Positions 1 to 31,402 of a stretch of 31,402 nt of DNA are shown piece after piece (the stretch's first letter is position 1; the number at the start of each line of letters is the position of its first letter). The notes beneath the pieces were generated by a model. It was not told the DNA's origin. It was given only the letters and a program-made list of their open reading frames with translations, and searched no databases. The DNA is taken from positions 1 through 31,402 of the IMG/VR virus record IMGVR_UViG_3300044844_000923. One strand, 5' to 3'. Made by a program: the position numbers and the translations under genes. The stretch comes from a virus.

Positions 1-87
1 GATATGTACTGCCTAACAAATAAAGAGTCAAAACATAAGGGGTTTATGTGTTACTGGGATGCCCCTCCAGAAATCAAACCAATATGA
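1..87 (+). CDS. 3' fragment of hypothetical protein (full copy at 30989-31270)
   Basis: This is the last 28 codons of the 93-residue protein that is complete at 30989-31270, truncated only because the circular genome was opened here. The reading frame begins exactly at base 1 (Asp-Met-Tyr-Cys) and ends at the TGA at 85-87. It is not a separate gene. Confidence 0.85.
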   Translation, partial: DMYCLTNKESKHKGFMCYWDAPPEIKPI

Positions 88-93
88 AATTAC

Positions 94-170
94 GGATAAC
101 GGTTTGGAGCTAATAAATCGGGCGGTGGAACCTATATAATTCCGCCTGTTTATTAGGTGCGGTTATAAGC
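94..170. repeat. Array element E1 (attC-like inverted repeat)
   Basis: The element starts with GGATAAC (94-100) and ends with GTTATAAGC (162-170). Between them lies a strong imperfect hairpin: CTAATAAA (110-117) pairs with TTTATTAG (149-156), and GGCGG plus GGAA (121-130) pair with TTCCGCC (140-146). There is no T-tract after it, so it is not a standard intrinsic terminator. AAC and GTT at the outer ends of an imperfect hairpin match the general layout of integron attC sites. The left spacer between AAC and the stem is 9 nt and the right one 5 nt. Confidence 0.7.
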
Positions 171-218
171 TGACGGTTATGAATGTTACTATGGAAAATT
201 AATTAAAAAAATATAGAT

Positions 219-398
219 ATGAGTTTAAATACTAAACAAAAAATACAAGCAATTTCAGAATGTCCAGAAATTATGATGGCGGTTAAAATGCTAATATGCA
301 CAATGGAAGATGTGGATTTAAAACATCACATAACATTAGATTATGAATTGAATGGACAAAATTATGAATTAAGATTTACAAAAACCGTTTCAAAGTAG
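219..398 (+). CDS. Small hypothetical protein, array unit c1 (59 aa)
   Basis: The reading frame runs ATG to TAG and encodes 59 residues, starting MSLNTKQKIQ and ending LRFTKTVSK. It is probably soluble, with mixed helix and a C-terminal beta-like stretch (HHITLDYELNGQNYELRFTK). The A-rich leader (AATTAATTAAAAAAATATAG) precedes the ATG, as is usual for this genome. I do not recognise a family. It lies between elements E1 and E2. The sequence just before it, GTTATAAGC at 162, is mirrored after it as GCTTATAAAC at 408, with one extra A. Short ORF with acceptable codon usage; moderate confidence that it is expressed. Confidence 0.6.
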   Translation: MSLNTKQKIQAISECPEIMMAVKMLICTMEDVDLKHHITLDYELNGQNYELRFTKTVSK

Positions 399-407
399 CT
401 ACCGTTT

Positions 408-430
408 GCTTATAAACGCTGTTATAGGTA
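408..430. repeat. Array element E2 (collapsed attC-like junction)
   Basis: E2 is much shorter than its relatives. GCTTATAAAC (408-417) is followed after only three bases by GTTATAGGTA (421-430), with no stem-loop between. The left half is the inverted copy, with one extra A, of the start of unit c1 (162-170). The right half is the start of unit c2. It looks like a site that lost its central hairpin, or a direct junction of two units. A local CTACC/GGTAG pair (400-403 region and 426-430 region) could also form a small hairpin. Confidence 0.55.
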
Positions 431-451
431 GGTTAAATAAATTTTATAGGT

Positions 452-628
452 ATGAATAGAAGAAAAATAAAAAAGGAAATAAAGAAAGTTGATGATTTTA
501 GATTTAGAAAAATAGCTTTAAGTTCATTAAAAATGATTCGTGTTTGGGAAAAACTAAAACATAGAAATTCAAAATCAAACATGAGAATTTTAACGAATAA
601 TTTTTATAGGAACGGAGAATTTATTTAA
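452..628 (+). CDS. Small basic hypothetical protein, array unit c2 (58 aa)
   Basis: ATG to TAA, 58 residues, very basic. The first 20 residues contain about ten Lys or Arg (MNRRKIKKEIKKVDDFRFRK). The rest is rich in Lys, Arg and Asn, with one Trp. The charge suggests nucleic-acid binding or a ribosome- or RNA-associated peptide, but no motif is recognisable. The leader is A/T-rich (GGTTAAATAAATTTTATAGG). The gene is bracketed by GTTATAGGTA at 421-430 and its perfect 10-base inverse TACCTATAAC at 631-640, which makes it a discrete mobile-looking unit of about 220 bp. Confidence 0.6.
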   Translation: MNRRKIKKEIKKVDDFRFRKIALSSLKMIRVWEKLKHRNSKSNMRILTNNFYRNGEFI

Positions 629-630
629 CT

Positions 631-731
631 TACCTATAACGTTTTGCGTATATACGAGGTACGCCTTAACGAAAATTTCAAATTATAAACAAATGCTTGT
701 AGGCGTATCTTGTATATACGCTGTTAGCAGA
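631..731. repeat. Array element E3 (attC-like, 21-bp stem)
   Basis: This is the best-preserved element. TACCTATAAC (631-640) is followed by a 21-bp hairpin whose arms are 646-666 and 701-721. Nineteen pairs are Watson-Crick and two are G-U, around a 34-base A/T-rich loop. It closes with GTTAGCAGA (723-731). The left end is the exact inverse of the start of the preceding unit c2. The right end begins unit c3. No poly-T follows. The arrangement AAC, 5-nt spacer, long stem, 1-nt spacer, GTT resembles an attC site of a Bacteroidota-type integron. Confidence 0.75.
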
Positions 732-750
732 TAGTAAAAAAATACGGATT

Positions 751-894
751 ATGAAAATGGGACTACACGCTGAAATGCCACATGATTACGATTGGAAACC
801 GACTAAAAAATGTAAAAACTGTTGGTGGATAATATTATTAATAGCAGGATTTTTAATATTAGTAAATATTGTAGTATTTTTTTATTTCTGCTAA
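751..894 (+). CDS. Small membrane protein with CxxC, array unit c3 (47 aa)
   Basis: ATG to TAA, 47 residues. The N-terminal 25 residues are polar and contain a K-C-K-N-C pair (residues 21-24). A continuous hydrophobic segment, residues 25-47 (WWIILLIAGFLILVNIVVFF), should span the membrane and ends at Cys47. The expected topology is a small single-pass protein with a cytoplasmic or zinc-ribbon-like N-terminus. Its stop codon lies inside the TCTGCTAAC sequence that begins element E4 and is the exact inverse of this unit's start (GTTAGCAGA at 723-731). Family unknown. Confidence 0.6.
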   Translation: MKMGLHAEMPHDYDWKPTKKCKNCWWIILLIAGFLILVNIVVFFYFC

Positions 895-943
895 CGTTAT
901 CAGGCTTGGCGAAGGGCGATTATTAACCGAAAATGTTACTACG
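887..943. repeat. Array element E4 (degenerate, composite)
   Basis: TCTGCTAAC (887-895) is the perfect 9-base inverse of the start of unit c3. It is followed at once by GTTATCAGG (896-904), then GCTTGGCGAAGGGCG and a later GTTACTACG (935-943). No clear hairpin arm partners exist. As in E2, the AAC half abuts a GTT half directly. The later GTTACTACG resembles GTTACTATGG (186-195) in the leader of c1. It is best read as a collapsed or recombined element. Confidence 0.45.
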
Positions 944-980
944 AAGAACTAAAACAAAAATTTAATAAATAAAAAAAGCG

Positions 981-1265
981 ATGGAAAAAATAGTAGGAAA
1001 TGCAAAGGCACAAGTGGAATTTACAATAAAATTTACTTTAACAAAAGGCGAAGCACAAGCCTTAGATGCCATAGTTGGTTATGGTGTAGAACCTTTTTTG
1101 AAAGTGTTTTATGAACACATGGGAAAGGCATACTTGCAACCACATGAAAATGAAATGCGTAATTTATTTGCAAGGGTTAAAGGTGATTTGCCGAGCGAAG
1201 TGCATAAAATTGAGAAAGCAGAGAAAGCAATAAAGGACGCATTGACTGAATTTAAAAGTGCGTAG
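981..1265 (+). CDS. Hypothetical protein, array unit c4 (94 aa)
   Basis: ATG to TAG, 94 residues. A beta-like N-terminus (QVEFTIKFTLTKGEAQALDAIVGYG) is followed by a predominantly helical region with alternating Lys and Glu near the C-terminus (EVHKIEKAEKAIKDALTEFKSA). I cannot assign a family. The leader is long and A-rich, with the ATG after a run of A and GCG. Unlike its neighbours, the sequence after the gene (GAACATAAC at 1292-1300) is not the inverse of either candidate start in E4 beyond the shared GTTA core. Its left boundary may therefore have been exchanged. Confidence 0.7.
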   Translation: MEKIVGNAKAQVEFTIKFTLTKGEAQALDAIVGYGVEPFLKVFYEHMGKAYLQPHENEMRNLFARVKGDLPSEVHKIEKAEKAIKDALTEFKSA

Positions 1266-1291
1266 GCTTTTTATTTATTAAATATTTAATT

Positions 1292-1351
1292 GAACATAAC
1301 GGCATCGGGCTAAAGTGTCGTTTTAATGCACTTTTAGCCCGTGTTACCACT
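1292..1351. repeat. Array element E5 (attC-like)
   Basis: GAACATAAC (1292-1300) and a 6-nt spacer lead into a hairpin. GGGCTAAAGTG (1307-1317) pairs with CACTTTTAGCCC (1329-1340) with one bulged A and an 11-base loop. A 2-nt spacer and GTTACCACT (1343-1351) follow. The single bulged base in one arm and the longer left spacer are reminiscent of attC sites, whose extrahelical bases define the strand used. There is no U-tract, so termination is unlikely to be its only role. Confidence 0.72.
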
Positions 1352-1394
1352 TCGTTTTGCGTGGGTGGATTATAAACTAAAATTAATAAACAAG

Positions 1395-1661
1395 ATGAAA
1401 AAAAGTACAATAATAAATTATGCAGATGGAGCGACAATAAGGCTTCATAACAAACGGATTTCATTCAAAGAAACCGATAAAAAAACAATGATACGATTTG
1501 ACTTTGCGGATGCAGAAGCCGATAAACCAGCCTGTGGGCATAAATGCCATAGAGGTAAAATAAGAGAAACTCAAATACAAATGAGCGTAGAAGCAATGGA
1601 ATCACTTGTTTATGCTTACATTAATTACAAACGGGAGCGTGCGTTGGCAAAAGCAAAATGA
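1395..1661 (+). CDS. Hypothetical protein with Cys/His cluster, array unit c5 (88 aa)
   Basis: I chose the ATG at 1395, after AATAAACAAG. The frame is open back to 1341, but that part overlaps element E5. The 88 residues begin MKKSTIINYADGATIRLH. A small C-G-H-K-C-H cluster sits at about residues 47-52 and could bind a metal ion. The C-terminal third is helical and basic (YINYKRERALAKAK). No family recognised. The stop codon (1659-1661) abuts AGTGGTAAC (1661-1669), which is the perfect inverse of GTTACCACT (1343-1351) in front of the gene. Confidence 0.72.
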   Translation: MKKSTIINYADGATIRLHNKRISFKETDKKTMIRFDFADAEADKPACGHKCHRGKIRETQIQMSVEAMESLVYAYINYKRERALAKAK

Positions 1662-1717
1662 GTGGTAACAAAAAACTAGGTGCAGTTTTAATTGCACTTA
1701 GTGACTGTTATCGGTAG
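1661..1717. repeat. Array element E6 (attC-like)
   Basis: AGTGGTAAC (1661-1669), an A-rich 5-nt spacer, then the stem ACTAGGTGCA (1675-1684) paired with TGCACTTAGT (1693-1702) with one G-U pair and an 8-base loop, then GACT and GTTATCGGTAG (1707-1717). The left end matches the start of unit c5 in inverted form. The right end starts the last small gene, for which no inverse partner is found downstream, so E6 appears to be the last complete element of the array. Confidence 0.7.
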
Positions 1718-1733
1718 TTAAAAACAAATAGAA

Positions 1734-1832
1734 ATGAAAATATTAATATTTATATCTCACATAATCCTATCTCCAGTTTACCTTTGTTGGTATCTGGAGG
1801 TTATGGATTTCCTGCTACATAGGAAACCATAA
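1734..1832 (+). CDS. Very small hydrophobic peptide, end of array (32 aa)
   Basis: ATG to TAA, 32 residues. A strongly hydrophobic N-terminus (MKILIFISHIILSPVYLCWYLEV) is followed by a short basic tail ending HRKP. It would be a tiny single-pass membrane peptide. The leader (GTTAAAAACAAATAGAA) resembles those of other genes here. The gene sits between E6 and the promoter of the ParB block and has no closing element. Given its length it may be spurious; support is position, leader and composition only. Confidence 0.4.
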   Translation: MKILIFISHIILSPVYLCWYLEVMDFLLHRKP

Positions 1833-1849
1833 AAAATTCTTAAAAAAAG

Positions 1850-1878
1850 TTAGAATTTACAAAATTTGATTATATTTG
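1850..1878 (+). promoter_or_regulatory. Bacteroidota-type promoter for the ParB/cupin/PAPS-reductase block
   Basis: TATATTTG at 1871-1878 is an exact match to the Bacteroidota -7 consensus TAnnTTTG. TTAG at 1850-1853, 17 bases upstream, is a 3-of-4 match to the -33 TTTG element. Transcription would start near 1885, leaving an untranslated leader of about 35 bases before the ATG at 1921. A short palindromic stretch, TTACTGTGTAACAACTGTG, lies in that leader. Confidence 0.55.
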
Positions 1879-1920
1879 CCTTTGTTACTGTGTAACAACT
1901 GTGTAAATTAAATCTGAAAA

Positions 1921-2526
1921 ATGAGTAAATTTAAAACTGTATTGGTTAAAATATCTTCGATAAAACCAAACGAAAACAATCCCCGAATTATTAAAGACGA
2001 CAAGTTTAAATCACTTGTTCAAAGTGTAACTGACTTTCCAGAAATGCTAGAAATCCGCCCTATTGTTGTAAACGAGGACGGAATCATTATTGGTGGCAAT
2101 ATGCGGTACCGTGCTTGCCTCGAGGCAGGAATAACTGAGGTGCCAGTAATCAAATTAGTTGGTATGTCGCAAGAGAAACAAAATGAGTTTCTGATTAAGG
2201 ACAATGTTGCAGGAGGTGAATGGGATTGGGATGCATTGGCAAATAATTGGGATAGTGAAGATCTGAAAGATTGGGGATTGCAGGTATGGCAAACGAACCT
2301 GGAGGATATGAATTTTGATTCAACTGCCAAAGCTACAAAAGAGGAAAAGGAAAAGGATAATAGTCCCAGAACTACAGACGACAACTACTCCACATTCGAA
2401 CTGATTATGTTACACGAAAACAAATTGGATTTACTCGACACTTTAAATAAAGTTAAAAACGAATTCCTATTTGAAAAGCAGGAAGATGCATTGATGGAAA
2501 TATTAAGAGTTTACAATAAAAAATAA
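1921..2526 (+). CDS. ParB-fold (ParB/Srx) protein
   Basis: The N-terminal 80-90 residues have the ParB/sulfiredoxin layout: V-x-I-S-S-I-K-P-N-x-x-N-P-R (residues 9-22), then I-I-I-G-G-N-M-R-Y-R-A-C at 55-66, the conserved G-x-x-R-x-x-A core. The C-terminal part is acidic and helical. No ParA or centromere-like repeat accompanies it, so chromosome partition is unlikely. Phage ParB-fold proteins often sit next to terminase or DNA-modification genes and may be nucleases, NTP-binding regulators or modification partners. It is the first gene of the block behind the promoter at 1871 and ends two bases before the cupin gene, which suggests co-translation. Confidence 0.75.
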   Translation: MSKFKTVLVKISSIKPNENNPRIIKDDKFKSLVQSVTDFPEMLEIRPIVVNEDGIIIGGNMRYRACLEAGITEVPVIKLVGMSQEKQNEFLIKDNVAGGEWDWDALANNWDSEDLKDWGLQVWQTNLEDMNFDSTAKATKEEKEKDNSPRTTDDNYSTFELIMLHENKLDLLDTLNKVKNEFLFEKQEDALMEILRVYNKK

Positions 2527-2527
2527 T

Positions 2528-3331
2528 ATGAAAAACAGAGAAAACGCAAGTTTCATCAACTTTAAAAATGATGAGGTAGGTTTGTTATTTGATGATAGCA
2601 CCAATGAAAAATATCCTATAAAATATTACAACGTATTAAACGGCATCGGGTTTGAATCAAAGCCTAACAGTTCGTATTATGGTTTTGTGTATTCTGGAAC
2701 TACTGAGATTATATCTGACGGCAGACCGAAAGGAAGTGTGTCTAAGGGTATGTATTTTTCAATAGCAGGTGAATTTATTATTAATCCGTCTTGCGAAAGC
2801 AAAGTTATTTTAATTGAGGTTCTGCAGGACAAAGGTATTTATCCAAAAAATAAGTACAAGGCAGTTTATACCATTGGCGGTCCAATAGAAGAAAGCGGAA
2901 GATTAAATTATATTGACGGTTGCACCGACAGTTTATTAATTCCTCCAGTTAAACTTGGTGACCCTTGCTTTAATCATTTGCATTTCCCTACAAACATTGA
3001 GCAAACGCCACATACTCACCCAAGCCATAGAATAGGAATTGTTGCAAGAGGTAAAGGTATTTGCGTTACTCCGTTTGGCAATCTTCCTTTACAGGAGGGA
3101 ATGATTTTCGTAATCAAAGAATGGGATGGAGTAAGTTTTGAAAAAGCAGAGGACGGCAATGTTTACGAAATAGGCAACCATTGCTTTTATACACAAGAGG
3201 AGGGAATGGACGTTATTGCTTTCCATCCAGATTCAGACTTCGGTCCACAAGATGAAAACCATCCAATGATTAACAGAACCATTGTAAAAGGTATTTCAGC
3301 AAATTCTATTGATACAATTAGAACAAAATAA
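2528..3331 (+). CDS. Cupin-like protein (267 aa)
   Basis: 267 residues that look like two beta-barrel halves. The C-terminal half contains a metal-site-like series C-F-N-H-L-H-F-P, then Q-T-P-H-T-H-P-S-H-R-I-G-I-V-A-R-G-K-G, followed by L-P-L-Q-E-G-M and later A-F-H-P-D-S-D-F-G-P. The H-x-H spacing and the following glycine-rich turn fit cupin motif 1, and P-L-x-x-G-M fits motif 2. The N-terminal half (YGFVYSGTTEIISDG ... GMYFSIAGEF) reads like a degenerate cupin. It could be an iron-dependent dioxygenase or a sugar-binding protein; the reaction cannot be told. It sits between the ParB-fold protein and the PAPS-reductase-like protein in a tight operon, so it may take part in the same modification. 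Confidence 0.6.
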   Translation: MKNRENASFINFKNDEVGLLFDDSTNEKYPIKYYNVLNGIGFESKPNSSYYGFVYSGTTEIISDGRPKGSVSKGMYFSIAGEFIINPSCESKVILIEVLQDKGIYPKNKYKAVYTIGGPIEESGRLNYIDGCTDSLLIPPVKLGDPCFNHLHFPTNIEQTPHTHPSHRIGIVARGKGICVTPFGNLPLQEGMIFVIKEWDGVSFEKAEDGNVYEIGNHCFYTQEEGMDVIAFHPDSDFGPQDENHPMINRTIVKGISANSIDTIRTK

Positions 3332-3333
3332 TT

Positions 3334-4515
3334 ATGGCACACGTAAGAAAAAAAGAGTACATCGATACCAACGTTTACGATGAGGCAATAAAAAGAATTA
3401 GCTACCTATATGATTCTTTTGACAAAGTTGTTGTGTCGTTTTCTGGAGGTAAGGATAGTACTGCAGTTTTAAATTGCGCATTGAAAGTTGCTCGCGAGAA
3501 AAACAAATTACCTTTGAAAGTTGTGTTCTTTGATGAGGAGGCTATCCATCCTCCAACAATCGAATACGTTAAGCGTGTTGCTGAAAATCCAGAAATCGAT
3601 TTGGAATGGTACTGCTTAGAATTCAAACACAGAAACGCTTGCTCGAATGAAGAACCATTTTGGTACACTTGGGATGAGGATAAAAAAGATTTGTGGGTAA
3701 GGGAACTACCTACTGGCGTCAACCTAATTACTTCGCATCCGAAATTTAAAAAAGGAATGTCGTTCCAAGAATTCAGTCCGTACTTATACGAAAGAAACCA
3801 AGGGCGTATTGCAATGCTTACTGGAATTAGAACGCAAGAAAGTTTGAGAAGATACCAGGTTATATCCAAAAAGAAAAATGATGCTTACATAAATTCAACT
3901 GCAGAGGCAGGACAAAACCAGTACCGTTGTTTTCCTATCTACGACTGGAGTAGCGAGGACGTGTGGTTGGCAGTACATAAATTCGGTTGGGATTATAACA
4001 GAACGTACGATGTATTTAATCAGACAAAATTGTTTGGTGACTTCTTGCACCAACGTGTTTGTCCGCCTTATGGCGAAGAACCATTAAGAGGGTTGTGGGT
4101 TTATTCGGAATGTTTTCCAGAAATGTGGCATAAGATGATTGCAAGGGTGCAAGGTGTATCGACCGCTTGGCGTTATGGTAATACAGAATTGTACGCATCT
4201 GCAAAATCGAAACCAGAAAATATGCAATGGTCTGAATACATTAAAATTATTATTGACAGTTACGATCACGATTCAAAAAAGGAAGTGCAGGACACCATCA
4301 ATAAATATATCCAAGGCCATTTCAAAAAATCTAAAATGAAAGTGGATGAAGAAACTCCAAACCCTATTTCTGGAATTAGTTGGAAGTGGCTTTGTACCAT
4401 TGCTATCAGAGGAGATTTCAAAGGTCGTCAAGGTGGAATGATGAATACACAAGCTGCAAAGGAAAGAGAAAGATTGGGTATTACATTAGAGGAGGCAATT
4501 AAATTGTATAAGTAA
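3334..4515 (+). CDS. PAPS reductase-like / DUF3440 protein (IbrA-like)
   Basis: 393 residues. The N-terminal ATP-pyrophosphatase domain carries the PP-loop S-G-G-K-D-S at residues 37-42, after V-V-V-S-F, and the F-F-D-E-E element typical of phosphoadenosine phosphosulfate reductase relatives. The rest includes a CPPYGEEPLRG segment and the C-terminal I-S-W-K-W-L-C region that resembles DUF3440, as in E. coli IbrA. Such proteins activate or transfer sulfur or adenylyl groups; DndC of the phosphorothioate system belongs to the same superfamily. It overlaps the next gene by one base. A classical assimilatory sulfate reductase is unlikely because it lacks the usual C-terminal ECGLH motif. Confidence 0.78.
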   Translation: MAHVRKKEYIDTNVYDEAIKRISYLYDSFDKVVVSFSGGKDSTAVLNCALKVAREKNKLPLKVVFFDEEAIHPPTIEYVKRVAENPEIDLEWYCLEFKHRNACSNEEPFWYTWDEDKKDLWVRELPTGVNLITSHPKFKKGMSFQEFSPYLYERNQGRIAMLTGIRTQESLRRYQVISKKKNDAYINSTAEAGQNQYRCFPIYDWSSEDVWLAVHKFGWDYNRTYDVFNQTKLFGDFLHQRVCPPYGEEPLRGLWVYSECFPEMWHKMIARVQGVSTAWRYGNTELYASAKSKPENMQWSEYIKIIIDSYDHDSKKEVQDTINKYIQGHFKKSKMKVDEETPNPISGISWKWLCTIAIRGDFKGRQGGMMNTQAAKERERLGITLEEAIKLYK

Positions 4516-5012
4516 TGAATAGAGAACAAGCAATAGAATTTATCAATAGCTGCCAATTTAAAGAGGCTAAAAGTTATTCGGAAACTTATCCACATTGGTA
4601 CACTACCAGAACATTAGTCAATAACGATGCAGACTTTGAGGCTTTTTTAAAATTCTGTAGAGAAAATTCAACACTTAAAAAGTTTTATTCAAAGCAGTAT
4701 TTGTATTTGGAGTTGGAGGGATTTGAGTATTGGGAAATGGGGAGACCAATAAAGTGTGTTCAAGTTTTAAACAAAGCTATCATAAACGACAATGCCAACT
4801 ATAGATATCCATCACCGTCAAAAGAGGCAGGAGATTTTTTGAAACGTAAATTAAATTTAAGGGACCAGTATCTGGAAAAGTTATTGAACCTGGAGGCGCC
4901 AACCGAAATTGAACGCGAGGAAATTGCTTTTCTTATGAATACAGAAAGAAGAATACACGGTGGAGGAAAAAACATAATCGACCATTCAGAATTAGAAATT
5001 AAATACAAATAA
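4515..5012 (+). CDS. Unknown protein between IbrA-like and IbrB-like genes
   Basis: 165 residues; the ATG overlaps the previous stop by one base. The region Y-L-Y-L-E-L-E-G-F-E-Y-W-E-M-G-R-P-I followed by N-K-A-I-I-N resembles a small domain seen beside phage DNA-modification genes, with a pattern like YWTMG-P-x-x-x-T-x-I-I-N-R. This is recall rather than a search result. The C-terminal third is charged and ends with a Gly/Lys stretch and HSELEIKYK. Its tight placement between the PAPS-reductase-like and ParB-like genes suggests a third subunit or a regulator of that pair. Confidence 0.45.
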   Translation: MNREQAIEFINSCQFKEAKSYSETYPHWYTTRTLVNNDADFEAFLKFCRENSTLKKFYSKQYLYLELEGFEYWEMGRPIKCVQVLNKAIINDNANYRYPSPSKEAGDFLKRKLNLRDQYLEKLLNLEAPTEIEREEIAFLMNTERRIHGGGKNIIDHSELEIKYK

Positions 5013-5013
5013 A

Positions 5014-5514
5014 ATGAAACCACAACCATTAAATGAAATCAGTTGGATTGATAGAAACCTATTAAAGCCAAACAATTACAACCCGAATAAGGTTGCACCT
5101 CCAGAATTAAAGTTATTAAAAATCTCTATCTTAGAGGACGGATGGACTCAGCCTATTGTTATAAACCCAGACTTTACGATTGTAGATGGCTTTCACCGTT
5201 GGACGGTTTCGGGACACAAAGAAATTTTTGAGTTGACAGATGGCAAAGTACCTACTGTAATGGTGCATCCGAAAGATGCGGCACAACAACAAATGGCTAC
5301 AATCCGTCACAACCGTGCAAGAGGAACACACGGTGTTTTAGAAATGAGTAATATTGTTACGGATATGGTAAAGCAGGGATTAAGCGGTGACGAGATTATG
5401 AAACGATTAATGATGGAGAAAGAGGAAGTTGTACGATTATTGTTCCGTGCAGGAATACCAAAAAGTGATGTGTTTAACGATAAAGGTTTTTCAACCGCTT
5501 GGCAACCTAAATAA
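5014..5514 (+). CDS. ParB-fold protein (IbrB-like)
   Basis: 166 residues. I-D-R-N-L-L-K-P-N-N-Y-N-P-N (residues 12-25), then L-E-D-G-W-T-Q-P-I-V-I, then V-D-G-F-H-R-W (57-63) are the successive ParB/Srx motifs, followed by a helical segment with R-H-N-R-A-R-G. This is the form found in IbrB, which is encoded next to IbrA in enterobacteria. The partner PAPS-reductase-like gene is two genes upstream here, with one unknown gene between them. The gene starts within two bases of the preceding stop. It is distinct from the ParB-fold protein at 1921, which has GGNMRYRA in place of VDGFHRW. Confidence 0.75.
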   Translation: MKPQPLNEISWIDRNLLKPNNYNPNKVAPPELKLLKISILEDGWTQPIVINPDFTIVDGFHRWTVSGHKEIFELTDGKVPTVMVHPKDAAQQQMATIRHNRARGTHGVLEMSNIVTDMVKQGLSGDEIMKRLMMEKEEVVRLLFRAGIPKSDVFNDKGFSTAWQPK

Positions 5515-5522
5515 AAATACCA

Positions 5523-5834
5523 ATGGCTAATAAAGATAATCTAAAGCATCTGGTTCCTTTCAAAAAGGGATTTGATCCACGAAGAAATATAAAGGGACAA
5601 CCCCCGAAGATTCCTGCAATAGATACTTTACTGGCAGAGGTATTGGGTGAGGAAAAGGACGGAGTTTCTGCAGCTAAGGCTATCCTAATGGCTTTACGTG
5701 CTAAGGCATCTAAAGGTGATGTTCGGGCTGCAGAGGCTTTACTTGATAGGGCTTATGGAAAATCTACTCAGATTGTGGACCATACAGTTGCTTTAAATTA
5801 CGATGAATTTATTGAAAAAATTACCAATGCTTAA
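5523..5834 (+). CDS. Probable small terminase subunit (DUF5681-like)
   Basis: 103 residues. The N-terminal F-K-K-G-F-D-P-R-R-N-I-K-G-Q-P-P-K segment and the helical body L-L-A-E-V-L-G-E-E-K-D-G ... K-G-D-V-R-A-A-E-A-L-L-D-R-A-Y-G-K are the pattern of DUF5681-type proteins, which sit just before large terminases in many phages. The role would be recognition of the packaging site on the concatemer. It is followed at once by a small unknown gene and then the ATPase, which supports the assignment. Function is by position and pattern. Confidence 0.65.
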   Translation: MANKDNLKHLVPFKKGFDPRRNIKGQPPKIPAIDTLLAEVLGEEKDGVSAAKAILMALRAKASKGDVRAAEALLDRAYGKSTQIVDHTVALNYDEFIEKITNA

Positions 5835-6084
5835 ATCAGATTTACCAATAGAACCTTATACAATAGCTGAGGCTTTAGTTTGTATAAATGCGGAATTGAA
5901 ATCCAAAGGCAGGCATAAAATTGGCTCCAGTCACTTCAATAATTTGATTTACAATATTGTTAAAGTGGAACGGATAAAGGTTAAAAAGAAACCAGTATCA
6001 ATCCACTACAACTCTATAGTTGACATTTACAACCACATCAACACAAAACGCTATCCAAAGAATAGAAAAACTAGGTGCAAATAA
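5827..6084 (+). CDS. Hypothetical protein between terminase genes
   Basis: The ATG at 5827 (MLKSDLPIEPYTI) gives 85 residues and an 8-base overlap with the preceding stop. An ATG at 5803 would add eight residues but overlap further. The protein has a mixed helix and strand pattern with a very basic C-terminus (TKRYPKNRKTRCK). L-P-I-E-P-Y-T-I-A-E-A-L and the helices that follow could form a small helix-turn-helix domain, so it may be an additional DNA-recognition component of packaging. The next gene starts inside it at a GTG. Confidence 0.55.
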   Translation: MLKSDLPIEPYTIAEALVCINAELKSKGRHKIGSSHFNNLIYNIVKVERIKVKKKPVSIHYNSIVDIYNHINTKRYPKNRKTRCK

Positions 6085-7211
6085 TCCCAATATATTTCAG
6101 ACACTTTAAACAGAATGCCAAAGAAAGATTTGTAGGATTAGTTGGAAGTTCAAGGTCTGGCAAAACTTATTCGGGACTTCAATGGTTATTCTTTATGGCT
6201 CAAATGGGCATCAAATTTGAATGTACTGTTGTTGGTCGTTCTATTCCTTTTTTACGTGACGGAGCGGTCAATTCCTTTCGGGAAATAGCAAATGGATATA
6301 CCATTATTCGCTCACCCTTTAGCGTAAAAATAAAAAACGCCTCTTTCTTATTTCGTTCCTTTGAAAATGAAAACGATGCCAAGGGAGCGGAGAGGGATTT
6401 CCTTTACCTAAACGAATGTAATGACTTGGAATATAAAGTTGTTCAACAATTAATTATGAGAACCAGGATTCAAACGATTGTGGATTTTAACCCTACAAAA
6501 CGATTTTGGATTGACGAATATACGTCTGGCAGCAACCTATTAAAAACCACTTGGAAAGACAACCCATATTTAGCAGAATCCCAAAAGGAAAACTTTGCAG
6601 CTATAAAACATAGAGCGGAACTACCAAATGCATCTGCTTACGACAAGTACCTTTATTCCGTGTTCTATTTAGGCGAGTATGGAGATATGCGAGGCAATGT
6701 ATTTGGCAGGCTATCAGAATGTACCGTTGCTGAATACGAAAGTTTAACCAAACATAGTCGCAAGCTTTACGGTTTGGATTTTGGTTTCAGTCAAGATCCT
6801 TGCGCTTTGATTGAAATGTCAATGGTGCTTGGAGTTATTTATATCAGATACCTACTGTATCAAAACCAACTAAACGACTTCCAGTTATCCGAAATACTGA
6901 AAGAATATTGTGATGCCAGTAACCCAATAATTTGTGACTTCGGAGGCGGAGGTGATGCTAGAATGTCAAACATATTTCAGTTAACCGGTCTGACTTTAGT
7001 CAAGGCCACAAAGGGACCAAACTCAATTAAAACTGGAGTAGAATTATTGAACACTTATCCTATTGTTGTTTGTGGTGAACACGCAATGAAAGAATTTAGC
7101 AGCTATGAATTTGTAGATGATTCATTTTCGGAAAAGGATAACCACGGTATTGATAGCGCAAGGTACGCCATTGACTATGCCGTCCGTGCCAATTACTTTA
7201 ATATTAGTTAA
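6075..7211 (+). CDS. terL: Terminase large subunit
   Basis: 378 residues from a GTG start that overlaps the previous gene by 10 bases; no in-frame ATG would keep the ATPase core. Walker A is G-S-S-R-S-G-K-T (24-31) and Walker B D-F-L-Y-L-N-E (108-114, acidic Glu114). V-D-F-N-P-T (136-141) follows. The C-terminal RNase H-like nuclease has acidic residues in L-D-F-G-F (Asp235), C-D-F-G-G (Asp288) and G-I-D-S-A-R-Y (Asp360). The enzyme drives DNA into the prohead and cuts the concatemer. The length is somewhat short for the family (about 400-600) but all key motifs are present. The gene is followed by a neck protein rather than by the portal. Confidence 0.93.
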   Translation: MQIIPIYFRHFKQNAKERFVGLVGSSRSGKTYSGLQWLFFMAQMGIKFECTVVGRSIPFLRDGAVNSFREIANGYTIIRSPFSVKIKNASFLFRSFENENDAKGAERDFLYLNECNDLEYKVVQQLIMRTRIQTIVDFNPTKRFWIDEYTSGSNLLKTTWKDNPYLAESQKENFAAIKHRAELPNASAYDKYLYSVFYLGEYGDMRGNVFGRLSECTVAEYESLTKHSRKLYGLDFGFSQDPCALIEMSMVLGVIYIRYLLYQNQLNDFQLSEILKEYCDASNPIICDFGGGGDARMSNIFQLTGLTLVKATKGPNSIKTGVELLNTYPIVVCGEHAMKEFSSYEFVDDSFSEKDNHGIDSARYAIDYAVRANYFNIS

Positions 7212-7233
7212 CTATTTTATTTATTTTTATATC

Positions 7234-7734
7234 GTGACTGAAAAAGAGATAGTTAAGGACGAATTAACTCAAATGATTGGTAGGATTGCCAATAATTTGG
7301 ATAGTACTGGAACGAGTGCAAGTGGTCGTACTGCTAAATCTATGAGGATTGAGGAAACGGAATTTGGAGTAGTAGTGTTTTCCAGAAGATATTTTAAGGG
7401 TGTTGAAATAGGCAGACCTGCAGGCGGTGTTCCAAAAGGCTTTAATCAGATTATCAAACAATGGATTTTAGACAAGGGAATTGCAGTCACTCAGTTGCCT
7501 TATAAACGAAAACCATCTGCTAACTGGCAACCTAAATATAGCGTTCCAGAACGGTCGCTAATTATGGCTGCAGGTGCTATTGCAAGTAACATTAAAAGCA
7601 AAGGAACTGGGTTGCATCAAAGGGGAGGGCGTTCCGATATTTACAGTCAAGAAATAGAAACTACCGTTGGCAATATTAAAAAACGCTTGGCATCGGAAGT
7701 GATTGCACAAATTAAATCAAACATTAGGAAGTAA
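7234..7734 (+). CDS. Neck / tail-completion protein (HK97 gp10-like)
   Basis: I chose the GTG at 7234, which gives 166 residues starting MTEKEIVKDEL. The frame extends upstream to 7117 inside the terminase gene, but that part has hydrophobic, unrelated composition. The body R-T-A-K-S-M-R-I-E-E-T-E-F-G-V-V-V-F-S-R-R-Y-F-K-G-V-E-I-G-R-P and the C-terminal helix of repeated basic and aliphatic residues are typical of small proteins that close the tail or join head and tail. A run of T (TTATTTATTTTTAT) precedes the start and resembles the A/T-rich promoter-like motif seen before other late genes. Confidence 0.5.
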   Translation: MTEKEIVKDELTQMIGRIANNLDSTGTSASGRTAKSMRIEETEFGVVVFSRRYFKGVEIGRPAGGVPKGFNQIIKQWILDKGIAVTQLPYKRKPSANWQPKYSVPERSLIMAAGAIASNIKSKGTGLHQRGGRSDIYSQEIETTVGNIKKRLASEVIAQIKSNIRK

Positions 7735-10577
7735 TGGCACAAGAGAAAGAAGAAATATTAATCGAGATTGTAGTTTCAAATGAGGCTGCAGCCAAAACTA
7801 TTTTTGAAAACCAACAAAGCATTGAGCGTTTAAAGCAAACGCAAATCGAATTGACAAAGGCTCGTAAGGCAGGAACCATTACCGAAGAAGAATACAGTAA
7901 AAAATCTACTGCAGTAAAGGTTGCCATTGATACCCAGAAAGAATCTATCCGTCAAAACGAAAAGGAATTAAGAAACAACATTAAAACCCAAAAGGATAAC
8001 ACGGATAGCTTGGCAGCAATGAGAGCGCAGTTATCCAACAACATAAAAGAGTTTGATAATTTAAGTAAAGCTGAAAGGGAAAGCGCCAAGGGACAAGAAT
8101 TACAAAAGAGTATTGCAGATACCGTTGAACAATTAAACGAGGCAGAGCAGGCAACTGGTAGGTTTCAGAGGCAAATAGGAAACTATCCCGAGGGAATGAG
8201 TAAGGCAGGAGCAGGAATGAATCAAGTTACTGGTTTCTTAGGAAAAATGTCCGACCAGGTTAGTGTTGTAAGTCCAAAATTAGGAGGAATGATTTCATCT
8301 TTCGGAGGTTTTGCAGCAAAGGCAAGTGGTGTTTCTGAAAGTGTTGCGGATATGAGTTCAAACATAGCGCAAAGTGGTGAGGCAATGGGTTCCATTGAGG
8401 GATTTGCAGGAAAGGCATCTGGAAGTTTAACCAATTTGGCAACCACTTCTGGTACTGCAGCCAAGGCATCTACTGGAGCATTTGGCTCAATAGCATCTGG
8501 AGCAAGGGCGTTAGGTACTGTATTTTTAACTCCACCTATCATAATTATTGCGGCGGTTGTAGGTGCAATCGTTGCTGCCTTTATGTTATTGAAAAAAGGA
8601 TTTTCATTGAATGATGAGGCAAGTACAAAAATGTCAGAATCGTTTGCAATCTTACAACCTATATTCGATGCCATTGGTAAAGCTGCAAGTTTCTTGGCAG
8701 GTGCTATTGCGGAGGTAGTTCATTTTATGGCAGAGGCAACTGCAGGTGCAATCGATGCTATTGCAGGGTTCTTTGGTATTAAAACTGGAATGGCTGATGC
8801 GGCAAAGGCAGCAATGGAATTAGTAAGAGCGCAAGATGATTTAGAGGAGGCAGAAAGAAACTTTAGTGTTAACACTGCAAAGAGGGCTGTTAAGCGTTCT
8901 GAATTAATGGCGGAGGTTATGGATAAGGAAAAGAATAATGCCGAACAAAGAATAGCTTTTTTGAAAGATGCCAGTAAATTAGATGAGCAGGATTTAATTG
9001 ATAAGAAAAAATTAGCAGATGAGAATTTAAGAATTATTGAAACATTAGCTAAAAACGAAAGTGATACTAGCGATGAAACTGCAGATAAAATTGCAGCTGC
9101 AAAGGTTCGTTCTTTAAATGCGGAACGAGAATATTTTGACGGTAAAAAAGAGATTAATAAAAAATTAGCTGCAGCCGAAAATGAATTGGCAGCGGAACAA
9201 CAAGCTAATTATGAAAAGTGGAAACAGATACACGATGAAAAGTTAAGTAAGGAAAAGGCTGCTATCAGACAACTGGAGGATTTAGTTATCCAACAAATAA
9301 AAGATGATTACCAACGTCAGATCTTAGCAGAAGAAACTAAAACTAAACGTGCAAATGAAGATTTACAATTACGATTAGATACAGAAAAGAATTTAACTGC
9401 AAAGGCAAAGCAAGCGATTAGTGATACTATTATCCAGAATAATAATATCCTAAACGATAAGGTAAATGAGTTGACCGAAAAGTCTTTAGATGCCAATATC
9501 AAAAAAGAGATTGACGCCAAGACAAAGGAATACGAGGCAAAATTACAATTAGCTGAAAAGGGAACACAAGCTGAATTAAATTTAAAGATTGGTAAACTTA
9601 CCCTGCAGCGTGATGCTGAATTATTAAATGAGAATTTAACTAATGTTCAAAGATTAGCCATTGAAGATAAATTTCTGAAAGATTCGCAAGCGTTAAAAGA
9701 TGCAGCAACTGCAGAAAAGTATAATAAATTACAGAGTGATTTAGAAAAAGAATTTCAATTAAAAATTCTTAATGCTCAAAACAATGGTTTATTTGAAGAT
9801 GAGCAGGCTTTATTGGAATTAGAAAAAGCAAAAGCTTATCAGTTATCCGTAATAAATATGGATGCTGAAACAAAGGCAGCATTAAAGTTAAGCCAACAAG
9901 ATTATGCAATTATGGTTGCAAAGGCTAACCAAGATGTTATCAATTCGGAGCAGCAAGTTATTAATGCCCAAGTAATGAAACTAGAGGCTTTTACATCAAC
10001 TATGCGAAGTATTGGAACTTTATTAAATTCAATATTATCTTCAATGTCTGACGATTCAGAGCAAGCTGCAGAATTCGCAAAGGCTATTGCTATTTTCAAT
10101 ATTGGTGTTTCATTGGCAGAGGGAATTGCAGGAGTAGTTAAGACTGCCAGTAAATCATCAGTAACTATTTACGATTATTTAGCAGCCATTGCTGCAGGTT
10201 CTGCATCTGTAATCAGTACAATAAGCGCAGCAAGAAAAGCATTTGAACCAATGCCAAAAAAACCTGCATTTGCATCTGGAGGTTTAGTTAGCGGACCTGG
10301 CAGCGGAACAAGTGACTCTATTGACGCTAAATTGAGCAATGGAGAAAGCGTTTTAAATGCAAATAGTACTGCAATGTTCTCGCCATTATTAAGTGCCTTA
10401 AACCAAGCAGGAGGAGGTGTTGGTTTCGGTCAACAACAAGTTAGTAATCAATTAGCAGGTGAAGATATGTTGGCTCGTGCTTTTGCAAAAGGTGCAGCAA
10501 TGATACCACCAAATATATTAACTTTGAAAGAATTTCACGCTGCAAACGATAGATACGTTTCATTAAAAGAATTATAA
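7734..10577 (+). CDS. Tail tape measure protein
   Basis: 947 residues. Residues 1-150 are heptad-like coiled coil (Glu/Lys/Gln rich). Residues 160-260 are Gly/Ala/Ser rich. A hydrophobic stretch at about 265-287 (P-P-I-I-I-I-A-A-V-V-G-A-I-V-A-A-F) may insert in the host membrane. Residues 350-750 are long coiled coil. The C-terminus has the classic F-A-S-G-G-L-V-S-G-P-G-S-G-T-S-D-S-I-D-A-K-L-S-N-G-E motif. It sets the tail length and is ejected into the cell. The length corresponds to a tail of the order of 140 nm if the usual 0.15 nm per residue applies (inference). It overlaps the neck gene by one base and is the first gene after it, with no visible tail-chaperone frameshift pair before it. 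Confidence 0.93.
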   Translation: MAQEKEEILIEIVVSNEAAAKTIFENQQSIERLKQTQIELTKARKAGTITEEEYSKKSTAVKVAIDTQKESIRQNEKELRNNIKTQKDNTDSLAAMRAQLSNNIKEFDNLSKAERESAKGQELQKSIADTVEQLNEAEQATGRFQRQIGNYPEGMSKAGAGMNQVTGFLGKMSDQVSVVSPKLGGMISSFGGFAAKASGVSESVADMSSNIAQSGEAMGSIEGFAGKASGSLTNLATTSGTAAKASTGAFGSIASGARALGTVFLTPPIIIIAAVVGAIVAAFMLLKKGFSLNDEASTKMSESFAILQPIFDAIGKAASFLAGAIAEVVHFMAEATAGAIDAIAGFFGIKTGMADAAKAAMELVRAQDDLEEAERNFSVNTAKRAVKRSELMAEVMDKEKNNAEQRIAFLKDASKLDEQDLIDKKKLADENLRIIETLAKNESDTSDETADKIAAAKVRSLNAEREYFDGKKEINKKLAAAENELAAEQQANYEKWKQIHDEKLSKEKAAIRQLEDLVIQQIKDDYQRQILAEETKTKRANEDLQLRLDTEKNLTAKAKQAISDTIIQNNNILNDKVNELTEKSLDANIKKEIDAKTKEYEAKLQLAEKGTQAELNLKIGKLTLQRDAELLNENLTNVQRLAIEDKFLKDSQALKDAATAEKYNKLQSDLEKEFQLKILNAQNNGLFEDEQALLELEKAKAYQLSVINMDAETKAALKLSQQDYAIMVAKANQDVINSEQQVINAQVMKLEAFTSTMRSIGTLLNSILSSMSDDSEQAAEFAKAIAIFNIGVSLAEGIAGVVKTASKSSVTIYDYLAAIAAGSASVISTISAARKAFEPMPKKPAFASGGLVSGPGSGTSDSIDAKLSNGESVLNANSTAMFSPLLSALNQAGGGVGFGQQQVSNQLAGEDMLARAFAKGAAMIPPNILTLKEFHAANDRYVSLKEL

Positions 10578-10578
10578 T

Positions 10579-11991
10579 ATGAGAACCTTTACAGACGCAT
10601 CCACATTTACAATAGACTATCCAGATAATTTAGTTTTTTCTGGAGATCTTAATAGGATTGCAATTACAAAAAATACAACCGCAACACACGTTGAAATAAC
10701 TTATGTTTTAGGTGGATATACCTACAATGAAAATTTATATTTTCTAACTTCAAGTATTGAATTTTCTATGTCAGATATTTTAGATTTACTTTTTGCAAGA
10801 GTTTATCACACAATATTTGATACTACTCAGCCATTTAATTGCTCTGTAAAATTATACAACAACACGTCTTTATTAGACACTTTTGATTTTGATATTGATA
10901 CAGTTATTTTTGGTAAGAGAAGAATTTTTGATAAGCTAGGTGAATTACAAAACATAACAACATTTGATTACGACCAGACTATTGGGTTATCATTAATAGA
11001 TTATTATTTTAAATACGCATCTGATGTTTCAGCTATAATGTCAGATGATTCGGAACAGTTTATTGATTCTTATAGTGGATTGGTACACATAAATGCAGGT
11101 GATGTAGTTGGAGAGATTAAATACCTTTTTTACATAATTAGTAATTTTGTTTACAACCCATCGTTCAATTTTATGAGTGGGAATAATTATTGGACTACAG
11201 ATTCTTTTCCAAGTTGCGCATCTTCATTCGGAGTTACTGCAGCAAATAAATTAGTGCTTGTTATTCCAGATGAAAGTTGTGGTAATACGTTTGAGATTCA
11301 ATATAGTGGAGGAACATTTGTTGAGGGAGTTTCTTATTCTATTTGGGTAACTATTGATGCAGTTAATAATCCAAGTGGAAATCCATATTGGATAAAAGCA
11401 GATTTAGGAGGTAATTTAAGTACTGCAATTACTGGAGTAGGAACTACAAATGTAAGTGTTGTTTGTGGAGCAGGAGGCGTATTAAAATTAGTTGCCTATA
11501 TGGATGCTGATACTGGAGGCTTTGGCTCACACGGATTAAGCATTACTGGCATACAAATAAAAGATTACGAGATACATAAAATTGAATTAAACCAAGAGTG
11601 CGAGGGAATAGAAAAAAGAATTGGGTTAAGATATTTAAACCGTTTCGGAATGTGGAGAAATTATTATGTTTATTTAAAGTCTGAAAACATAGGATCTACT
11701 GCAGGAATAAAATTACCTTTCTTGGAATATAATTACACGGAATTTAATAGCACTTTTGCTGAAATAAAAAAGGGTGAGGCTCAATCTATAAATGTTTTTA
11801 GAGAAAACTTTTCAAAGGAAATTGCAAATGATTTTAGTGATATCATTTCCTCAGACCACGTTCATTTGTACGATGATATAAATAGTGTTTGGATTCCAGT
11901 AAAGGTTAACACAAATACTTTCAGTATTATTGAGAAAGAAACTTTATTCGACGTATCTTTAAATTTATTACTTCAATCAAGCAATGAGTAA
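10579..11991 (+). CDS. Distal tail protein with carbohydrate-binding-like insertion
   Basis: 470 residues, one base after the tape measure stop, in the Dit position of siphovirus tails. Residues 1-180 and 330-470 appear to form the structural part, with a C-terminus rich in beta strands. Residues about 191-330 (N-P-S-F-N-F ... Y-W-T-T ... E-G-V-S-Y-S-I-W-V-T-I-D ... L-S-I-T-G-I-Q-I) resemble a CBM4/9-type carbohydrate-binding domain inserted into it. Such 'evolved' Dit proteins bind host polysaccharide at adsorption. The gene overlaps the next one by 8 bases. Assignment is by position and pattern. Confidence 0.55.
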   Translation: MRTFTDASTFTIDYPDNLVFSGDLNRIAITKNTTATHVEITYVLGGYTYNENLYFLTSSIEFSMSDILDLLFARVYHTIFDTTQPFNCSVKLYNNTSLLDTFDFDIDTVIFGKRRIFDKLGELQNITTFDYDQTIGLSLIDYYFKYASDVSAIMSDDSEQFIDSYSGLVHINAGDVVGEIKYLFYIISNFVYNPSFNFMSGNNYWTTDSFPSCASSFGVTAANKLVLVIPDESCGNTFEIQYSGGTFVEGVSYSIWVTIDAVNNPSGNPYWIKADLGGNLSTAITGVGTTNVSVVCGAGGVLKLVAYMDADTGGFGSHGLSITGIQIKDYEIHKIELNQECEGIEKRIGLRYLNRFGMWRNYYVYLKSENIGSTAGIKLPFLEYNYTEFNSTFAEIKKGEAQSINVFRENFSKEIANDFSDIISSDHVHLYDDINSVWIPVKVNTNTFSIIEKETLFDVSLNLLLQSSNE

Positions 11992-13864
11992 ACTTACATT
12001 TGTAATAGACGGAAAGAAATTAGATATTGATAAAAATATCTCGTTTACTAGGATTTATAGAGGACTGGAAACAACAGATACAAAGAAAAATAATTATTCT
12101 TTAACTGTTAAATTTCCTTTTACCTATGCTAATGATTTAGTGTTTAGACGAACAAATTCTTTAACCTATAAATCTGATTTCCCTTACGAAACACATACTT
12201 GCGATGTGTCAAGCAATGGCGTTGTATTAATTAGTAAAGCTAATTTAATTTTACTAAGCACTACTGATTCTTATGAGTGTGCTTTAACCTGGGATAACTT
12301 TGATATTATTGGTGCAATATTAAATGATACAACAAAATTAGGGGTGCTATTGAAAGATTTTAATTCATTAAATTGGAATTACAATCATTCATTAATGGAT
12401 AAAACTTATACTACTGGCAAAGCAGACACTTATGGATATCTATTGTATAACGATGGAGGCGGTGATGTTGGTATAAGCAGCACTAAATATTATTCGTATC
12501 AGCATCCTATGATTAATTTTAATTATTTATTGGATTTGGTTTTTACAGAATTAGGTATAAATGTAAATATTCCAACTTTAAAAAATGATTTTTTTCAATC
12601 ATTGCTTATCCGTCCGAATAAAGAATACGATAATTATTTAAACAACGTATTTGAAATGCAGGTGGATTGTGGTGCTTATGTTTATATGCTTAATTTAAAT
12701 GCTGCAAGATTTTATGCTACTCCAGAAAATACTGGAACAAGCCCAACAACTCCGTCTTTTGGTAACAATAGTTATTATTTTAAAACTTGGATTGATACAA
12801 CTGATGGTGAAGATTCTTTTTATACTGACTTTACTGCCATACAACAAATTTATAGATTCAAATGTTTTGCATCCTGCAGCGGAACACTTACTATTTCTGA
12901 TTTTGTTTTAGGTACTGGAGGCAGAGCAATTTTAAGACAATGGAAAGCATCTGATGAAACTTGGCATACGCTTTTTACAGTTAGTGGAAATATGTCTGCT
13001 ACAATTATAGCTGAGGAGGGGGACTGGTTTGGATTTAGCACTTCTATTGATGATGATATGTTTAAGGTTTCTTTATCTGTATCTCCAGATACTGCTTATG
13101 AGGGTATAACAAATCCTTTATATTTTCCTAGTATGTATCATATACCTACTTGCATTGATTTGACTGTTGGTGAATTTATTAATCAAGCTTTAGGTCTTAC
13201 CTGCAGCCAATTAACTTACGATGTAAATAGTGATACTTTTTATTTTGCTGAAAGAACAAAAGAAAATTCATCTGCTTATGATATAACAAAACACATTACG
13301 AAAATAAAAGAGATAACATACGATGCGAAATACATTTATTCAAAGTTAGGTCAAATAAATATTTTCAAATATTTATCTGATACTCCAATAGATTCAGATT
13401 ACACTATATCAGTTTCAAACCCTAAATTAGTTGCCAGTAAAACTTTTATTGATTCAGTATTTAGTACTTCAAATACTCAAAGCGGTGGAACATACGATGG
13501 TAATTGTGTTGCAGTTGAACATACTTTTCCAAGCGGACAAATTTGGACTCAATACACGGAGCAACCATTACATTTACTTTATAATGATTCAGCAAATAGC
13601 AGGATATTTTTTAATACTTCTGTGTTGGATATGGTATTTATTTTCTCAGCGTTTTGGACTGACTTTTGGGCTGATTTAGAGGCGTTAGCACTTGCAGGAA
13701 CAGTCAGACTACTAAAGGTTGATACAAGTATTACTGATATAGAGTTTAAGCGTATAAACCCTAAAGGAACGGTTTACATAAAACCATTTGGTAAATATTA
13801 CGGTATAATTGAGATTGCAAAAAACGGTGACTTTGCAGAATTCTTTATTCTCGAACTATATTAA
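11984..13864 (+). CDS. Tail tip / tail-associated protein (Tal-like)
   Basis: 626 residues of mostly beta-structured sequence rich in Asn, Ser, Thr and aromatic residues. The N-terminus S-K-L-T-F-V-I-D-G-K-K-L-D-I-D and a following block (NNYSLTVKFPFTYANDLVFRRTNS) are typical of tail-hub proteins of Bacteroidota phages. It follows the tape measure and Dit-like gene, the standard order for the tail tip. No peptidase motif is evident. The C-terminal third may carry a receptor-binding region. It is the last plus-strand gene before a convergent glycosyltransferase island. Confidence 0.55.
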   Translation: MSKLTFVIDGKKLDIDKNISFTRIYRGLETTDTKKNNYSLTVKFPFTYANDLVFRRTNSLTYKSDFPYETHTCDVSSNGVVLISKANLILLSTTDSYECALTWDNFDIIGAILNDTTKLGVLLKDFNSLNWNYNHSLMDKTYTTGKADTYGYLLYNDGGGDVGISSTKYYSYQHPMINFNYLLDLVFTELGINVNIPTLKNDFFQSLLIRPNKEYDNYLNNVFEMQVDCGAYVYMLNLNAARFYATPENTGTSPTTPSFGNNSYYFKTWIDTTDGEDSFYTDFTAIQQIYRFKCFASCSGTLTISDFVLGTGGRAILRQWKASDETWHTLFTVSGNMSATIIAEEGDWFGFSTSIDDDMFKVSLSVSPDTAYEGITNPLYFPSMYHIPTCIDLTVGEFINQALGLTCSQLTYDVNSDTFYFAERTKENSSAYDITKHITKIKEITYDAKYIYSKLGQINIFKYLSDTPIDSDYTISVSNPKLVASKTFIDSVFSTSNTQSGGTYDGNCVAVEHTFPSGQIWTQYTEQPLHLLYNDSANSRIFFNTSVLDMVFIFSAFWTDFWADLEALALAGTVRLLKVDTSITDIEFKRINPKGTVYIKPFGKYYGIIEIAKNGDFAEFFILELY

Positions 13865-13889
13865 TTTTAATTGGGAAAACTTTGCAATG

Positions 13890-13950
13890 TATAATGTGGT
13901 TTGTTTTTCCACATTGTATCTCAGTAACAACACATTTTACATTTGAGATA
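13890..13950. terminator. Convergent terminator region between tail gene and glycosyltransferases
   Basis: TATAATGTGG (13890-13899) pairs with CCACATTGTA (13909-13918), a 10-bp stem with one wobble and a T-rich loop. A second inverted pair, TATCTCA (13917-13923) and TGAGATA (13944-13950), partly overlaps it. The region lies between the plus-strand stop at 13864 and the minus-strand stop at 13979, so it probably ends transcripts from both sides. Confidence 0.5.
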
Positions 13951-13978
13951 TAATGTAACCATTCTATAAATGTTTTTT

Positions 13979-14563
13979 TCATAAAAAGTATTTTTTGTAA
14001 AGGGATAAATTTGTTTGGTTGTATTTTGTAACGCACTTGGCGTTATCACTCCAACCGTCCAACTGATAAGCGAAATGCTTTTTAGAAATATAAACGTTTA
14101 AGTTTTTTCCTATGTAGTGGTCTATGGGTTCCGTACCATTGTAATCAATTAGAGTTTGATAAGCCCTTTCGTTTACGATATAAAAATGGCAGCCTGCAAA
14201 CTTTTGTATTTTGTTCCAGTATTTATCATCTGTATCAATTACTTTTCCAGAATAGCAGCCAAAAATTAAAACATCAAAATCACTCGGTAAATTTTCCAGT
14301 AATTCATCAAAGTACGGCTTTGAATTTTCTCGCAAACAGATATCATCTTCAATAATTAGAATGTTTTTTTGTAGTGTTTCACTTGCAAACCTAATACATT
14401 TTTTATGGCTTTCTCTAATTGCCAAGGTTGTATTTTCTAAATTGTTTACTGCTTTACAAATTACAGTTTTAAATTCACCAAAAAATTTAGTCAGTTCTTT
14501 TCTGGAATGCTCTAAACGTTCTGTTCGTTTAGGAAGATTTATTAAGATTGAATTTATTTGCAT
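13979..14563 (-). CDS. Glycosyltransferase family 25-like protein
   Basis: 194 residues on the minus strand. M-Q-I-N-S-I-L-I-N-L-P-K-R-T-E-R-L (residues 1-17) and I-L-I-I-E-D-D-I (69-75) match the GT25 pattern, in which the E-D-D group binds the divalent metal and sugar nucleotide. L-D-G-W-S-D-N-A near the C-terminus could hold further acceptor-site residues. GT25 enzymes act on lipopolysaccharide or proteins. It overlaps the preceding minus-strand gene by 35 bases, a sign of co-transcription. Phage use could be modification of virion proteins, phage DNA or host surface sugars. Confidence 0.7.
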   Translation of the reverse strand: MQINSILINLPKRTERLEHSRKELTKFFGEFKTVICKAVNNLENTTLAIRESHKKCIRFASETLQKNILIIEDDICLRENSKPYFDELLENLPSDFDVLIFGCYSGKVIDTDDKYWNKIQKFAGCHFYIVNERAYQTLIDYNGTEPIDHYIGKNLNVYISKKHFAYQLDGWSDNAKCVTKYNQTNLSLYKKYFL

Positions 14564-15233
14564 TGAATTTTTTATTAAATACTTTGGCTTGTGCCATAGT
14601 TAGTTGGTAATTAGTTTCAGAATCCACTGTTTTTAGCGTATTGCTGCCATTGTCAACGTGATTTACTATTGAGGTAGGTATAAGTAGGTGCTCCACATTA
14701 ATAGCCTTTAACTGTTCACGATATGCATCATCGGAACACCAAAAAGTACAACAATCGTCAAGGCCTCCGAGTTTATCCCAAAGCTTGCGAGTAAAAACGA
14801 TTGCCCAACCGGATAACTCTTTTGCTATTCCGTAACCGACAACTGGCTCAGTAGTTCTAAACCATTGCCTTTGACTTTGTGAGGTATGGCTGATAGGGGA
14901 GCAGGAAAATAGATCTTGGCTTTGGTAGTGTTTTAGGATTTCTTCAAACCAGTTTTCATCAAAAATAACATCATTATTAAACACTCCGATTAATTCATTT
15001 TTGTATTCACTAATACCAACGTTTGCAAAACCATTGTAGTTAAATGGCTTATCCAAATGAATTGTACTTACGCAATAAAATTGATTATAGAAAACGCCTT
15101 TTTGGCTTTCAACTACAATTATTTTAAAGTTTTCAGAACCTTTAGAATTCAATAAGCTATTCAAACAATTAGCAGTTAGTTGGTAGTGCTTGTCAGTTTT
15201 AGCATAGGATAAAATTACAATGTCTATTTTCAT
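14529..15233 (-). CDS. Glycosyltransferase family 2-like protein
   Basis: 234 residues on the minus strand. The GT-A pattern is I-V-I-L-S-Y (residues 5-10), N-Y-N-G-F-A-N-V-G-I (65-74), and the metal-binding V-F-N-N-D-V-I-F-D (84-92, Asn-Asn-Asp in place of D-x-D). A later G-Y-G-I-A-K-E-L-S-G-W-A-I-V-F-T-R-K-L-W-D-K-L-G-G-L-D fits the acceptor-side loop, with W-C-S-D-D-A-Y as the catalytic-base-like ED/DD. It overlaps both neighbours (4 bases with the upstream gene), giving a three-gene minus-strand operon. Confidence 0.8.
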   Translation of the reverse strand: MKIDIVILSYAKTDKHYQLTANCLNSLLNSKGSENFKIIVVESQKGVFYNQFYCVSTIHLDKPFNYNGFANVGISEYKNELIGVFNNDVIFDENWFEEILKHYQSQDLFSCSPISHTSQSQRQWFRTTEPVVGYGIAKELSGWAIVFTRKLWDKLGGLDDCCTFWCSDDAYREQLKAINVEHLLIPTSIVNHVDNGSNTLKTVDSETNYQLTMAQAKVFNKKFNANKFNLNKSS

Positions 15234-15820
15234 CTTCTTTTGTTTTTTAAGTGTTGTTGGGTTTCTGTAGTGGCTTGATGATAATTGTAGTAGTACAATG
15301 TTTCGCTTAAATTTAATTCTGTTTTGATTAATGGCGCCAATCGTTTACTGTAATCCGAATCCTCACCATAAAGAATATCTTTGTACTTAACCTGGAGTGC
15401 CAGTTCTCGTTTAACACACATTATGTGGTTTGGCAGCCTAAAATATCCGTCTGCAGTATTGAAGTCTATTGAATTTGAGATACTATAATGGCAGGGTTTG
15501 TACGGACCATCATTTAGGGAAACGTCCACAATAAAATTAATCACATCAACTCTATTTTCGTCAATGGCCTTAACTATTGCAGAAACATAATTTAGGCTTA
15601 TTTTATCATCATCATCAATAAAAGTTATGTAGTCACCTGCAGCAATTTCGACTAAATCATTCCTTTTTGTTCCTAGCATACGCTTTTTGTTGTCGTACAA
15701 ATAAAGCACCTCAACATCTTCTATCCCCTCTACTTGTCGATTTAATTCGTTTAATAATTCAATGGCTTTACCGTTGACAATTCTGGAGTGAACTCCGCAA
15801 ACTAAGATTGATAATTTCAT
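15230..15820 (-). CDS. Glycosyltransferase family 2-like protein (short)
   Basis: 196 residues on the minus strand. M-K-L-S-I-L-V-C-G-V-H-S-R is the N-terminal nucleotide-binding strand. L-G-T-K-R-N-D-L-V-E-I-A-A-G-D-Y-I-T-F-I-D-D-D-D (residues 49-72) contains the D-x-D-like group. The later L-Y-G-E-D-S-D-Y-S fits the catalytic ED motif. It is short for a GT2 enzyme but the core is complete. It is the first gene of the minus-strand operon, with a TAnnTTTG element only five bases before the ATG. Confidence 0.8.
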   Translation of the reverse strand: MKLSILVCGVHSRIVNGKAIELLNELNRQVEGIEDVEVLYLYDNKKRMLGTKRNDLVEIAAGDYITFIDDDDKISLNYVSAIVKAIDENRVDVINFIVDVSLNDGPYKPCHYSISNSIDFNTADGYFRLPNHIMCVKRELALQVKYKDILYGEDSDYSKRLAPLIKTELNLSETLYYYNYHQATTETQQHLKNKRR

Positions 15821-15824
15821 AATC

Positions 15825-15832
15825 CAAAAATA
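15825..15832 (-). promoter_or_regulatory. Minus-strand -7 element, probably giving a leaderless transcript
   Basis: Read on the minus strand the bases are TATTTTTG, an exact TAnnTTTG match, ending five bases before the ATG at 15820. Transcription would begin at or within a base or two of the start codon. No clear -33 element is seen in the A/T-rich upstream region. That region is shared with the plus-strand repeat at 15842-15866. Confidence 0.45.
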
Positions 15833-15841
15833 GTAAATAAT

Positions 15842-15866
15842 AGTATAAATTAGTATTTATTTTTAC
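15842..15866 (+). promoter_or_regulatory. 25-bp late-promoter-like repeat, copy 1
   Basis: These 25 bases are identical to 18997-19021. The core is AAATTAGTATTTATTTTTAC. It lies 22 bases before the ATG of the major tail protein candidate, and the second copy lies 28 bases before the capsid gene. No TTTG-type -33 box is visible, so a modified or phage-encoded transcription factor may be involved. Confidence 0.6.
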
Positions 15867-15888
15867 ATCAAACTTAAAAAAAAAGAAA

Positions 15889-16506
15889 ATGGCAATTACT
15901 TTATGTGGCTCATTAGTGAGCGAAAATATTTCACCTAGTTGTGATAATCCGATTTTAACTGGTATTGAATCGGTTGGTATGATATTAAACCGTGACGATG
16001 TTGATTTTGCAAACGTTGTTAAAAACGGAACTCGCAAAAATGTTATTGAGGATTTAGCAGTAAAGGTTGGTAAAAAAGCCTATTCTATTTATATCCCAAG
16101 CAACACGCCATTTAACGGTACAAAAATTTCAATGGCAACCGGAGTAAATTCAAACAAATTTAATTCAGAGGTAGCTTTTACCGTTTTAAATAATGATCCA
16201 GACGTAACTGCTGACATTATCGATGGTTTAGCAAACGGAACGTATGTTGTAGTTATCCAAAATAAATATAACAACACGGACAAAGCAAGTACGCCAAGCG
16301 ATTCTGTTTTCCAAGTATTTGGATTTGAGAAAGGATTACGTGCAACTGCTATCGAGAATGATAAATATTCTGCAGATACTGACGGTGGTTGGTCTGTAGT
16401 ATTAACGGAGGAATTGCACCCTAAAGCAGGACACTTCTTGTACAATACTGATTACGCTACAACTTTAGCACAATTTGAGGCGTTAACAAACGTTGCAACT
16501 TCTTAG
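15889..16506 (+). CDS. Probable major tail protein
   Basis: 205 residues with no cysteine apart from two near the N-terminus. The pattern is many short beta strands, Asn/Thr/Ser/Gly rich, with a moderate acidic character, as in tail-tube proteins. It has its own promoter-like repeat and an A-rich leader, consistent with very high expression. Placement before the connector and portal is unusual, since the tape measure is upstream across the glycosyltransferase island. The stop codon TAG overlaps the GTG of the next gene. A secondary capsid or decoration protein is the main alternative. Confidence 0.55.
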   Translation: MAITLCGSLVSENISPSCDNPILTGIESVGMILNRDDVDFANVVKNGTRKNVIEDLAVKVGKKAYSIYIPSNTPFNGTKISMATGVNSNKFNSEVAFTVLNNDPDVTADIIDGLANGTYVVVIQNKYNNTDKASTPSDSVFQVFGFEKGLRATAIENDKYSADTDGGWSVVLTEELHPKAGHFLYNTDYATTLAQFEALTNVATS

Positions 16507-16856
16507 TGAACAACCAAGACATATTTGATAATCTGAAAGCCCTGCAATTAAGGGCTTTTAGTTTATCTAAGCAGGACAAGAAAGATATTGAAAATTTATC
16601 ATTAGATTTGAAAATTGATTTTGTAAAGCGAAAGAATTGTCAGAATTGTTATGCCGACCAAATAATTAGATTACTAATTGAGGTTAAAAAAAGCCTTATT
16701 GTAGTTGAAAATTTAAACTGCCAGTATGTAGTTATCGGTGACAAAGACGTTACAATAAGAGGCGCAAGAATAAATAATAACACTATTACAGATGAGTTAG
16801 CGGAATGGCTTATTAGAGTTTATCCGTATCACTCGAAATACATTAAAAGAAAATGA
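16506..16856 (+). CDS. Hypothetical protein (116 aa)
   Basis: Starts at a GTG that shares its G with the preceding TAG stop, implying translational coupling to the major tail protein gene. The sequence is helical in its first half (NLKALQLRAFSLSKQDKKDIENLSLDL), then has a C-Q-N-C-Y-A-D-Q motif (about residues 41-47) that could bind a metal or form a disulfide. A charged second half ends YHSKYIKRK. It could be a tail-assembly chaperone by position, but no slippery frameshift extension is visible. Family not recognised. Confidence 0.6.
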   Translation: MNNQDIFDNLKALQLRAFSLSKQDKKDIENLSLDLKIDFVKRKNCQNCYADQIIRLLIEVKKSLIVVENLNCQYVVIGDKDVTIRGARINNNTITDELAEWLIRVYPYHSKYIKRK

Positions 16857-16966
16857 GTTTTATATTTGGATATGCAACGGGAATAGCTACAGTAATTGTA
16901 GCTTTAGTTATTTTAGTGGTAATCGGTAAAGCAAAACAAAGTTATGACAATTCTAAGCATAAGTGA
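16853..16966 (+). CDS. Small single-pass membrane protein (37 aa)
   Basis: ATG overlaps the preceding stop by four bases (ATGA). A short polar start is followed by a hydrophobic span of about 20 residues (Y-A-T-G-I-A-T-V-I-V-A-L-V-I-L-V-V-I-G) and a basic tail (KAKQSYDNSKHK). The topology should be N-out or N-in single-pass. The stop lies inside the start of the connector gene. The function is unknown; a role in assembly or in lysis timing is possible. Confidence 0.6.
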   Translation: MSFIFGYATGIATVIVALVILVVIGKAKQSYDNSKHK

Positions 16967-17486
16967 TTTAAAATTATTAATGGACGTTTCCTTTCACAAA
17001 AGGGACGAAACAATAACTGCAGCTATCGAGGCCGTTGAAATGTCGTATGTAAAAAAATATTTCAAAGACGATGTTTATACTTTCATTTTAAAAAACACTA
17101 TTGCATCACCAACTAATACCTTTGCGGATTTAATTGTTGACGGTGGCTTTTACGAGGACGAGGACGGAAAAGAATATTACATTAATGGATTAAATAAAAC
17201 GATTGCACTATTAGCTTATTGTGATTTATTAATTAATCAAACTGTAGTAACCCGGTTTGGAGCAAAAGATAAAACGGATAATTATTCCAGAACTCCAGAA
17301 TTTTCCAGTATATTAGAGCAAGTTAGCAGATACAGAAAAACAGCGTTGTTATATTTAGAAGATATTGATACTATGCTTAGAGTTTACAACATCACTCCAA
17401 GCGATACAGACATTACAGATTTATTAACTGCCTACCGTTTAGAATGTGTAGGCAAAATTGAGGGAATTTTGAACGAATGGATATAG
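16944..17486 (+). CDS. Head-tail connector-like protein (DUF6712-like)
   Basis: 180 residues, mainly helical, with helices separated by short loops: L-K-L-L-M-D-V-S-F-H-K-R-D-E-T-I (11-26), K-Y-F-K-D-D-V-Y-T-F-I-L, Y-Y-I-N-G-L-N-K-T-I-A-L-L-A-Y-C-D-L-L, and a C-terminal helix. The pattern and the position before the portal gene fit the DUF6712 family of head-tail connectors of Bacteroidota phages. It overlaps both the small membrane-protein gene and the portal gene. Confidence 0.55.
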   Translation: MTILSISDLKLLMDVSFHKRDETITAAIEAVEMSYVKKYFKDDVYTFILKNTIASPTNTFADLIVDGGFYEDEDGKEYYINGLNKTIALLAYCDLLINQTVVTRFGAKDKTDNYSRTPEFSSILEQVSRYRKTALLYLEDIDTMLRVYNITPSDTDITDLLTAYRLECVGKIEGILNEWI

Positions 17487-18454
17487 GTTTCGGAAAATAT
17501 AAAATAACTATTAGAAATACCAGTACTGCAATAGTATCTGGAGATTCAAAGGCATTAATAGTTGGAGGCAATATGTTTGGCAATCTAAACTTATTGACTA
17601 ATTATAAATTTGCCGATGTAATTTTGTATCAATTAATCCAGAAGATCATTGATGCAATGAGCGGTATTGTTTGGACGATGCAAGGAACTGAATTAACATT
17701 ATTGCAGGCTAATCTAAAAATCATTTTTGAAAAGAATTTTGGGGACTTTTACAAAGCCTTATACTTTAATGGTATGGCAGTATTCGTTGTTAAATTTGAT
17801 ACACAACACGTCAAGCTATTAAAGGAAAACAAGTATAAAATAGAAACGGATGGCTCAATAACTTTAGATAAAGAGTTTGAGGGTTACCGTGTTTTTATTA
17901 CCTATTCGGAAACCTATAAAATGTTTGGCAAAACAGATGCAGAAACTTGCAAGGATATGTTTGCTCACATTGATAATTTGATGAATGCAATAAATTGCAC
18001 TACAGAAAATTTAGGTGCAATGGGTATTTTAAGTCCCGAAAGTGTATCTGGAGTGATGTCAAATTTAGGGGAAAAGGAACGTGAAAAGTTACAAACTGAA
18101 TGGCGTGAAAAGTATGGTTTAAAGGTTGGTAAGTGGTCTATCTTAATGACTCAAACCCCAACTAAATTCCAACAAATTAATTTACCCATCAAGGATCTTG
18201 AACTAACACAAAAATTAGAGAATGCAGTTAAGATTCTAGCAGGCTATCACAAAGTACCTTATGAATTAGTTGCACTATCGGGACAAAGCACCTATGCAAA
18301 TAGAAAAGAGGCAATGAATGAATTAATCGATTTAACCTGCAAAGCTTATGCGAATAAATTATTTGATATTGCCAGTCAGATTTTCTTTACAAAACCTATT
18401 AAAGTAAATTACACATTTGAAAAAATAATTACAAACAATGGAACAACTATTTAA
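17477..18454 (+). CDS. Portal protein
   Basis: 325 residues. An N-terminal wing region is followed by a helical stem region, with an L-A-G-Y-H-K-V-P-Y-E-L-V-A-L-S-G-Q-S-T-Y-A-N-R-K-E-A motif (about 252-277), the common portal signature where K-V-P-x-x-L and Y-x-N are conserved. It would form the dodecameric channel for DNA entry and exit. It overlaps the protease gene by 17 bases. The length is short for HK97-type portals (about 380-430) but consistent with phages of this group. Confidence 0.8.
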   Translation: MDIGFGKYKITIRNTSTAIVSGDSKALIVGGNMFGNLNLLTNYKFADVILYQLIQKIIDAMSGIVWTMQGTELTLLQANLKIIFEKNFGDFYKALYFNGMAVFVVKFDTQHVKLLKENKYKIETDGSITLDKEFEGYRVFITYSETYKMFGKTDAETCKDMFAHIDNLMNAINCTTENLGAMGILSPESVSGVMSNLGEKEREKLQTEWREKYGLKVGKWSILMTQTPTKFQQINLPIKDLELTQKLENAVKILAGYHKVPYELVALSGQSTYANRKEAMNELIDLTCKAYANKLFDIASQIFFTKPIKVNYTFEKIITNNGTTI

Positions 18455-18995
18455 AATAAACAACGCAACGACTTACAAATTTGTTAAGTCTGGAGAAGAT
18501 GCAACAACTTTGAAATATATCATCAAGGGTGATGTGTCGCATTATGGAGTTAGAAACGAGAATTACGAAATAGACAACAAAGGTTGTTTTTCTAAACACT
18601 TAAAAAAAGTGAAAGAAAATAATTCTGCTATTCCATTGGTATTAAACCACAACGATTCGGATGCTGAAACTATTGGTAAATTTATCGAGTTTGAGGACGG
18701 AGATACTTACTTATGGGGTTCTGCAGAATTGGTTAAAACGCCATACATAATCAATGAGGTTGTACCAAAGATTGAGGCAGGAATTTATCCGTGCTTTAGT
18801 ACTTACGGTTGGGCAACGCAAGGCAGTTGGAATAACGAGAAAGAGGCGTTTATTGTGGACGAGGCGGTGTTAATGAATGTATCTCTGGTTTCGCAGGGTG
18901 CAGACCTTAGAGCAAAAGCAACTTTGCAGCAACTTAAAAACAAATTTGAGGTTAAAGAAACCACGAAAAAAACTTTTATTTTTAATTTTAAATAA
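18438..18995 (+). CDS. HK97-type prohead protease
   Basis: 185 residues. H in L-V-L-N-H-N-D (His71) and S in P-C-F-S-T-Y-G-W (Ser121) fit the catalytic pair of HK97-family prohead proteases (Peptidase S78). E-A-V-L-M-N-V-S-L-V-S-Q-G-A follows at 142-155. The enzyme trims the capsid protein's N-terminal delta domain and the scaffold. The gene overlaps the portal and is followed by the capsid gene after a 54-base spacer that contains the promoter-like repeat. Confidence 0.85.
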   Translation: MEQLFKINNATTYKFVKSGEDATTLKYIIKGDVSHYGVRNENYEIDNKGCFSKHLKKVKENNSAIPLVLNHNDSDAETIGKFIEFEDGDTYLWGSAELVKTPYIINEVVPKIEAGIYPCFSTYGWATQGSWNNEKEAFIVDEAVLMNVSLVSQGADLRAKATLQQLKNKFEVKETTKKTFIFNFK

Positions 18996-18996
18996 A

Positions 18997-19021
18997 AGTA
19001 TAAATTAGTATTTATTTTTAC
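18997..19021 (+). promoter_or_regulatory. 25-bp late-promoter-like repeat, copy 2
   Basis: This copy is identical to 15842-15866 and lies immediately after the protease stop codon, ahead of the capsid gene. It is the only other copy I found. An independent promoter here would raise the amount of capsid protein relative to portal and protease. A similar but shorter sequence, TCTATATTTTTAC, precedes the early genes at 24952-24964. Confidence 0.6.
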
Positions 19022-19049
19022 GACAATTAAAAACATAAAAACAACAACA

Positions 19050-20273
19050 ATGAAAAAAAATACAAAACTTGTTGCACTTTTTAAAGAATTAAAAAACTCT
19101 TTAAGTGCTGAAACCAAAACAGAAGTGATGGCAGCATTTGAGGCAGCTATTGCAGAGGCAGAATCTGCAGAGGCAGAAATTTCTAAAGATGATTTAATCT
19201 CTTTAGTTGAAGAAAAAATGTCGGGACTTGCAACTGTAGCACAAATAGCAGAAATGCAAAATATGATTAATAATAAATTCACTATGAAAAATACTAACGA
19301 ATATTTAAAAACTAAAAAATCTTTAACTGATTTTTACAACGTAATTAAAAACTCTAGTCGCGATACTTACAAAGAGAATTGGGCTAAGGTTTGTAAAACA
19401 GAAATCAAAAACGATATCGACCCAGATGGCGTTTTATTACCTGCAGCTATATCAACTGCAATTATTGATAATATCAATAAGGCAGGAACATTATTTTCTT
19501 TGTTAAACAAAACTGGCTTAAAAGCAATTAAGGTTCCAGTAAATACTTTAGCAGAAGATGAAACAACTGGTCGTGCAGGTCGCCACACAAAAGGAACTAC
19601 AAAGGACGCACAAGTTTGGGATTTAGCACCAAAAACAATTTTAGCGCAAGCAATTTTCAAATTGTTGCCAGTAGATTACGAAACTTTACGCCAAGTTGAA
19701 GATGAGGCTGCTTTAGTTCGTTACATCGTTGCTGAGTTAACTAACTTTTGGACTAAAGAGGTTGAAATGGCAATTTTAGTTGGGGACGGCCGTTCAACTT
19801 CTGATTCTCGTCACATCACTTCTTTTGAAACTATTGCGGTTTCAGCATCAACTCCTTACATTACAGTTGTGGATAACACGGCATCGCCTGCAGTACCTAC
19901 AATGGAATTAGTACGTGAGGCAGTAGATTCTATCGAGTCAGAGGGACGTTTAGTGTTAGTAATGTCTAAGCAAAACAAAACATTATTAGCAGAGCATATT
20001 TATGCAACTGGAGGAACAACTCGTTATGCGAGTGATGCTGAGTTAGCAGGTCAATTAGGTGTTGATAGTATCATCACTAACAAACACGTAACTGAGGCAA
20101 ATGGTGCTTTAGCTATTGTTATTGACGTTGACGCTTACAATGTTGTAGGTGATACTACTCCAGAACAAATCAATCAATACGACATCTATAAAAACCAAAA
20201 CGTTTTCGAATTAGTTGGTTTAGCAGGAGGTGGTTTAGTAAGATTGAAATCTGCGGCGGTTGTGAAACCATAA
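19050..20273 (+). CDS. Major capsid protein, HK97 fold
   Basis: 407 residues. Residues 1-80 are helical and acidic, rich in Ala and Glu (A-A-F-E-A-A-I-A-E-A-E-S-A), and look like the delta-domain scaffold cleaved by the protease. The remainder is a classic HK97-fold sequence: S-L-L-N-K-T-G-L-K-A-I-K-V-P-V, R-H-T-K-G-T-T, L-P-V-D-Y-E-T-L-R-Q, A-E-L-T-N-F-W-T-K-E-V-E-M-A-I-L-V-G-D-G, V-M-S-K-Q-N-K-T-L-L, G-V-D-S-I-I-T-N-K. The Met at about residue 97 (F-T-M-K-N-T) marks the end of the coiled region and lies near the likely cleavage site. Confidence 0.93.
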   Translation: MKKNTKLVALFKELKNSLSAETKTEVMAAFEAAIAEAESAEAEISKDDLISLVEEKMSGLATVAQIAEMQNMINNKFTMKNTNEYLKTKKSLTDFYNVIKNSSRDTYKENWAKVCKTEIKNDIDPDGVLLPAAISTAIIDNINKAGTLFSLLNKTGLKAIKVPVNTLAEDETTGRAGRHTKGTTKDAQVWDLAPKTILAQAIFKLLPVDYETLRQVEDEAALVRYIVAELTNFWTKEVEMAILVGDGRSTSDSRHITSFETIAVSASTPYITVVDNTASPAVPTMELVREAVDSIESEGRLVLVMSKQNKTLLAEHIYATGGTTRYASDAELAGQLGVDSIITNKHVTEANGALAIVIDVDAYNVVGDTTPEQINQYDIYKNQNVFELVGLAGGGLVRLKSAAVVKP

Positions 20274-20299
20274 AAATTAATTACAAATTTTTACCTATA

Positions 20300-20327
20300 A
20301 AGGGTGGGTTAACGCTCACCCTTTTTT
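20300..20327 (+). terminator. Intrinsic terminator after the capsid gene
   Basis: AAGGGTGGG (20300-20308) pairs with CGCTCACCCTT (20315-20323 after the loop TTAACG), forming a 9-bp stem that includes one G-U pair, followed by a T-run. This is the clearest intrinsic terminator in the window. It would partly separate capsid expression from the next gene, whose ATG is seven bases further on. Confidence 0.8.
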
Positions 20328-20333
20328 ATTAAG

Positions 20334-20846
20334 ATGAAAATAACTAAGACTACAAAACTATCTGAATGTTCAAGTATCATCACGCAAGATGATATAAATA
20401 CGATTGAAAGTAAAGTAGATGATAGTTACATAAAAAAGTTTCCTAGCATCGTCAATAATACCGTTGGTGAATTCATAATGTTGTTAAGAGGGGACCAGGA
20501 GTATTTAAAGGAATTCTTTTTGAAAAATGAAAATGATATTACGGTTTACGAATATTGCGCAAAAATAAAGCATCTAAAAAAGGAAATAACTAAGGTTGCA
20601 GACCACTTAAAAAGTCTAAGTACCAAACAGACGGTAAATGAGATTGAGGCTGCCAAAGGTGTCCTTTTCCCCTCTTTCGAGGAAAATATTTTGATATACT
20701 GCCAACAAAAGTTCTTTCTAAATTCAATAAGACAAGCGGAAGAAATTTTACTATGTGATTTTCTTTTGCTGAAAAAAAATGATATGGCAAATATTAAATT
20801 TGAAAAGAATTTAAGAAAAATAACCGAACCAAAATTTAAAAAATGA
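20334..20846 (+). CDS. Hypothetical protein downstream of capsid
   Basis: 170 residues, helical, with Lys/Glu-rich segments (K-H-L-K-K-E-I-T-K-V-A-D-H-L-K). The C-terminal half includes S-F-E-E-N-I-L-I-Y-C-Q-Q-K-F-F-L-N-S-I-R-Q-A-E-E-I. It lies between capsid and the neck/fibre gene, overlapping the latter by four bases. A head-completion or tail-assembly role is suggested by position only; I recognise no family. Confidence 0.65.
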   Translation: MKITKTTKLSECSSIITQDDINTIESKVDDSYIKKFPSIVNNTVGEFIMLLRGDQEYLKEFFLKNENDITVYEYCAKIKHLKKEITKVADHLKSLSTKQTVNEIEAAKGVLFPSFEENILIYCQQKFFLNSIRQAEEILLCDFLLLKKNDMANIKFEKNLRKITEPKFKK

Positions 20847-23029
20847 GTTTCTACGATAAAATAAAAACGATTGCCAGTACAATGTCTGGTTACAATGTTA
20901 TTGTTGACACTTCAAACGGTGCAAATGTAGAATTTGATAGGTTGGAAATGCCTGCAATTTTAATTCTTATCCAACAATCTGGAACCTACAACACGGCAAA
21001 CTCACATTATAGAGATTCATCAAATGTTAGAATTATTATTTTTAATAAAATACCTCAAGATTTTAAGAGTACTGATATTGATACGATTAAAGAAACTCTA
21101 AAAGAGGATTTAGTAAGATTGCACCACAAGATCAGATACAATTTTGATTTTAAAATAAATTCAATCAATCTTAATTACGATTTAGTTTACGATGAATACG
21201 ATGCTAATTTAATTGGTGTTGTAATGAATGATACCATCAGCGAAAGAGTTGGATTAAATTTAGCTTGCGAAGATTCTGGAGGCGGTGGCGTTGGACCATC
21301 ACCAAGTACATTTTGCGAATTGATTTCTGAATGTGGAACGATTATCACAATGCAGGAATTAATTGAATCATTGCAGGAACAAATTGATAATTTACCAACA
21401 ACTAACGACATAGGTTTAATTAAAATCATTGATTTAGATGGCTTTTTCTTTACTGATTTAGCAACTGCAAATGCTTATGTATCACAATTCACAAATGCGA
21501 CAATAACAGATGAATCTTTTAATGATGGCGTTTATTATTTTACGGTTCCGCAAAACACTGCTTTTGCTAATGCAGGTAATTTTTTAGGTGATGCGATAGG
21601 TCAAGGATTCCCAAATGCTTCAATAGTTGATGAACTTGGATTAATAACATCATTCGGTGATAATTTACTTTATAATAGTAAAGGGAATAATGTTTTAGGA
21701 AACTGTTTATATTATGGAAACCCATTCACAAATACATCTGGAATCAATAAATTGGGAGATATTTTGATGGATGACCCAATTCAAACATTTGCAAATAGTG
21801 CAACAAATAGATTCATTTTAAATGGCAATTTAGGCACAGATGAAACATATAATATATTTGGATTTTTCCAAAGTTCAACAGCAACAATCTTTGTCCCTAA
21901 AGAAAAATACATAAGCAATGCAGGGGGGATAAATGGAAATTTACTTTTTGCAATATCTCAAGGCTGCAATGTTTTTTATGATGGGATTGATAAAGAAGAT
22001 GTAAAAAATAAAGCAACAGATTTCACGGTTTTAGATAATGTTAAATATCCAACAACACAAGCAACAAAGGATTTAGTTGATTATTATGTTCAATCAAATA
22101 TTAAAATTATTGGTGATTGGGACGCATCAAGCGGTTCCTATCCTTTAGCAGATGAAAGCAACACAACACCGTTTATAGCACAATGGGGCGCAACTATAAA
22201 AGCAGGTTGGGCTTTCCGTGTTGGTTACGGTCAAGCAGGAACAGTTGATGGCTTTGACTATGAGAATGGTGATGTTGTTTATGCTTTAGTTGATAGTCCT
22301 ATTGATGATTCTAGTAATTGGGGTGACTTGGACCATAATTTGCAACAAGCAAATGAAAGCATAAGGGGAACTGCAAAAATTGTTACTGCGGTTATTATTG
22401 CAGATGAAACCTCAACAGATGATGAAAGAATCGTTACAACCAAAAAATTATGGTTAAATTTTTGGACTAGAGTTTTAGCAATAGCACATACATTTGCTGC
22501 AAAAATTACTTTTACAACTTCACCTAGATTTGATTCTGTTACTGCATCACAATATTTAAAAGTTGATTCTAATAAAGATTTGACAAGTGTTTATGCAATT
22601 CCTGCAACCGATATCACAGAGGATTCAACACATAGATTTGCAACTGATACAGAAAAAACAGAGTGGAATAATAAAATAAATTTAAGCGCGTTGAGCAATA
22701 TTTTTTCTTCATGCGTAGTAACTGGTTGGTCATCTTATACAAATAGTGTAGTTGAAGTTATTGATTTAGGAAACTGCAGAATGATAAATATACATATTAG
22801 AGGGACGTCTAATAGCACAGTCGCGTCTGTTAAATTTCCGTTTACATATAACGGTACGGCACAATTGTTAAACACTTTAACTGTGACAAATTCTGGAACA
22901 AACGCCAATGGTAAATGGGATGTTTTAGCAGGCTCTGATACTATTGTTTTTTATACATCTATTAATAACGCTGCTTTTACAGCGTCAGGAACTAAAGCAG
23001 TTTTTGCTAGTTTAATTTTACCTAAATAA
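20843..23029 (+). CDS. Neck-like domain fused to receptor-binding tail fibre
   Basis: 728 residues. Residues 1-145 resemble a small neck or tail-terminator protein (I-A-S-T-M-S-G-Y-N-V-I-V-D ... P-A-I-L-I-L-I-Q-Q-S-G ... I-I-I-F-N-K-I-P-Q-D-F). A Gly-rich linker S-G-G-G-G-V-G-P-S-P-S (about 146-156) joins it to a long Asn/Thr/Gly-rich part with fibre-like D-S-T-H-R-F-A-T-D-T-E-K-T-E-W-N (about residues 591-606), a motif common in fibres and stalks. The C-terminal region is beta-rich and may recognise the receptor. The natural alternative is two genes with a missed stop, but no in-frame stop is seen. Confidence 0.6.
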   Translation: MSFYDKIKTIASTMSGYNVIVDTSNGANVEFDRLEMPAILILIQQSGTYNTANSHYRDSSNVRIIIFNKIPQDFKSTDIDTIKETLKEDLVRLHHKIRYNFDFKINSINLNYDLVYDEYDANLIGVVMNDTISERVGLNLACEDSGGGGVGPSPSTFCELISECGTIITMQELIESLQEQIDNLPTTNDIGLIKIIDLDGFFFTDLATANAYVSQFTNATITDESFNDGVYYFTVPQNTAFANAGNFLGDAIGQGFPNASIVDELGLITSFGDNLLYNSKGNNVLGNCLYYGNPFTNTSGINKLGDILMDDPIQTFANSATNRFILNGNLGTDETYNIFGFFQSSTATIFVPKEKYISNAGGINGNLLFAISQGCNVFYDGIDKEDVKNKATDFTVLDNVKYPTTQATKDLVDYYVQSNIKIIGDWDASSGSYPLADESNTTPFIAQWGATIKAGWAFRVGYGQAGTVDGFDYENGDVVYALVDSPIDDSSNWGDLDHNLQQANESIRGTAKIVTAVIIADETSTDDERIVTTKKLWLNFWTRVLAIAHTFAAKITFTTSPRFDSVTASQYLKVDSNKDLTSVYAIPATDITEDSTHRFATDTEKTEWNNKINLSALSNIFSSCVVTGWSSYTNSVVEVIDLGNCRMINIHIRGTSNSTVASVKFPFTYNGTAQLLNTLTVTNSGTNANGKWDVLAGSDTIVFYTSINNAAFTASGTKAVFASLILPK

Positions 23030-23047
23030 TAAAAGATGAATTAATTT

Positions 23048-23359
23048 ATGGCATTTAAGTTTAATGAAATAACTTTTGATTTAAAGGATATAATTCTAAT
23101 CGTTGGATTGGTAGCTGGATATTTTAACTTTAAATCGGAACAGAACGAAAGGTTTGCAGAACTTAAAAAAGAGATAGCACAAATTATTTCCGATAATAAA
23201 TTGCAGGAGGTAAAAGTAAATGCTAGATTTGATGCAATGCTAAATAAACCGACAAGCGAAAAACAAACTGAAAATAAGATGATTCGTTTTGTGGCAATAT
23301 GCAACGATAATAGATTAGAAGTAGTTAAGAAAAAATTGTTTAAATATAAATTAGTGTAA
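23048..23359 (+). CDS. Small membrane protein with coiled coil (103 aa)
   Basis: 103 residues. A hydrophobic segment at about residues 14-26 (L-K-D-I-I-L-I-V-G-L-V-A-G) is followed by a charged helix (E-R-F-A-E-L-K-K-E-I-A-Q-I-I-S) and a basic tail. This layout is seen in small phage membrane proteins next to lysis genes, so it may help holin or spanin function. It lies one base before the endolysin gene. No known family identified. Confidence 0.55.
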   Translation: MAFKFNEITFDLKDIILIVGLVAGYFNFKSEQNERFAELKKEIAQIISDNKLQEVKVNARFDAMLNKPTSEKQTENKMIRFVAICNDNRLEVVKKKLFKYKLV

Positions 23360-23360
23360 T

Positions 23361-23762
23361 ATGGCATCAAGAGATAAAAAAGATTTACGTCCCGAATTGG
23401 TACAAGCTTACGAAAAGGCAGTTGTAAAATATTCTGCTTTATATCCTAATGAGCCTCAACCATTCATTACTTGCACTTACAGAAGTGGTGAGGAACAGAA
23501 TAGGTTGTACAATAGCAAGCCTAAAGTAACCAACGCTAAGGCAGGACAAAGCCCTCACAATTACAACCCTAGCTTTGCTTTTGATATTGGATTTATCGGA
23601 ACTAACAAACAAATGGATTGGACGCCAGTATTATTTGAAAGATTTGCTAATTGTGTAAAGTCAGTTAGCGAGGTGACTGATTGGGGAGGTAATTTTAAAA
23701 GTCTAGTCGATAGACCACATTTCGAACTAAAAAACTGGAAAACTTATTTACCTAAAAAATAA
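23361..23762 (+). CDS. Endolysin, M15-type peptidase
   Basis: 133 residues. T-Y-R-S-G-E-E-Q (39-46), then Q-S-P-H-N-Y-N-P-S-F-A-F-D (His66, Asp75) and D-R-P-H-F-E-L (His120) give the zinc ligands of M15C D-Ala-D-Ala carboxypeptidase or L-alanyl-D-glutamate peptidases. The spacing from His66 to Asp75 is two residues longer than the usual S-x-H-x-x-G-x-A-x-D. It cuts the peptide stem of peptidoglycan at lysis. It has no signal peptide, so it would need the downstream holin (overlap of one base). Confidence 0.9.
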   Translation: MASRDKKDLRPELVQAYEKAVVKYSALYPNEPQPFITCTYRSGEEQNRLYNSKPKVTNAKAGQSPHNYNPSFAFDIGFIGTNKQMDWTPVLFERFANCVKSVSEVTDWGGNFKSLVDRPHFELKNWKTYLPKK

Positions 23763-24028
23763 TGAAAGCTATATTCACAAAATTATTCGCATCACTCGAC
23801 AATCACTCGCTAGGATATTCTGGCAGGAAGTTGACCGCTTTATTTTCAATTCTAATGGGTGCTTACATTACTTGTGCTAAATTACCTATTGATGCTTATT
23901 TGCACGCCCTATATGCTTGGCAGGTGCTTTGTATGTTATGTTTAGGAATTGTGACTGTAGAGCAAATAATTAAGTTTAAAAACGGTAACTCATCGGACAA
24001 ACAAACCTCCGATGAAACCAATACCTAA
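23762..24028 (+). CDS. Holin-like protein
   Basis: 88 residues with two hydrophobic segments at about 24-43 (L-T-A-L-F-S-I-L-M-G-A-Y-I) and 49-70 (A-L-Y-A-W-Q-V-L-C-M-L-C-L-G-I-V), a basic N-terminus and a polar tail (NGNSSDKQTSDETNT). This fits a class II type holin that opens the membrane for the endolysin. Its last 39 bases overlap the 3' end of the minus-strand spanin-like gene. Confidence 0.7.
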   Translation: MKAIFTKLFASLDNHSLGYSGRKLTALFSILMGAYITCAKLPIDAYLHALYAWQVLCMLCLGIVTVEQIIKFKNGNSSDKQTSDETNT

Positions 24029-24571
24029 TCCTATTGCACCTCCTTGGAATAAACCTTTACGGTATTTTCGTTTTCCGTTTTTAATTTCATCACGAATGGT
24101 TTGCTTTAACGCAATCTCATTAGTACTATCAACACTCAGTTGGTAGTTTTTTATATCAATGATATCTTGTTGGTTGTTGGTGACTGAAATTAGGTTTGCA
24201 ATTTGCTTAACCTGGTTGTCAATTATAAATTCATTTGCTGAATCCACTTTTGCACATTGGTTGTATAAGGTTACAAGTGATTTAATGCAGGCAGTATCTG
24301 CTATCAGTAAACTATCATAAACGTAAATCTTTTTGTAAACTACCTTTGATTTAGTTTTGTTCAACTCAAATAAACTATCGCGCAAAGCCTTGTTGTTTTC
24401 CTGTAGGATTTTATTTGCAGAATCTTTATCCTTTACAATTTCATTTAATGGATTAGTATTTTCTATTGGACCTGTAAGATCTTCTGGGTTACGATTGCAA
24501 TATGCAAGTGCGAAAATTATTAGTGCTAAAATGATTGCACCTAAAATTATTTGTTTGGCTTGTTTTTTCAT
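23990..24571 (-). CDS. Spanin-like coiled-coil membrane protein
   Basis: 193 residues on the minus strand. N-terminal basic residues and a hydrophobic anchor (about 8-24, I-I-L-G-A-I-I-L-A-L-I-I-F-A-L-A-Y) precede a long coiled coil with several Asn/Ser positions (residues 45-160). A second hydrophobic Gly-rich stretch at the end (G-L-F-Q-G-G-A-I-G-L-G-I-G-F-I-G-G-L-F) closes it. The arrangement suits a unimolecular spanin or membrane-bridging protein that acts on the outer membrane. The stop overlaps the holin gene on the other strand, so antisense transcription is possible. Confidence 0.5.
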   Translation of the reverse strand: MKKQAKQIILGAIILALIIFALAYCNRNPEDLTGPIENTNPLNEIVKDKDSANKILQENNKALRDSLFELNKTKSKVVYKKIYVYDSLLIADTACIKSLVTLYNQCAKVDSANEFIIDNQVKQIANLISVTNNQQDIIDIKNYQLSVDSTNEIALKQTIRDEIKNGKRKYRKGLFQGGAIGLGIGFIGGLFVR

Positions 24572-24575
24572 AGGG

Positions 24576-24929
24576 TTATATATTGATTAATTGTTTTATC
24601 ATTCTTATAGTAGTATCAGACGTCAACTCATCTGGAACCGTCCTTATTATTCGGAAACCCATAATGGTTGCACTATTGTATTTTTCCATATCCTTTAAAA
24701 ATCCAGTCCCTCTTGTGTGACGGCCTCCAGTCCAAACACCGCCCTCCACTTCCAATGCAAACTTATTTTGCTGCCAGTAGTAGTCGAACCTCCACTTACG
24801 AGTTGGATGGAACTGATACTCAGCAATAGGTAAAGGAATATTATTCTCTTTCAATACCTTTAAAAAGGCGGTCTGACTGGCAATTTTCTTATTTAAAGCT
24901 ATTTGCTGCTTTGGGGTTAGGGCTTTCAC
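24576..24929 (-). CDS. PD-(D/E)XK nuclease (DUF559/VRR-like)
   Basis: 117 residues on the minus strand, GTG start. The core is E-Y-Q-F-H-P-T-R-K-W-R-F-D-Y-Y-W, then F-A-L-E-V-E-G-G-V-W-T-G-G-R-H-T-R-G-T-G-F-L-K-D. Asp49-like R-F-D, E-V-E-G and the following Lys fit D-x(n)-E-x-K nucleases such as those used for Holliday-junction or branch cleavage. It may resolve replication or recombination intermediates before packaging. It is transcribed with the spanin-like gene and diverges from the early genes. Confidence 0.7.
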   Translation of the reverse strand: MKALTPKQQIALNKKIASQTAFLKVLKENNIPLPIAEYQFHPTRKWRFDYYWQQNKFALEVEGGVWTGGRHTRGTGFLKDMEKYNSATIMGFRIIRTVPDELTSDTTIRMIKQLINI

Positions 24930-25040
24930 CCGATAAATGTAAGAAAACTTGTCTATATTTTTACGGCACTTGTCGAAGAAATACCCAAACTCGTCTAATT
25001 TCTAACTTTTATTTAAAATAAAGTATTGGTTATCAAGAAA
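24930..25040. promoter_or_regulatory. Divergent control region
   Basis: About 110 bases without a gene separate the minus-strand nuclease from the plus-strand early genes. On the plus strand TCTATATTTTTACGGC (24952-24967) resembles the two 25-bp late repeats in its TATTTTTAC part. On the minus strand TACATTTA lies just before the nuclease start. Both are possible -7 elements, but neither has a convincing -33 box. Confidence 0.35.
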
Positions 25041-25220
25041 ATGTCTATACATTTGTATATGCAAAACAAGGTAAATAACACGGTAAACATAATAGTAAAA
25101 GTAAGTAAGTACAATGATACACTTACACTAATAAAAGTAGAAAAAGAATTATTCTGGTCCAATGGAAGACCATATACTTTGGAAGACTATGTAATTTTCA
25201 ATGAAAGTAAAAACAAATAA
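25041..25220 (+). CDS. Hypothetical protein (59 aa)
   Basis: I prefer the ATG at 25041 (M-S-I-H-L-Y-M-Q-N) over the upstream TTG at 25026. The 59 residues form a probable small beta-rich protein (N-T-V-N-I-I-V-K-V-S-K-Y-N-D-T-L-T-L-I-K-V). It is the first gene of the plus-strand early cluster. Its stop runs into an A-rich leader that is repeated before the Gp157-like gene. No family recognised. Confidence 0.55.
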   Translation: MSIHLYMQNKVNNTVNIIVKVSKYNDTLTLIKVEKELFWSNGRPYTLEDYVIFNESKNK

Positions 25221-25242
25221 TATAAACCCTAAAAACAAAAAA
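25221..25242 (+). repeat. A-rich leader repeat, copy 1
   Basis: Twenty-two bases, TATAAACCCTAAAAACAAAA followed by AA, stand directly before the ATG at 25244 and are identical to 27671-27692. Looser versions precede several other early genes (for example at 26531, 30464 and 30664). They take the place of a Shine-Dalgarno sequence and fit the A-rich translation leaders of Bacteroidota. Confidence 0.7.
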
Positions 25243-25243
25243 A

Positions 25244-25513
25244 ATGAAACACACGTTTGAAATCACAAAAAAAATCGAGGTAACTTTTCCTCACTACAGA
25301 AATTACGCTTTTTTCTACTACAAAGTATTAGATGAAAAGAGGGAAATCAAAGTACAATACATAAATGATGATTGGAGTAAAAGTGCGGTAATAGGTTACG
25401 ACTCAATAGTACCACAAAACACTTTCGGAAATCAAACCGAAGAAATTACTGCAGAAGAATTTAACGAGGTATTTGCAAATGCTTTAGTATTAATCCAATC
25501 TAAAAACGTATAA
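25244..25513 (+). CDS. Hypothetical early protein (89 aa)
   Basis: 89 residues, beginning M-K-H-T-F-E-I-T-K-K-I-E-V-T-F-P-H-Y-R-N-Y-A-F-F-Y-Y-K-V. Alternating hydrophobic and polar residues suggest beta strands, followed by an acidic helix near the end (T-A-E-E-F-N-E-V-F-A-N-A-L). Function unknown. It has a strong leader match (22-base repeat) and lies in the plus-strand early cluster. Confidence 0.65.
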   Translation: MKHTFEITKKIEVTFPHYRNYAFFYYKVLDEKREIKVQYINDDWSKSAVIGYDSIVPQNTFGNQTEEITAEEFNEVFANALVLIQSKNV

Positions 25514-25517
25514 GACA

Positions 25518-25703
25518 ATGGGAAATATGAGTTACTGCAGATTTCAAAATACCTTTACGGATTTAAGGGACTGCCAGGTTGCGTTGGAAGAAATAGATAA
25601 TGATTTAGACGAACTTTCTCCAGAAGAAAAAAGATATGCCAAGCGCCTTATCGAAATTTGCCGAGAAATAACGCAAGAATTTGATGGAATAGAAATAGAT
25701 TAA
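25518..25703 (+). CDS. Conserved small phage protein (61 aa)
   Basis: 61 residues starting M-G-N-M-S-Y-C-R-F-Q-N-T-F-T-D-L-R-D-C, a start that is very common among small hypothetical proteins of phages and mobile elements. The rest is acidic and helical (E-E-I-D-N-D-L-D-E-L-S-P-E-E-K-R-Y-A-K-R-L-I-E-I-C-R-E-I). The function is unknown; the conserved start suggests a protein-protein interaction partner in early infection. Confidence 0.65.
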   Translation: MGNMSYCRFQNTFTDLRDCQVALEEIDNDLDELSPEEKRYAKRLIEICREITQEFDGIEID

Positions 25704-25723
25704 TAACCTTAAAATATAGAAAA

Positions 25724-26029
25724 ATGGAAAACTCAAAAAAAATAACACTAGCTACTGTTAAAGAATTTATTAAAAAAAATGAAACCGCTTTATTTGTAAA
25801 AAAAGAAAGTTCGTTTGATGGAATGTCCGATATGGTCGAATTCGATAAAGCTGCAGAATTTAAAGCTGCCAGAAAAACTGAAAATCACATTCAATGTACA
25901 TTAGGAATTGATGGGGTTTGGGTTGTTGGAGGTTCGAGAAATTGGTTTAAGAAATTTGAAAACGAAAACTTTATTGGAATTGAAATTAATAATTGTTGTG
26001 GAACATCTTTAATAGGAATAAAAAAATAA
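25724..26029 (+). CDS. Hypothetical early protein (101 aa)
   Basis: 101 residues, with an N-terminal helix, F-V-K-K-E-S-S-F-D-G-M-S-D-M-V-E in the middle, and a beta-rich C-terminus with G-I-D-G-V-W-V-V-G-G-S-R-N-W-F and N-N-C-C-G-T-S-L-I-G-I. The pattern resembles small phage proteins carried in early regions. No family assigned. The leader ATAACCTTAAAATATAGAAA stands before the ATG. Confidence 0.6.
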   Translation: MENSKKITLATVKEFIKKNETALFVKKESSFDGMSDMVEFDKAAEFKAARKTENHIQCTLGIDGVWVVGGSRNWFKKFENENFIGIEINNCCGTSLIGIKK

Positions 26030-26030
26030 A

Positions 26031-26168
26031 ATGGGACAATTAAACATCAGACTTCCGAAAGGAATAGACGAGGCTGCAGTAAAACATAAGTTGAAAACTG
26101 CAGCCGCAAAAAAAGGAGTATCAGCAAATAAACTATTAGTAAATTTTATCCTAAAAACAATCAAATGA
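26031..26168 (+). CDS. Small ribbon-helix-helix-like protein (45 aa)
   Basis: 45 residues. M-G-Q-L-N-I-R-L-P-K-G-I-D-E-A-A-V-K-H-K fits the N-terminal beta strand and first helix of an Arc/MetJ-type DNA-binding domain (N-I-R-L-P), and A-A-A-K-K-G-V-S-A-N-K-L-L-V-N-F-I-L-K fits the second helix. It is the only clear DNA-binding repressor-like protein in the window. The following gene starts inside its stop (ATGA). It may regulate early genes. Confidence 0.65.
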   Translation: MGQLNIRLPKGIDEAAVKHKLKTAAAKKGVSANKLLVNFILKTIK

Positions 26169-26326
26169 GATACCTTATACCTGCAATAGTACTTGGAGTA
26201 CTAGCATACATCGGAACAAAAATATACGCTGAAATGTCAGATAATCAAAAGGAAACATTTTTAAAAGTAATTTTATTCATAACTGGAATACTACTAGGTT
26301 TAATAATCTTCGCTAATAATATCTAA
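26165..26326 (+). CDS. Small two-span membrane protein (53 aa)
   Basis: ATG in the ATGA overlap with the preceding stop. Fifty-three residues with two hydrophobic spans: about 2-18 (R-Y-L-I-P-A-I-V-L-G-V-L-A-Y-I-G) and 33-50 (L-K-V-I-L-F-I-T-G-I-L-L-G-L-I-I-F). A short polar loop with YAEMSDNQKE separates them. It may act on the host membrane, for example as a superinfection-exclusion or anti-defence peptide; this is inference. Confidence 0.6.
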   Translation: MRYLIPAIVLGVLAYIGTKIYAEMSDNQKETFLKVILFITGILLGLIIFANNI

Positions 26327-26327
26327 T

Positions 26328-26525
26328 ATGAAATACACATCAGCCATAGAGTCAAAGGAAATCGAAAGCAGGATATCAATACTGGAAAGATATATCATAA
26401 ATCAAAAGCTTGGTGCAAGATCTAATGAGTTTCTGGAAATGGAACGGTTAACTAGAAAACTTTTAAACGTTACAAAGCCAATCGAAAAATATCCGAACAC
26501 GAATACAAATCAAAATCAATTTTAA
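26328..26525 (+). CDS. Hypothetical early protein (65 aa)
   Basis: 65 residues, helical for the first 45 (I-E-S-K-E-I-E-S-R-I-S-I-L-E-R-Y-I-I-N-Q-K-L-G) and then a polar Asn-rich tail (NTNTNQNQF). No family recognised. One base separates it from the preceding stop. An A-rich leader with repeated ACAAAAA motifs separates it from the SSB gene. Confidence 0.6.
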   Translation: MKYTSAIESKEIESRISILERYIINQKLGARSNEFLEMERLTRKLLNVTKPIEKYPNTNTNQNQF

Positions 26526-26557
26526 TTAATATAAACCAAAAACAAAAAACAAAAACA

Positions 26558-26881
26558 ATGGGAACATTAGCAACAATTTCAATCGACTTGAACAAGTTAG
26601 ACAAATCAAAAATCGTAATGGGTAAAAATGGCAGCCAGTATTACAACCTAAATTTATCGGTAAACGAGAATACCGATAATTATGGAAATAATATCTCAGT
26701 AATGGAACCTCAAACAAAAGAGGAACGCGAGGCAGGAAAACCAAAAACGTATTACGGTAACGGCAAAGTATTTTGGACGGACGGAAAAATAGCAGTCGCT
26801 AAGAAAAATGAAATCCAAAAAAGCCACGAGGCCAACCAAAACAATTTCGCTGCAGGTGCAATGGATGATTTACCTTTCTAA
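26558..26881 (+). CDS. ssb: Single-stranded DNA-binding protein
   Basis: 107 residues. A short OB-like core (I-S-I-D-L-N-K-L-D-K-S-K-I-V ... Y-Y-N-L-N-L-S-V-N-E-N) is followed by a long polar spacer and an acidic tail M-D-D-L-P-F, the hallmark C-terminus by which SSB proteins recruit helicase, primase and recombinases. The position just before the ERF gene and two genes upstream of Gp157 supports a role in replication and single-strand annealing. The OB core is divergent, so the identity rests mainly on tail and context. Confidence 0.75.
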   Translation: MGTLATISIDLNKLDKSKIVMGKNGSQYYNLNLSVNENTDNYGNNISVMEPQTKEEREAGKPKTYYGNGKVFWTDGKIAVAKKNEIQKSHEANQNNFAAGAMDDLPF

Positions 26882-26903
26882 TCAAAACTAAAACGACAAA
26901 ACA

Positions 26904-27512
26904 ATGGAAACGAAACCTAAAAATTTATACCAAAAATTAATGGTAATCCAGAACAAAGTTAATGGATTGGGCAAAGATAAAAGTACTCACTCTTACCAAT
27001 ATGTTACTGGCAGCAAAGTACTATCAGAAATCAAACCTACAATGAATGAACTTGGTTTAATTTTAAAACAAGAAATCCTAAGCATTGAAAACGTAAGGCA
27101 GGATTATAAGGTGAAATCCGGAAGTGAAAAGTCAGAAATCCTAAGCAAAGTGATGATGCAGTTTACTTGGATTGATAGTGAAACTGGAGAAAAAGACGTC
27201 AACAGTTTTGGTGCAAACGGACAGAATGATTGGGATAAAGGTATCGGGTCCGCTTTAACCTATGCTGAAAGATATTTTTTACTAAAGTACTTCCACATAG
27301 CAACTGATGAGGATGATATCGATAACGATGATAGAAAAGCAAAAAACGATGAAACTGCAGCGGTGAAGTCACTAATAAACGAGGCAACCGATTTATCTGA
27401 ATTAATAGTGGTTTGGAATAGCTTAACGGTTTACCAAAAAAACCTGCCTACCGTTAACGACTTTAAAGAAAGTAAAAAATTAGAATTACAATCCAATGAA
27501 AAATCAAATTAA
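26904..27512 (+). CDS. erf: ERF-family single-strand annealing protein
   Basis: 202 residues. The N-terminal M-V-I-Q-N-K-V-N-G-L-G-K-D-K ... Y-Q-Y-V-T-G-S-K-V-L-S-E-I-K-P-T-M-N-E-L-G-L and the later G-S-A-L-T-Y-A-E-R-Y-F-L-L-K-Y-F-H-I-A-T-D-E-D-D match the ERF superfamily (P22 Erf and relatives). It anneals complementary single strands and can circularise or recombine phage DNA. It lies between SSB and Gp157-like genes. The next small gene overlaps its 3' end. Confidence 0.88.
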   Translation: METKPKNLYQKLMVIQNKVNGLGKDKSTHSYQYVTGSKVLSEIKPTMNELGLILKQEILSIENVRQDYKVKSGSEKSEILSKVMMQFTWIDSETGEKDVNSFGANGQNDWDKGIGSALTYAERYFLLKYFHIATDEDDIDNDDRKAKNDETAAVKSLINEATDLSELIVVWNSLTVYQKNLPTVNDFKESKKLELQSNEKSN

Positions 27513-27675
27513 AAAATCAGTAATTGAGCATCTGCAGCGAGTAGGAAAAGCAGAACTATTTAATCCAATAGACTTTAACTATTATTACAGAAAGATTACT
27601 GGAGGCCAAGGCAATTTTAATCCAGAAATCCTGCCAATGGTAATAGCATCACATTTTAAACACAACGAAATATAA
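27496..27675 (+). CDS. Hypothetical protein overlapping ERF (59 aa)
   Basis: 59 residues, with its ATG 17 bases before the ERF stop. The N-terminal helix (M-K-N-Q-I-K-K-S-V-I-E-H-L-Q-R-V-G-K) is followed by an aromatic stretch (F-N-P-I-D-F-N-Y-Y-Y-R-K-I-T-G-G-Q-G-N-F-N-P-E-I-L-P). No family assigned. It is too short for automatic detection but has a good start, a strong overlap with its neighbour and a clean stop inside the 22-base leader. Confidence 0.55.
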   Translation: MKNQIKKSVIEHLQRVGKAELFNPIDFNYYYRKITGGQGNFNPEILPMVIASHFKHNEI

Positions 27676-27692
27676 ACCCTAAAAACAAAAAA
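27671..27692 (+). repeat. A-rich leader repeat, copy 2
   Basis: Identical to 25221-25242. It begins inside the stop codon of the preceding gene and ends two bases before the ATG of the Gp157-like gene at 27695. The exact repetition in two different leaders suggests a functional translation or transcript element rather than drift in A-rich sequence. Confidence 0.7.
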
Positions 27693-27694
27693 CG

Positions 27695-28186
27695 ATGAAC
27701 ATTTATCAAATCGAAAACGAGTACCAATTATTAATCAATGCAATAATTGAAAACGGTGGAGAAATTACCGATGAGCAACAACTACAGTTGGCTATCAACG
27801 AGGAGCAATTACAAACTAAAGCTACCAACTATGCTTTTGTAATTAAGCAAATCAAAGACAGAATAACTGCCAGAAAAATGTATATGGATAAGTTGAAAAA
27901 GGACAATGGTACGGACGAAAATTTAATCGAGAGATTAGAGAATACTATCGAAACTGCAATGAAATTATACGACAAGGAATTAATCCAGACACCTTTTGTA
28001 AAAATCAGTTTCCGTAAAAATCCCGATTCAGTAGTTGTCGAAGATATTAATGCTTTACCTGCAGAGTACAAAAAAGTTGTAGTAATTGAAAGTGCTATCA
28101 AAGATAAAATCAAAGAAGATCTTAAGGCAGGAATTGAAATCAAAGGTTGCAGTTTATCATCTAGTAAATCACTTCAAATTAAATAA
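27695..28186 (+). CDS. Siphovirus Gp157-like protein
   Basis: 163 residues, mainly helical and coiled-coil in the first 100 (E-L-L-I-N-A-I-I-E-N-G-G-E-I-T-D-E-Q-Q-L-Q-L-A-I-N-E). Y-A-F-V-I-K-Q-I-K-D-R-I-T-A-R-K and later F-V-K-I-S-F-R-K-N-P-D-S-V-V-V fit the Gp157 family (Streptococcus phage Sfi type), which is found next to recombination genes. It ends C-S-L-S-S-S-K-S-L-Q-I. It is probably an accessory protein of the ERF/SSB pathway. Confidence 0.8.
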   Translation: MNIYQIENEYQLLINAIIENGGEITDEQQLQLAINEEQLQTKATNYAFVIKQIKDRITARKMYMDKLKKDNGTDENLIERLENTIETAMKLYDKELIQTPFVKISFRKNPDSVVVEDINALPAEYKKVVVIESAIKDKIKEDLKAGIEIKGCSLSSSKSLQIK

Positions 28187-28187
28187 T

Positions 28188-28391
28188 ATGAAACCGAACG
28201 AAACACAACTGGAAAAAGTCAGAAAGCACCTGCAAAAGTATAAAACTATAACCTCTTGGGAGGCCATTATGAAATACAAAATAACTAGGTTATCTCAATA
28301 CATTCTAATCCTAAGGCAATCTGGCCTTGGGATTAAATCCGAAAGAATACAGAAAGATAAAATTTGGTATGTTAAATATAAATTACAGTAA
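28188..28391 (+). CDS. Winged-helix / HTH-like small protein (67 aa)
   Basis: 67 residues from the ATG at 28188. R-K-H-L-Q-K-Y-K-T-I-T-S-W-E-A-I-M-K-Y-K-I-T-R-L-S-Q-Y-I-L-I-L-R-Q-S-G fits a helix-turn-helix in which the second helix reads D/E-x-R-L and the wing includes W-Y-V-K-Y. Similar short winged-helix proteins occur before replication genes in phages. It may assist the DUF4373 protein or control early transcription. Confidence 0.65.
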   Translation: MKPNETQLEKVRKHLQKYKTITSWEAIMKYKITRLSQYILILRQSGLGIKSERIQKDKIWYVKYKLQ

Positions 28392-28395
28392 GAAA

Positions 28396-29103
28396 ATGGC
28401 AAAGGACGTATATTATTTTAGCCACGATGCTAATAGTCAAGACGACCCGAAATGTATGGTTTTAATCGACCAACTAGGTATGGAGGGGTACGGAATATTT
28501 TGGGCTTTGATTGAGAAACTGAGAAGTGCATCTGGATATAAACTGCCAGTATCAATTTCTGGCTCATTATCCAAGCGTTGGGGAACATCAAAAGAGAAAG
28601 TGCAGGCAGTAATCGAAAATTATAGTTTGTTTCAGCTGACGGAAGATAACGACTTTTTTAGCGAAAGACTGATACATTCAATGGAACTCAAAAGCCTAAA
28701 AGCCAGAGAATCAGCAAATAAGCGTTGGAATAAAGATGCGAACGCAATGCAACCGTATGCGAACGCATTGCCATCGTATACGAACGCAATGCGAACGGAT
28801 GCTATAAAAGGAAAGGAAAGTAAAGTAAAGGAAAGTAAAGTAAATAATATTATAGAACGAAAACTAGCGTTTTCCGAAACCCTAAAACCTTTTTTAAATA
28901 ATCCATACAGTAAGGAAATGTTAAACGATTTTTTCCTATATTGGACTGAGCCAACAAAGTCTGGCAATAAGTTTAGGCAGGAACTACAAACCACTTGGGA
29001 CGTTAGCAGAAGATTATCCACTTGGTACAATAACAATTTCGGGAACAAAAAGCCTGCAGAAAATGAAAATACAGTAACTAAAATCCAAATTGGGAAAAAA
29101 TGA
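28396..29103 (+). CDS. DUF4373 (Lin1244/Lin1753) replication protein
   Basis: 235 residues from the ATG at 28396. Y-F-S-H-D-A-N-S-Q-D-D-P-K and L-I-D-Q-L-G-M-E-G-Y-G-I-F-W-A-L-I-E-K-L-R are typical of DUF4373, the N-terminal winged helix of many phage replication initiators or helicase loaders. A lysine and asparagine-rich linker with K-E-S-K-V-K-E-S-K-V (about 138-147) precedes a C-terminal domain with F-F-L-Y-W-T-E-P-T-K-S-G-N-K-F-R. It probably loads DnaB, which overlaps its stop by four bases. Confidence 0.78.
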   Translation: MAKDVYYFSHDANSQDDPKCMVLIDQLGMEGYGIFWALIEKLRSASGYKLPVSISGSLSKRWGTSKEKVQAVIENYSLFQLTEDNDFFSERLIHSMELKSLKARESANKRWNKDANAMQPYANALPSYTNAMRTDAIKGKESKVKESKVNNIIERKLAFSETLKPFLNNPYSKEMLNDFFLYWTEPTKSGNKFRQELQTTWDVSRRLSTWYNNNFGNKKPAENENTVTKIQIGKK

Positions 29104-30461
29104 TACCAGAAAGAACAGAAAAACTAAAAAACCCTCATATTTTACCTCAGAGCGAAGATATTGAGCGAGCGGTATTAGGAGCCATTATTTTAGAAAGCGA
29201 GTGCCTAACGTCAATTATTACAGAATTAGACACTAAATTGTTCTATCACGACTACACAAATCTAATTTGTAAGGCAATTTTGGATTTATACCAGAAAAAT
29301 GGCAGGATTGATGGCTTGACTGTAAGCCAACAATTAAAAACAAACGGTGACCTGGAAACTGTCGGTGGAGGTAGAGGGGTGATGTCTTTGACTGACAATA
29401 TAGCGAGTGCCTCAAATATTGAAACGTACGTAAGGCTCCTGCAGGAAATGTATCTCAAAAGGGAAACCATTACCCTATGCAAAAAAACAATATCAACGGC
29501 AATGGAACACGGAGCGGATGCCTTTCACGTTGTAGGTGAACTGGTATCTAAACTGGAAAATACCCAAAACAGACTAATCACTAAGGATTTTGAAACCATT
29601 GGCTCAATGGCAACTGAGTACCTGCAGGAACTGGAGGCCAAGCGTTCGGGAACGGTAAGCCAAGGTATAGGGTTCGGACTGGAAAAAATTGACAGATATT
29701 ACCAAATGAATCCAACTGACTTAATAATTTTAGCTGCAAGGCCTGCAATGGGTAAAACCGCCCTAATCTTAAAAGTTGCTCGGAACGCTGCCATAAATTT
29801 GAACAAGGCGGTCGGGTTTTTCTCGCTCGAAATGTCAAGCAAACAACTATTGCAAAGGGTTGCATCTGCGGAATGTTTGATAAACTCAGAACTGTTACAC
29901 AATGGCAAAGGATTGACAGATGAAAACATAAATACAGTTTACCGAAAACTACACGAGTTGACGAAAACCAAATTATTTATCGATGATACTGGAGGCCTAA
30001 ACATACACGACCTTAGAAACCGAGCAAAAAAGTTGGTATCTGAAAATAAAGTTGAACTGATTATTGTTGACTACCTGCAGCTAATTACTGCCAATGAGTT
30101 TAAGAACGACAAAACAAATCAAATATCTTTCATATCTGGAAAACTAAAGCAGCTTGCCAAGGAACTAAACGTGCCAGTAATAGCACTAAGCCAATTAAGC
30201 AGGTCAGTAGATAGCAGACCGAAAGGGGAAAAGATGCCAAGGCTTTCAGATCTTAGGGATTCTGGAGCAATCGAACAAGATGCCGATTCAGTAATGTTTA
30301 TTTGCCGACCAGAATACTACAAAGAGGATTCAATCGACCTTGGTAATGAGCAAATCAGTTCGAAAGGCAAAGCTATAATCGACTTAGCAAAAAACAGACA
30401 CGGGTCCCTACTGACTGATATTTTTAATTTCGAGGGACAATACACGGATTTTTACGATTAA
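29100..30461 (+). CDS. dnaB: Replicative DNA helicase (DnaB family)
   Basis: 453 residues. The N-terminal helical domain begins I-L-P-Q-S-E-D-I-E-R-A-V-L-G-A (about 14-28). Walker A is A-R-P-A-M-G-K-T (213-220) and Walker B V-E-L-I-I-V-D-Y-L-Q-L-I (318-329). The DnaB motif H4 region is V-P-V-I-A-L-S-Q-L-S-R and the arginine-finger element R-H-G-S. It unwinds the fork as a hexamer. It is full length, close to host DnaB (about 450-500), and is probably recruited by the DUF4373 protein upstream. Confidence 0.95.
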   Translation: MIPERTEKLKNPHILPQSEDIERAVLGAIILESECLTSIITELDTKLFYHDYTNLICKAILDLYQKNGRIDGLTVSQQLKTNGDLETVGGGRGVMSLTDNIASASNIETYVRLLQEMYLKRETITLCKKTISTAMEHGADAFHVVGELVSKLENTQNRLITKDFETIGSMATEYLQELEAKRSGTVSQGIGFGLEKIDRYYQMNPTDLIILAARPAMGKTALILKVARNAAINLNKAVGFFSLEMSSKQLLQRVASAECLINSELLHNGKGLTDENINTVYRKLHELTKTKLFIDDTGGLNIHDLRNRAKKLVSENKVELIIVDYLQLITANEFKNDKTNQISFISGKLKQLAKELNVPVIALSQLSRSVDSRPKGEKMPRLSDLRDSGAIEQDADSVMFICRPEYYKEDSIDLGNEQISSKGKAIIDLAKNRHGSLLTDIFNFEGQYTDFYD

Positions 30462-30479
30462 TAACTAAAACAAAAAATT

Positions 30480-30662
30480 ATGCAACTAATAATAATGAAT
30501 TACAGAATACCTGCAGTATTTATAAAGCAAATGAGTATTGACGAAATAAATGAGTTTGTGGAATCGGAAGAACTTTTTGATAACGAGGGAAACAACATAT
30601 ACAATTCCGACTGCCATTATATGGTATCAACTGAATCTATTGATATCGAATACTTAAATTAA
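30480..30662 (+). CDS. Hypothetical early protein (60 aa)
   Basis: 60 residues from the ATG at 30480; an in-frame ATG at 30495 is an alternative. The leader ATAACTAAAACAAAAAATT precedes it. The protein is acidic (M-S-I-D-E-I-N-E-F-V-E-S-E-E-L-F-D-N-E-G-N) and small, with a C-H-Y segment. No family recognised. Confidence 0.6.
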   Translation: MQLIIMNYRIPAVFIKQMSIDEINEFVESEELFDNEGNNIYNSDCHYMVSTESIDIEYLN

Positions 30663-30681
30663 TAACCTAAAAACTAAAAAG

Positions 30682-30987
30682 ATGAATAACTACCTAGTAA
30701 AATTTAATGGAAGATTAGTAAACTCACAAGGCATTTGTGAGGAATATAGTGTAAACATATTAGCTGAAAATGAAGCAGATGCAGAGCAGCAATTATACAG
30801 AACCCACGAACACATAATGCGTTTGAAAATAGTACTGCAGTTGTATAAAGTTGTTAGGGTGATGGAAAAGACTGGCAACAAAAAGTTAATTGAAAAAGAC
30901 TTAACTTTGAAAGAGGCGCAAAGGTATGTGATGAGATTTAAAACAACGCCATCAAAAAGGTACTGCTTTTACAAACAAAATTACTAG
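30682..30987 (+). CDS. Hypothetical early protein (101 aa)
   Basis: 101 residues. A beta-like N-terminus (M-N-N-Y-L-V-K-F-N-G-R-L-V-N-S-Q-G-I-C-E-E-Y-S-V-N-I-L-A-E-N-E-A-D-A-E) with a pattern common in small phage proteins that share V-x-A-x-x-x-x-E-A, followed by a basic C-terminus. No family assigned. The gene ends one base before the next ATG. Confidence 0.6.
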   Translation: MNNYLVKFNGRLVNSQGICEEYSVNILAENEADAEQQLYRTHEHIMRLKIVLQLYKVVRVMEKTGNKKLIEKDLTLKEAQRYVMRFKTTPSKRYCFYKQNY

Positions 30988-30988
30988 G

Positions 30989-31270
30989 ATGCAGACAACA
31001 CTATTCGAAATCCCTGCAATACAGAAACCGTTTAAACATAAAGCCAGAGGCAATATTTACACGGATAAAATTTGGAATGAGTTAGATATTCATACCAAAA
31101 TAAATATCAAAGTGGCTTATGGGTACGGTGACGACTTGAAACCAAACTACCTAATCATTAACCAAGTATTTGAATGCGGATTGGATATGTACTGCCTAAC
31201 AAATAAAGAGTCAAAACATAAGGGGTTTATGTGTTACTGGGATGCCCCTCCAGAAATCAAACCAATATGA
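30989..31270 (+). CDS. Hypothetical protein at the left border of the cassette-like array (93 aa)
   Basis: 93 residues. M-Q-T-T-L-F-E-I-P-A-I-Q-K-P-F-K-H-K-A-R-G-N-I-Y-T-D-K is a start seen in small phage proteins that contain L-F-E-I. The middle is hydrophobic and aromatic, and the end is C-Y-W-D-A-P-P-E-I-K-P-I. It lies one base after the preceding gene and is followed by element E1 of the array. It is not itself a complete cassette unit because no GTTATCC-type partner lies in front of it. Confidence 0.7.
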   Translation: MQTTLFEIPAIQKPFKHKARGNIYTDKIWNELDIHTKINIKVAYGYGDDLKPNYLIINQVFECGLDMYCLTNKESKHKGFMCYWDAPPEIKPI

Positions 31271-31402
31271 AATTACGGATAACGGTTTGGAGCTAATAAA
31301 TCGGGCGGTGGAACCTATATAATTCCGCCTGTTTATTAGGTGCTGTTATAAGCTGACGGTTATGAATGTTACTATGGAAAATTAATTAAAAAAATATAGA
31401 TA
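31184..31402. repeat. Terminal overlap, right copy (circular genome)
   Basis: This is the right-hand copy of bases 1-219. It contains the end of the 93-residue gene at 30989 and the whole of array element E1. Its last base is the A of the start codon of the first small array gene. At the variable base this copy has T, giving GCTGTTAT, which agrees better with the related elements (GCTGTTA) than the G of the left copy. Confidence 0.9.

Follow-up and report, generated by a model that had tools for sequence, protein, structure and literature searches.

The window, by which we mean the whole stretch of 31,402 nucleotides analysed here, is an IMG/VR virus record of 31.4 kb encoding terminase, portal, capsid, tape-measure, Erf, Gam and DnaB genes. 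Its positions 1-219 recur at 31184-31402 with a single difference by eye, a repeat that points to a complete circular genome of about 31.2 kb. Window position 157, in the first element (E1), and position 31340, in its overlap copy, differ (GCGGTTA versus GCTGTTA), through strain variation or assembly error. Positions 97-1710 hold an array of small plus-strand genes lying between AAC...GTT elements. No integrase or recombinase gene was found across the whole window, which agrees with an earlier sequence-only reading of this DNA in calling the phage genome integrase-less, and an Rfam scan of the window gave no matches. Elsewhere, glycosyltransferase-like sequence at 14529-15820 extends over two adjacent minus-strand ORFs that correspond to separate parts of phrog_8858, possibly a broken gene. 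The features of the array and its surroundings are as follows.

97-165, plus strand: E1, the array's first site, with TAAC at 97-100, a hairpin and GTTA at 162-165.
219-398, plus strand: cassette 1 gene, 59 aa; cassette ends unpaired (2/11).
401-424, plus strand: E2, a degenerate site remnant with a small hairpin and GTTA at 421-424; fold z -0.4, weak covariance-model score of 7.7 bits.
421-640, plus strand: cassette 2 body with a 58 aa gene (452-628); start and end complementary at 10 of 11 scored positions.
637-726, plus strand: E3, the best-preserved site, TAACGTTTTGCGTATATAC...GTATATACGCTGTTA; covariance model 56.6 bits, E 4e-11; DNA fold z -5.0.
723-895, plus strand: cassette 3 body with a 47 aa gene (751-894); ends complementary (8/11).
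892-938, plus strand: E4, a left half-site whose right hairpin arm is missing; half match to the covariance model, fold z +1.5.
981-1265, plus strand: cassette 4 gene, 94 aa, with four distant relatives in viral contigs; ends unpaired (3/11).
1297-1346, plus strand: E5, TAACGGCATCGGGCTAAA...TTTTAGCCCGTGTTA; covariance model 29.0 bits, E 3e-4; fold z -3.4.
1343-1669, plus strand: cassette 5 body with an 88 aa gene (1395-1661); ends complementary (8/11).
1666-1710, plus strand: E6, the resident right-end site, common to the related contigs L004 and L005, with the divergence boundary at its TAAC.
1734-1820, plus strand: small ORF of the fixed right flank, not a cassette; kept in L004, partly in L003.
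1921-2526, plus strand: ParB-like gene (PF02195, E 4e-7), the first conserved gene to the right of the array, 99-100% identical in L002-L005.
31184-31402, no strand: end repeat of 1-219, giving a second reading of E1 with GCTGTTA intact.

The sequence-only reading had described six tiny genes separated by such elements, four of them with stem-loops. The elements are as it described, while the sixth gene (1734-1820) belongs to the fixed flank, leaving five cassettes in the array. Against shuffled DNA, E1, E3, E5 and E6 form more stable folds (z -3.6, -5.0, -3.4 and -2.5), whereas E2 and E4 do not, and these two look like decayed or truncated sites. The covariance model R1 was built from 60 related elements, an alignment partly selected for pairing, which inflates its covariation counts. 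It matches E1 at 88-174 (29.5 bits, E 3e-4) and the overlap copy at 31271-31357 (34.2 bits). E6 scores weakly (14.9 bits) and has the spacer AAAAA, unlike the family. When 60 diverse elements are aligned without gaps, the spacers measure 5 nt (GTTTT) on the left and 1 nt (T) on the right, so the 4-nt excess on the left that was first noticed in the window is a family-wide feature.

The array is replaced as whole units between closely related phages. Three other viral contigs (L003, L004 and L005) are near-copies of the window phage, with flanks 94-97% identical. In L004 and L005 the left-hand identity runs up to TAACG in E1, and the right-hand identity resumes at the TAAC of E6, or slightly further right in L003. 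Between these boundary sites the window shares no cassette with any of the three; the units are entirely different. Relatives with unchanged units throughout, named beforehand as the outcome that would speak against mobility, are thus not what we see here, nor in the cultured isolates described below, which gain units. When other ParB-related phages were searched with R1, sites were found in L003-L005 and the window only (L005 by eye). The L004 record (30.4 kb) also has no integrase, and the pattern predicted for an empty site, GATAACAAAAAACTAGGTGC, was not found among the viral contigs. In two further pairs of viral loci, L311/L312 and L314/L317, the integrase regions are 98-99% identical and the upstream arrays differ.

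The ends of the cassettes carry a second kind of evidence. In an integron, the circular cassette joins its end and its start into one site, so each cassette end should pair with the other end of its own cassette rather than with the adjoining unit beyond the hairpin. The data follow this pattern: reverse complementarity over 15 nt links the two ends of one cassette, but not the two flanks of one junction. Over 16 positions, same-cassette ends match at 8.8, compared with 5.5 for junction flanks and 5.2 for random pairs. Of the units in an independent set, 49% had 8 or more of 11 positions paired, against 1.5% and 2.1% in controls. The pairing stops sharply at position 15, giving an outer stem of 15 nt, and position 11 is a fixed G.T in 48 of 57 cases. 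In the window, cassettes 2, 3 and 5 have paired ends, and none of 430 control pairs from the rest of the window reaches 8. Pairing within the cassette and not across the junction is the mark that a circular intermediate leaves. Partial pairing (7/11) is also seen between the two outer flanks of the array, as expected if one resident site was invaded. Against an integron-like reading, two of the five window cassettes have no paired ends, and two elements are decayed; cassette 1 is a decayed or composite unit.

The position of the crossover can be read from segments shared between unrelated phages, 10 of 25 of which start within 12 nt of TAAC (6% expected). Twelve end at TAAC and none at GTTA, although a few start at GTTA. 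In phage orientation, then, a moving unit usually has its hairpin on the 5' side of its gene, with the crossover at TAAC|, which on the other strand is the integron position beside GTT. At E1 the crossover would fall at TAAC|G, after position 100. In four loci (L274 4385-4900, L301 4238-4900, L370 and L371, upstream of the integrase), some cassette ORFs start in the hairpin loop and appear to read through the right arm and the GTTA box, placing the recombination site inside coding sequence.

Although the window has no recombinase, related arrays sit beside one. Among 37 array-bearing viral records, 10 encode a tyrosine recombinase, in seven cases downstream of the array and on the same strand. 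We then chose 80 viral loci solely by an IntI-related integrase and scanned them with R1, which returned 148 sites in 46 of 79 loci; all were on the recombinase strand and 147 lay upstream of the recombinase. After the last cassette, just before the integrase gene, about 20 of 21 loci (by eye) carry a conserved TAAC|TATTATATA, which from its sequence and position is a putative attI-like site. The integrases score 145-171 bits against TIGR02249, under its cut-off of 265, with matches at positions ~2-180 and 238-315; the middle part of the model, which holds the IntI-specific domain, is missing from them. In a tree nearly all of them fall into one clade, whose neighbours are IntI and IntI-like proteins of bacteria and which stands apart from the sampled Xer proteins. 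An AlphaFold model of a phage integrase (pLDDT 84) had IntI4 as its best PDB structure match, followed by XerA, while the best PDB sequence match was P. abyssi XerA. In Polaribacter phage Leef_1 (4566-5927), tiny hypothetical genes lie directly upstream of the integrase with no R1 site, and this run may be another divergent version of the system.

Insertion beside an integrase can be followed in cultured isolates. The Polaribacter phages Freya_1-8 encode a relative of the phage integrase, and their genome lengths step from 43,978 to 48,018. Freya_5, 6 and 8 are 99.99% identical over ~43 kb, and where Freya_1 and Freya_2 were compared with them, the match is 100% except around the insert boundary. 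The differences consist of inserts only, which end exactly at AA|CACCCCTATAACAAC (AA|CACCCC; also given as AAC|ACCCC) beside the integrase. The inserts of Freya_1, 2, 5 and 6 are nested in that order, with Freya_8 branching from Freya_2, and several of the cassettes also follow the end-pairing rule. The Freya integrase lies on a long branch with 35% identity to the main phage clade, and the Freya sites are barely detected by R1. The system is therefore related but not identical, and it lends close support to, rather than proof of, the reading of the window. The paper describing the Freya phages mentions no integrons, cassettes or insertions (PMC8776804).

Sites of this family are widespread but diverse in sequence. 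A simple element finder recovered 220 elements in the fetched loci and 5 in shuffled sequence. A strict sequence pattern picked out 65 viral contigs and 48 prokaryotic ones, mostly of Bacteroidota with some archaea, and just 4 of 297 Bacteroidota genomes, a count by which this pattern understates prevalence; R1 reveals arrays of many sites. Single elements used as BLAST queries had no matches in isolate phages or plasmids, because the sites are too diverse. Given this distribution and the flavobacterial isolates, the host of the window phage is probably a member of Bacteroidota. Most Bacteroidota and archaeal genomes with related sites also encode IntI-like recombinases. Bacterial cases with both on one contig are few (G002, G010, G011 and G014), and we therefore make no claim that the IntI-like genes drive the bacterial arrays. 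In these cases (G002:C13, G010:C282, G011:C2 and G014:C47) the IntI-like gene lies near the sites and points toward the array, opposite to the phages. R1 found no sites on G003:C4, the contig with the sole true IntI, or in the class 1 integron plasmid R388.

As for the cargo, of 80 cassette proteins almost none had a Pfam match; a DNA methylase, an exoribonuclease and a PARP-like domain occurred once each. No relatives of cassette 5 were found in viral contigs. The cassettes would form a quickly exchanged set of small genes, mostly of no assigned function, and some may act against hosts or rival phages.

We consider that the array very probably consists of integron-like cassettes placed by site-specific recombination, a viral variant whose integrase and attI-like site are found in larger phages. 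Exact boundaries, turnover of units, paired ends, linkage to an integrase and attI-like site, and stepwise insertion in isolates are all observed, and the cassette array with integron geometry proposed from the window is borne out by the replacement of units between the same boundary sites. Three other explanations were weighed. It is unlikely that the array is a fragment of a classical bacterial integron (CALIN) taken from the host and moved by host IntI, with no phage-specific system involved. Phage CALINs do exist (PMC9892861), related sites are present in Bacteroidota and archaeal genomes, most of them with IntI-like recombinases, and phage P12002L, the source of an attC usable by IntI1 (Qi et al.), holds sites of the window family. 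However, genes run in one direction relative to the site in phage arrays (71 to 3, and 80 to 4 in a second phage set) and the opposite way in bacterial and archaeal arrays (27 to 3). The integrase beside the phage arrays forms a separate phage clade, and RYYYAAC and GTTRRRY are both fitted by just 18 of 216 sites, the TAAC/GTTA core being kept.

It is very improbable that the elements are ordinary terminators or RNA stem-loops among accessory genes of a hypervariable region subject to homologous or illegitimate exchange. They do form hairpins between co-directional genes, the coding strand folds somewhat better, and variability is common in phage accessory regions. Yet no conserved T-tract follows the hairpin in the 60-element alignment, so that the ordinary terminators raised by the sequence-only reading itself do not fit. 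Exchange also breaks precisely at TAAC|, cassette ends pair mutually and not across the hairpin junction, and the sites precede an integrase, with an attI-like sequence at their end. Hairpin-ended non-autonomous transposons of IS200/IS605 or MITE type, inserted next to each other, would account for units that are short and have hairpins and terminal inverted repeats, but are scarcely credible, since the units follow one another head to tail on a single strand and share their junction sites, the inverted repeats vary between units and match within a unit only, and the linked enzyme is an IntI-type tyrosine recombinase. Both the terminator and transposon readings were dropped on the boundary and pairing data.

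Under the integron-like reading, each unit would run from TAAC| to TAAC| and comprise hairpin, GTTA, gene and TAAC. In an excised circle 15 nt of pairing would join the two ends, which together with the inner hairpin could fold into a single-strand recombination site made of an outer stem, a 5/1 nt spacer and an inner stem. An IntI-related tyrosine recombinase would insert this circle into a resident site, at its TAAC, and the right half of that site would stay in place. In larger phages the recombinase gene would be the one just downstream of the putative attI-like TAAC|TATTATATA, and insertion beside the integrase is demonstrated by the isolate comparison in the related Freya phages. Because the window phage has no recombinase, its array would depend on supply in trans or be the leftover of a loss. 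The enzyme acting on it may come from a co-infecting phage of the integrase type or from the host. The sequence-only reading had assigned this role to a host integrase in trans; the host need not be the only source, since larger phages that carry an integrase and attI-like site may also provide it.

More broadly, it seems likely that an integron class of their own exists in phages, chiefly Bacteroidota phages, with a phage-specific IntI-like integrase clade, an attI of its own and a separate pool of reversed-gene cassettes moving between phages, including into small ones that have no integrase gene and draw on the enzyme in trans. Among the known means by which bacteria capture gene cassettes, integrons are the main one, and the phage cases described until now were captured pieces. 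If this is true, a viral integrase and attI would explain the exchange of many tiny phage genes. The Freya isolates make the idea testable at once, being closely matched cultured phages with differing cassette numbers and a known site beside a known integrase. The open-access literature gave no account of complete phage-encoded systems of this kind (subscription papers and preprints lay outside the scope).

Phage-borne arrays as such are not new, contrary to the sequence-only reading, which knew of none. Qi et al. (2023) reported attC clusters without integrase in virulent phages, some of which IntI1 uses, including one from Polaribacter phage P12002L (PMC9892861). We found five candidate sites of the window family in P12002L, three above and two below E 0.05. 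Like these phage CALINs, the window has at least two attC-like sites (four folded ones) and no integrase, and the P12002L candidates have their genes in the same orientation as the window family; the CALINs differ in having been described without a phage integrase clade, attI-like site, paired ends or turnover between relatives. Archaeal integrons (PMC9668308) are similar in that the related site type occurs in Methanophagales and other MAGs, but the genes of the MAG arrays have the usual orientation. With XerA, XerC and XerD the phage integrases share the fold and catalytic motif, whereas the sampled Xer proteins form a separate clade. The closest comparison is with the IntI/attI/attC integrons. 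Both have head-to-tail cassettes of small genes, imperfect hairpin sites bounded by AAC/GTT with the crossover at that box, an insertion site beside the integrase (in related phages and the Freya isolates, not in the window), an integrase transcribed away from the array with sites read in the attC orientation, and cassettes that are gained or lost whole at the boundaries of the sites. The phage system differs in its integrase, which has no IntI-specific domain, in its outer stem of 15 nt instead of 7 and spacers of 5 and 1 nt, in its genes, which run opposite to the usual attC direction so that the attC is not at the gene 3' end, and in its sites, most of which do not fit the R boxes RYYYAAC/GTTRRRY. 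Since the R boxes, the IntI-specific domain and the gene direction all fail the classical definition, this is a variant and not a plain member, and the window array is best classed as a phage integron variant in its integrase-less form.
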